Below, piece after piece: positions 1 to 64,000 of a DNA stretch of 64,000 bases. Source of the stretch: Rhododendron vialii (lineage: Eukaryota > Streptophyta > Magnoliopsida > Ericales > Ericaceae); NCBI RefSeq assembly GCF_030253575.1, contig NC_080568.1:29074001-29138000 (forward strand), read 5' to 3'. The translations under genes and the position numbers were made by a program. The notes beneath the pieces are model-generated. The model was not told where the DNA came from and made no database searches. It was given only the letters and a program-made list of their open reading frames with translations. Position 1 is the stretch's first letter, and each line of letters begins with the position of its first letter.

Positions 1-3000
1 ATCCGACGATGAAGTCATGGAAGAGCTCCCACTCCTCTTCCGACTCCAGAATCCTTGACTAGTCGAAGGATCGCTTGGAAATCCGCTTCCTCCGCTTCCG
101 TCTTTACTAAAGCTGGCCTTTGCGATTGCCCTCAGCTGTTTCATCCACGGTTTATCTGTACTTCCCGAACTCCTCTGCCTGTCTCCAGAAACAGCAGTAT
201 GCCCCGTGGGATCCCCATCCACGATTTGATTTGGGAGAAGCCTGCTCTCCAGATTTTTAATCAACTTCTGGGGAATGAAAAACATGAGGAACCCGATTGC
301 AGCAGTTTGAAGACCTAATAAGAAGGAATCACCGGCGGGTTCCAGCTGCTTTATCTGATTATATAAAGCATACCATTCATTCGCCATTTGTGCCATAAAG
401 GCAACCAGAAACAGTGAGATCATGAAGATCCCGATTTTGATCTCATCACCAGTCGAAATTTGTACCCCTAGGAGGAAAAAACAAGCAGCGAAAAGACCCA
501 CTTCTGTGGAAACTGAGATGATCTCCACTAACTGAACCTTTTTCTTGATAAATGGCTTTTTAAGGACTAGGAAAAACAGCTGGAAAGAGGTGATGCATAG
601 TAAGGTAATTGTTGGTGTTTTAGAAGACCAGCTTTCAGAATAGAAACCGGCAACAATTCCGAGGCAAACCCGTTTTGCAGATTCGAGTAACGTATAGTAT
701 ATTCTGAGAATACCAAACACCTTTTGTATAAAAGGCGCTTCGGCATCTTCTGTTTCATCCTCCGATGCGATGATCCTGTCCCCCCACTTGCGGGTTCCTA
801 TGGATATCTGAGAAAGCATGTATTTTGGCGGACCCCTTAGGTCTTCAAATAGTGGGCCCAACATCGTTAGACGAAGAGAGTTGGGCTGCTTCTTCCATGT
901 CCACTGGCCTCTTTTACCAGGGCCCAGAGTCACGCGAATGATATCTTGGTACCAGTGGGATATCAGGCCCTCTTGATGTATTTCCTTGTATTGAAGTAGC
1001 TTCCCGAATGTGATTCCAATAGACAGGAACAAGAATAAGGCTAGCAATAGGAGCAATGTAATAGCCAAAAGGATAATGCCAATTGCAAGCCCCGAAGATG
1101 CTCCTCCTTCAATCATGAACAAGAAAGAGTGGATAAAATTAGCATTTTCATGTCTCAAAGTTAAAGCTTACATGATTTTGGATTATATCAGATTATTTGA
1201 CAGTTCAGTAAATAATGTTCCTTGCATGCAGATATGATCTTGTTGAAACACATACTGTACAACATTCTTGCATGGAATTCCACTATGTATAGTGTAAATT
1301 GGACGTGTTGCTGATCCAATAGCTTTAAACAAATCTGATGTGATTATTCAAATCGAAACAGAAGTTTGGAACACAAAACGAAAAACACCCAGCCAAGAAA
1401 TCAGCATAAAAAGAATTACATACTGCAAGTCCAGTTAGCTGTGATTTACCTCACAAAGATCATCTCATGGTACAACTGACATGCAACTTACATGTAAGAT
1501 CAAGTTTAAGGCTAGGATTAAGTTTAATATGCTAATTTAGGGCTAAGCTAGCATGCAATACATGGTACGTTTTTCAGTATTTCACCCATCCGCCCATTTC
1601 ATGATAACTCAGAACTTAACCACATTAAATCAATGAAGGCTAAATTCTAGATAGTTGCAAAAGAAATGATCGGTCTGGAAAATGGTAAATCATTCTGTAT
1701 AGCTCTTCTTAGTACCAAAAGTTCTATCAAAGTAAAAATAGTGGCTGTACTCAGACTGAAGTCTTAAATTGTCAAATGTCCAATTGAGGTGATATGGCAT
1801 GATCTGCCGGAGGAATTGCCACTTCTAGCCACACTCCACTAGTGGTAACCGTCAATTCAATTGTTAATAACTTTTTTGTATCGTTGAACGTTTATTATTT
1901 TATAACTCAACAAGTCAGTACACAAAGTTTGCTCGGAATAAATGTTACAAGTTCTAACTAATTAGGAATAGCCAATGATGGCCTCTTTTGCATAGTGGGA
2001 GTTTTAGAGCATCTCCAATCTTTACCCTTTTTTCCACCCAAATTTGGGTAGAAATTTGAGTCAAAAGCTTGATTTGGGTAAGGCATCTCCAATGCTAAAT
2101 CCATATTTGTACCCAAATCTATTCTTGAATGGCACACTTGTAATTAATGAGTGACAAACTTGTAATTAATGAGAGAGTGAAAATAGGCTTTGAAAAAAAT
2201 GGGTTTGGGTTTGAGTCTTCCCAAATTTGGGTGATAAAATGGGTAGAACTAAAAATGGGTAGGAAAATGGGTATAACATTGGAGATGGGTTTTTAAGCTT
2301 TTTACTCGAATATTGGGTATGGGTAATAAAATGGGTAAGGATTGGAGATGCTCTTACATCCGATATACACAAGTTTGTTTCCTGGCCTAATGCATGTACT
2401 TGAGGTAAAAATTATTTATTCCATTTACCTCTGATTAGAGCTGCTGAGGCTTCACAAATACAAGGCAGTGCAAGAATTATGAGGAATATTTCAAATCTAG
2501 GCAAAATGAAAGCTCCATAACTGCCCTGTTTTTCTGAGTTTTTCTTCCTCAATCTTAAGATAAGCAGGAGTGCAGCATGCAATAGCATCAAGCTGCTGCT
2601 AATAACAGCTAACCAAAAAATGCTTCGGTTAAAATCTCTCCACCTGAAAGAAACAAACTGATCAGATATGTGCAACTAAAAACTTCTTTCTTAGAGCTTC
2701 ATAAAAAGTTGAGATTTTCATAAAATAGCAAACTATTATGCTGTAATCCACACAAAATACAGCACAGGTTAGAAAATGCTTCTGATTTCTTTCTAGCACA
2801 AAGAGTGGTGAATTGACAGAAATGAAACTTTAGAGACGGAAATATGCTAAATTTCAAAAGGTGCATTGTCTGTTATTGTAGTTTCTTTGTTATGTCTTCA
2901 TAAATCATAACCTTCTCCAATCCTCTCCTTTAATTATCTAATACGAACCATATAGTTAACAGTTTCTTCACTACTTAACACTGATACAGCAGATGAAGAA

Positions 3001-6000
3001 ACGTCACATGCACATCCAATAAGATATTCCATTTACTTACCCGTGTGAGTTATGTGGATCCAAAAGAGATTGAGCCTCCGGTTTGATATTTCCGCTCTGC
3101 AATGAACCGTTCTATCAGAAACTATATATAGTGTCTAAAACAAGTTTCACAAAAGCTAAGTGGTTTCTTATCTTTTACCTCAAAAAATGATCTATATTCC
3201 ATTGGAGTAAGTGGCAACCCATAAACCGAAGCATCCATAAATGAATTCCGTTCTTGGGGCTGCACATTCTTAAAAGTTCCTGGTTCATGAAGTTTGGAAG
3301 CATATGGATACGGATTTCCAGGAGGAGTTGACCCAACCATGAATGGATGATCGTGTCCTGTTTCCCATGGGAGACTGAAGTAGGGGATACTCCATTGTAA
3401 ACCTCTGGCAAATTCAAAATACTCAACTGGCAAGGTGACTGCCAACCATCTGGATAGAGCAAATACCTGAATGTGGCATGCAATTCTCTGTAGCAACAGA
3501 AAACAGAAGATTGCTTAATCAGTATGAGAATAAGTATGAGATGAATATTTAATCTTGTGTAACTGTCGTTTGAAATCTTCATACTTAGTAGTACTTCCAC
3601 CGAAGCCATTCCTCGTTTAAATATTTACGGGGTTCATCTATGTTGAGAAGGAGTCTTTTTTTTTTTCTTGAGAAGTAGAAGAAGTCTAAAGAACCAATTT
3701 ACATTCCGGTACTGGTTTTTTTAGTTAGTTACTAAAAGTTTACATACAGCAACGATTCTGCTTCAAGTAAACTAACCTTAAAGTAAATAAATGGTAGAAG
3801 AAGCTTAAATGCTTAATCCCACTGCCTATCCAACCTTTCTTGTGAGAAACGGTGATAGTGTAACAAGAAATGGTCAGAATCCATTCATGCAAAAGAGAAG
3901 AGGTTGATGCATGAGAAGAGAGTGGATAACCCTCTAGATGACTGTATAGAGTCAAAGGAATAACTTGGCCTAAAGGCTTCCAGGCTTAACAAAATAGTTC
4001 ATTTATCTCGCTTAATCTCACATATCTTAATCTTCATCTGACCAATAACTGCCATCCTAAATTGGGAAATTCCAAATATATATCCTTCTCTCTCCAGTGG
4101 TGCCAGCAGCAGCCAAATGGAGCAGCATTCCAATCTTAAAGCCTATTTTGCCTCTGCTCATGAAGGTTCATTATATAACAAAACAATGCAATATTCTAAT
4201 AAATATACAAGATATCAAAATAGATAGGTAACTTACAAAAAGATTCCTTCCGGGATAAGATGTCAAAGAAGACGATGGTCTTGGAAACGCCCCAACAGAT
4301 TGAAGGCTTGCAGTTGAAAGAGTTAGCAAACCTGCAACTACAGCCGTCACCGCAAAAGCAGCAGTCGCAAGTTTGGAAAGAACCAAAGATATTACTGGTA
4401 CAGAATCTGCAAATTGTTGGATAAGCAGATCAGAAAATAATCTAGCAATCAGAATCACAAAAGACTAGACAATGAAGGAGCGGGAAACAAGCAAAAAGAT
4501 AAGATCCTTACAGTGCTTGACTTGTAGAACATTAGATGCCATGTTTTTGTTTCCGGCAACATCCTGTGTTACATTTTCAGGAACACTGATAGCTATAGTA
4601 TCATTTTCTGCCTGCGTCTCTATGACATATATTCTCTTAGTCATCTCATGAAAGCTGAATTTATAAGAAAGAAAATGAAATTTACTCAGTAAACAGTCTT
4701 CTAGTTCATGCTTGTAAAATGCTGTTTCCTCGAGTAACCTGAAGCTCCTTGCACACTGTGTTAAATTTTCTTTGTTTCTTGCGCGCGCGTGTGTGCATGC
4801 ACGTGTGTCGGTTTGTGCATGGAAACTTAAGTCCCCTTCTGCAATGCAATAATTATAAAGAAAACGCACACATTTTAATAATGCATTAAAGTTAAACTTT
4901 TGATACATGTCGCATATTTCTAAACTTCTGCAAATTTCTGCACACTTTTCACGATACTAATGCCCAGTTTACACATGCACCAAGTTTATGCACCAGCACT
5001 TGGGAAATTACTCACCTCTGTAAGTGCCCTCCAGTGATGGATATATGGGAGGAGTTGAAGTCAAATACGGGCTTCGTAAACTCTATCAATACTGAAATAC
5101 TGTTTTCTCTGGTCCTCGTGCTAGATGTTGTAGTCAAAATCACTGCAGGCCTCTGAGAATCTGAAGATTAAACCCACATCCATGTCAAAAGGAAACAACG
5201 AACATTAGATGAACCTAAAAGTCAATGCCAAATCACCATCTCTGTCGAAGTATAAACTTCTCATCTATTTATCGGAAATAATGCGATATCTTTCATTAAC
5301 TTCTTTTCTGGATGTAAAACATACCATAGAGAAAGGTAACTGGAGCAACAGGAGAAACTGGGGTCCCCTGTCTGCTTATTATAAAGCTTGAGTTAAGGCT
5401 TACTGTGACTATACTCATGCTCGATATTTCTTCCACCTGGTAGGCGATACCGGAAAATAAGATGCTTGTAAAACAAAGTTCTAAAAAAACAGAAATTTCG
5501 TAAAGGAAGTAATGTGACAATATGAAGGTTATAACTATTGGCTGACTGACCATAAAGCCAAATCTGCGGCTTCTGAGGCTATTTCCATTTATTGGAAGAA
5601 GCGAACCCTGACTTGTGTGGAGAGAATTCAACACTTCAGCAGAGGAGTTCAGAACAGGGTGTGTGAAATACAGATACACCTTGAGGTTTTCATAGCTATT
5701 GGTTGCTTGTACGGTTCTCGTTTCACTGTTAAGTTGGAGTAGCTTTTCGGGGACATGAGTCCTCAGATTAACAAAGACGCTGCTCCTGTCTGTAGAATTC
5801 AACCACCAAACACCAAAGTTAGATTCTTATTGGTATAAACAAACATGGAGCTGAATCGTAAGCAAAACCAATGCAAAAACCATATTTTCTTTGTTTTGTT
5901 ATTTTTTGTTCTGAAAAAATGCTTGGAACACATTTCTGGGGCTAATTTCTCACAAAAAATTTTGATAATCCAGACACAGATAATGCTTTATTTTGAGATA

Positions 6001-8379
6001 CTCATGCAATGACTAGTGACATTGGCAATGTAGCGAGTATAAATATATCGTGAGGAAAATCAACTGAAATGTAAGTTAAACTAAAGAAATTATAGATCAT
6101 ACACAAGAAGCGTGAACAGAATATTGGACTCACCAATATGTAACAGAAAACTTGAATTTGATGATCTCCTAAATTTATTTCCAGCACTATCTGTACAGAA
6201 ATCTTTGTCCATCACCAGAATAACTCGTCCACGTTGAACGCTAGAAGACAAATTCACAGTAAGAGAAAATTCGAGGTTGGGCTGAAGGATCTTGAGTGTA
6301 GTTGGCACAACTTGGGCAGAACCATACACGAGAAGCTGTAATAAATAGAGGTTTATCCATCAGAACTAATTCTTTTAACAGTCTTCAAAAACCAACCTCT
6401 CATACAACAAAAAATTCGGAACGAGGTGAAAGTGATCATGCACAACAGAAAAAGGGATGGGAGGAAACATTAAGACGCTTAATTTTCAGGTGGCCACGTA
6501 CTCACGTTGCACGCATTTGTAGACGAACATTCGAAACCACCTCCACCATTACAAGGTTCACTGAAAGAAATATTTACGGGCACACTAAGAGTATTTGTAA
6601 ATGATGTTGCTGCTGTAACATATGCTGTTGGGGGAATAGTATCTGCATTGATAAAAAATAAATACAATCAGAAAAGTTTCCAGCAGTTAAAGCCCGAAAA
6701 GTACCAACAGATGCACTACTATAAACTGGATACTTAAAGTATCGTTCCCTTATTCTTCATCGTGTTAGAAACTTCTATCTTCTACATAATCAAGGAGTTT
6801 TTAAGTGATACGAAAACCAAAAGTTTGAGTGTGTCTGGATGCATTGATGAGATGTGTTTGACCATTCCAACACAATTTCAAGTGTGATTAGTTTTGTATG
6901 GCAGGTTTCCAGCCAAGAGGTGATTACATGCAACAAAAGGGAAGAAAGATAAACTAGATTTGCTGACTTATATTTCCCCTCGCATGTTTCACAACGTTTA
7001 AGCAGTAAGACTACCCAATTAACAGGAATAATATGTTGTTGAAAAATCGGCAAAGAAGATGTTAGAAAGGATAAATAGGGTTGCCTAACCAACAGTCCAG
7101 TTATAGCTAGCACAGCTAGTGCCTCCAGACCCATTGGTGCAGACCTCGAATGTATGATTTCCATCGTCCAAGCCCGCATAAGAAACTTCTCTGGCATCAC
7201 AAAATGAAGGCACACTACGATCCAGCTGCATACAGTGTATAAAAAATCATATAAAATAAGACCAAATTCTGTACAAAACGATAGTTACCATAGAAATTTA
7301 CTCCATGAGGCCCCTTCGCAGCCATTTTTCGAAGAAACAGAATGGGCAAGACTCATTTGAGCCGTGCAATCGATGTATAAGTATATACCGAAGAGTTGTA
7401 AAATTGTCAATTAAGGTGAGACCAAAAAAACCCGAAATTCGTAACTTCTTGTCAAGTGATTCACTACAGATTTGTAGAAGCTACCACATACAATTTGAAA
7501 AACCAGTTGTGCTGGTGAATTCACACTTCTCTACCTTACCAACCCATAGGAGATCCCCTGAGCAAATCTGCTTGTGGATGGTGTCTCGAATCCACAAGAC
7601 CAGATTATGACTAAAACCCATTTGCGACATGAAAATTTGGACACAACGGTTATTTGTAACGCTCCTCTCACATGGGTGAGACCTACAGATACATTGTGAG
7701 GTGACCCACCCCATGTGAGAATGCATTAAAAACAACGTTGAATTTAAATTTTACATTTGTGACCGGCACGACTGGCCGCCTATTTTTTTGTCTTGATAAC
7801 TCAAAGTGTCCGGACAAGCTTACATGACCTGTTTAATCTGCCAATACAGAGTTTTCTGCTAGGCCCAACTCCAACCTAATTTGTGATGCCTCATTGTATT
7901 CTCCTCCTTCATGTGGCAAATTATATTGTAGACTTTCTTATAACTGGATCTCCTGCGCAACAGACTGACTAATATGATATTGATTTCATGTTCAGTCATA
8001 GCAAGCAAGATCCATGTTATCAAGTAAAAGTAACCAACAGATAACCAAAAAAAAAAGTAAAAATAACCAAGTCCAACTAGCTACCTTGATAAACAAACTC
8101 CTAAGATACACAAAAATAACAAAGGGAAAGCTAAAAAGCCATGTGTTAGACAAATCAGCGAATACAAACCGTGCAATTGGTGATGCAGTTTGTGCAAGAA
8201 CCCCCATTAGAACCCTCCAAAACTTTGAAACCAAATGTAGCAGAGTTCAGATTTGAGAATGCATGTGGGGTCTTCAAAAACTTTATAGAGACTTCTGAAC
8301 TTTCACCATGAGCTTCCAAACTCAAACCCGCAAAAACCCAACATAGCAAAACCAGCCATGAAGGTTTGCTCGTCCCCAT
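1..8379 (-). CDS. large secretory multi-pass membrane protein with Ig-like ectodomain (C-terminus off left edge)
   Basis: Thirteen exons, read right to left: 8170-8379, 7090-7225, 6506-6642, 6134-6335, 5551-5789, 5325-5436, 5016-5160, 4512-4654, 4237-4406, 3179-3487, 3041-3096, 2429-2643 and 1-1106. All junctions are GT-AG and keep frame, giving 1060 visible residues; only about 20 more are expected. Residues 1-25 form a signal peptide (the start MGTSKPSW is preferred over an ATG 12 nt upstream). The ectodomain has cysteine pairs and N-glycosylation sequons. Around residues 90-125 it has a DGNHTFEV...TVDTIPPTA pattern like the Ig-like modules of bacterial adhesins. Membrane segments lie near 446-475, 622-690 (two), 697-723, 855-873, 884-905, 915-935 and 953-969; the tail is serine-rich. 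I recall close full-length relatives in other land plants, all annotated as unknown. The last intron carries a MITE. The molecular function is not known. Confidence 0.88.
2007..2353. mobile_element. Harbinger/Tourist-type MITE in the last intron of the membrane-protein gene
   Basis: The element is 347 bp long. Its terminal inverted repeats begin GAGCATCTCCAATC and end GATTGGAGATGCTC, and TTA is duplicated on both sides (2004-2006 and 2354-2356). A 3-bp TTA/TAA duplication with this terminus is typical of PIF/Harbinger MITEs. It encodes no protein. Confidence 0.85.
4780..4808. repeat. alternating purine-pyrimidine tract
   Basis: Twenty-nine bases strictly alternate pyrimidine and purine (GC steps, then GT, then a GCATGCAC core, then GT). 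It sits in intron 7 of the left-edge membrane-protein gene. Such tracts can adopt Z-DNA in vitro; no role is implied by the sequence. Confidence 0.7.
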
Positions 8380-8562
8380 TTCAGAAAACACAGTTTTGAA
8401 CCCAATTTTATACAGTTATCAGTGTAGGGTTTGTCTCAGTAGCTCATGAGCTGAAATTGAAGTCTATTGGAAATGTACAGATCTAACATGTGTGGTGTTC
8501 CTCTGTGGAGTAAAGAACCGTGTCTGTCATTGTATCATGGACAAGGTTTTTTTTTTTTTTTT

Positions 8563-8666
8563 GGAGAGAGAGAGAGAGAGAGAGGAATAGATTAGCCATT
8601 AGTGGTTGATTAAGGATATGGCTTATAAGACTGAGAGTGCAAGACAGTGTATTCTCACTATTCTGC

Positions 8667-8715
<49 letters not shown>
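8563..8715. repeat. two GA microsatellites upstream of the membrane-protein gene
   Basis: GA runs occupy about 8563-8585 and 8669-8715, next to a T run at 8547-8562. They lie 185-335 bp upstream of the start codon, so on the sense strand of the gene they read as CT-rich leader or promoter sequence. Confidence 0.9.
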
Positions 8716-8718
<3 letters not shown>

Positions 8719-9369
8719 CCAAAAGAAATAAAGATGACTACTAGAAGAAGACAGAGATGACAGAGAGACATATACTTGTGATTCAAGAATGATAGTTCCT
8801 CTTCAAAACATTTGTGGCCAGAAAATTAAATTCGTTGGTCCTATCTACCTACTGCTGCAAGAGGCAACTTATAATTAGATGAGAAACCAGCACCAGAAAC
8901 GAATTGACACATTAATTTTGGGTTCATTTTATAGTCAGTGCTTGAAATTTTATTATCTTTGTGTCTTTTGTTTGTAGTACTATCATTTGTTCTCTTAAAT
9001 TGTTCGTTTTAGGGTCTCAAAATTTTTGGGTACGATCTTCACTAAATTTTCTCTATCTATCTCTCTCCACTCATTAATTTAAAAAAATCTTTTTCAAAAC
9101 CCAAACCGGACCGGACCGGGCAGGGTGGTATATTAGGGTAAATTGACAGCATAAAATGAGAAGGAAAGAAAGCTGTAGGGTCCCTGTAAAATACAAAGCG
9201 AGGTGAAAAAATTTGTTTCTGACCCAATTGACAACGTTTGGTGGTTGAATTTGTTCATCTTGCGTTATAACGACCATGCATGCAGCTTCCGTGGTTTTCA
9301 ATTTAAAGAAAAGAAATCTTTGCTTGTTTTCTGATAACTCATGTGTTCGGGTCAAAACATACGTACATC

Positions 9370-9543
9370 TCGATTAATCCAAGGGATCAATTCCATCGTC
9401 TATTTGCGGAGATCCCAATTAAAGTGCTCTATATAGACTAGATACAAATGAGTTGATAAAACTTGAGAGATTTCGAATCTAAAACCTTAAGAAGGAGCAA
9501 ACTTTTAAGTCTTAGGTCTTAACCACTAGTCCAACTGCTCGGG
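9370..9543 (-). mobile_element. tRNA-derived SINE-like element
   Basis: Read on the minus strand it starts with a tRNA-like head: a box-A-like segment (GGACTAGTGGTTAAGACC), then about 35 nt later a box-B-like segment (TTTTAGATTCGAAATC), followed by a non-tRNA body. This layout is that of plant SINEs. The boxes have drifted and I see no clear A tail or target duplication, so the limits are approximate. A related head occurs at 28.0-28.15 kb. Confidence 0.55.
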
Positions 9544-10253
9544 ATTTTAGAGATACCATTGTTGTTACATGCTTTTTCTAATTTTTACCATAGCTCTTGT
9601 TACCATTTTTATTTGCTGCCTTCAACTGTCAGAAACTTTACCCCTCATTCAACACTTGATTGTACATTTCACCTAACGATGAAGAATAAAAAAATGTACA
9701 AAAAAATTTCCTATCCTCAGGCTTCACCTCACAAACATTATCCCTTTCCCAATGGCCTCTGTCTTTCTCTCTCTGAGAAAATCTTAGTAAGACTTGTGTG
9801 AGAGAGGACAAAATGCAAGAAAAAATCTTAGTGAAAAGAGGAATCCTGCAAACTGATATAAGGTTGACAGCCTCTGGTTTGTCTTCATAGCTCAAAGCTC
9901 ATTCGAGGACAATAACCAAGTTGCTGTTAAAATTGACACTGACAAATGGATCATAGAAGCGCTAGTAAAATGATTAAGCCTCGTTTGGAAGTATCTTACT
10001 CAAAACTCCTGAAGGAACAGAACCAAACCCTACAAACCTGTTACCTGAACAGGGCCCAAACAAGGCTAAACCGTTTCCCATGCAGTTTTTTCTTCCGTTT
10101 CTTCTTGACCTATTACATGTGCGAAATAAAATTGAAAATTGACAATGAACCATATGAATATGAAGATGCAAAAACAACCGTCATCTTTAGGACCTAACAA
10201 TCAATCTTTTGTTAGCTTTTTTTTTTTTTTTGGAGCCTATGTGATGCAAGTCT

Positions 10254-10298
10254 AGCTCCGCACTTAGGAGCTTACGGTCCTAAGTGCAACGGAGCTCA
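10254..10298. repeat. short inverted repeat (hairpin)
   Basis: The arms AGCTCCG / CGGAGCT and CACTTAGGA / TCCTAAGTG fold back around a short loop (GCTTACGG). It lies about 570 bp downstream of the DPH7 stop codon on the minus strand. It may be a remnant of a MITE end or a 3' processing hairpin; the sequence does not decide. Confidence 0.5.
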
Positions 10299-10866
10299 GA
10301 TCGGGGGACTGAACTCCGTACTTATGAGGCTTTTCAGACCTATTTTTTACACAATAGCTTCCATGTTGTATGCTCCCAAACTATATGTTGATATGTTTCA
10401 TTGACCCAAAAAGGAAACAAAACTGAACCTTGACCTACAAGCCACTCTAAAGGATCTACTAACAAAAGTCTTACATTGTCTTGCGTAATGTAACATACCT
10501 TAAGTTATAGTATTTAAGACAAAACGCACTAAAACATGCATTCATTCCCAGTAACAATGTATCACTAACAATAGCTTCAGCATTTAACAACACATACAAC
10601 TTAAGCACGGAATCTTGGACAACTTTTCTTTTGTCCCTAGGAATGTATATAGTAGCTGATGCAGTAGCCAAAGAGGAGGAGTACCACTTTAGGCATTCCA
10701 AGCTTACACGCTTCCCTGCATCAGTAGCTAATTTACAGCATGAATGAAAAATAGAAACAACAAAGACCTTCCCCGGAATCCGCCATTGCCTCTTCTTGGC
10801 TTGAAGTAACGCAACACAGAGAGCCCCATATGGTCACCGAATAGGAAGATTCAACACTACACCAAT

Positions 10867-13477
10867 TTAGATAGCTAAACCACTTCCCAGCATCCATACT
10901 CGAAGAAGACGGTCATAAAATGAACAAGTAGCTATCACACCACTCTTCCTTTTGCCTTCTAGACAAACCTGGCCTCTCTGCCAATCTGCTCCATATGCAA
11001 GTGATCCATGCTTATTATAAGTTTCAATAACCTCTGCTTTTTCTCCTTCAATCTTGACAACTGCAAAGCCATTGTGCATACAAGCAGCCAATAACAAGCC
11101 TGGAATAAAGGGGTGGTGCTTAATTCTCCAAACTCCTCCGCCTAAACAAATTGATGTTTCATTTACGGGCTTAGATATTGATCTCACATCCCATACTCTT
11201 AGGTACTCGTCGTAACTGCCGGTGAATAACGTATGAGGGTCACTAGGACTCTTTGTAATGCAACATACACCCATCTTATGGATCTTGGAATTCTGGAATA
11301 CCAAATTTGACGGACAGTCCCGCAAATCCCAACAGCTGAATTTGCAGTCATCCGAGCCAGAGTATACTAGTTGTGGTTGGTGTATATCAAAAGATGCAGC
11401 CCAAAGTTCAAATTCATGTGCTTTCCATTCTTGTTGGATATCTAGTTTGGACTCCATAAGCGAGATTATTGATAGTGAACCATCTGAAAGGCCCACAGAG
11501 ATGGACGTAGCTGAGGGATTCCAGTCCAAGCATAGGCACATTGAGGAACTCACCTGTTCACCACTGACCTCTTTCAGAAAATTCCCCTCATCAGGCAGAG
11601 TATCCAATTGTTCTGCAGGTTTTAGAGAAGTGAATTCCAATACTTGCATAGGGCAGGCAAAAAGAAACTAAAGACAGCACAAAAACGAAAATTGTTTAAA
11701 TTGCAAGTCATAGCTCATTTATTGTCTTAAACAAATAAAACTTGGCTTAATACAACAGCTATTCCCTCCTCCAACCGCCCCTCCCTGTGGTCGTCCTTAT
11801 AATCCCTAGTGTTTCAGGCAGTGGTGGAGCCAGAAATTTATATTTGAGGGACAACTATTAATCACAAGTTAAATGTCACTTGGAAAACAACCAAGAGGAG
11901 GGGGGTTTCTATTCTAGGAAAAAGAAAAGAATAGATTAAGTATTGTTATTTCCATAGTCCATGTTAAATTCATGGTGAGCTTGCACTTTTAGTTCATATC
12001 TGACACCTTTGTCACCTGACAGATTGCTAAAGCCAACTTCTTGTCTAACAACCGAAAATTTTCCATTAGCGAAACACAATTGTATGCATATATATCAGGA
12101 CTTAAGAGTCGATCCAATTAATGACTACAAATCCTTAGGCTACCTTATCAGCAAGACAATGAAAAAAGCAAACAGAACTTCCTCATAATGGCACAAAGTA
12201 ACACTAGTCATGGTGCACCTCTTTCTTAGGATCTCTTGATCATTAGGTGGGGATTCGCAGGATTAGCTTCTGAGTTGAACTGCAAAAGGGTGCTTTTAGT
12301 TTTCTCCACGTACCTATTACTCTGTGGCTCTGCCTATTTAGTTATTCGACTACTCTATAATTTTTTCCCCTTTCCATCATAGTGAAAAGAGATGCAGCTA
12401 TCGTGGCCAGTGGATGTAAGGTGAACCACTTAAACCAAGTTTTCTTGCGTGATTATACCGTTTGCTTTCTTTATCTTCTGTTCGTATACCTATTCTAGAT
12501 ACTGATAGGATCCATTCCTAACAATGCACATCATTATATTTCATCTGCAACCAAATAAAAACTTCTTAAATAAAGAAATGTTGATTGAAGTTGAACATAC
12601 GAAATTACCAAGTGACATCAATCCATCAGCAATAATACATCGTGATCACATTTAACGTTTTTCATTGTTCATTAGTTACCCTAACCAAAAGCATTGTTCT
12701 TCTCCTTTTCATTTGACTATAAAATCAAAAAGTTGTGTTCCTAGCATAGCTTAATTTATTTTCGGACCGGTTTGAATCAAAGAGTGAAGTGAAGAGGAGT
12801 CAAGTCGAATGGATTTTAACAGGGTTTTACTCTAGGCTCCTGCTCTCAACCCACGCTCTCACAAATTTTGGTATATGGGATTGTTTCCAAAGGATGCTCT
12901 TTTGCTCCATCTCACACTTTCGCTCACACATGCGCACTCTCCTAGGACTTACTAAAATAGAGTTTGAATAAACAAGGGAATGAGTATAGATTTTAAAAAA
13001 AAAACACACACAAATGAATCAGTGCAGGGCCCAAACAAACAAGAGGGCAACGTCATGTGAAAGGGCATTACAAATGATTGTTGCATGAAACTTTATTCCT
13101 GATAGTTACTCAAACTATACACCAATAAAAGAATGGCAAACAAACATACCTCTATCTTCCAACCCATCCGAACAGCAATCGAGGCGATGAACCCTCAAGT
13201 ACCCATCGGCATCGGCTTGAGCGAGCAAGGGGGCAGCACCGGTTCCGCCAGGACTCCACTTGATATCAAAAATGCCCGCCGTTTCCACACGATGGAACAG
13301 CTGGAGGCGTGGAGCTTCGGCGTCTACGTTGAAGAGCGATATGCTTCCGGATCGATTCGGACGATCACCCTCTTGTAGCGTGTACGTCGAGGCGGCGAGG
13401 ACGCGGCGGAACGAGTCATGGGGACAGAACTCCACGGCGTCGGGGTTGCCGTCTAGGTAGCAGTGGCCGATTTCCAT
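10867..13477 (-). CDS. DPH7: DPH7/WDR85-type WD40 protein (diphthine methylesterase family)
   Basis: Two exons, 13150-13477 and 10867-11642, encode 367 residues; the 1.5-kb intron uses an AAG acceptor. In eukaryotes DPH7 removes the methyl ester from the intermediate methylated diphthine on elongation factor eEF2, so that DPH6 can finish diphthamide; it acts in the cytosol. WD-repeat signatures are visible: GSDDCKFSCWDLRD at about 205-218, GSYDEYLRVWD at about 251-261, and CSFYDRLLRVW at about 349-359. The stretch GGGVWRIKHHPFIPGLLLAA (from about 277) is nearly identical to the diagnostic segment I recall from animal DPH7. Length fits the family. The start MEIGHCYLDG is the first ATG of the open frame and matches the usual N-terminal region. 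The intron carries one end of a hAT-like repeat at 11825-11845. Immediately upstream lies a degenerate 100-bp duplication. Confidence 0.9.
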
Positions 13478-13619
13478 GGCTAGATTCTTACCCCCTTTCG
13501 AGAGACGAATACAGTGTAGGGATGAAATCGAGTGGAAGATCAGTTGGGCTTTTCGTCAAACAGGTTATCGACACAAGATGAGGTTGAAGTTGCATTCACG
13601 TACTCTACTACACAGCTTA

Positions 13620-13825
13620 CTTTTTTTAAACGTTTGGATCCCCCAATCCCCGCGGGATCCCGTTTCCCAAGTAATCCTTCAATGTCTTTGGTCACTGCGT
13701 AGCGGTGTTCCAAACTTTTTTAAAACGTTTGGATCCTCATTTCCTGCGGGATCTCGTTGGGTTTTTTCGAGCAATTATTCAATATTGCTGGTCATCACAT
13801 GGCGGTGATAGTGCCCCAAACTCTT
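13620..13825. repeat. degenerate tandem duplication upstream of DPH7
   Basis: Two units of about 95-110 bp follow each other. Both start with a T run then AAACGTTTGGATCC, carry a GCGGGATC(C/T)CGTT block, then TCAATnTnnnTGGTCA, and end in CCAAACT. The copies differ at many places, so the duplication is old. It begins about 145 bp upstream of the DPH7 start and so probably overlaps its promoter. Confidence 0.7.
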
Positions 13826-16105
13826 TTCTATCACATCACGTTTGTCTGGACTCCACACACATTTTGTACCGGAGACCACACAAATTTATGGTTGAGACAT
13901 CACCACGCAGTGCCTCAAAGACATTAAATAATTTTTCTTGTTTTCCATTTGGAATGGAGATGGAGAGTAAAAAGAAATCTCCGGCGGAGATTGGGTCAGG
14001 ACTGGAATTGGGATGGATAGGGATGGGTGAATCGGGGACGGGATAGTAATGTCCACTCCCACCAAGCCCCGTTGCCAACCCTAACTTGGAGCGAGAGTTC
14101 ACAAGGGTGCTGATTGGAATCAGCCGGGCATCAACTAATTATTTGCGTCGATCATTGACCGTTAATAAACAATGAAAGATCAATTTCATCGTTTATTAAC
14201 ACTTGCAAATTAAAATTGGTCAAACCTTGTATTGACAAACCCAATCTAAAAATAGATGCTACGCTTCAAACAAAAGACTTCTGAATTTGTGAAACCAAGA
14301 ATTAGCATAGTAATAGTCACTGCACTTAGGATTTTAACTTTAGGCTTTTTTTGAAACCTAAGGAAAATAAAAATAAAAAATTCCTTCCTATTTGTTTGGT
14401 TGGAAGAGAAAGAGAGGATAAAATAAAAATTTCAAGTTTAGAAAATAGTAAATTTTTTCTTCCATTTTCCGCCCATTTTCTTCTCTTTTCTTTTCTTTAA
14501 TTTCCAAACAGAGCCTAAGGTAGCCAAATGCCGATTTTAATGTATAAATGAAACTTAATCTAAATGTTGCATGCAAAATTCCTGAATATTCAGTTAAAAA
14601 AAACTCTTCCCTTAATATTCAAGAGCATTGCCATGAGGTGCTCTAGAGTCTTCTCCACCACACATTAGTGTGAGCTTCACCACCAGGTATGTGACTCCCA
14701 CCCTAATAAGTCGTGGAGAAGGCTCCTGAAGCACCACGTGACGATGCTCCAGGAGCACACGAGCAATATTCATTCCTTGCGGAGAACTACACGACATTCT
14801 CACAGTTCTCCTAACCAGTAACGCAGCAATAAATTTTACAAATGAGACATGTTGAGTCACCTTTGATTTGGTAAGAGAGCAACAAAAGAGTAATTCATAG
14901 AGCGTGTTTTGCAATGATTCATATTTCATAGAGTGTGTTTTGTTAAAGGTGAGAGGTGCAAAGTTGTGTCGGGGCCTAAGCGAGAGATGCAAGGCAAGGC
15001 GTACACCTTTTTTTTTCGATTCTGGTGATCGAGAGAAATGGAGTGAAGGTAATATGATCAACTGAAGTGTAAGGCTGAAGGAGTGAATGCATACATTTTA
15101 AACCTAGTTTTGACTACACCGTTGTGATTAATATTGAAAGAGCCGCGCCTTTTCTTACCTTTGGGCCTTTGCATAATGTTGCACTCTCGGCTAGATTTCA
15201 GAACATGCACTTTAGTAGATTCGTCAAGCGCAGAAGAATTACTTCCAACGTGCCTTCACGAAGAAGCAAGCATGAGATGTAAATCGGCAGAAAACAATCT
15301 TCTCCTGCTAAAACGGGGTAGGATTAAGGCTTCTTTGACCTCGATTACTCGATGCAGCAAGGGGAAGAAGCCCTTCATGACTACGCATTACTTGCTATCA
15401 GATTACAACATGGAAGAAGCCAAGCATAAAAAGACATCATTTATGAACAGAGAAAAAGGCGACGAATTATAAGAAGACAGAAGATTCACGTCAAAATAAA
15501 TCCTTTGATGTAGAGTATGGTGTACAAGGAATTTAACCCCAACATGGCTGAGCCAAGAAAAACATATAAAATCATCCATAGCAATTTAATCTAAAACAGG
15601 GTGGAAGCATGTCCTGTGAGAACAGTTGAACGCAGAAAACAATCATAATAGACAATTAAACTGGCAAACTGTGATTCCACATTTGAACCGGAGAATTAGA
15701 GATTTGGTCCTGGCAAAAAGAAGAGAACTAGCAACATGGCATATGGATTCAACATCCACAGCTTATGACGTGTGTATTTTCATTCGCACAATCTTTCCAG
15801 ACCTTGGAACACATTCATGATATGTCAATGCTTTGTACACTAGCAGTTGGGTTTGAATCTTGCATTTGCACAGGGATTTTCAAAGGGGAAGCGAAAAATA
15901 AAGGGAAACGATAGAAGACATAAGCTTCATGAATTCTTTTTTTCCCCTCTATTAATCTTAGATACCAAGACCGCCACAATTTTGGCCCCAGCAGAGAAAA
16001 CCAGGCAAACCAAAAAGGTATCAAACGGGGATAGAAGTGATCAGGCATGGTGATCTCTAAGAGGTGAGATGAGAATGTGAACAATGCTGTATCAAAATCC
16101 GTGCC
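13826..16105. other. intergenic region between DPH7 and the plastid membrane-protein gene
   Basis: It contains a MITE-like inverted repeat near 14340-14518 (ends GGCTTTTTTTGAAACC and CCAAACAGAGCC) and a clear 127-bp fold-back at 14622-14748. A 112-codon plus-strand frame at 15134-15472 has no recognisable domain, splice context or codon pattern, so I do not call it a gene. The last few hundred bases are 3' sequence of the minus-strand gene that follows. Confidence 0.5.
14622..14748. mobile_element. short fold-back element (MITE-like)
   Basis: The two halves are inverted copies: GAGCATTGCCATGAGGTGCT at the left pairs with AGCACCACGTGACGATGCTC at the right, and the inner TCTTCTCCACCACACATTAG pairs with CTAATAAGTCGTGGAGAAGG. 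The whole unit folds into one hairpin with a small loop. The GAGCAT end recalls the Harbinger MITEs in this window, but no target duplication is clear. Confidence 0.6.
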
Positions 16106-19100
16106 TCATTGCTCAAGTATTGTCGCAGAAGGGAAAAACCTCATGAGGAAGCTTGAGAGTGACCATATGCAAATCACCCCAAGGAATTGAAGGACATTAA
16201 GAAGGGTGCCCAATGAACTGTTTATTGCCAAGTTGTGCGGTGTCATCTCAGCTCCTCTCACTGTGAATGACAGAGCTGTCACAAGTTGTGCTGCTCTGTT
16301 CAGTTGGTGCAATCTATAAACCTGTGAAGTATCAAAAAGTCGGATCTTTAGCCAATTTATGAACCCTCATCATCTCAGGTTAAGCATCTACAAATTTGAA
16401 TCATATAGTGCAATGAAAGTCTTTGCTAAAACAAAATTGGGTTAAATAACCATTCTGTCATGTGTACAAGGGAGGGACAGATGAACACAAGTGAAACAAA
16501 TTTTTTAGGTGGCGTGTCAATGAAGAACACAAGTAAACCGTGGTGCATTCACTGAAAACTTATCAAGAGAAAATTGCAATTTGAAACTTCGTAAATGTTG
16601 GGAGATTATATCTATCCATGATGCTCAGTAATGGTAAAAGAATCTTACAAATAACCCACGTTACATGGACTCTTCTCAAAATTGGTTAATATGTAGTAAT
16701 ACCGTGTTGGACACTTGAAGACTGGGTGAGTGTACCGGAAATGTATCCGACACCTGCATCTTATTTCGAAACTTGGATCCTCTAATTTTTACTTTTTATT
16801 ATATTGGAAGAAAAGCAAGTTCGAATTACTCACAAAAACAAAATATTGATAACTTTTCACATGGATGAGAAACAGAAATTCCATAATCTTTCCTAATCCC
16901 ATTATTTCCCGGGCATATTTAAATAATTAACACCATACTCTACCTAGCTATGGACACATGTTCCAACATCCCAAGATTTCAGTTTAGGAAGGCGGATGTT
17001 CTAAAAGTCACTCGGTACTAGTCGGGCGGTCAGCCACCTTCGAGCGATTAATCGGCGCATATTAATTAGTACTCGGTGATTAAACGTTAGTCGGACCAAA
17101 TCGGATAGGCTCCGCCATCAATTAATCGGCGGTTAATCGCCGATTAATTCCTTGTTTTAGAACACTGGGCCTGTCGCCTGAACATGCAGTCGCACTCAAA
17201 ACTCGCACACGAGTCCATGTAACATAGAATATAATAACAGATATGTAGCATAAAATGTAGAGGGTAAACTCTGACTACCTGTGACATAACTTTAGCTGAT
17301 AAAAACATTAAAGCAGCTCCAACAACGTTACAAAATTTTAAATTCATTTATGTGTGTCCATTCTGCATTTAGTCAGAGATTTTGCCCTAGCAGCTGAACT
17401 GAGTTATATAACAGTACTTACTTTAAAAATAATGGGAATGACTGGCCATGAAGGTGACTTTATATATCTTGCATACTGCTCAAATGCAAACTGCACAACT
17501 ATACCAACAAGGTATGGGGCAAGAGTAGCCGAAGCAGCAGGACCAGTCCAAGGCCACACAAAGCCCATTGTAACCATTGGAACTATGATACTAAGTACTA
17601 AAACCGCAACAGAAGAGATTTGGTGCCCCAACTGAGGGTTCAGGTTTCTGTTATATGTAGCGGAAACCGGCACAACAGGCCTTCGTAAATGGTCAACTAG
17701 CAGAAGAAATGCCGCAACCCCACAGTAAAAAAGAGCCTCCGTAAAGAACAAGATAAGAAAATCTGCAGATAAATAATAGAGGATTATTGAGAGATATGAA
17801 TTAATAAATAAGCAAATCAAAAGATCCTCTCTCTTGAAACGGGGTGTGTATCTGTCTTGTATGGGCATATGTCTTAATGTAACTTATCTTTTTCTTGTCC
17901 TCACTTGGAATAATCCAACACAATGGATTATCTCTGGCAACTTTTGCTTTCCACCTTTTATGCAAGAAACAAGGGCATTATGCCAAGTCCTAAACACCTC
18001 AAACCATTTCACCACAACACAAGTTAATGTGGAAAATAATACTCCCTCCGTCCCTTTTTTTGTGTCCAGTATTTCATTTTGGGCTGTCCCTTAATAAGTG
18101 TCCATTTTGTAAAGTTAGGGGGGTAAAAGTTGGTGTATTGTCTATTTTGTCCCTAAAAGTAGATTTTATTTTGAAAAGTTAGTGAGTAAAAGTGTAATGA
18201 TGATGGGTAAGTAGGGAAAGTGAAGGAAAAAGTTGATGTGAAAGGTGTAATGATGATGTCTTTTTAATAAGTTGGAGTTACGAAGCAGGACACTTAAAAA
18301 GGGACGGAGGGAGTATTATTTTGCAGCAACACCATTGGTGAATTACTTCTTCCATAATCCATTTTCACAAAAAATCTGTGTTTCGCTTATTTAGTTAAAC
18401 TAGAAGATCCCAATATGTGCCGACCCCAATTGGTTTGGTTAAAAGATCTCAATATGCCTTGTACAGTTGTAGTTATAAAAAAATTAAATAGGTGGTCTAA
18501 ACAGTAACTGGCCCTGGCCCTGACCCTGAGAGCTTCGTTTATCATAAGACATAATAAGATGCATACCGAATCACCAGATAAGGAGAATAAACCAAAATAA
18601 CAAAATATAACCAACACCAAGATCTGAGCAATTTTATTTTCTTTTTTGCTTATCAGACAGGGAAAGGTAAAAGAGGCAGTTTTTCTTTTCTCAGAACAAA
18701 GACTTGACAACAGCAAGGTTAAGTGCGCCCACCTGTTAGCAGAGAATCCTCAAATACAGCAGACAGAATCCTCCGCAAATAAAGCGAGGGGAAAACAAAA
18801 GAGGCAACAAGGACAGTTGGACCAACAAACCATAGCAGGCCATTCTGATTCCTCCTAGGGCTGGATATATGAACTTCCTCTTCTCTTTGATTAGGCCGGC
18901 TATAAAATGTTAGCAAACCTGGCCTTCCTCCAGCTGTCCCATAACGAACCGGTGAACTCACATCGGAAGACATATATTCAGATATACTTTCAGCAACAGA
19001 ATCATCATTTTCCTGGTCATAGACATCTGGATCAAGCTCCGAGGATGGAAACCATTCTTCAGAGGTAGAAAAGTCAATACATCGCCTCTTAGAAACCCTG

Positions 19101-22100
19101 TCGTTTACCTTCAGTATTCCATGTTTGAACTGGCCGATCTTCACTACTTGCAATGACAGAAGAAAAGCATACGGTGAAGAAAACTTGAAAAAGTAAAACA
19201 GACCTACTTATTTAAAGTAGGAGTAACTAGTTAACCCACATGAGTCGCCCAGTGGGTGAGGAGTTGAACGTGGGATCACATTTATGGGCCTTGAACTGGG
19301 AGACAGGGTAGGTGGGTAGGAGTTTTCCCTCATGAAAAATGTAGTAGTAATCAGTTGGCTTTAAAAAACAGGGAAAAAAGTAAGTAATTTAGATAATGCA
19401 GTATATTCCAGAACGACGACCCAAAAAAAATGCAATCAAAGGTCAAATAGGATCCTTCATGTTCAAACATATAAACCAGATTCGAGAGTGAGTAGTAGTT
19501 ATAGTCAACTGCAGCCAAAAGGTTCTGGATCAAGGTAATTCGTAAGAATCAGACAATTTAGTATCCAAAGAAAACATCAAAATCTTATTGTCCTTAAGAT
19601 GCCCCGATCTCTGGCAAGCAAAGGTAGGGCCAAGTTGCACCATAGAATAGGATTGTTGAGAAATTAAGCAAGTCACAAATGCTACCTTTAGGATTTCTTA
19701 GCTGCTCTGCACCAAACTGTTCCCTGCGAAGCAATCCTCCTGCTATACTGATCTGCAGATTAAGCTTAAGTTAATGTAAAGTAAGGTAGTTATAGAAACT
19801 TTGGATACCCAAGCAATGTGGGATTGTACACCTTAACATTCACCTCAAATGCAACACTGTTTGAGATCTGTCACGTGTAGCCTCTTTTGAGGCCTATCAC
19901 CCTTTTAGTTGACTCTGTGATTGTGGGGTGTAGATTGTCTCTAATTTTAAAAATAAGAGGTAGAATGAGCCCTGCCTTGATACCATGTAGAAACCTTGGA
20001 TTCAACCCCTAAGTTTAAGCTATTAGGTGGAGAAGTCCTCACATCTTATTAAGTGATCACCCATTCTGATTGTGGGATTTATTGCTTAACAAAAGTAAGA
20101 TGCATCATAGATCTTTATAAGAGCGCATACAGATACATATATCACATAGAGTGACAGTGCCAAGAGAAGTAAAAACAAGACATTCAAAAAAAATGGTGAT
20201 TATAATCCAACAAGACATACAATAGAAGACTGATTCATACAATTACATGCACATGAGTGACAAAAGAATAACTAACAGCTGAACTAAAACTGTAATATGA
20301 GATTATTTAAATGTCAAAATTAGGATGATGGCAGATACTTCGTCACCCTCAGCTAAAGTGGGGACTGTCATGCAGGCTGATGGACCCTGATCAGAGCTCC
20401 TACATCAACTAAACTAATGTATAGAGCTATCTTCCCCTTTCCTAATTGACTTTTGTGGCAGTAATTAACTATATCATCTAAAAAATAACCTCTTCAACAG
20501 GAATCTGCAACATTTTGGGAAGCATAGAAACTCTTGTCTATTTAAATGTCTGAACTCCAAAGAGTACAGATTCCAGAGGAGTAAATACAGGAGCAGTAAT
20601 GTCCTTTCCTCTGCATCTTGCAGTTGTTAGTTTATTTACACTCTCCTCTTCCCACACGCACGTGACTCCAATGTCCAGATCAAAATACCTTTTTTTATAA
20701 CGGCTCCAGATCCAAATACCTAGCAACCAGTAAGAGGAACTAATATGTCTCAACTTTCAAAGACTAAAAAGTAGGGATGATATATATAGTCATTTAGAGC
20801 TTAGATAACAAAGCACGCAACCTGGTTAACACAAACTACACCATGAATAGCTTCAGCTGCAAATTCCAAGGCAAATACATGGCTTCCTAAGAATTATTGA
20901 GGGTGCCAAAGGCACTTGACTTGAAGAGTATTCATCCCTTCATTTAAACCATTAACATTCAATAAAAATCAACAAAAATAACCATTATACCTCCATCAAA
21001 GTGAAGTCACACGTTGCACAATAGGCAACACCACAAATTTATGTACTCAACTACAGCTATATCAACACAAGCACGATAAAAAGCCAATATAGTACTCTCG
21101 TCGTATGATATACGAATTACCTTAGTTCCTCATCAGAAATAATCTGTACGTATCCCTGTACATCAAATCCAGTAAACCTCCTAAAGTGCACACAGGAGTA
21201 TTAAACAAATTGGGTTGTCCCAATGGGCTAGAGTGTATGACTCCCAAATGGTACAAGACGGGGACCTATTGTCCAATATTTCATTTCTCACTCTCATTTA
21301 GGTATCCAGGCCTCGGCTTCCCAGTAATAACATAGGATATGTGGGTGGCAATCAAATATACAAGGATACGTCAATGAGAAGCCATAGATCGCCCTTAAAA
21401 AAAAGAAAACACTAGCGCAGCTATAGCAATAAAATATGTGCAGACTTATAAGTCTGCCAGACAAAACATAGCCAGGGGCAGACACAAGGGGGTGCCCGGG
21501 GCCCCTGCACAACACTCCCACAAATTATACTAGTTTTTGAGGTTAATTTGGAAAGTTCTTTAGAATCAGCCCCTGCAAGTCTCGAGTGAAAAAAAAAAAG
21601 TTCATAAAGTTCCTTTACATGTGTGAAAACTGAAAACACCTCCTAAGATTTCAAGTTATAAACCATTTTTTGGTTGTAGGTACAATATTAAATGGTAGTT
21701 ACATATATATACACAATCTCGTCTCCTTAGAAGTAGCTAGCAGCAATATATATTATGGATCATATTTGTTTGTTACTAATGTAGAAATACATGTGATTCG
21801 GGTGGCTAGTACAAATCCTGCCCCGGCCACTGGACACAGCTACGTCAATTTAATATATGCAGAATTAACAAGCAATAGAACACATCTGTGATGCACACAT
21901 TACCTACATTACACATGTTCAAAAAAATAAAAGGCATCCGTAAACCCTTTGTTGCACATAATTAAGAGCAACGAATACACAACAGGGAATTAATTTCCAC
22001 TGGCAACTCGGGAAACAGCATTCAAATACCTTCGAAATTCTCCTGTACTGGAAAGGAGAAGAAAGAGAGGTTGCAACGCAAGAAAACGGCCCCATTTTAA

Positions 22101-22107
22101 CAGCCAT
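16106..22107 (-). CDS. plastid-targeted multi-pass membrane protein of unknown function
   Basis: Five exons, 21946-22107, 19686-19752, 18733-19146, 17422-17762 and 16106-16321, give 399 residues in one consistent frame. The first 50 residues are basic and Ser/Cys-rich without acidic residues, as in chloroplast transit peptides. A soluble acidic stretch follows (about 90-170). Membrane segments are seen near 185-215, 215-238, 262-285, 295-312 and 368-390. The C-terminal exon (NRAAQLVTALSFTVRGAEMT onward) matches a plant-specific family I remember from Arabidopsis (At5g63040/At1g48460), annotated only as transmembrane protein. The first donor (GTTTAC, after residue 54) is weak, so the end of exon 1 is the least certain point. 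Intron 1 is 2.2 kb and holds LTR and hAT remnants; intron 3 holds a Stowaway MITE. Confidence 0.85.
16992..17168. repeat. repeat with inverted ends in intron 4 of the plastid membrane-protein gene
   Basis: The ends GATGTTCTAAAA and TTTTAGAACACT are inverted copies. Between them the words CGATTAATCGGCG and TTAATCGCCGATTAAT recur in both orientations. This looks like a small non-autonomous DNA element, but I could not define a target duplication. Confidence 0.4.
18042..18313. mobile_element. Stowaway (Tc1/mariner-type) MITE
   Basis: The element is 272 bp long. It starts CTCCCTCCGTCCC and ends GGGACGGAGGGAG, the standard Stowaway termini, with a TA duplication on each side (18040-18041, 18314-18315). 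It lies inside intron 3 of the plastid membrane-protein gene and has no coding capacity. Confidence 0.93.
19790..20060 (-). mobile_element. LTR-retrotransposon miniature (TRIM-like) fossil
   Basis: On the minus strand an LTR-like end (TTTCTACA) is followed directly by a primer-binding-type site (TGGTATCAAGGCAGG) and, after a short spacer, by a second stretch that begins like the start of the LTR (TGTTAAGGTGTACAATCCCA). This is the layout of a TRIM without coding sequence. It looks incomplete and old. It sits in intron 1 of the plastid membrane-protein gene. Confidence 0.5.
21474..21833. mobile_element. hAT-like non-autonomous element (degraded)
   Basis: The left end CAGGGGCAGACACAAGG and the right end CCTGCCCCGGCCACTG are inverted copies of the CAGnGGCGGAGCCAG terminus seen in a better-preserved element at 35.7 kb. 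The flanks AACATAGC and GACACAGC agree at 6 of 8 positions, which would fit a decayed 8-bp target duplication. It lies near the 5' end of intron 1 of the plastid membrane-protein gene. Confidence 0.4.
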
Positions 22108-22500
22108 AGTAACAAGAACAGAACAAACCGGGGGTACGGACTGGAGGACTGGTCGTGGGTCGATTTCAACGAGAACCCATTTGATTTGGAGGGTATTTGG
22201 AGATACCCAGTTGAGTAGTTCAGTGGAGAAAGCAGCGAAGAGGGTGAGAAAAGGAGGAAATACGGAGATTTTGAGGAATATGGGGTTTATAGCAGCAGCT
22301 CAGAGGAGAGAGGGAAGAAGAGAAAGCGGCTTGAATGCTTCTTCGTTTGGTTGTGTTTCCTTTTTCGTGCGTTGTTTATTTATTAAATCATTTATTTAAT
22401 TTCTCGTGCGTCATAATTTTTTTTATTATTAACAAAAAGGGTGGGAGGGACGACCAACATAACAACCCCTTGACCGTGACGTTAGGGGCTCTCTCTACCC

Positions 22501-23152
22501 TAGGGCTATAAACGAACCGAATCGAGCCGAACCCTGTTAAGTTTGGCTCGGGTTCGTTAAGGTATGAGTTTGGCTCGGGTTCGATTCGAGCCTAAACAAC
22601 TTGGCTCAAGTTCGGCTCGGTTGGGTTCGTTAAGATACTAGTCTGGCTCGATTTGAGGATTCGGCTTTATTTGCGGAGGATTCGGATTCGGCAAGTTCGG
22701 ATTCGGCTCGGGTTCGATTTGAACTTGAACATCTTGGCTCGAGTTTTGCTCGTTAAACTCAAATGAATCGAGCCGAGCCAAATCTAAGCTCGAATTGAGC
22801 TCGTCAAGACTCAGGTTTGATTCGGCTCAGCTCATTAAACTCAAGCGAACCCAAACTCTCTCATTGATCGTATAGAATTTTGGAGAAAAATAAGTATTGA
22901 ATTATATATACAACCTTAAAATTTTTTACATTTACAAATAGACCCCTATTTAATTATTAATTAAATTTAAGTATAGGTTCGCGAACCTAACCGAGCCGAA
23001 TACCGTTAGGCTCAGGTTCGGCTCATTTACAAAACTAGCCTAGAGTTGAGGTTCAGGTTCAGTTCGTTTAGCAGACGAATCGAATTTGAACGAGCTCTTA
23101 CCGAACCAAGTCTCGAATAGTTCGCGAATGGCTCAATTCATTTACAGCCCTA
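22501..23152. mobile_element. hAT-superfamily non-autonomous element
   Basis: The element is 652 bp. Its ends TAGGGCTATAAACGAAC and GAATTCATTTACAGCCCTA type (inverted: TAGGGCTGTAAATGAA) form imperfect terminal inverted repeats. It is bordered by a perfect 8-bp duplication CTCTACCC at 22493-22500 and 23153-23160, the hAT signature length. The interior is made of repeated GGCTCGGGTTCG / CGAACCGAGCC words in both orientations, with no transposase. Confidence 0.85.
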
Positions 23153-23479
23153 CTCTACCCGCTGTGAAATGTTCGATTCAAGCTATAGCATCCTCCATTC
23201 CTTTGCCACTGACAAAAGTCAAATCTGTGTCTTACCTGAGAATGAGAATGAAGAAGGCTTTTGCCATCCAAGCTACCACCATCGGTGGTTCGTGCGTCAT
23301 TCATTAATTTCTCGTGCGTTCAAGGGGGCGAATTTCCGGACGAGTCCTGTTTTTGTTTTTTTTCCTTTCCCAACGTGCTAGAGCCGCACTAAATCCGATT
23401 TTCCATTCAAAATGCATATCGTGTGTTCTGAATGAAAGTTTTTAAGATGGACGATGCTATGGTGTTTTCGATCATTTTT

Positions 23480-23690
23480 TTGACATAACTTTACCATTAT
23501 GAGTATAATTAAAATCCATTACAAGTATAATAGAACCGAAATAAGACATAACCAAGAAATATTCAAAAAATCAATCAAGACATAACCAAATCCAACCAAG
23601 ACATAACAAATAAGTTATGTCTTGTTATGATTTTGTTATGCTTGTAATGAGTTTTAATTATGCTCATAATGGTAAAGTTATACCAAAAAT
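23480..23690. mobile_element. small inverted-repeat element (MITE-like)
   Basis: Left arm words ATAACTTTACCATTATGAGT and TTAAAATCCATTACAAG reappear inverted at the right as TCATAATGGTAAAGTTAT and CTTGTAATGAGTTTTAA. The middle carries several copies of AAGACATAACCAA. No clear target duplication is visible, so the superfamily is open. Confidence 0.55.
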
Positions 23691-23789
23691 TACGATGTCT
23701 CTAAAATGACCGGGGACACTATAGCATCATTCCCAATTGAAAAACTTATTTTAAAATTACTGAATGATCTAGATTATTTATGTGAGACC

Positions 23790-24830
23790 CAAAATTTGGT
23801 CTCACGAACTTGTGAGAGTCAATTTGCAATTGGAAGGGCATTGAGTAACATGTACAATGATAAGTCTAGACATGTCCGTCATAGACACAAGTAACATGCT
23901 CTCTAGTGAGGTTGTCACTCTTGACTATGTGAAGTCAAAAGACAATATTACCAAAGGCTTAAACAGAGAGCAAGTTGAGTTGGCATCGATGGGAATAGAA
24001 CTTAAGCCTATTACGCTCACATTACTGTGAAGGAAAACACAACCTAGTTGACTGGAGATCCCAAGATCTAGGTTTAATGAGACAACCTAATTGCGAGTAA
24101 CAAAGAACGATCACTGAAGAGATAAGCTCTTATGTTCATTCCCATGGTGTAACAATGATACCTGCAATGAGAAGAGGTTTAGCATGGCTCGTAACGACTC
24201 TTATTCACTGGATTGCCTGGCGGGTATAACCAGATACCTCTATAAGAGCATCTCCAATCCATACAAAATAAAGGATGGATGTAACACATTGAGGGGAGAT
24301 TTTGTAATTTATTCCACTTTTTCTTCACTTTTTCTACTTTTTGGGAGAATCTTTGAGGGACCCACCGTCCTTTTTAGAGTTTGGTCCTCCAAAAGTAAAT
24401 TTGGTCCTCTAAAAATGGAGGACCAAAAGTAAATTTGGAGTACAAATTTCCTCCAAACTCTAAAAAGGACGGTGGGTCTCTCAAAAATTCTCCCAAAAAA
24501 GTACAAAAAGTGAAGAAAAAGTGGAATAAATTACAAAATCTCCCCTCAATGTGTTACATTCATCCTCTATTTTGTATGGATTGGAGATGCTCTAAGGTCA
24601 CCTACATGAGGATAAATGTGGGGCCACTTCTTTGAGAATTTAGAAAAACGAAATTCTTGAGAAAATATTTGCAAAACCAGACAGGGGTGTCATGGCCAAA
24701 ATAAACCTAACAGTGAGAACTAAACTGTGTTAGGAGAAGTTCCTGTATAAAGTCTGTTGTTTACACCAATGACAAAACAATTCAAGACATCACGTTCACT
24801 GGTCAGCTGGTAAACCTAATGGGCGTTCAC
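23790..24830 (+). mobile_element. Ty1/Copia LTR-retrotransposon fossil (3' part)
   Basis: The region from about 23.8 kb resembles the RNase H end of Copia polyproteins (CESQFAIGRA, then SRHVRHRHK, and further on DYVKSKDNI), followed by the non-coding sequence that normally follows it. It is only a 3' portion, degraded, with no recognisable paired LTRs in view. A 347-bp Harbinger MITE (24246-24592) has been inserted into it. It appears old. Confidence 0.7.
24246..24592. mobile_element. Harbinger/Tourist MITE, near-complete fold-back
   Basis: It is 347 bp, with ends GAGCATCTCCAATCC and GGATTGGAGATGCTC and a TAA duplication on both sides (24243-24245, 24593-24595). Almost the whole length is one inverted repeat: for example AACACATTGAGGGGAGATTT at the left is matched inverted at the right, and the arms meet near 24410. 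It sits inside a Copia fossil. Confidence 0.9.
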
Positions 24831-25424
24831 AATAGAAAGTTTAAGGCCAAAAGCTACATATCATATGCAAGGATTATCTATTGTCATGGTGGGCTCTGGG
24901 CTAAGGCCCATGAGGCGCAAGCCTTAAGCTCCCCAAAAATGTCAAAAAATTAGGGTCTCCACTTGTTTTTAGTACCTAGTGTTGACTCACCAAAAATGGA
25001 ACAGAGGATAAAGCAAAAAAAATGAGAATAAAGTTAGAACGTTAAGGGATAAGATATTAAAAGGATGCATCATGCATCCATCCACAGTGAACAAGTGTCA
25101 CAGAAAATACACGACTTTAAATCAAGTCAATTCACATTCACACCAAAAAACACAAAACACAAGATTGTGCACCCTAAAAATTTGAAGAAAAAAAAACCTC
25201 TTGGCAACGCCAAATGGGTTGACGATTCAAACTGAACAGAAACAACTTCCCATTAATCTACGGAAACCACATCTGATTAGTGAAGGATTGCTCAAATTCA
25301 GGACTCCCGAGCTATTTACATAGAGTTCCAGTAAAGAACACGTATAGTAACACTCTACAGCTTCACGACACACTGACAAACAAGTATATACTTACGTAAT
25401 CGTCCCCTCCGAAGCAGCATGAGT

Positions 25425-27598
25425 TCAATATGTAGCCACTCCATTCGATTTGCAGCCATCCAATGCAGATTCATCCATTTCCACCCAAACCTCATTCACA
25501 CGGCCAATCAACTTGAAAGGAGAGCTGTACTGTGCTATCGAATATGCATAGTCACTTTTGGTAGAAGTTGAGTTTGCCCATGGAGACCTACTCAAGCTCA
25601 CGGAAAGCTTCTCTGCCTCTGCCACGATGTTTTCGTCCTTTGCAAATCCAGAGAACGTTCTGACGGCGATGCAGCGACTGGGCCACGAATCGGGTTTAAG
25701 GTTTAGTTCAGGAAGAGGAAGTGGAGGGGTCGACTGGAACTTGACGGGCAAGTATAATCGAACGAAGTAGGCCGAGGAGTGGAGTGGCCCCGCTCCGGGG
25801 ACAATGCTGGTGAGAACAGGCGCTGTCATTGGGATCCGAGAAAAGTTCAGATTTGCGCCTTCAATGAACTGGAACAACCTGTGAGAAGCAAGTAAACGCT
25901 CTAAATACATCAACGACCAAAACCATAGAGCACCAAGATATTCTACGTGATGTGACTATAAATCTATGAAGTTTTCTTTTAGGTCAAATGATCAATATGG
26001 AGAATTGGAACAAGTGATTTCTGACAGTCATGCGGAACATGCATTTTGAATTTTCAGACAGAGTTCAAAACATAGTCATTTTAACTCAATGGGAGAAACT
26101 CAGTGGAGCACGGATGTTTATCATGCACCTATATTTACATATGGAACATGCATTTTGAATTTTCAGACAGAGTTCAAAACATAGTCATTTTGACTCAATG
26201 GGAGAAACTCAGAGGAGCACCGATGTTTATCATGCACCTATATTTACATATGGCAATGTTCATCTCTTACCAAAAACAAGTGAAATGACAAAAGTTATGA
26301 GTGAAAATAAGTACAGAATGCTTCAAAGGATCGGGGATGGTTAGTGGCAAGACACCATTTCTCCGTCATAATCTTCCCACAATCTTTTTGCACCATGAAG
26401 AGTGGAGATCTACCAACATTGCAGCTATTTGTTTAAGGTAACCAACCCCACCCACAAAGGGGCCCAAATGCCCCAAGAAAAGAAAAGAGAAGGATTTAAA
26501 GAAATAAATTGCTCTCAAATGCCTGGATAATGGCAAGGCAAGATTGATACAGCATGATTACAATTACATATAGATATTCTCATCATGAATAAGGCTTTTA
26601 AGTCTTTATTATCGCAAGTTTGGTACGAACAATGGGACTAGACTGAAGACCATTAGGATCCTGAAATTCTTCAATGGATGATAAACTGTTCTTAATGAAT
26701 GCTCCACCATTTCCATGCAAATAACTCAGGCTACTATTATGGGGGTACGACAGGCACCATTGAACAATCTACTTAGCAATTCTCACTGAATGTCCAGCTC
26801 TACATTCCCTCTTCCAATTTCGCATTACATATCATTTCTCTCTGTCCAATATCGTTGCTCCTCTTTTCCATTTTGCTATGCCCCAATATGTATGTCTCTT
26901 TTCAAAAATCAAAGCACAAAATCCGAAATCCGAATGCTAAACCTAACTCTTTTAAGTAGCTACAAACATATTTGTCATTTGAAACATAGAAACAATTGGG
27001 TTACATGATAAGTACATCAATGTGGACCATTGATTGCATGATAAGGTCCAACACGAATGCATAAGCATGTATACCAACCACCCCAACAAAAAAGCCCATA
27101 AAAGGCAGAAAAAACCAACAAAATGAGGAGCCCCAGTATGAGGAAATGATCTATCCTTCTTTTGGCAAGGATTGACCACTGACCTCCAAATTGCAAAGTG
27201 TACAAGCTGAAACAACCCACTCGAGCCTAGTTTTTTTAGCAGTGGACACAAGAAGAACAATCCATTTCCGAAAGTGAATCCATATTCGAAATGTTAACTA
27301 AAGCCCCTCCCAGGCTCCCACTGTTTGGTTGCCAAGAGCATCTCTCGAGCCCTTGCTCACACTTCTACTCAAAACCAAAATCTGAGTAAAAACTGTTAGA
27401 CTTGTCCCACATCACTCATCTAAGCCACTCAAGCTTGGTTAATAAATTCTAAAGGCTACTCCACCTATTGCCAATTGGTTTTAGGTTGGAACCCTCCAAG
27501 AAATCTAACATGGTATCAGAGCCAAGTCTTGGGTGGTCTCACCTCTCGTGGGAAGTCTCTGTCATCTCTGTCGCCCGAGTCAGTCAGTCAGCTCCTGA

Positions 27599-27629
<31 letters not shown>

Positions 27630-28569
27630 GTGAGGGGGAGTGTTAGACTTGTCCCACATCACTCATCTAAGCCACCCAAGCTTGGTTAATAAATTCTAAA
27701 GGCTACTCCACCTATTGCCAATTGGTTTTAGGTTGGAACCCTTCAAGAAATCTAACAAAAACCTCCTAAACTCACCTCACTACTTGACTCAAACTTGGTC
27801 AAAATTGAGTTTTACACAATTTTTACTCAAATTTGGAAGGCTATTTCTTCTCTCTCAACATTATAACAACGTAAATAATGAAGGTTATACTCAAATCTAT
27901 GCTCGGATTCAAATTTGACCAGTTGAGTGCTTAAAACCAAACGAAATTTTCTTTCCTGGTAATGGAGGAGGGTGTCCCAGGCCAGCTTGTGTGCATCTCA
28001 TACTAATTCCTAAGGCTCTCCCCCAGTCATTTCACAGGCGAGGTGGTACTAGGAGTTGCTGGCAAGTAGAATCGAACCCAAGACCTTAAAGAGGGAGCAA
28101 ACCCCAAGTCTCAAGCCTAGACCACTTGGCCAATCCCTTGGGTTACCAAAAAATTTAAGAAAATAACAGAGCTCGGACCAACCATAGAAACGACTACTTG
28201 GGTTTGGTTCAGTTAAGCTTTTTCCAATTTTGTAAAATTTCCTCCCATGCTCGCACAACATAAAAAGTAAAATTACTTCCCCACACACCCCCCCCAACCA
28301 AATAGCGGCGTAAAGCAATACACATAAAACAAACAATAAATCGAAGAAATTGAAGTTGAGGGTGGGTACCTGTGGAATCCATCTCTGGTGGCTTTTTCGA
28401 AGGAGATCTGCTTGGCAGGAGCAGACATCCAAGCGGAGTCTCTGTAGAGTCTGATCTCGAATTCCGATTCCTTCTGGAGAGCCGTGTACTGAGGTGACTC
28501 GATCGCCTTAGAAATTACCACCAAACAGAGGACGTTGACCACGGTGATCGACAACCTTGATTTATCCAT
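25425..28569 (-). CDS. SOUL haem-binding-family protein with signal peptide
   Basis: Two exons, 28370-28569 and 25425-25878, encode 217 residues. Residues 1-22 form a hydrophobic signal peptide; the mature part begins near [19 protein letters not shown], the usual start of plant SOUL/HBP domains. Further family landmarks are [19 protein letters not shown] (about 67-85, with the IPMTAPV core), [10 protein letters not shown] in the middle and a C-terminal [13 protein letters not shown] proteins bind haem or tetrapyrroles weakly; plant members are cytosolic, plastidial or, with a leader as here, secretory. The exact ligand of this one cannot be told. The start codon is directly preceded by a GA microsatellite on the sense strand (plus-strand CT run, about 28570-28593). 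The 2.5-kb intron contains a 109-bp tandem duplication, a MITE-like element, a young TRIM and a SINE. Confidence 0.92.
26034..26251. repeat. 109-bp tandem duplication in the SOUL intron
   Basis: Two head-to-tail copies (26034-26142 and 26143-26251) start GGAACATGCATTTTGAATTT and end with ATTTACATAT. They differ at only about three positions, so the duplication is recent. Confidence 0.9.
27336..27930. mobile_element. MITE-like element interrupted by a TRIM
   Basis: It begins with a Harbinger-like end (AGAGCATCTCTCGAGCCC). The body includes words shared with a related copy at 35.25-35.57 kb (CAAAACCAAAATCTGAGTAA here, CAGAACCAAATGTTGAGTAA there; ACTTGACTCAAACTT against ATACTCAAACTT). The right limit is uncertain. 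The TRIM at 27394-27757 is inserted in it. Confidence 0.5.
27394..27757 (+). mobile_element. TRIM (terminal-repeat retrotransposon in miniature), looks whole and young
   Basis: Two LTRs of 117 bp (27394-27510 and 27641-27757) start TGTTAGACTTG and end TCTAACA and are almost identical. The primer-binding site TGGTATCAGAGCC (initiator-methionine tRNA type) follows the first LTR directly. A short non-coding interior of 130 bp ends in the purine tract GTGAGGGGGAG just before the second LTR. A 5-bp duplication AAAAC flanks the element (27389-27393, 27758-27762). There is no coding sequence, as is normal for TRIMs. It lies in the SOUL intron. Confidence 0.93.
27955..28150 (-). mobile_element. tRNA-derived SINE
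   Basis: On the minus strand the element opens with box-A-like GGCCAAGTGGTCTAGGC and, about 35 nt later, box-B-like GGGTTCGATTCTA, followed by a body rich in short GT/CT words. This is the standard plant SINE layout. It lies in the SOUL intron close to exon 1. End points are approximate. Confidence 0.65.
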
Positions 28570-29986
28570 CTCTCTCTCTCTCTCTCTCTCTCTGAAGATG
28601 GTGGAATGGAGTATGGACTATTTTGCTTGCGAATGTAAGCTTCGCTTTGATTTGCCAGAAGAAATGGCCACAGCCTTTCTAGGCCTGTCTATATTCTTAT
28701 TTCTTAGTACTCCTATTTTTTTCGCAACCTTTCTTTATGGATTTTGATTTTCATGCTTCAGTTTTCAATGATGCGTTTCATTTTGTTCATAAAATTACTA
28801 ATAATTTCGTGTTAAAAATGGAGCGCGTCAGTAAAAATTGAAGCGCGAAAATCAATTTCCTTTTGTATTCTTCTCTACCAAATTGTTTTTGTATAATTTT
28901 AGTTACCAGTTGAGTTTTCCCAAAATTAATTTATCGTCAGTATGATTTATTTTTCATGATTTTTTCGTTTAGAATTTTGTAAAAATTTTAAAAGCAGTTA
29001 TTCGGGTCAACAAGAGGAATGAAAAAAATATAAAAAGATAAAATCAAATTTGCAAAAAATTCTAGATAACATGACATTAAAAACAAAAAAGAGAGCCGTC
29101 TTGAATTGTTTTCATCTTCACTGGACATTTTTCGCTCTCGGTAGATTTTTTTTTTCTAAACTCTTTTATCGGGACAAATAATTATTAAAAAAGTAGACAT
29201 AAATCTAATAAAAATTCAAAAAGAACAAAAAAAGAATACCAAAACAATCATTTAGGCCTTAGTCGACATAATTTCTGAACACAACCCCGAATAAAACTCT
29301 CTCTGAAGGCTCTCAAGTATGTGAGTTTACACACATCAATCTACTCTGGACACAATTATGCTCGAAAATTGGATATCAAAATTGTATTCCTGACATTGCT
29401 TGCCAGATTTGCATTCTATTTTAGTATTTTACGTCTAGATGAAACAAATAGGATCTCTTATTTTGGTGCTATTTCTCTATCTTCTGCTTCTTGGGTGGTT
29501 TTACAAATTCCTTGTCCCTGTGTTTCAGACATGGTAATTATTTTCTCAATGCAGTTGGGCTTTTCATAAATGTAAAATATTTTCCTTTGATACAGAGCAA
29601 TTTTTTTTTTACTCCACATGGGTTGTGTTGAGAACTGCCATATATGTATACAGTTAAGTGTATCTGGATTCACATTCCTGTCCCGAAGCGAAAAGAAAAA
29701 GGACATGGTTGCAGATTGTTTACATGAAAGAGATAAGAAAATGGGGAAATTTGGCTCTATAAGAGATTCAGAACCCGATTCATCGTTGACAAAGTGCTGC
29801 ACATAGAACTGCCGGCTAGATATTCGAAATACGTTTTCCCAAAATTCCTGCAAAACTTAAACATCAAAAACGGGGATAAATATTCATAGGTATAGATCTA
29901 TATCACAGGAACTCAGTTATGGGTGCTGGTTTGGGGTGTGTATCTACGCGTTAAAAGTAATCTAATTTACCACGGTAGGAACATCC
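28570..29986. other. intergenic region between the SOUL and Sec14 genes
   Basis: The first part is the SOUL promoter, with a CT/GA microsatellite abutting the start codon. The rest is AT-rich. A minus-strand open frame at 29458-29853 has no recognisable domain, and the true Sec14 stop lies at 29987, so it is probably only 3' flank. Nothing else stands out. Confidence 0.55.
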
Positions 29987-32900
29987 TCAGTCTCTAAAGA
30001 TGGTTGGAATTGTAGATTCCGTAAAATACTCCTTTTTGACCTCCTCCACTGAGCAGTATCTCACCTTCAAATGAACCCAAAAAAAAAAAAACTGAACGGA
30101 GATGAAATGAAAGCTCAAAACTAGGGCTATAGGCCACAGAGAGACAAATAGAAATGCAAAACAGCAGTAATTTCATCAAGTTGTGTCCTGTGTAGTTAGT
30201 TCTCTTGCATAAAGATGACAACCAATGCATAGAGGTTACGTGACAAATTGCAGGTGTATTGTATAATTCCATGTGTCCTTTAGAACAGAAACTATGCTGC
30301 TTTGTAATGTAAGATCTCCTGAATAAAATTGTGGCAAGTTTCATGGACATGTTTTGCTAGGTGGTGGTGGTGGTGGAGTGAGAGTTTTTTGACTGCACAG
30401 CATTGTCGACCATTATGAATGGCTGCTGCTGTATTCATCTCACAACCTCTCTATACTTGGTCACTAAGAAAATATCTGCATGAATTGATGTAAGCAAAAC
30501 TTCAAATGAAGTTGAAAACAATTAGTCACCTATGACACCAATGCTTTTGTCCACAAACCACAATAATTCGTAGACTTTAGATCCCGTTGGAATTTTGAGC
30601 GGAGGCAAGTTTTTTGAAAGCTTCTTTAAGGCTTTGTGAAGTGAAGACATCGCCTGGGTACTGAAGTACTGTGAAGTATATAAGCATGAGGATACCCTCA
30701 CTTCAAAAGCTAGCTATTGGGATTGAGTTCTACCCAAGACCGTATAACATGGTATCAACAAGTGCGTGTCTTTGGCTTGCACACGGCAGGTGCTGCCGAG
30801 TGAGCACGCTGCACGTGAGGGATGGTGTGAAGCAAACTCCCACATCGTCTGGTTACCAACGTAATAGGAAGTACATAAGCGTTAGGGCACCCTCACTTCA
30901 AAAAGCTAGCTTTGGGGTTGAATTCTCCCCAAGACCATCTGACATTCTTAATATGCTAAACATGTATGGGTGTTTAAATTTTGTACTCCAAACTCCAACT
31001 CCCATTGATATTGAGTCCAAGGTTTGAGAATCTATGAAAGGACATCTCAGTGGATACATATCAAAATAAACATTTCACCCATTATGTTTCATCACTTTCT
31101 TTCTTTCTTTTTTTCTGGCGAGTTCAAGAAAATACCCAAGTAATGCAACACGAAAGTATTTTTCAACGGAAAGTATGTAAAATGTCCTTTAGCAACAATG
31201 AATGTACGACTACAATGGATGATACTTACCAGAGAAGCATACGACTTTAACAAAGGCTTGGCTAGCTGCCAAATTGGCTTAAATACAAAGGGAGCATTGA
31301 CAAAGAGGACCTGACCCAACCGCCTTGGATAGTACTTGTAAAACACATCAAACTGCCGAGAATAGAAATAGAAATCAATTCACAATGCTCATAATGGTAG
31401 GCAGATAATAACAAAACATATAAACATGATCATAAAACGAAGACAAAACAGACATGTTTTCCTGTGTTATTTGGGCACAAGAAAAAAAAATTGTTTTCCT
31501 TTGCGAGTTGGACAATTTTAATTTTTAACTGATACTACATCAACTTTGCCAGCAAAAGGAGAAGAATTGATGTATTCTGAACGGGGAAAAGAACATTCTT
31601 AACATAAAAGAGACTCGGTAAATATGTAAGGAAGTAATCTGTCAACCAGCAATTAGAAAGATAACGAAATTTATGGTAGTTCCAGCAGTAGCACTGGTAA
31701 CAGAAGTATATCTAACTGGGCACAGTTTCCTTTCTTAATAAGAAAACATAAATGTAACAAGTGCTCTTCTACCACTCAAAATTTCTCACTTTTCTTCCTA
31801 AATTGATTAAGTAATGTTGAAGCTATCCATGAAGTCACTTTCAATGAGAAAATTTTACAAACTGGAGCTAGTTCATTGAAATTACCACAAACGTAAAGAA
31901 CTTAAGATCTGCATTCTGAGCACCAAATCCCCGTAGATCAAATATTCCAAGTATTTCTTCACTTCCAGCTGGGAGCTTACTCAATGCCTTCTCAATCAAA
32001 AAGACACACAGCTTCTCATCCTCAGAAGGGTTATGTTTCTGTAGCAATAATATTTTTTTGCAATCATCAGAACCTTATCAGAAAAAGCAACAAGTAGCAA
32101 ACTATCTAGAGAAGTATACCGTGACTTCAACATTGTCAAAATAAAAGGTAAAAAATGGAACTTCAAAACGAAAACAGCTCATCTAATTGTTCATCTATTG
32201 CTATCCAGACAACCACTCACAAGGTTTCCCTAAGTTGCATGAGAACACCAGATATTTATGGAGTAGTGTCGAATTTGCAATGAAATTCATGCACAATCAT
32301 TTCCTCAAAGACTCTTTTTCACACAAACGCAACAATCTGCCTTGTTGTCCAGAAGGATCTGTCATAAGATAAAATAATTTCAAGCAGAAACCATATAACT
32401 GTAATCTTTCTTGAAGGACTATGCTTTAAGTAAATAGCACATTTTGAAACTAAAGTAAAAGGCCAAAGAAAAAAATCAATAAACAGCGGACAGTATGTAG
32501 ACAGTTGGAGTTCTATACTTACTGCCGGAAAATGCTTGGATGCCACCACAATTAGCACTGGTCTGTCATACACATCAAGAAAGTCAAGCACGAAGGCTTT
32601 TCCAGTTTCAGCTGCAGTTCTCACAGACTCTTCAGACAATTCTGATACACCAAATTCTTCACGCCATTTCTGATAAGGTAGAAGGAAAATCGAAATATCG
32701 ATAAAACTCACCCATTTCAGCCTTCAGATTAACTGTAATTGTTTTTAAAAGCAATAGTCCAACATTCAAGAAAATCTCTTCATCTTTTTTCAGGGAATGC
32801 GTACAAACAAAAAAAATCCAGAAGCCAATTATTTTACAGTCAAGATTTCAAAATAACCGGCATCCATTCAATTGCATGCCCCCCCAATTGTATCATTTTA

Positions 32901-34442
32901 ATGCCACTCGGGGATCCCGTAATGAGACTACATTTTGGATATTTCATACCCTGCAAGCATGAAAATTAGTACAAGGATACAATAGCTTTAGCCAATTTTG
33001 AGACAGCATCTTCAACGGAAAATTTCCGGTCCTTCAAAAACCAGAAGATCACGTCTTCTTCATCTTTTCCGTACATGCCCACACGAAGATTGTGATGATC
33101 ATTTTCAAGCCTTTCTTTCACATCCGTCACAAGCTGCATATGAAAAGCAGCATATACTGTGAGGTTCCAACCAAAAGCTTGTTAACCCATGACAAACATG
33201 GAAATAACGAAAAAGATTTGACATGGTGAGTCAAAATTTGCGTGAAATTCCGTTTAGTGTTGTGTCAACTTTTGTGTGAGGGGAACCGGCCCCTATATAT
33301 ATATAACACGCACAGAAAACTAGCAACTTAAACCACAAATAGTCATCATTCACTTTTAGCACCCAATTTCCTCCTTGCATGCGCAACTTCAAGCTAATTC
33401 ACAACTTTTGCAAGGATTCCCAATTATAGACCCTTTTATTGTTAGTCAAAAGAAATTGTCCTAATAAGACAAAACAAACAATGCCTAGTCGGTACCCATT
33501 AATGGGAGTTCGGGAAGGCATACAAGATGGATAGTAAGTATCATCCAATAAACTCAGAATTTCCAAAAACAGATCTTATCACAGGGAAAACGCAGACAAT
33601 TGACGCAACAGAACTAAATTACAAGGTCACTTACAAAAAGAAAAGAAATTCCCAATCAGCTAAAGCAATTCAGAAACTACACAAGGAACCCAAATGAAAA
33701 ATGGTAACCCGGAAAATTTAACAACATACAAGCTAAAAAAATTGTAGTTTCCTAATCGCTTTTCACCATCCCATCTAAGTAGAACAATAAAATGAGAGTT
33801 TATTTTTCAACCAACCCAAGAAAAAGTCAAGCCCAAATGAAATTGTCTTTGCTTTTTCCTTCGATTGTGTGCTTTGACATTTCCTAACGTATAAGACCAT
33901 CTTCATCCTTACCCATATACTTATACTCAAACCTGAAATAGTAAAATTCACTTGATATGAAGCACTTCAATGGATAAATTCAAATCTAAACATAAATTCC
34001 AATAAAAGCTTTATTAATGTCGTAAACTACAATTGTAAATTTAAGACAGCTAAAACACTGTAGCATTTGAAAATTTGATAATAAAAAATCGAGCCCAATC
34101 ATTTCGAATCATAATTTGAATGGAACTTAATTTGAGGATTGGAGTGAATTTGAAGCAACTCATACTCGAGTTAAGAAATTTGAGTTAAAGAAAAGGACAA
34201 GGCCCGGAGATGCTCTATAATTGAAAACTGTAGAAAAATCAAACAATCAAATCGACCGTTTTCGATGAGTAAAGCCAGAGAAATTACTCATAGACTATGG
34301 ATACCTTAAGAGAGTCGGTTGGTTCCGAGATTCGGCAGCGGACGGAGGAGAGATTGCGGAGTCGGTTGGGTCTGTTGGATTGGTGGAGAGGTGGTGGAAC
34401 GAACTGGTGGCGGAGTGAGGGGCACAGCCGCATCGCCGCCAT
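29987..34442 (-). CDS. Sec14-like CRAL-TRIO domain protein with predicted plastid leader
   Basis: Six exons, 34305-34442, 32981-33133, 32523-32669, 31886-32038, 31230-31352 and 29987-30064, all meet in phase 0 and give 263 residues. The first exon encodes [14 protein letters not shown] and a Ser/Arg/Pro-rich stretch typical of a chloroplast transit peptide. Exon 2 holds the CRAL-TRIO N-terminal helix ([18 protein letters not shown], about 75-92). The lipid-binding fold follows, with [13 protein letters not shown] (about 133-145), [19 protein letters not shown] (about 176-194) and [20 protein letters not shown] (about 201-220). Sec14 proteins move phosphatidylinositol and other lipids between membranes. 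Length and parts match the Arabidopsis protein I recall as At5g63060. The last acceptor is AAG. Introns carry a TRIM fossil (30.6-30.9 kb) and a drifted Harbinger-like MITE (about 33.9-34.2 kb). Confidence 0.9.
30635..30944 (+). mobile_element. TRIM fossil (second family)
   Basis: Two related LTR-like segments, about 30635-30749 and 30826-30944, start TGTGAAG and share ACCCTCACTTCAAAA and CTAGCT blocks. The first is followed at once by a primer-binding-type site (TGGTATCAACAAG). The interior of about 76 bp is non-coding and ends in a purine-rich stretch. The two repeats have clearly diverged, so it is older than the TRIM at 27.4 kb. It lies in the last intron of the Sec14 gene. Confidence 0.75.
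33894..34218. mobile_element. drifted Harbinger-like MITE in Sec14 intron 1
   Basis: The left end GACCATCTTCATCCTTACCC and the right end GGACAAGGCCCGGAGATGCTC are recognisable as inverted copies of the GAGCATCTCC terminus, flanked by TAA and TATAA. The arms are strongly diverged. Confidence 0.4.
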
Positions 34443-34756
34443 TTCTTCCCGGCTACCGGGTTGGTTTCAGAGGAAGAGAGAGCCAAGAAACTATGGACAC
34501 CGGGTTTTCTTGTCTCCTGAAAACACGACACGTGGTGAATTCCGGAGTAGTGTGTGGAGCCCATACACCCATACGAGCGTTTGTGCACTTGTTTGTGTAA
34601 TGCATTTGTATTTTCATAGACAATTTCATATATACTTGTCATGTATTCTACCAAAAACCTTTTAGAAATTTTCAATTATTCGGTGGCGCTGGTACCGTCA
34701 CAGGTGGTGCTCAACACTCTTCTCCATCGCATATCTATGTAAATTTCATTTATTTA

Positions 34757-35108
34757 GGCCTCGTTCACCTAAATAAGTTAAGTGGCTTATTTTTTTGTTA
34801 TTATTCAAATTTTTTTCGTATTTGTTAGTTTTTCATCAATTTTTTGAAGATTATTGTATCGTCATGACAAGAGAAATCTAAAAAGTAAAAAATTACGAGC
34901 GGAACTTTTTTTTTTTGAATAAAGACAAGAATAAGCCAATTTTTATTTAAAAAAATTGGATTTCGATCATAATTTTTTGCTTTTTAAATTCCTCTCATCA
35001 TGAAGATACAATAATCTCCAAAAAAATGACAAAAAATTAACAAATCTGAAAAAAATTTGAATAAAGACAAAAAAATAAACCACTTGACTTATTTAGCCGA
35101 ACGGAGCC
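34757..35108. mobile_element. TTA-flanked MITE (Harbinger-like)
   Basis: Ends GGCCTCGTTCACCTAAATAA and TTATTTAGCCGAACGGAGCC are inverted copies, and TTA is present on both sides (34754-34756, 35109-35111). The arms extend inward (AAGTTAAGTGG pairs with CCACTTGACTT) so the unit folds back. No coding sequence. Confidence 0.7.
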
Positions 35109-35249
35109 TTAGTAATGGACCCCATTAATTATATATTGAAAAAACACGTTGGAACACCACTAAGAGATGTCTCAACCACATAATTTTCCCTCTGGAAAGC
35201 ATTAATTAATTACTATTTATTTTTAATCAACGTGGGAGAACCTCCCCCT

Positions 35250-35570
35250 CTAGACCATCTGATTATTCAGAACCAAATGTTGAGTAAAAACCTTCTAAAT
35301 ACTCAAACTTATATCAAATTGAGTAGTAGTATTACTTAAATTTTTGAAAGCTTATTTTGCTTCTCATAATTTGTAGTCATGCCATTAATAAAAAAATTAC
35401 TCAACTTTTTATGTTTAGATTTTGCTTGTCATTGGAAAGCTTCATTCCAAAGGAAGCATCAACTCAATTTTTTTGTAGGGGCAAAAATTTGAATGAAAAT
35501 TTAAAGTGTGATTTTAAATATGGGCAAGGATGCTCTTATTCTCCTCCAAAGTGTTCATCTAACTATTCTA
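35250..35570. mobile_element. relative of the 27.3-kb MITE-like element
   Basis: It shares the ordered words CAGAACCAAATGTTGAGTAA and AACCTTCTAAATACTCAAACTT with the element at 27336-27930 and ends in GGGCAAGGATGCTCTTA, a Harbinger-like right end. It keeps the site that the TRIM occupies in the other copy, uninterrupted. Confidence 0.45.
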
Positions 35571-35746
35571 AAAAATACTAACTTTCGTCGAGGAAAAAAG
35601 GGATTGGACAGTCCAGGTTGACTTGTTTTTGACCTGGGCTCGCTTTAATGATCATAATCAGTTATTTTTAAACAATGCTTTGAACATTGGTCAAGTTTAA
35701 AATCATGTTTGATCGAATCTGTTTAGTTTTGCTTTCAAAACACATC

Positions 35747-36364
35747 CAGTGGCGTAGCCAGAAATCTATGTAAGTGGGGGCATTTTTTTAAACACATTTC
35801 AACCAAATATATTGCTTACTAAGCAACATTAAAACGTTTGTGCTAAGAATTAAAAAACCTAACATATTTATTAATATAGTAAACTATATAGAATATAAAA
35901 ATAATCGAATTGCTTGAATTGTCTCAGTATATCAAGTCTAAGAGCAATTCACTATACAATATTTAGCAATATTGCTCCCATTGTTAATAATTGCTAAAAT
36001 ATAAAACGTATCGCCCATGGTTTAGGCATTTTTGAATTTTGGACATATATATATATATTGAGTGGGGGCTAATTCTTTCGAATTTTGGACATTATGCATT
36101 AGAAAGTTCCAATTAGTAAGTGACTGCTATTTTTCACATTAGACATCTCATTTCACCAGTGTAATGACAATGTTCAAATATGTGAAACAAAAAATTGAGA
36201 ATGAAATGATATTCGACATGTCGTAGAAAGATTAAAAGTAAATTTATGAAACACAATTAACTATACAAAATACAAAATATACATTTTAAAATCTTAAATT
36301 TTTTTAAAAAAAATATCGAGTGGGGGCGCGTGCCTCCGCTCGTCCCATGCTCCCTCCGCCACTG
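35747..36364. mobile_element. hAT-superfamily non-autonomous element
   Basis: It is 618 bp, with ends CAGTGGCGTAGCCAG and CTCCCTCCGCCACTG. A perfect 8-bp duplication AACACATC flanks it (35739-35746, 36365-36372). The interior is AT-rich with TGGGGGC stretches near both ends and no transposase. The CAGTGGCGGAGCCAG terminus is common in plant hAT-derived repeats. Confidence 0.87.
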
Positions 36365-36629
36365 AACACATCTCTTTTCTTAAAAAAATGAGTTCCAAAG
36401 TTAGTATTTCAAACTTTATTGTGCAACAACATAAACGTATTTCGAAAAAATATCAAATGGTATTCGATCAACATAAATTTAACGTGACTAATGACTATTG
36501 TCATCGCGAGTACGAAAAGAGCCCACAAATAGGCCGGGTCGAACCCTCGGCTGTCGAATGGAAAGGAGCCCAGCCCATTTAGCAAATCCAAATTAAAAGC
36601 GCCCGCTGAGCAAATCCAAATTAAACTCT

Positions 36630-36643
36630 CCCTCTCCCGCTCC

Positions 36644-36672
<29 letters not shown>
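36630..36672 (+). repeat. CT-rich leader of SPC25
   Basis: A pure CT/CCCT tract ends 39 bp before the SPC25 start codon and is probably in the transcribed leader. CT/GA tracts lie in a similar place at several genes of this window. Confidence 0.8.
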
Positions 36673-36675
<3 letters not shown>

Positions 36676-36710
36676 TCAGTTGAACTAATTAGAGTTGAGA
36701 GAGTGTTGAG

Positions 36711-39700
36711 ATGCAGAGCAGAATCGAAAGCTCAGTCCGGACGAAAATGGAGGAGCTACGGTTGGTATGCGGCAGAGAGATTCCGATCCAGCAGCAGCGA
36801 ATGGACGCCTCCGTCGTCGCTTTCCAGAAATCGCTCGAATCAACCAAGGCCAAGGCACAGGAAACTGTAGAAAACCAAGGTAATAGTAATACTCGTTCAC
36901 ATGCTTAATTACATTAAGTGACGTCGTGGTGTAGGGTAATGTTCACTACTCCTTTGGTTTGCGCCAAAATCAAGGGTTTCGTATTGGTGCTTTAGATAGG
37001 GAATGAATTTGGGCTAGAAATAGGGTTTAGGCACAGGAAACTGTTGAAAACCAAGGTAATAGTAATACTCGTTCACATGCTTAATTACATTAAGTGACGT
37101 CGTGGTGTAGGGTAATGTTCACTAATCCTTTGGTTTGCGCCCAAATCAAGGGTTTCGTATTGGTGCTTTAGATAGGGAATGAATTTGGGCTAGAAATAGG
37201 GTTTTGGGTTTCTTTTAGCCAGTCCAACGTTTTTGTGCTCAATGCTGCTGTTTGGATAGACATGGTTTTCAAAGGAAGGGATTTGGTGTTCAATTTCACC
37301 AATTATATAAAAGTGAAAGTAAAGTGATTTGTATAAAGCCCTTGTTCCCCTTGGCTTTTTTTAATTTTAATTTTTGGTTTTGTCCGTATTCATATTTTTC
37401 CGCATTTAGCCAAAAGCTAACTTTTTAGGTTTAATCTTGGATATTTCCAAAAAAAAAAAAAGAGAGGGTAAAGGTCAGAATTTTGTACTTTTTCGATTCC
37501 TCCTGTCGAGACGAATCAATAATACACATAAGTTTGGTGTAAAACTAACAAATACGGAAAGAACTTGAATAAGGACAAACCGGAAAAAAATCCCAAAAAG
37601 CCAAGGGGAACAAGGGCAACTAAAGTGAAAGAGGAATATCGGTAGAACAGATGTACTAGAGAGTTACTATTGGATAGTACGTTCTAATATATGATGAATC
37701 TAATCGTAAATAGACATGTGAATCAAATCATTAATTGTACGATTCAGCACTGGTTCTGTCTAAACCTTGATTCATCTGAAAGATTGGTATCATTTTTGCA
37801 TGAATCATGCGATTCTAACAACTATGATTAGAATAAAGCTCCCTATCTCAATGTCAAAATCCATATTTTTATTTGAAATATACACATAACGAAACAGGAC
37901 CTTAGATTAACAATAAGTCGATCCTGTCCACTAACATCTGGTATTGCTAGCTCCCCTTCTATTGATGATGCTAATATCTGTTCGTAACATTTAAAAATAT
38001 TTATGAACGGTGAAAACATATTCATATGCTCTAAATTCTTATTCCTTTTACTTTCTTCTTTTAGAAAAACTAGGAAAGCTAAAGCTTGAGCTGAGAAAGG
38101 CAGAGGATGATTTGGTGAAAGCTCTAGCAGGTATTTCTAACGATGAATATTTTTTTACTTCTCAATGATGCGCATGGATATTTTTCTTTGTTTGTTTTAT
38201 TTGTTCAGTTTCTTTACACCGTGAAGGTTCAATCTTTATACTTTTCTGTGATCTTTCTGTTTTGGGATTATATAATATATACAGTGTGTTTCTGTCTAAG
38301 TAACACTAGAACTTTGCTCAACGCTATTAACTTGTAAGCTCATTTTCTTGTCCTTGTGTGAATTGTAGTGGGCGAAAGATTTCATTCATTAGTCATGTCG
38401 TCCTTGATGGAGCACATGAACTTCACTAAGTTATGCTTCCTCTTTTTCCTGTAACTTTTGCTACTGCTTTTATAGTGAAGACTCGTAAAGAGGCAAAACA
38501 GATGACCACAATGGATTCCTTATCTGCCACAAGAGCTAGAATAGAAGAGCTTAAAAGAATTGTGAAAGATCAAAAGGCTAGGAAGAATGAGTATGCAGCG
38601 ATAATATCCCAACAATCTGAAGGTAGTTTTGGTTTCCTCTTTTTTGAACTAGTGGTCCTTTTTACTTGAATCATTCATCAAAATTTCATATTCTATCACA
38701 TTTTATTTAATGGAGTTCATGTTGCATTACAAGAGACTAGTATCTTTTATTTTTCCTGTTGGGCATCCACTAAAAGGAGAGCAACAGTATGAGTAACTAA
38801 GTACACAAAAACCTCCCAAAATCCTTAGGGACGTGTATCTCCTAAAAGGTCAGAAAGATGAAACTAACTAGAAAAGAATCAAACAGGATGTTGGTACTGC
38901 GTAAAATGGGAACACTTTGATGTCTGGATTCATTTAGACACTGGCCATCTTTTGCTTAATTTGTGTCTGTTCCATTTAAGTTCTTTAGGGTTTGGGGGGT
39001 AGGATGGCGGAAATGGAGTTGTACAATCATGTACCAACGTCCTCAATTTTGCTTTGTTGGATACTTGGATTATAGTTTGAGGGAAAGGTTCGGATTTCAG
39101 ATTTGGGGTTGTTCACTTTCGACATCTGACTCATCAGTAGAGTGATCAAAGATTTATTGGGAACATCGAGGAAGCATTGGCCCTTTAAAGATGTCTCCCT
39201 TAGAGCAATATCATGCAAATAATTCATCTTTCTTTGTTTGCAAATGGGATCATTTTCACAAGTTTAATCTAGAGCTGCTCCAAATGGTATGGTACAAGGA
39301 TTGCTATTGCTGAAATAGAATGAGGTTCAATTGTAACCTCTCCAATGGATAGCTAAAGCTCTTGATATTTTTTTTAGCGTGGTATACTTTGCGCCTTATT
39401 TGGCACAGAGGTTACCTATTGCTAAAACTTGGAAAGCCCCATTGTCTCGATATCTCTCATGCGGGGACCCATCCATAGCATTTCGTGAGGAAAATAAAAG
39501 GTATGACATTTATCCCATGGGAGCAACATTGCTATAGAATTGTTTTTCTTCACTGCTCATCACTAACAGTTAACTGGAGCTAGCCATTTAGCTAGTGAAT
39601 CACTGGAGATGCACTTAGAAGCGTTTTCGTGGGCTTCACACGAGTTTAGTTTTTTGTTTGGTCTGTGTAGACCCGTTTCAAATCCCTTTTGGAGGAATCA

Positions 39701-42023
39701 TTGACTTCAAATGATGGGATTTTCAGACTCCTGGACTCTCAACAAGGTTTTTATGTTGGTAGGTTGTGGTGATGTGTTTGTCTATAACCATTAACCTCCT
39801 TACCTCTTCATATTCACTTCTGTTTCTGTCTGCTTTATAATTTCCCCCTTTTTGGAGATTAGATTTGCATGTTGGTTGCATTCCAGTCTTAGTTTAGTGA
39901 TATGCCGTACATTTTGTGAGGAGCCTGCTGGATTAAACACATCATGTCCTTTTGTGATACTTGATTTGTTCTCTCTCTTTTCCTCGTCTTTCATCTACTC
40001 TACCATCAAAGTTCTGTCAACATGTGAAGATAAGCGTAATAAAAACGATGAAGATAGAGGAGGAATAGAGGAGGCCATTTTGTGGTACAATAGGGTCCTG
40101 GGATTCCGAATAGAATGTGGACATGGTATGTACTTCTCTAACTTGTGGAGTATTCTTATCATCTTGTCTGGGCAATATTTATCACAAGTTTCTTTGTTTC
40201 TTCAGGAGTAAAATTCATGTTCAGTAACATTAATGTGAAGAATCCAAAGGAGGAATACTCCTTAAGCATTCGCCATGAGAATGATGTCTACACTTGTAAG
40301 GGAAACTGATATTGCTAATTTGTTGAATTTAATGTCAAAATCGTTCCTATTTTGACATTTCCAATTTTTTCCTTGTTCTTCAGTGTTAGACTGTGACCCA
40401 CGTGTGAATGACAGCAAAGAATTGATTCATGAGTTGAATAGAACCAATGGTTTATTTAAATTTGTTAGAGCTATGAGAGAAAAGTTTCAAGAAGCTGCCG
40501 CACAAGGTAAGGAACCTAACTCTTGCATGTTTTCCTTTTAATAAGAATATCGTTGAATATAAATACATGTCTACAAGGGCATAGCCCTTCTGATTCAAAA
40601 CAAAAACAGAAAAGACACTATCTAAATGAAAATGACATTTGACACCACATTTTATAGCATTTTGATTTGCAGTGGTTGTCGGATGGTTACTGTACATATA
40701 TATGGGTAGTAGATCAGTTACATCAGTATAATTCTTCTGAGGCTACTCTATTATCCATGTCTATTCAGGGATTTCTCCTCAAGCTTCATCTATCGATCAA
40801 GACTCTTCCACAATCTCAGTGTCTGCTCCAGTTTCCTCAATCTCAACTGACAGTCAAAGTGAATCTTTGCCCAAAAAGAAAGAAAATGAAGTTGAAGAAA
40901 CCAAGAGACGATCCAAGAAAGTTAACTATGCCACGGGGGGTAAGCCAGCAATTTTGTCTCCTGGATCTGCTTTATCTTTCCGCCGATCTCCACGATTCAA
41001 GGTATCATCTAATTGAAACCTGCTCTCACCTTAGTTTTATGTTTGTTGAAGTTATCTAGCATGATAGTTGTCCAAGAAAAATAGTAGTAGGGACCAGATT
41101 TGGCCTTAATACTTACATGAAATTAATTCGAACTATATTCATCAAAGATGAAAGAACTCCATTTTTTATGATGTATATAGGCATGCAAAACTGGTCCCAT
41201 GCCCGGATATACAGAGGTTTTGCTAGGTAAACAGCCCGCCTAATGGTTATAGTTCATTTCTGTTTACGGCTATGCAACTTAAAGTCTGTTTTGGCCCGTG
41301 TAAAAACTATGGCCCATAGAATTCCTGACACCAACAGACACACACCCACGCGAGAGAGAGAGAGAGAGAGAGTAATTCATTATGAGCATAGCGCCACAAT
41401 ATAATCTAGAAAATGGACAGTGACTCCCCCAAAGGCCCAAACTGCAGCTGCATTCCTTGTAGTACAAGTTAGCATCATAAAAAAAGTGAGATAAAAAAAT
41501 CGTTAGTTGATGAAAGTTGTAAAAAAATCGTTAGTTGATGAAAGTTGTAAATTAAGTGAAGTCCTCAGTCTATTTAGAAAGCAATGTTGTGGTTGGACGT
41601 TAGATAATTGTTTGCTGGTTCGATCATGACATCTCTATTTGCAAATTTGTTGTATAAGGAGGCTCTAGCGCTGTACACATGTTGATAGATTTGGTTATGG
41701 TTGGTTAAGAGTACATTGGATTTGGGATGACTCTCCTTTGTAGATCAAACCAAAGCCGTGCCTGATTTTAGCTTTTAATATTGCTTTACCTATGTTTCTT
41801 TTGTCATTAACTGCAAGTTTTGATTCTTTTTTCTATCTGTCTCATTCAGATAATTTTTCCCATTGTTCTTATAGCGGTTGGGGAAGACATTTTTCGCTCA
41901 TGTGTTAAGCATAGTCCAAGTCCTTCCTATTTTTTCGGTTCTTACAAGAGACCAAAAAAATTTGATTGACAGATGACTTTTTTTAATTGTAGACATGGGA
42001 TTATATTGTAGGTTAAGAAGTGA
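36711..42023 (+). CDS. SPC25: kinetochore protein SPC25 (NDC80 complex)
   Basis: Eight exons: 36711-36879, 38065-38130, 38476-38622, 40012-40125, 40206-40295, 40384-40506, 40769-41001 and 42012-42023, giving 317 residues. If the last intron is retained the protein ends VSSN at 41016 instead of VKK. SPC25 pairs with SPC24 at the inner end of the NDC80 complex, which ties kinetochores to spindle microtubules. Residues about 40-135 are heptad-rich coiled coil (KLKLELRKAEDDLVKAL; RARIEELKRIVKDQKARK). The globular RWD-like part is about 137-236 (AILWYNRVLGFRIECGHGVK, FMFSNINVKNPKEEYSL, NGLFKFVRAMREKF). A Ser-rich, then basic, plant-type tail follows (SFRRSPRFK). The first six introns are all phase 1. 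Exon 4 uses an AAAG acceptor. Exon 1's end and donor lie in a 176-bp tandem duplication. Confidence 0.92.
36853..37204 (+). repeat. 176-bp tandem duplication spanning the SPC25 exon 1 donor
   Basis: Copy 1 (36853-37028) and copy 2 (37029-37204) are head to tail and differ at only a few bases. Each contains the last 27 bp of exon 1, the donor CCAAG|GTAATA and the start of intron 1. The second donor would extend exon 1 and meet an in-frame stop at 36906-36908, so only the first gives full-length SPC25. Confidence 0.92.
37338..37617. mobile_element. MITE-like element in SPC25 intron 1
   Basis: The ends GCCCTTGTTCCCCTTGGCTT and AAGCCAAGGGGAACAAGGGC are perfect 20-bp inverted repeats about 240 bp apart. 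Inner arms match more weakly. No target duplication is clear (flanks ATAAA and AACTA), so the superfamily is left open. Confidence 0.75.
41494..41551. repeat. 29-bp direct repeat in the last SPC25 intron
   Basis: The unit AAAAAAATCGTTAGTTGATG plus AAAGTTGT occurs twice in immediate succession. Short and recent; no function suggested. Confidence 0.75.
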
Positions 42024-43864
42024 AGATGAAGCAGAGACTGTTACACCCACGGTATTACGCCTTTCCAATTATGGGTTATTAGTTATTATATTCACGCTCG
42101 GATAGTAACTAGAATTTCTATTGGCATTATTGATAATTTGATAAGTTTGTGTTCGTGAGTACTTAATTGTATTTAAGAAGTAACTTGGTCATCCACTAGG
42201 CGCTATTATTCTTGATTGTGGTAGTTACATCCATGGTACTATGCCTTAGTTAGGATCCTTGATATCCAGGGGAAACTATTTACTATTTTATTCAGTGCCT
42301 TAGTCTAATTCTACTTCATTAAGCTTAGCTACGCATTTGTCTAGATCTTTTTCAGCAGACGAGGTCAAGGCATGAAGCTGCTTGCCCATGCTTTATTCTT
42401 GTGAAGACCTGGAGTGCGCACACTTAAGTCACTTTTTTCTCTCCAAAAAAGCTAGAACAAATTTACTTTTGTGTCTATTTTGGATCCTTCCTACTCTTGT
42501 AGGCTTTTGTTGTATTGCATGGGATTGTATTCCAAAAACTATTTTATCATGTTATTTTAAACTCGTAAAAAGCCATGGTAGGACATAAATATTCACCTGC
42601 ATCAGATGTGGGCGAGGATAGAGTGCCAAACTATTCAAGCACGATCTCGAGTTCGCTTTGTTAAAGAACGTTCCTTTTAATATGCAATCATGCTACATGC
42701 ACACATAAAATGCACGGGCACACACTTAAATGGATTGAGGGCACGCACACTAGAAGTGCAGTGTGTTGGTCCACCAAATCTGTGCGAGTGTAGTTCATGT
42801 ATTTTATTTGCGTAGGTAGCATTTTCCTTTGATATGTTGTTCTAGTCCATTGGATCTTCTTTGTTAACTACCTATCTTGATTCATGTGGGTCTTTGTGTT
42901 TAAGGCTGGGAATGCAACAGAAAGTGTTTCCTCTTCCGATGAAATGGACTGCATATCATATGGTATTAACCTCCTCTCTTGGCTAGAATTGATTACTTAC
43001 GAAGTGTGATGGTTGAAATGTTAGGCAAATAACCTCTTTTGCTTATATGATGGGCGGATTTCGGGAGATCAAGTGATGCAATTCATCGGACATACCACCT
43101 TCACTATGTTTGCTAGGATGGATAATTCACGCTGTACTTTTTGATTCTATAATGTATTTGGATGCTTGTATTTTAGTAAGAATGGAATTGTAATTATTCG
43201 AAACCCAGATATCTAGTAATGTAATGTGAGAGGTTCTCTCATTCAGATGTTTAGATAAATCCAGATATCATAGTTACCGAGGGAATATGATTCTGAATTG
43301 CGTGGGTAATGAAAAAGCACTGTCTTATTTTCAAATGTAGGAATCGTAGGGATTTGAAACAAAATCGTTCTTGAGATTATTCATCAGAATTGAGCCTGCT
43401 GGAATTGTGCCGTTATTTTCATGCCTGGTATGTTGGTGATACTGATGTATTGCGTTCTGTTGTTGAATCTATGGTTTTTAAGTTTGTACCTGCTGAAGTT
43501 CTGTTATGCTGCGTATGCGTAGAGAAACAACAAACAAAATGCAAGATTGTGGCAGTGTTCTCAATTCCAAGCAATGTTGGATATTCAGCAATTCTTCTAA
43601 AAAAACCTCTTCCCAAGAAAGATTCATGTGTTTTCTTCTTATTTTCCTAATTCCCAGCAAAAAGTAAAACAGATAAAAACAAGTTAGGAGAATGTGTTCA
43701 TGACTATCTCATGTGTTGGAACTACTTCCTCCTCAGGTTATCTAGTAAGAGGTTCTACTGGGAAAGGCACTAAGATGTATTTACGTATATCTGTGTCGAC
43801 CAAACACAGACTAGTAAAGGAAGATGATGCCAACAAGGTTCAGACATTCCCTCTTCTGCTGTGA
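42013..43864 (+). other. exon-like pieces downstream of SPC25 (3' UTR exons or alternative end)
   Basis: Three segments, 42013-42051, 42905-42962 and 43737-43864, are bounded by canonical splice sites and share one open phase. They read LRSEDEAETVTPT, then AGNATESVSSSDEMDCISY, then GYLVRGSTGKGTKMYLRISV and on to a stop at 43862-43864. This frame is not the one SPC25 enters exon 8 with (there it stops at VKK), so they may be spliced 3' UTR, an alternative end reached by an exon I did not find, or a small separate transcript from an ATG at 41994. The last piece overlaps the final exon of the opposite-strand G-patch gene by 25 bp. I recognise no domain. Confidence 0.35.
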
Positions 43865-46800
43865 TCCCAACCTAAACCTGCGTTTCCTTTGTTTCCGACC
43901 GCCTTTAACGGTTCCACCAAACCCTTTGTGCTGCTGCCAAGTGCCTCGCCCTGATCACACAAAGGGAAAAACAAAGTCATTCAGACTACCATGAAAATTG
44001 GGTGGCCATCTCATCCAAAATGCCAAAATAGTTAAATTGTTTGGGAAAGCTACAATGAAAAATACCAAGTTAGCTAATTGGTACTATCTTTTATACCCGA
44101 ATTTCAGGCCTATAAAAGCTCCAACATTTTTTTTTTCTTCCTGGTAGTCTGTTGAGCCTCGTTTCCAGTAGAACTTCCGAGGACTATATTACTGATATCT
44201 TCTTCATCTTGTGATTAAACATTCAAAAGCAGAAAACGTGTTCTAAATAGTGGGTCCAAACAGGTTATGACCCCGAAACCATTTCTGTTGAATTTTATGT
44301 GATCAAAGGTCAATATCTACAAGTAAAATAAATCTAAGGTTTTGCTACAAAAGGCCACCATATAGAGGCATTATACCATCATTTTCAAATATTATTGACG
44401 AAGATTGGAACCCAAATAAACTTAGAGAAACATAGCCCTGTAGGCAAAATGAAAGGTTTTACCTCCTTCCAGCCCATGCTTTCAAGAATTCTTCTCGCAT
44501 AACTACCAACTCCGAACGAATTGTTCAAGGCTTCACCTGCGGCTTCCTCAGCAGAGACAGGAGATGATGGTGCAGAATCGTCAATAACAGCTGACTTCTT
44601 TTGTCCTGGACCCACACCAAAACTGCCGTGCAAGGCTCTCCTCTCAGCAGCTCTATCCCTGTATGCATTACCCCCATGCTAGAAGGAAAAAATAAGATGC
44701 AAACACAAACTCCATCAAGAACTCTTAAACTTTAAAAAAAAAAAAAAGCAGCCCAGAAACTAAAATCATAGATTCATTAAATCCTAATTTTGCCGAAGTA
44801 GAACAAAAAATTTGAAGGTTGGGTTCACGTTAGGTCGTTTCAACATGCATAAAGCACCGTGCCGGTAAGACTCCCAACATACTTATTGCCATGGCTAGAG
44901 AGTTGAAATCAGATAAAAAGGGCGACCATCAAAAAAGTAAAACAAGAAGGAAAAGCACAGACTAGAATTTTATCCAACTACAACAACTGCAACTTCTTGA
45001 TGCTAAAAGAATCAGAACACATCTCGTTGACAGTTTTAAAGAAACAAGCATGTGAGTGAGAGATACTGGCCACTCCAAATCGAACTTATAGCAACTAACC
45101 AACAAACACCACCGATAATTGATGAACATCAGTACATCACCTCAATTGGCATGACCAGTGGGCCTTTTTTTAGTAATAAATCAAGTGCCAAAAACACACA
45201 AATGTTGCAGAAATGGCGTGGCACAGCAGGAGTAGAATGAGAGTAGGGAACAGTTTTTTTTTTTTTCCAAATCTCAACAAATGTTGCAGAAACCGTGTGC
45301 ACAGTAGGACTACCATTAGAGGAGGGAACAGTTTCTTTTCAAATCTACTGGATGCAGCTCGCTCTATCAGCTGTAAAGAAACTTGTAACTACCTTTCTTC
45401 ATTGTATTACTTTATTATCCCCTTAATTTATTCCTAAAATTTACTGTTTCCCGTTGGATACCCGCATAAGACTATGCACAAGAAGATGGTACAGTTTCAA
45501 CTTCAAGCCAAGCTTCTTTGTTGCAGAACTTACATTTTTGGATGCACCTGTTTGACCTGGCAATGAAGGCAAATCCTTGTGAATGACGGCTCCCTTTACC
45601 AGCTTTGGTTCGCAGTTTCCATTGGATGATGGTGTGGTTTGGATTTGATTTTCAATTGACAATTCTGGGAAGCCCCAATCATTAGTTGGGTTGGAGGAAT
45701 CATAAGTTGACAAGGAGGCCAAGTGCCTTGCACTAGGACTCCTCAACTTATACACCTGCCCTGAAAAATGTAATCATTTATAGCCGTCAACACAAATTTA
45801 TGAGAGAGAAGTGGAACTAGAGAAAAATTCAAAAGTTCAGACTTGGGAGAATAGTAGACTGATACTCGGGAAGACAAATTCTATCCCAAAGACATTGCAA
45901 CATGCACCAGATTCTTGTCGATCAGCGGGAGCAAAAAAACTCCACTGAACCACACACACACACACCAAAAAAAAAAACCATTTGGTGCAACGCCAAGATG
46001 GATGATTTGGGATATGCAACGCCAAGAACCAGTAATTCCTAATTCTACGACCTTGTTTATGGAATATGCATTCTATATAAACAAAATAATGGGTCTTCAA
46101 CAAAAATGATGCTTGATCTAAGGAGTTAAATCACTGCATAAAATTAATGAAAATTCCAACAATCCTTCATGGTTCTGTTTGCGGCGATGGACACAATATG
46201 ACACATAAATAACAATAAACACGACTCAAAAAAAAAAAAAAAGTTGCCATCATTCGAAACTTGCATTTCCTTTTCCCCCTTTTTAGACAACTAATGCAGC
46301 ATATTCAAAAACACATAAAAATTGCCATGTAATAAGTTCAGGATCTTATCTTTGTTCTCAAATGAAAGAGAGAAATACCAAACCTGATGTAACTCGTACC
46401 AGATCAAGATGCACTTCACTAATTGGAGCAGTTTTAAGTAGACTGCCACCCAAAGGCATTGAGGGATGAAGCCTAGCAGATTGTCTCATCAATCGCCCAA
46501 CCAACCTCACCACCTGATTTTTTCCATCCCTTCGGGTTCCTCTGACCATTGCCCAATCCCATAGATCTATTGCTTGGAAATCTGGAACTGACTCTTCGCC
46601 AGAACGAACAACTTGACCATACTGAGCATGCCAGTTCTCTTCCTCCCAAGAAGTACCTGGCGAGGAAACAAGCTTGAAACACAACTCAAAGACTGCAACT
46701 GACGGGCCATCATCCGGTTATTATAGATCTAGCCGTGTTTACTCTTTCTACAGAAAACAAACAAAATATTCGCAACAAGAAAACAAACTTCAACAAAAAA

Positions 46801-49800
46801 AGAAAGAAGAGAGAGACCGTGAAGGTCCTGAACCCTTATGGTAGGTGGTGGCAGTGTTGTTGAGCCATATGATAGGTGGACCCATGTTGCCCAGATGAAG
46901 AAAGCTTGAAAAGAAAAAACTGAAAAATCTCAATTGGACAATTTCTAAAGATATACCCTCATTGTTTTTGTTTGCAATATAGATGTATCAAGCCAAGACA
47001 TTGAGACAGGAGTGAACCCAAATTAGTTACCATAACTATTAAAAAACCATCTCAAAGAGTAATATCTGTGTAGAGACCTTCATCTGAGACAATTCCACTT
47101 GAATCATTTACTCCAGGATCTTCATCCGGAATCCATTCACCTTCTTGTAGTTTATTATTGTAGTTTCCTGCATCTTCGACAGCGCAGACCTATTTAAGCC
47201 CCTCTATAAACATAGAAATCTCTCCAGAAATGGTAAACAAATATTCTGACAACCCATCAACTGACAGACCTACGCAATCCCCATGATCTGTATCCATGGG
47301 CATACTCACACCATGTTCAGCATCAGTTTCTTGGTTGGAATATCCAGACAAATAAAGATCAATAAGTGTATCTTCCAACCTGATTTAAAATTAACTTATA
47401 TTTGTTAGCATAGAAAACTCAAGGCTTGAAACGCAAAGAGAAGAAAAGTAAAGTAGCATACCATTCTGATGGTGGAGGTGGACAATCAAGCATTGGACTG
47501 ATGTTGCACTCAATGTGGGCTGCAAGAAATGAGAAATATTTAGAAGAAAATGTCAGCCAAGCAGGTCACTGGGTTAATGCCCCAAAACAATTCAGGTACC
47601 AGCCTTTTAACACTATATAGTACAGCCCGATAACGGTCACGTGATTTGCGTCTAAGAAGCTATAAATCTTCCATCTAAGTATTTGACACAGCAAAAAATT
47701 CTATGAATTGGGTGGTGATGGGTAGCATCTTATTAGAGGGCAGTGATGGGCTGATGGCAATAGAACAATGCATAGAGACACTGAATAAGAACTGCATGCA
47801 CAACACAAACAAGTGTATGAAAAAGTAAACAATAAAATGATCCCAATCAACCACCTGTTAACTCCTGAGCAACAGGTTATTTCATGTCTCAATCTAATAG
47901 ATGAAACGGACAGATATTGTTGTCTGTTCCAGTGGAGAAATTTCATGCTCTAAATGCCATCCCATCAAGTCAAACACTCCATGACAATTGACACATAGTC
48001 AAAGTGTGATCCAAGGTGTAGTCTCTTTGTAGTTGGCAAGGAAAAGTTTTTCTAAACTCCTTCCTTGGCGTAGTGAAACTTTTTCTTGACAAAATGGTGG
48101 TCTCATACATATTTACAACTTCGATATGGCAATACTGTAACAGCATAGAAGTTAGTGCACTCATTGTATAATGTACTAATGCATATCATCTCACCTGCAG
48201 ATGGTTCCTCAGAAACAGTTCCTACTTTATATGCTTCCAAATCACCTTTAGGAGAAGTTACAAGCAGGCCAGGCTCATCTTGAGCAGAATTCTGAACACT
48301 GTCTACACACTGAAACATTTCTGATGAATCGCCCTGAAAAAAGCAACAAAATAACTTACAGTAACAAAAAAAAAAAGAAACATATCAAAGAAGAAAAATG
48401 TACAAATGAAAAGAGAACACACATCTGGAAATAGAACAATTTGTTGCCTATCAAAAAAAATATATATATATAGAACTTGTCTGCAATGCAATCAAAGATG
48501 CAATGATACCTGGGCAGATTCCAATAGCACATAATTCCCATCTTCAAATTTGTAGTAGACACCATCTGTACTACTGTAATACCAGCCCGCAGCGGGATCA
48601 TGGTAAAATCCACTACTGCAGCAAATTCAGACAGAATATTTTTTTTTTATAAGTAAATATTTATATTAAAGAAGGCATTAAGGGAATGCCACCCGTATAC
48701 AAAAAGGTCACTAAGACAAAAAGGCCCTATACACCACCAGTCGAAAAGAACAACTCAAACCACTCTAGAAAATGATCAAGGGAGGGATTACAATCACCCT
48801 TGTCCCAACTACACAAACTACTAACCACAAAACTTTTAATTTTAAATAAAGGCTTCTCGACCCCTTCGAAACATCTCGAATTCCTCTCACGCCAAATAGT
48901 CCACATCAAACAAAGAGGAATCATAGCCCATACGCGCTTTCTCTGCTTGCCCACTCTAGCACCCCTCCAAGCGATTAAAAGCTCCATAACATTTCTCGAC
49001 ATAACCCATTGTAACCCAAACCAAGATAAAGTCATGAACGTATTAACAAGTCTCTCTAACTTAGGTGATGAAATCCTTTGGTATTTTACAGTGACTTGGG
49101 CCTTAATGCAGCCTGCATCCAGGTGCAAGGGAGGAGGCTACCCCTATTTTAGTCCAATACCATGCAGAGAATAGAGAATGCAAATAATGGACCTAAGTTA
49201 CATGGATTCGGGTGCGGGTATGGTTACAAGGGTCAGGTTCATCCAAAGACATGGGGATATGCCAAGATATCATTTCTATCATTTTCTAAGATAAACAGTG
49301 TCCACAAAGTGCCTTCAGGAATTTAATGCATAATGGTGGAATTCCGCATAATTGTGGTAAATCCGAATAACAAAATATGCCTGTTTGGTGAGTGTAGCAA
49401 AATTGTGAGACACGGATCCCATATCCTTACATTTATTCCAGCGTCTAGTTGCCAACATGGGTATTCTATACTTTCTATAGGGATCCTTCTAACATGGTTA
49501 TGGACATATAGTCAACAATGATGACGCCCAGTAGATTGGATATGGGGTCACCAATCGTGAAAATAGATCATCATAATCACATGACTTCTTTGCATTACCA
49601 TGGTGTCAGGTAGCGAGCGTGCGGCCCAGAACATCTACAGGTATCACTTATTGCCTCAAACTTCCATGGCCTGAAAGGCCATAGTCCCTTTAAGAAGCTA
49701 GCTGTCGAGGGTCACCTCCACATAGCTAGTTAGCAGGCCAAGGTCTCGTTCGTTAATGAAATTAACCAGACAAATCGCCCCACCAACTAAGAACGGCCAT

Positions 49801-50688
49801 GCATCACCACCCACAGAATCAAGAGAGAGCTCTCAGTCTATCACTGTAAAATTATTCCAATGTCCACCTATTTTCGTCTCCCTCCCTCTACAATGAACAG
49901 AGGGTACATTTATATGTCTTCTCTCCACTCCCCTCTCTCTGTGGTAACACACTATAGAGTAGTTCATTACTTCTGCACTTTACTTCTAGGAAATAGGAAT
50001 TTATTAATTCTCTGTAACTATTATTATTTTGCTTAGCTCATGTTTCTGACAATGTCTAGAATATGTGTTTTTTGTGCATGATCATTTGAAAAGGTTATGT
50101 GAATGACCCCATTGACAAATACCTCTGGAGTCGCCACTCATAGTCAATGCACATGAGAAGTATTCTTCGTGCAATCAGACTGCTACGATCCGGTTTTAAC
50201 TCCCAACGAACCAAACCGAACCGTAGGATACATACCATATCGGAAGATTTATCTAACATAAGACATGCTCCAGTCGTATTGAAACATAAGAGCCATACAG
50301 TAGGATTTTGACAACACTGTCCAATAAGCATGAATACATCAATAAGGATTCACAAAGAACTCAGAAGGTATGGCCGTATGAGTAACTATGAATAGGCGTT
50401 CCATCGGGGACATCCGATAAAATTGGAAAGATACAGAGAAGATTGGCAAGGCCCTTGCGCAAGGATGACACGCACAAATCGAGAAATGGTCTAAATTTTT
50501 ACTTATCCCAAAAAACTATGAATAGGCGAAACCCTAATTTGTATAACCAAAAGAAGAAAAATAGGTGATTGAATTGGAAAGAGTAATAACCTGGGATGGT
50601 AGTATAGCTGAGTTGTGTCATCCCATACGAAGGAGCATCCCTCGTTTCTCTGCGATTCCTCGGAATCTGGTTCAGTTGTTCCCGCCAT
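43840..50688 (-). CDS. OCRE and G-patch domain protein, AGGF1-like
   Basis: Ten exons: 50591-50688, 48510-48615, 48195-48333, 47462-47519, 47274-47379, 47078-47189, 46384-46656, 45534-45760, 44463-44678 and 43840-43950, giving 481 residues. Residues 15-66 form an OCRE-type aromatic repeat ([20 protein letters not shown], then [20 protein letters not shown]), a fold found in splicing-linked proteins. The middle is acidic ([13 protein letters not shown]) and then conserved ([20 protein letters not shown] and [19 protein letters not shown]), at the place AGGF1 has an FHA domain; I cannot confirm an FHA fold. The C-terminus is a G-patch (about 425-472: [20 protein letters not shown] then [10 protein letters not shown]), which activates DEAH-box helicases. 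A nuclear RNA-processing role is likely by family. Intron 5 is only about 84 bp. Intron 1 (48616-50590) carries a LINE tail, an 18S rRNA fragment and a U6 copy. Confidence 0.88.
45195..45345. repeat. imperfect direct repeat in a G-patch gene intron
   Basis: Two units of roughly 75 bp start AAATGTTGCAGAAA and carry GCACAG(C/T)AGGA and AGGGAACAGTTT followed by a T-rich stretch and CAAATCT. They differ by small indels. It lies between exons 8 and 9 of the gene. Confidence 0.65.
48639..49100 (-). mobile_element. LINE (L1-type) 3' fragment
   Basis: On the minus strand, residues read from 49128 down to 48727 match the C-terminal region of plant LINE ORF2 proteins: AVPLCLMW-like [20 protein letters not shown], then [16 protein letters not shown], ending in a stop. 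A short 3' untranslated stretch and an A run (T run 48639-48648 on plus) close it. Only the 3' end is present, as usual for LINE insertions cut short at the 5' side. It sits in intron 1 of the G-patch gene in sense orientation, 24 bp from exon 2. Confidence 0.8.
49606..49842 (-). pseudogene. nuclear 18S rRNA fragment (pseudogene) in antisense on the plus strand
   Basis: On the minus strand about 235 bp match the part of 18S rRNA that runs from the GAGAGCTCT...TTGATTCT segment through GGTGCATGGCCGTTCTTAGT-type sequence (here TGGTGATGCATGGCCGTTCT), ACGAGACCT, GCTAACTAGCTATG and GACTATGGCC to the GGGCCGCACG...CGCTAC segment. The order is unbroken but there are many substitutions and small indels, largely of C-to-T or G-to-A type. 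It cannot be a working rRNA. It lies in intron 1 of the G-patch gene, between the LINE fragment and the U6 copy. Confidence 0.88.
50384..50528. repeat. 15-bp target-site duplication around the U6 copy
   Basis: The words at 50384-50398 and 50514-50528 are identical (AACTATGAATAGGCG). Because they are perfect while the U6 copy differs from the canonical gene at several places, some of those differences may have been present in the source RNA or gene. Confidence 0.93.
50398..50500 (+). pseudogene. U6 snRNA retropseudogene
   Basis: A full-length U6 copy: the 5' stem (GTTCCATCGGGGACATCCGA here, against GTCCCTTCGGGGACATCCGA from memory), GATACAGAGAAGATT with an intact ACAGAG box, CGCAAGGATGACACGCACAA, ATCGAGAAATGGTC and a final T run. 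It departs from the conserved plant sequence where activity needs it: the AGC triad of the catalytic core reads GGC (ATTGGCAAGG for ATTAGCATGG), and other bases differ. No upstream sequence element or TATA box of plant U6 genes lies at the proper distance. A perfect 15-bp repeat AACTATGAATAGGCG flanks it (50384-50398, 50514-50528), with a short extra A-rich tail before the right copy. This is the mark of LINE-driven retrocopying. Confidence 0.93.
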
Positions 50689-51000
50689 TTCACTGAAATA
50701 TCTGAACGCATTATCTCCTAGACGTATACGGTATACATACCCATAGACCAGTTCTTGTTTGATTGTATTGTAAATTAAGAAGAGGCTATGATTCTTCACT
50801 AATTAATTAGTTACCTATAAAGGACCAGAAGAAACAAGTTTTCAATTACTGCGATACCTTTCAACAATTACTCTTGAAAGAAGAAGATTCGAACCAATTC
50901 AAAACAATGCGAAAGTGGCAAGACAATCACGAAGACGATTCGGATAAATTCAACAGTTTGAACCCTTGATATGCCAGTTCTACAGAGAAGCAATGTGCGT

Positions 51001-51002
51001 GC

Positions 51003-51046
<44 letters not shown>
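51001..51046. repeat. compound GT/GA microsatellite
   Basis: A GT run passes directly into a GA run about 310 bp upstream of the G-patch gene start. On the sense (minus) strand it reads CT then CA and probably lies in the promoter or leader. Confidence 0.9.
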
Positions 51047-51051
<5 letters not shown>

Positions 51052-51447
51052 AGGAGTCGGTCGAACCTTGCGCTGCTGTGACGTGAGAAAAAGAAGAGAA
51101 GTAGATGGAGGGAGGATTCTTTCTCATGGCCGCACTGTATTACCCATGGCCGCAATATATTACTCCTGGCCGTATTATTTTGCTCATGGCCGCAATTTTT
51201 GACAGCGTGATTGGTATACACGTTGGTCTGTATTTTGTACATCGGGCCCGCAATTTTAAACGTCACTGTTGACCCTGTGGACGTAATGTTAGAACGTATG
51301 GCCGCAATTTTTTTTACTCATGGACGCAATGTTAGACTTTTAAGTCAGAAATTGGATTTTTCAAGCGGGCCTCTCGGCCTTATTGAACTGAAGTTTATAT
51401 TTTTTAAAATTAAAAAAAACCATTGGAAAAGACAAAAAAAACTTTTA

Positions 51448-51824
51448 GGTTTCATTTGTTTGGACGTAAATCAGAAAGTATTAATTTTACCAATTTTCTG
51501 TTGTCTGGCTAGAAAAATGAGGAAAATATTTCAAGGTACATTTTGAAATTGTTTTCCTCTAGTTTTAGCTGTGAGTCATTTTTGCATTTTTCACTCCCTG
51601 ATGGTCTGACATTTTCCAAAAGCACATATTTAATTACTTTCTTCTCCCAAATCTTATTAGATCCAAAACGAGAGAGAGCTTATTCGATTAAAATATTTCT
51701 AAACTAGCAATCTTCCATTGTTTTGGAAAATATATTTCATGCGCCAACCAAACACCGGAAAAATAAAATTTTAAAATTTGATTTTTGAAAAAACATTTTA
51801 CATTACATCAAAACAAACGGAGCC
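51448..51824. mobile_element. TTA-flanked MITE (Harbinger-like)
   Basis: The left end GGTTTCATTTGTTTGGACGT and the right end, inverted, GGCTCCGTTTGTTTTGATGT are related, and TTA lies on each side (51445-51447, 51825-51827). The ends share the GGnnnCnTTTGTTT pattern of the copy at 34.8 kb. The inner arms are AT-rich and only partly paired. Confidence 0.6.
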
Positions 51825-51997
51825 TTAGAAACCTTCCAATTGGCCCAGTAATTACTTTCCTGGCAAACTTAGAGATTTATTATACTTTCACGAGATTAAA
51901 ATCATTTATGAAAAAAAATGAAAAATGAAAATCCAACCCGAAGAACCCTCTCTATTTGTATCTGAAGATGAAGGTCAGTTCTAGAAATTATTTATGC

Positions 51998-52150
51998 CTT
52001 GTTTGGATTGGTTTTTGAATTTTTTTTTGAAAAATAGTAGAGGTAATAAGTAGAGAGAGATAGAGATAGAGAGAGAAATATTGAAAATAGAAAAATCTAG
52101 GAGGAATTTTTTGAAAAATTCTTTTTGATAAGCAAACCAAACACAACATA
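51998..52150. mobile_element. short MITE-like element
   Basis: The left end GCCTTGTTTGGATTGGTTTT and the right end, inverted, GTTGTGTTTGGTTTGCTTAT are alike. The interior is an AG-rich run. Limits and superfamily are uncertain. Confidence 0.45.
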
Positions 52151-52904
52151 ATTAGCCATTTGCAAAATCACACATGAATATAAACAAAATACCACACGCA
52201 AAGAATATTAATTAACAATTCTCAAGATTGAGAGAGCGGAAGCGTAACAGAATGGGGTTTCATCTTTAAATCTAGGTTCGATTGTCACTGCCAGCAAAAA
52301 AAATCCTTAGAATCATTATTTAATTTTAGAGTCCTGAGATTACCCGGGATAACTGCGAAGTAGCTAGTGTGTAGTTTTAACCCAAAAAAAAAAAAAACAG
52401 GAGCCATTTATAAAAACAGATTTTCCATTTCACATTCTTTCTTTTTTTGGTGCTTCAGAAAATTGCCATTTCACGTTCATTTATACAATACAAGGGCAAA
52501 ATATTTCATTCACCAAATATTGATTCTTTTTCCCCACTTTTCGTATGTTTCAACCATGAAACCGTATCAAATAAGCGATGACATCGAAAAAATTGGAGAC
52601 CTTACATAAAACTTATTTTTCTAATTTCAATAAAATATTATAGATTTTGGTTTTTCTTCCACAAGATTTTGTTCCATTGGTCGGATGAAATTGAAAGCCA
52701 TTCGTGAAGATTTGCGAATGGAGTAAAGTGTCATAATTCAGGAGAAAATTAGGAACATCTAGAAAAAGGCAGTGAAGGGTCCAGAAAGAACGATGGGATA
52801 CTGGAGCTAGCCTAAACAAGGGTTGCGGTTCCCTTGTATATAGTAGTTACTTTTATGGTCCTCCTGGGTTCCACTTGATCAATCTTAGCTCTGCATAAAA
52901 GAGT

Positions 52905-53090
52905 ATATGGTTAGTACCCCAGTCCAGTTGGTTGGTAGATTTGTTCTTCGCACAATTGATCAAGTTTCGACTCTTGAATCTAGTTGGTAAATCTCTTAGT
53001 TCCGACGTGGATAACTTGTCTTTGATCGAACCAAGGAGATAACTATTTGAGGAGCTAATTCGGACACTCCTGACCATCGAAAAAAAAATA
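52905..53090 (+). mobile_element. SINE-like element
   Basis: A box-A-like CAGTTGGTTGGTAG, a box-B-like AGTTTCGACTCTTGAATC and a terminal A run (about 53080-53088) follow one another in the SINE order. The tRNA-like head is drifted and no target duplication is obvious. Confidence 0.4.
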
Positions 53091-53171
53091 CGGAGTAAAA
53101 AAAAGAGTAATATTGTTGTGCCATTGTATTGATCAGATTGACCCTTTTCCTTTCCTTTAACTAGAGTCTAA

Positions 53172-53599
53172 GGGCGTGTTTGATTGCAGATTTCGTTTTA
53201 AGGGGATTCGTAATGATATGAGATTAGGATTGGGATTGAAAATGAGGTGGGATTATTAATGAGGAGATGAATTATTTATTCATGTTTGTTTTGCATAGGA
53301 TTAGGATTGGGATTCGATTGAGAATGGGAATGGATTGTAAATAACATGTTTGTTTTGGCTAGGATTAGGATTGGGATTGGGATTGAAGTGGGTTTTTAAA
53401 TATGTATTGCTCAATCCCATGGGGATGGGATTACTAGTAACACCCCCCCCATGGTATTGCTAATACCCCCATTTTGGGGGATTAACAATCCCATGGGACA
53501 ACTAATCCCCCCTACAAAAACCTAACCAAACAAAGTATTAACAATCCCATGGAATTATTAATCCAATCCTCCCCTCCAAACCTCCTATCAAACACGCCC
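53172..53599. mobile_element. TAA-flanked MITE (Harbinger/Tourist-like)
   Basis: The element is 428 bp, with perfect 13-bp terminal inverted repeats GGGCGTGTTTGAT / ATCAAACACGCCC and a TAA duplication (53169-53171, 53600-53602). The interior repeats the words AGGATTGGGATTG and its inverse ACAATCCCATGG. No coding sequence. Confidence 0.82.
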
Positions 53600-54199
53600 T
53601 AAAAGAACACAATTGAAAGTTCACAGTAAAATCTCTAGTTCAACTTCTACATGCAAGTGCAAAATCTTATGGGTCACTCTCCCACACCTGAAAGTTTATG
53701 CGAAATAGATGTTGAAGGGGATTCAAACTTCCATTGCGGCCGCATGACGAAAGGTTGCTGTTGGTGAGATGAGTTTCCGATTACTCAGAAGGACTTAATC
53801 ACATGATCTTACATGATTGTATGTTCCATCCAAAAATAGTACAAACATTTTTCAATACCAGGTTACGGGGTTAAGAATGTTGTTTTTTGCTCTGCTTAAA
53901 TATTAGTACATGAAAATGAGGATCACGTTGAGTACTATCGAGTGTGACATCCTAGATGATAGTGCAGATTCCCTCGGACCGAGTAAGAGTTAGAAAAGAG
54001 TGCATGCCAAAATAGAGCAAAAAGTTTACGCCTACCACTCAACACTCCTCGCTCCTCTTACCATTCTTAATCTCGTTATTCAAAAGTGTTTTGTATGGTC
54101 CGGATTTTAAAAAACTCTTCCAGAAAAAAAAAATTTAAAATACGGACCATCGATTACCGAGACGGATAGTGAGACATTGAGTGGTGGGTGTAGTCTTGC

Positions 54200-54955
54200 T
54201 AAAAAAAGAGCCAGTAATGCTACACACACAACAAAAATGCATAAATTTTGTGCGCAGATTTGTTGTGGGGTCCACTACGGATCCTATATAAACGGTCCAA
54301 GCTGTTCATTAAATGTAAAATATTTTTTCGATACTTATAAATGCTCGATTTAATTATTTAACTTTTCATTTGGATTTCAAGATAATGAAAAGTTGGATGA
54401 TTTAATCGAGCACCTATAGATATCGGATTGAGCTGATTTTTCGCGGAGGACCTTGAAAAAATGTTTTACATTTTATAAACGACTTGGATCATTTGTGTGG
54501 GCCCTACAAACGGAACTGTGCGTGATCTGTGTAGAGAAAGTATGTGTGAACAGACTTACTGTTTCTAAAGCAGAAAGTCTACACACACATACAATCTGTG
54601 CATAGATTTCGTTGTGGGGCCCACCACGGATCCCACACAAATCATCCGAGCCGTTTATTAAATGTAAAACATTTTTTCAAAGGTCCCCGTAAAAAATAAT
54701 CTCAATCTGATACCTATAGGTGCTCGATCCAACCATATAACTTTTCATTATCCAGAAATCTAAATGAAAAGTTAGATAGTTGGATGAAGCACCAATATGT
54801 GTTGGATGAAGCACCTATAGGTATTGGATTGAGCTTATTTTTTACGGGGACCCTTGAAAAAATGTTTTACATTTAATGAACGACTTAGATGATTTGTGTA
54901 AAACTCGTGGTGGGCGCCACAAAGAAATCTGTGTACAGATTGCTATGTGTGTAGC
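54200..54955. mobile_element. pair of related fold-back MITE-like elements in tandem
   Basis: Two units, about 54208-54550 and 54566-54950, each start with TACACACACA-type ends and TGTTGTGG(G)GTCCAC or GTTGTGGGGCCCACC. Each carries TTAAATGTAAAA and ATTTTTTC, has a central palindrome around AACTTTTCATT, and repeats the start inverted at the other end (GTGGGCGCCACAAAG, TGTGTGTAGCA). They are diverged copies of one family. Exact ends and target duplications could not be fixed. Confidence 0.6.
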
Positions 54956-54997
54956 AAAGTTCTTTCTAAAGAGAGGCTCACCGTCGTCTCACTACCA

Positions 54998-55090
54998 GAG
55001 ACACTCTGCACCAATACCATTCATATGTGGAGCACTGAATTGACCGTTGCACCCCTCCCACCTAGTTGCTACTAGAACGACCCTTTCGAA
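54998..55090 (+). repeat. distal copy of a raffinose-synthase promoter segment
   Basis: About 90 bp starting GACACTCTGCACC and running through TTCATATGTGGAGCACTGAA and ACCGTTGCACCCC to AGAACGACCCTTT recurs at about 56290-56375, only 330 bp before the raffinose synthase start. The copies are close in sequence, and the space between them is filled by MITEs and SINEs. Confidence 0.85.
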
Positions 55091-55274
55091 AAGAAAAAAA
55101 AAAGAACATCATAAAATCAGGGACTAAACAATAATTGTAGAAACATCTTAAAATCAGTGAACCGACACTAAAGCCGCCTTCAGCAGAGGTTGACACTTGG
55201 CAGGAGCCCAATTTTTTTTTTTTTTTTGAGTCTCTGGTTCAACTTCCATCCTCGTGCTGTCGATTCTTACATAC

Positions 55275-55650
55275 GAGTGATTTTGTCACTCTCCCAAATT
55301 GTCTACGGAAGTGCCAAAATCAATTCATATTCATTTTGTCACTCTCTAAAAGTTACTCATTCCGTCCCTAAATCAGTGTCCGACGCGCAAAATTAGCCTT
55401 TACAAAACATGCATATTTTCTATTAAAAAATTTAATTTTTTTTCACAATCGAATAGAACTCATTGCTATCTATTGATTTGTGAAAAAAAATTAATTTTTT
55501 TAACTAAACAAATGCATCTTTTTGAAGGCCTAGTTTTGCACGCCGGACACTTATTTAGGGACGGAGGGAGTAACAATTTGGAGAATAACAAAATCAACTC
55601 ATATTGATTTTGGAGTGCCATTAACAATTTGGAGAGTAGCAAAATCACTC
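55275..55650. mobile_element. fold-back element interrupted by a Stowaway MITE
   Basis: The left arm (GAGTGATTTTGTCACTCTCC, then AGTGCCAAAATCAATTCATA) is matched inverted by the right arm (TATTGATTTTGGAGTGCCAT, then GGAGAGTAGCAAAATCACTC). The inner break point is occupied by the Stowaway element at 55356-55570. Confidence 0.75.
55356..55570. mobile_element. Stowaway (Tc1/mariner-type) MITE
   Basis: The element is 215 bp, starting CTCATTCCGTCCCTAAATCA and ending TGATTTAGGGACGGAGGGAG-type (here TTATTTAGGGACGGAGGGAG), with TA on both sides (55354-55355, 55571-55572). Near the ends it shows GTGTCCG / CGGACAC, a usual inner Stowaway motif. Confidence 0.9.
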
Positions 55651-55704
55651 CCTTCTTATATTGAATCAATGCATGAATAAGTGTATCTTTGTTTTGATTT
55701 TTTT

Positions 55705-55870
55705 TTTCCCCGTCAATATTGTATACGTTAGCGGAGTTAACCGGATGTTAGTATGTTAGTTAATAGAGAATTCAGAGGCTATCCATAGTCATGAACCCCG
55801 CCCTTTGTGGGACTTGAACTTCGACCGCTACTGGAGGAGAAAATGAAACAACCAACTCACCAAGCTTGTT
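55705..55870 (-). mobile_element. SINE, left member of an inverted pair
   Basis: On the minus strand the head reads TGGTGAGTTGGTTGTTTCAT then CGGTCGAAGTTCAAGTCCCA (box-B-like), then GGGCGGGGTTCATGACTATG and GATAGCCTCTG, ending in an A run (T run 55698-55707 on plus). The body is the same as that of the SINE at 55975-56155. Confidence 0.7.
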
Positions 55871-55974
55871 TTGATTAAGCCTTCCAATAGTGTATGATGC
55901 AATTGATCTTCCAAACTAATCGGTCAATGAGCTCGGATTTCGAGTTAGCAAAAGTATATATGAGAAACCACTGC

Positions 55975-56155
55975 TAGTGCAGTTGGTTGTCTCTTTTTCC
56001 CCTCCGTGCAGACCTCGGTTCGAGCCCCACGAGGGGCGGGCTTTGGACGCCAGGACTATGGATAGCTTCTGGACCTCCCGGTATTAATTCTAATACCTCA
56101 TTAACTCCCGTCAATTAATGTATATACAATACTAGCCAAAAAAAAAGAAAAAAAC
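55975..56155 (+). mobile_element. SINE, right member of an inverted pair
   Basis: Box-A-like TAGTGCAGTTGGTTG, box-B GGTTCGAGCCCC, then GGGGCGGGCTTTGGACGCCA, GACTATGGATAGC and an A-rich tail (about 56138-56155). It is about 100 bp from its inverted relative and 470 bp upstream of the raffinose synthase start. Confidence 0.75.
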
Positions 56156-56517
56156 AGAAGTACATTTACCAAAATGAACACATGCCAAGAAAAAATGAGC
56201 ATGGCAAACAGCTCTAGCTAGAAGGCACTCCGTCCATACATTTCTTCTCTCCAAGGCTCACAGTCTCAGCTCACTAGCTACCAAAGATTAGGACACTCTG
56301 CACCATTCATATGTGGAGCACTGAATTGACCGTTGTACCCCTCCCCCCTAGTTGCCACTAGAACGACCCTTTTGAAAGAAGAAAAAAAAAACACAGTTCT
56401 CCAACTTGCTGCTTGTTCTCATACATCTGCAAAACACAGCCACCATTATCTCTTCTGTTAATAACAGAGGTCCATTTTCTCTCCTCCTAGATTTCTCCAT
56501 GTCTTCTCTTCTTTCCC

Positions 56518-56525
56518 TATATATA
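56518..56525 (+). promoter_or_regulatory. TATA box of the raffinose synthase gene
   Basis: CTATATATA lies about 100 bp upstream of the ATG at 56625, the expected place for a plant TATA box with a leader of some 70 nt. In-frame ATGs at 56406 and 56499 lie upstream of it, so they should not be in the main transcript. Confidence 0.7.
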
Positions 56526-56624
56526 CCAGCCTTCCTTTCTTTCCCTGATCAAACCATCACAAGCTTCCTTCCTTCCTCTTCTCTGTCTCTCGCTTGTGCG
56601 CGTGCAAACACACAAATCGTTAGC

Positions 56625-59600
56625 ATGCCTCCAAGCTTGAGCAAAGGCGGCATCGAAGTAGCGGGGATTGAGGACGGTCAAGCATCATCCTCGATCACCC
56701 TGGAAGGATCAACTTTTTTCGCCAATGGCCATCCTGTTCTCACTCACGTCCCTTCTAACATCATCTCAACACCCTCTCCTTTCCTCTCCAAAAACTTGAA
56801 CAAAAACGCAGTCGGCTGCTTCGTTGGCTTCGACGCGACCAAGTTGAAAAGTCGCCACGTGGCATCCTTGGGCAAGCTCAGAAACGTAAACTTCATGAGC
56901 ATATTCAGGTTCAAGGTCTGGTGGACCACCCACTGGGTTGGAACCCAAGGAAAAGACATCCAACCCGAGACCCAAATGGTGCTCCTTGAAAAGTCCACTT
57001 CGGGTCGTCCCTACGTTTTGCTACTTCCAATCCTGGAGGAACAGTTCAGAGCTTCCCTACAGGCTGGCAGCGACGACGACGTGGACATCTGCGTGGAGAG
57101 TGGGTCCACCAAAGTACGGGCAAACAACTTCAGAAGCTGTTTGTACATGCACGTCGGTGACGACCCATATCAACTGGTCAAGGACGCCATGAAGGTCATT
57201 AGGGTCCATTTGGGAACATTCAAATTACTAGAAGAAAAATGCCCTCCAAATATAGTGGACAAATTCGGATGGTGCACTTGGGATGCATTTTACCTTAAGG
57301 TACACCCCAAAGGGGTGTGGGAAGGTGTCAAGGGCCTAGTGGAAGGTGGGGCCCCTCCGGGATTAGTCCTAATAGATGATGGGTGGCAGTCTATTGCCCA
57401 TGATGATGATGACCCCACCAATGGCCAAGAAGGGATGAATCGGACGGCCGCAGGTGAGCAAATGCCATGTAGGCTAATAAAATTTGAAGAGAACCATAAG
57501 TTTAGGGACTATGTTAGTCCTAGGGTACCCCATGATAAGGGCATGGGGGCCTTTGTTAGGGACATTAAAGAGGAATTTAAGAGTGTAGAAAATGTGTATG
57601 TTTGGCATGCACTTTGTGGGTACTGGGGTGGGATTAGGCCTAACGTCAATGGCATGCCTGAGTGTAGGGTAATTTCTCCCAAGTTATCGGAGGGTTTGGA
57701 GATGACTATGGAGGATCTGGCCGTGGACAAGATTGTGAACAATGGGGTCGGGTTGGTGCCGCCGGAGACAGTGGACCGGATGTACGAAGGGCTCCACTCG
57801 CACCTCGAGTCTGTCGGGATCGATGGTGTCAAGGTTGACGTGATACATGTGAGTGTTTTCTCGAACCCCCTCTCTCTCACACGCGTTGCTATACGCGTTC
57901 GCTTGTTATGCATTTTTAGGCTCGCACTTTCCCGACGCTAACGCTTTCACAAACAACTATACAACTTTTGTGCATTCAGTTCTTGCAATTTTTTGTGCAT
58001 GGAGTAGTGCTAGTAATAATAAACAGCAATTTTGTGCATGCAGATACTTGAAATGCTAGCAGAGGAATATGGTGGGAGGGTGGAGTTGGCTAAAGCATAT
58101 TACAAGGCATTGACTGATTCAGTGAGGAAACATTTCAAAGGGAATGGGGTGATTGCTAGCATGGAGCACTGCAATGACTTCATGTACCTCGGAACCGAGG
58201 CGATCGCTCTCGGTCGCGTAGGTACGTGTTCATTGATCAGATTTCAAAAGTGTTCATTGAGAGAAACTATATTAAGAAATTGCTCTGTTTCAATGTTGAC
58301 AGGAGATGATTTCTGGTGCACTGATCCGTCCGGGGACCCGAACGGGACCTTCTGGCTCCAAGGCTGCCACATGGTGCATTGCGCGTACAACAGCCTGTGG
58401 ATGGGGAACTTCATCCACCCTGACTGGGACATGTTCCAGTCGACTCACCCTTGCGCCGGATTCCACGCCGCGTCCCGAGCCATCTCCGGCGGACCCATCT
58501 ACGTTAGCGACTCAGTCGGGAAGCACGATTTCCAGTTGCTCAGGAGCTTGGTGTTACCTGATGGGTCTGTCTTGCGCTGCCGGTGTTACGCGCTCCCGAC
58601 CCGAGATTGTTTGTTTGAAGATCCGTTGCATGATGGCAAAACCATGCTCAAGATTTGGAACCTCAACAAAGTAAGACTCTCTCTCTCTCTCTCTCTCACA
58701 CACATTCACACATATTAGAAATCTCGAAACGTAGGAATCTAAGGCACGACCGTGCAACATTGATGGTCCTAATGTACGTACTAGGACAGGGAGAGAACTT
58801 CTGGGAAACGGAGGCTGTCACGTCTCTCTTAGTGAACCCAGGGACCATTACCAAGCATGGACGGCCTGAATGGGGCCAACACCAATGTTGTCCCTTAAGG
58901 GATAGCAGGGTCCCGGGCTTTTAAATAGGATAGATGTTAACAAGTGCCCCTAGAGCAATACTGGTTACGTGAGGAGGCAAAAAGAATAGGGTTGTGGAAC
59001 ATTTTTGTTTTGTTAAAAATCACTCCTACGATGTGATTCGATCAAGAATTTCGGATTCGCAAACCAGCTCTTCTATGATGTCCCGGTGAATGGTTCATTC
59101 CTCCGAACCGTAAACTAAAACCACCTTTGACATTTCCATATTTTGTTCATCAAGCAGTACTTAAGCCATTCTTCTAATCCAATTTTTCTCTGGCTTGAAT
59201 CTCCAAACAGTTCACTGGAGTTCTTGGGGCTTTTAACTGCCAAGGAGGGGGATGGTGCCCAGAATCCAGGCGAAACATAAGTGCAAGCCATTGTTCACAC
59301 ACTGTGACCTGTTTGGCTGGCCCAAAAGATGTAGAATGGGCCACTGGCGAAAACCCAATTCCCATCAAAGGAGTTGACACTTTTGCCATATACATGTCCC
59401 AACAAAAGGAAATAAAACTATTGAAGCCATCAGAAAGCCTGGAAATTTCCCTCCAGCCATTTGACTATGAACTTCTCACAATCTCTCCTGTCAAGAATTT
59501 ACCGGGTAAAGCGGTCCAGTTTGCTCCGATCGGATTGGTCAACATGCTCAACTCCGGTGGTGCGCTCCAGACGCTAGAGTTCAATGATCATGGGGGTTCG

Positions 59601-59780
59601 GTACTAGTTGGAGTGAGGGGTGCAGGGGAGATGAAGGCTTTTGCATCAGAAAAGCCGGTGATGTGCCAAATTGATGGTGCGGATGTGGATTTCTATTATG
59701 ATTATGACGATCGGATGGTCACGGTTCAAGTTCCGTGGCCCAATTATTCGAGACTATCGTGGATCAAGTACTTGTTTTGA
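56625..59780 (+). CDS. RFS5: raffinose synthase (galactinol-sucrose galactosyltransferase), RFS5 type
   Basis: Four exons, 56625-57848, 58044-58221, 58303-58670 and 59211-59780, encode 779 residues; pea raffinose synthase, as I recall it, is 798. The enzyme moves galactose from galactinol to sucrose in the cytosol, making raffinose in maturing seeds and under drought or cold. It belongs to family GH36. Landmarks are FRFKVWWTTHWVGTQGKDIQ (about 90-110), FGWCTWDAFYLKVHPKGVWE (about 212-231), IDDGWQSIAHDDDDPTN (about 248), GVKVDVIH (about 401-408, with the expected nucleophile Asp) and GRVGDDFWCTDPSGDPNGTF (from about 465, with the expected acid/base Asp). The end LNSGG...FASEKPV...DYDDRMVTVQVPWP matches too. 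MPPSLSKGG is chosen as start by likeness to known N-termini and by the TATA box at 56518. A CT/CA microsatellite opens intron 3. A decayed copy of a promoter segment lies 1.3 kb upstream. Confidence 0.95.
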
Positions 59781-60368
59781 GGTTTAAAGAATTGTCTACT
59801 CTCATTCAAGCTTTGTATCCTACACTGGTGTAATGGGTGAAAGCTTTAGTGTGAATTTGTGTGCGCTGAAATTCTGTTCTTGAACCTTGAGTTTATCTTA
59901 ATTGCTGTTTCTTTGTTGAAAATAAAGTTACATGACTAAAACCGGAAGGTTGATAATGTGTTTCTTGACACCCAAACAGAGACTTGGAACTCTTCACAAC
60001 CCATAATTTGTACTAATTATTATTATTATTATTTTTTTGGGTATGAATTTGGGTCTGAGTTACTTATGAGGCATGGGGTTGATCAAAACATTGAAATGCG
60101 ACCAAACAAGCAAAATGCAATAACGCATAATGTATAAATGAAGACACTGATTCCCCAAATACCCCTGCACGTTCGGCTAGCAAAATGAGGACTTAAAAGA
60201 ATTTGATCTTTGAGAAAGAAAATTCAATTTTTTTTTTTTTATAAATTGAAAGAACTCATTTTTATGTAGTAACTTGTGTGGAAAATTTTGTTTTTGATTT
60301 TTGACAAAAATAAATAATTTATACATTTTTATTTTAAAGACCGAACAACTTTTTTGGAATGGAGGCGG

Positions 60369-60430
60369 TAACTTCTATATCAACTCTGGTAACATCACAT
60401 AACTTCTATATCAACTCTGGTAACATCACA
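60369..60430. repeat. 31-bp perfect tandem repeat
   Basis: TAACTTCTATATCAACTCTG plus GTAACATCACA occurs twice without a gap (60369-60399, 60400-60430) and is followed by a partial third TCACAT. It lies about 540 bp upstream of the oleosin start. Confidence 0.9.
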
Positions 60431-60747
60431 TCACATTCTCAGCCTGTGTTTACAATGGCTAATGAAAAATCAACTTCAACACCCAAAAGCTACATGCCTT
60501 CCTAATCTTAGTTATAAAAAAAAAAAAAAAAAAAACCTCACTGATATAGCCAACCGGAACAAACAAATTATATTGATTTAGGCAAAAATACATTGGTTTA
60601 GGCATTTCTGAATTTGTTTCTCACGTGCCAAGCCATGGTCGCTGCTCACAACAAAACAAAGTAAAGAGGTGCAGGGAAAACAGATAGCCTCGAACTAATA
60701 AGCCATCTAGCTATACATGAAAGAGATGAAGCTTAAGACCTGTTCCT

Positions 60748-60852
60748 CATGCAAGCCTCCACAACCCCTTTCTCAAACAAGTGTCGCCCCTCTCCCACGT
60801 GTCCACCCCTCCCCTCTTTAAAACTCCACATACACAGCTCCCTGAACATGCA
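60748..60852 (+). promoter_or_regulatory. seed-type promoter motifs of the oleosin gene
   Basis: RY motifs CATGCA stand at 60748-60753 and 60847-60852. A G-box/ABRE CACGTGTCC stands at 60796-60804. A TATA-like TTTAAAA follows at 60817-60823. RY plus ABRE is the usual pair through which the B3 factors (ABI3, FUS3, LEC2) and bZIP factors drive oleosin and storage genes during seed maturation. The motifs are seen; their use is inferred. Confidence 0.7.
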
Positions 60853-60884
60853 CTACCACTACTCTGCATCCCTTCCACCCACAC

Positions 60885-60890
<6 letters not shown>

Positions 60891-60921
<31 letters not shown>
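60891..60921 (+). repeat. CT microsatellite in the oleosin leader
   Basis: A CT run of about 30 bp ends some 48 bp before the oleosin ATG and lies in the predicted transcribed leader. Confidence 0.88.
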
Positions 60922-60923
<2 letters not shown>

Positions 60924-60969
60924 AAAAAGACTTTAACAAACCCAGTCTAGCCCATTCCACCACCGTGCC

Positions 60970-61425
60970 ATGGCTGAGCACCGCCAGCAAGACCCGCAGC
61001 AGCAGCAACGCCCTGGCGGCGATGCCAGGGGGCTCCTCCAGGAAAAAGGTCCTTCCAAGCAACAAATTCTGGCAGTTGTCGCTGGAGTCCCCATCGGGGG
61101 CTTCTTCCTCGTCCTCTCCGGGCTGATTCTCACCGGGACACTAATCGGTTTGGCTCTGACCACGCCACTCTTTGTTATCTGTAGCCCAGTTCTGGTCCCT
61201 GCCGCCCTCACCATCGCGTTAGCCGTTGCTGGGTTCCTGACGTCTGGTGCGTTTGGGATCACAGCTTTGTCTTCTCTCTCCTGGATCATCAACTTCCTCC
61301 GCCAGTCGGGCCGCATGCCGGAGCAGCTGGAGCAAGCCAAGCGTCGTGTGCAGGAGACGACAGGTCAGGTAGGCCAGAAGGCGAGGGAAGCCGGCCAGAA
61401 GGCCCAGGAACAAACAAGGACATAG
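60970..61425 (+). CDS. oleosin
   Basis: An intronless gene of 151 residues. Oleosins coat seed oil bodies and stop them from fusing. Residues 1-30 are polar and Gln-rich. Residues about 34-105 are an unbroken hydrophobic stretch, longer than any membrane helix, with the proline knot [15 protein letters not shown] (about 65-79, pattern P-x5-SP-x3-P) at its turn. The C-terminal part is amphipathic and Gln/Lys-rich ([20 protein letters not shown]). Length and lack of introns suit a short (16-18 kDa) seed oleosin. Gly and Ala in the hydrophobic arm and [13 protein letters not shown] near the end are usual. The start is the first ATG after the leader (context CCATGGC). Promoter motifs for seed expression lie 120-220 bp upstream. 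Confidence 0.96.
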
Positions 61426-61634
61426 AGTAGTGAGATTGTGGGCCTCAGCACGGCTCATATGAGGTGCTATATGGTCTTATGACTCTTATCTCTATGCATG
61501 TTGAGAAATGGGTTTGGTTCTGTCCTTTATGGTTTTGCTTTGTTAATGTATAGTTGGTCTGCAGTGGGGTTTATTAGACTTGTACTTAAGTTTCTGTTTA
61601 TGGTGGGGTTTATAAACATGCAAGAGATGTATGT

Positions 61635-61640
61635 AATAAA
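61635..61640 (+). terminator. polyadenylation signal of the oleosin gene
   Basis: AATAAA stands 210 bp after the stop codon, following a T/G-rich 3' UTR. This is a usual distance in plants; other signals may also be used. Confidence 0.55.
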
Positions 61641-64000
61641 GTGGGTGGTGTGAGTGGTAAGGTACCACCACATAGTAGTGATCTTGTATGTCTATTTTGG
61701 GGTACTTTATTATTTTGTGTTTGGCTTTTCATTTAAACTTTCTGATGTTTCTTTTTACAATTTATTTGGGTTTTTAATTGACTCCCTAATGTTTCTTAAA
61801 CCAAAGAAATATACCTCTTTCATACACATGCCTGCATGCATGGACATTGTGAGATTTGTGGTGGTTTTCAGCAGATGAAGTCACTTGGTTTGGTCTGATT
61901 CAGTTGATGTCTTCAAATGCCCGTTCGTCTAGCGAATCATAAAGAGTTCAGCTTGATTCTCGTCTCTTTTGCTGTCTTCCTGTAAATAAAGGCATGGGAG
62001 AACAATGAGCAACTCCAAAAAGTCATTGCTCTTGAAATAGTAAATGAAGCTACAATTTGAATGGTCGAGAGAATCTCCAACTCAGATATACAAATACATT
62101 TTTTATTTGAAACCTAGAGAAGAGAAGACAATTAAGAAATTGTGGAAAATTTTTACTGTGCTGAATTCTTTTGCTATTCTCTTCTCTACCAAACGATAGA
62201 AGAGAGTTACTTTGTTATGATTTTTTCCTCTCCCCCCTTTCTTTGCCGTTTTCTTCTCTACGAATCCTAAGGTTTCTCTCATGGTTTGAAGGGAGGGGCG
62301 GAGTCCGGGAGTCCAGATTTTTGGGTAGTTCATATGTGTAAGCCGTGTCTAGGTCCAATTAGAGAAGCTTGTTTGGCAAAGGATGGGAGACAGGAAATTT
62401 GCAAATCAGTGGTGTCCCCAATGTTGGCCTGAACTGGGGTAAGGGAAAAACTGTTAGCAAGCTTAGAAGTTTGTACTTACACAAGGAAGTCGCAGGATCC
62501 GAAGTTGCAACACGTAAGCCCGGGGGGTTCGCTAGACGATAGCAGCTGCTTCTCACCAACTGTTTGTGATCAAATTGCATGTCTGGTCTGATTCATCATG
62601 AGAAAACCAAACCCTGATGAAAGAGGGAAGAAGTAAATAATAGAATGCAAATAGATTCCAGTGTCCAAACTCATGCAAGTTTAATGTTTATTGACAAGAA
62701 ACTCACGAGCAAATGCACCCATGATTGAAGCTAACACCAAGAAGAAGAGCAAAAGACAAAAGCTCTATTGATCTACAAACAGAGATGCCATGAGAAGTTA
62801 CTTGGCCTTGGTGACGATTTGAGGCCTTCATCGACAGTACGTGTCACTTCACACAGTTGATCATATATCAAGCAATCTTTGTTCTTTGCATTCTCTCCAT
62901 TATACATATCACGTTTTATTTGCAAACCGCTAAGCTTTTTCATCTCCTTCTTGACGCATGGATTTAACATACTGGAATAACGTCAAGGCATTGTTACATC
63001 GAATATAAAACGCGGACACACCGGAGTTGTTCTCATGGGATTTTGATGGAGGGTCGAGAGATGGATAGAAAGATGGGGTGATGAGTGGGGAGGAACAAAG
63101 ATGGGGTGATGAGCTGGGGGAACTTATTGGAAACCAAAAGATGGGGTGATACGTGGGGAGAAATTTATTGCAAACCGTGCAGAGAGATGTTGAAGCTTTG
63201 AGAACCTAAGAATGCAAAGCCACCATTTTTTAGTCTCAACTGTAGAAACAAGGTTTACAAATTGAAGTCAATGTGCAGGCCAATTTAGAGTACACACAGT
63301 GTTCATTACTGGTAAACCATGAGGTACTTGGTCCATGATAGTATAACTACACACGCAAGGTGGTACATCCACTCAAGGTTTACTCAGTAAGAGAACAAGA
63401 AGATGATATCCAGAGGTACATGTAAGCATGCCTTTGAATGTTAAACAGTAGTATTGATTTCAAACAAGCAATCAATGACTCAAAATCTTCACAGATAGTG
63501 TTTGTTCTACGATGATTCCATGGTCTTGTTTTTCTTCTTTTGGTAATCCGGTAGGTCAGAAGGACCGGAACTAATTCCACCAAACTGAAACTTAGGTCGC
63601 GTGGCCGCACCTTCGGATCCCCTTTCCACAGCTAATTTGCAAAAGCGTTCGCTTGCGGGGAGGGTGGCCCAAAGAATTTTTCTCTTAATGGTAGTCAAAC
63701 TAGAAACTTGTGCTTATAAGATTGTAATACCTTCCCTCTCCTTACCATTTAGCTAATCCATTGTATTTACCATACTTCACATACTGGTTATCTATGATTC
63801 TATTGTGAGCTTCTTTATGTATAGGGGGAGTGATGCATTTTAAAACAAGGAAAGTGAAGAAGAAGAAAAAAAACTATATACAGTCAGCTAAACGTCATGA
63901 GAAAGGGCTTTTCCAATGCCTTACCTCTTCAAGAAGCTTCCTGCTGTTAAAACAGTTCCTCCGTATTATGCACATGGATGCAATCTGGTAAAACAGTTTC
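61641..64000. other. right-hand region without an identified gene
   Basis: Several minus-strand open frames occur (62103-62333, 62359-62580, 62773-62970, 63507-63698) but none shows a domain I know. At the right edge 63925-64000 could be a minus-strand exon: an open frame ending LLEE at a GTAAGG donor. The frame at 62773-62970 (rich in Lys/Glu, from MLNPCVKKEMKKLSGL) could belong to the same gene. The support is too thin to call a coding region. A short tandem repeat lies at 63071-63179. Confidence 0.4.
63071..63179. repeat. three imperfect tandem units
   Basis: Units begin AGATGGGGTGATGAGTGGGG (63071), AGATGGGGTGATGAGCTGGG (63099) and AGATGGGGTGATACGTGGGG (63139). The last two also share a (C/T)TTATTG(G/C)AAACC tail. 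Confidence 0.85.

Follow-up and report, generated by a model that had tools for sequence, protein, structure and literature searches.

The window analyzed here, a 64-kb stretch of DNA (G000:C12:29074001-29138000), comes from a genome that was searched as 532.6 Mb in 13 contigs. It contains a full-length copy of the spliceosomal U6 snRNA, flanked by an exact 15-bp repeat and followed by a short stretch that is not U6 (Table 1). The copy probably lies antisense within intron 1 of an OCRE-like gene, about 60 nt in, according to an inferred gene model: the end of a minus-strand open reading frame (ORF) resembles the start of the OCRE domain (PF17780, E 0.013, 16 bits against a cut-off of 24.7), and a CAG/GT donor was spotted by eye near 50590. 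The flanks of the insertion, joined into a 472-nt query, matched their own locus alone, and no second, empty copy of the insertion site was found in the genome. A diverged 18S rRNA fragment lies about 550 nt from U6 in the same presumed intron, with no ACTTACC-An tail visible by eye at its 3' side. The window also holds a raffinose synthase/seed imbibition protein gene.

Table 1. Features of the window, in window coordinates.
Feature	Position	Strand	Basis
18S rRNA fragment, diverged	49628-49848	-	RF01960, 146.5 bits
Target-site duplication, first copy AACTATGAATAGGCG	50384..50398	+	exact string
U6 snRNA copy, full length	50398-50500	+	Rfam RF00026, 98.3 bits, E 2.9e-24
ACAGAGA of U6, unchanged	50433-50439		direct reading
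Catalytic AGC of U6, changed to GGC	50445-50447		A48G
ACTTATCCC, putative L1-type LINE 3' terminus	50501..50509	+	edit distance to LINE word
AAAA, poly(A) tail remnant	50510..50513	+	direct reading
Target-site duplication, second copy AACTATGAATAGGCG	50514..50528	+	exact string
Host gene, probable end of its first coding exon, with a partial OCRE	50593..50718	-	below Pfam cut-off; presumed gene model
Raffinose synthase/seed imbibition protein gene	56376-59780	+	PF05691, E 9.5e-160 for ORF 56376-57941; more ORFs reaching 59780, by eye

The two copies of AACTATGAATAGGCG are exact, and no third occurs in the 64-kb window at up to two mismatches. Shuffled sequence gave a mean of 0.07 matches to this word, and none of 100 shuffles contained two. 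The repeat score of 15 around U6 was reached by 0 of 400 windows taken from the same locus off the insertion (best control, 8); this is the clean control, earlier ones having been partly contaminated by overlap with the repeats. An earlier note on this DNA had described a full-length U6-like sequence with a perfect 15-bp target-site duplication, and both descriptions hold, the Rfam match spanning the full length. It had also described U6 as bracketed by the repeats. The repeats do flank U6, but the final G of the first doubles as G1 of U6, which puts the net gain at 130 nt, and 13 nt of non-U6 sequence, ACTTATCCCAAAA (that is, ACTTATCCC-AAAA), intervene before the second. The A-rich tail before the second repeat is a short AAAA, or a run of six A's with the two opening letters of that repeat included.

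Compared with canonical U6, for which we used a sequence that is letter-identical at five loci of the genome, the window copy differs by 7 substitutions in 103 positions (6.8%): C3T, T6A, C32A, A48G, T52A, C58T, and C95T. As the earlier note had it, the ACAGAG box is intact and the AGC triad is altered. Its report that U6 promoter elements are missing was likewise borne out, a pattern search 5' of the copy yielding no USE-like or TATA-like word; a USE-like word is present at 15 of the 50 U6 loci that we read. A functional, or lately functional, U6 gene would account for the full length and the retained ACAGAGA, but it is scarcely credible given the lack of USE and TATA by pattern, the altered AGC, and a duplication on both sides. 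The copy is very probably silent and, considered alone, is an ordinary retropseudogene. Its interest comes from the recurrence of a LINE terminus on copies of oligo(U)-ended snRNAs.

The perfect duplication had been taken in the earlier note to suggest a young insertion, with alignment to the U6 genes of the same genome as a check. That alignment gave the seven substitutions listed above and did not support youth. At 6.8% divergence, an unchanged 15-bp repeat pair has a probability of 0.12. Moreover, two other copies, L020 and L026, have flanks of 94.6% identity spanning 2048 nt and show 10 mismatches between their U6 bodies in 100 positions; each nevertheless retains an exact 12-bp repeat. 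An insertion with a perfect repeat thus need not be young.

The 50 U6 loci that we read comprise 48 regions from an Rfam search and two from a DNA search; their numbers are lower bounds, since scoring covered 48 of 45,611 candidates in the Rfam search and 40 of 129 in the DNA search. Sixteen were classed as gene-type (the 15 with a USE-like word plus L048, placed by eye on its downstream sequence), and the remaining 34 were classed as promoterless copies. A copy was counted as tailed when a word at most two edits from ACTTACCAAAA lay within 24 nt of the end of the U6 match, a rule set after tails had been seen; the U6 ends of L024 and L041 were placed by hand from their repeats. Under this two-edit rule, ACTTACC-An or a near variant stands behind 12 of the 34 promoterless copies (L019, L020, L021, which is the window copy, L023, L026, L030, L031, L035, L045, L049, L055, and L108) versus 0 of the 16 gene-type loci. 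Background windows contain such a word in 1.25% of cases (n = 6492), and windows behind T-runs do so in 0.86% (n = 935). The edit distance replaced a stricter first pattern, which was found at 10 of 35 loci without a USE, 0 of 15 with one, and 1.48% of flank windows and which missed the window copy. L027, L042, and L107 appear tail-like by eye yet fall outside the two-edit rule.

Read-through from a U6 gene was considered as a source of the tail and rejected, because no sequence downstream of any gene-type locus comes as close as two edits to ACTTACCAAAA. The tail instead follows the state of the U6 3' end: with position 98 of U6 dividing intact from truncated ends, a tail is present on 12 of 22 copies in the intact class and on 0 of 12 truncated ones (Fisher 0.0018), and the remaining 10 of the 22 lie beyond two edits. 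L020 and L026 represent one insertion duplicated as DNA, which leaves 11 independent tailed copies; counting this pair once gives 11 of 21 intact ends (Fisher 0.0021). The tail of the window copy, ACTTATCCC, is two edits from ACTTACC-An, a level that 1.25% of background windows reach, and as a single copy it could have arisen by chance.

The tail word is also found at the 3' ends of LINEs. L1-type LINEs of this genome terminate in ...AAATTTTTACTTACC-An, and TTTTTACTTACCAAAAAAA occurs at 164 places in the genome at up to one mismatch versus 21 for the reversed pattern. LINE 3' sequence lies upstream of the tail word at 16 of 30 places that were fetched, four of the 16 being the reference LINEs, and ORF2 similarity (38% over 216 amino acids [aa]) adds L062 as a seventeenth. 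An ORF upstream of the tail word matches zf-RVT (E 5e-24) and stops roughly 115 nt before the ACTTACC end. As judged from sequence, a zf-RVT domain C-terminal to the reverse transcriptase together with a poly(A) end fits a plant L1-type element. A single substitution separates the window's ACTTATCCC from the terminus of the L091 LINE (GAAATTTTTGCTTATCCC-An), a link drawn after the fact; over 84 aa, the ORF2 sequences of L091 and L074 share 37% identity. The exact string TTTTTACTTATCCCAAAA occurs at the window locus and nowhere else in the genome. In the earlier note, U6 was proposed to have arrived through an RNA intermediate by means of LINE machinery. The duplication, the missing promoter, and the LINE-like 3' tail support that proposal, which overlooked the probable U6-LINE chimera.

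Ten of the LINE 3' ends (L057, L059, L060, L065, L069, L074, L078, L080, L084, and L091) share a GGGGTATGCCCC-like hairpin word and a terminal AATTTTTACTTACC, and the LINEs sharing them have widely differing ORF2 ends. The hairpin word is present in most aligned LINE ends with a fold that varies from copy to copy, and the two elements together are perhaps a recognition signal. At three further places (L072, L073, and L079), a T-run, ACTTACC, and A's stand between direct repeats near position 1500; these seem to be insertions of the LINE terminus alone, and the flanks of L072 and L073 are alike.

A simple explanation for the window copy could be that an adenylated U6 RNA was directly reverse transcribed and that ACTTATCCC represents filler or a chance sequence. 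Retrocopies may be formed in this way, since at L050 A's appear to follow U6 at once, within a GA-repeat setting, and the window tail is a mere variant of the LINE word. We nevertheless regard this explanation as quite improbable for a tail that recurs on 11 independent copies and is found on neither gene-type loci nor truncated copies. A U6-derived SINE, with all copies descending from one transcribed and retroposed master element made of U6 plus tail, would share with many SINEs the layout of an RNA body and a LINE terminus common to several copies. The tailed copies have no common substitution set and so look like separate events; furthermore, their tails vary and their duplications differ, apart from those of the DNA-duplicated pair L020/L026. 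We therefore give a U6-SINE very little credence.

Repeats that none of 400 control windows reach flank 17 of the 32 U6 copies tested (L107 and L108 left out); L050 is among the 17, and its repeat is a simple repeat. A wider search gained a repeat for L031 and for L049 (0 of 30 controls each). Truncated U6 copies with repeats also occur (L028, L040, L041, L053, and L056). In L031, the exact 19-bp repeat is followed by 29 nt of unexplained sequence ahead of the U6 5' end, which is perhaps a third template. At L036, read together with L106, an inverted, 3'-truncated U6 on the minus strand abuts a 5'-truncated LINE (87% over 1139 nt), and a 7-bp outer repeat, TACTCGA, was seen by eye; this locus is likely a twin-priming chimera in a plant.

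Tails of this kind are not limited to U6. U6atac, whose RNA also ends in a T-run, was found at five loci, two of which have LINE-like tails: L110 reads TTTTTTACTTACCAAACAAA and lacks a convincing repeat, and in L111 almost 50 nt of other sequence come first, followed by GTTTACC-An, and the repeat is an exact one of 18 bp. A third locus, L113, reads AGAAACC-An, again with no convincing repeat. U2 served as a weak control. Eight of 46 matches were read, and seven have promoter-like upstream sequence by eye; L118, the sole apparent retrocopy among the eight, has A's directly behind it and an imperfect repeat.

We consider it probable that the window U6 is a processed pseudogene, most likely of the U6-LINE chimera type, made through target-primed reverse transcription by the machinery of a plant L1-type LINE. 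The LINE endonuclease would nick the host intron, and the reverse transcriptase would begin at the poly(A) of the LINE RNA itself, copying the ACUUACC-type terminus as far as the preceding U-run. Within about ten nucleotides of the start, the nascent cDNA end would re-anneal to the identical AAAUUUUU with which U6 RNA ends, and synthesis would then continue on U6 through to its 5' end, completion leaving the 15-bp duplication. We infer both the template jump and its dependence on the U-run from sequence comparison. The terminal 8 nt of U6 are AAATTTTT, and in five of the seven LINE ends compared the same AAATTTTT stands directly, or with one T more, before ACTTACC or its counterpart. At L074, L059, and L091, this terminal match exceeds any other to the end of U6 within about 1.5 kb. 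L060 has a longer, 9-nt match 131 nt from the LINE end, L057 has an equal one 846 nt upstream, and the 8-nt match is missing from L084 and L062, indicating that pairing alone does not fix the junction.

The main rival to a template jump is that an RNA ligase joined U6 RNA to a broken LINE 3' end and that the fused RNA was then reverse transcribed. Ligation would yield the same product, namely, a full U6, a LINE 3' end, poly(A), and a duplication, and it has been argued for human U6/L1 chimeras in the available text of a paper citing Moldovan et al. 2019 (PMC13174262). It would, however, require breakage of the LINE RNA at nearly one place, the U-run, on about eleven independent occasions. None of 55 loci (48 U6, L107, L108, and five U6atac) had, against the LINE ends taken for comparison, a sense LINE match of more than 30 nt starting within 60 nt behind the RNA copy, so that no longer LINE body directly follows U6 or U6atac there. 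We hold ligation to be unlikely and retain the template jump.

A more specific proposal concerns the LINE RNA itself, which would end in AAAUUUUUACUUACC-An, with the terminal U-run acting as a built-in jump site that catches oligo(U)-ended pol III RNAs (U6 and U6atac). The 3' ends of these RNAs mimic that of the LINE, and they would thus be caught at a nearly fixed junction. We advance this tentatively, as a possibility with slightly less than even chances.

Several known systems resemble parts of this picture. Vertebrate U6/LINE chimeric pseudogenes, among which U6 and U6atac are favored, likewise carry A's and the 3' end of a LINE behind a U6 copy whose own 3' end is intact, the whole lying between duplications, according to the sections consulted of Doucet et al. 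2015 (PMC4476161). The same sections describe 3'-truncated and inverted, twin-priming-like U6 copies; L028, L040, L041, L053, and L056 resemble the former class, and L036 resembles the latter. The vertebrate chimeras, so far as those sections go, contain 5'-truncated LINE pieces of varied length, whereas here the piece is nearly always the last 7 to 10 nt, joined at the shared AAATTTTT, and the host is a plant. In the WEIRD/MGL chimeras of Magnaporthe, a LINE reverse transcriptase also switches from its own RNA to another RNA at preferred sites; in the extracts available, those LINE pieces span 230 to 5461 nt, switching occurs preferentially at GCC*A/U, and microhomology was absent according to the authors, unlike the situation here (Gogvadze et al. 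2007, PMC2104539).

Among plants, retrocopies of dicot mRNAs with duplications and poly(A) have been credited to L1-like machinery; their sources are mRNAs, and the portions consulted of that study describe neither an snRNA nor a LINE tail (Zhu et al. 2016, PMC4838847). Plant L1-clade LINEs also have poly(A) ends, and some lineages have a conserved 3' end shared with SINEs. The conserved end that the consulted part of that report gives for grasses is a hairpin with CGAG, whereas here it is the terminus AAATTTTTACTTACC, riding on U6 (Ohshima 2013, PMC3747384). No report of a plant U6-LINE chimera was found by title or abstract among the best-ranked literature matches, which lie mostly outside subscription papers. 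What looks new relative to the vertebrate U6/LINE chimeras is that the host is a plant and that the terminal junction, in the shared AAATTTTT, is nearly fixed.

These observations bear on how LINE tails come to be joined to small RNAs and on the choice between template switching and RNA ligation; the text available of PMC13174262 names two models for mammalian U6/L1, one of them being ligation before reverse transcription. If our reading is correct, U6/LINE chimeras would reach from vertebrates to a flowering plant, and U6 and U6atac would be favored because their oligo(U) end equals the U-run just inside the LINE poly(A). Should the U-run indeed be a built-in jump site, the sequence of the LINE 3' end would decide which small RNAs are captured and made into SINE-like fusions.
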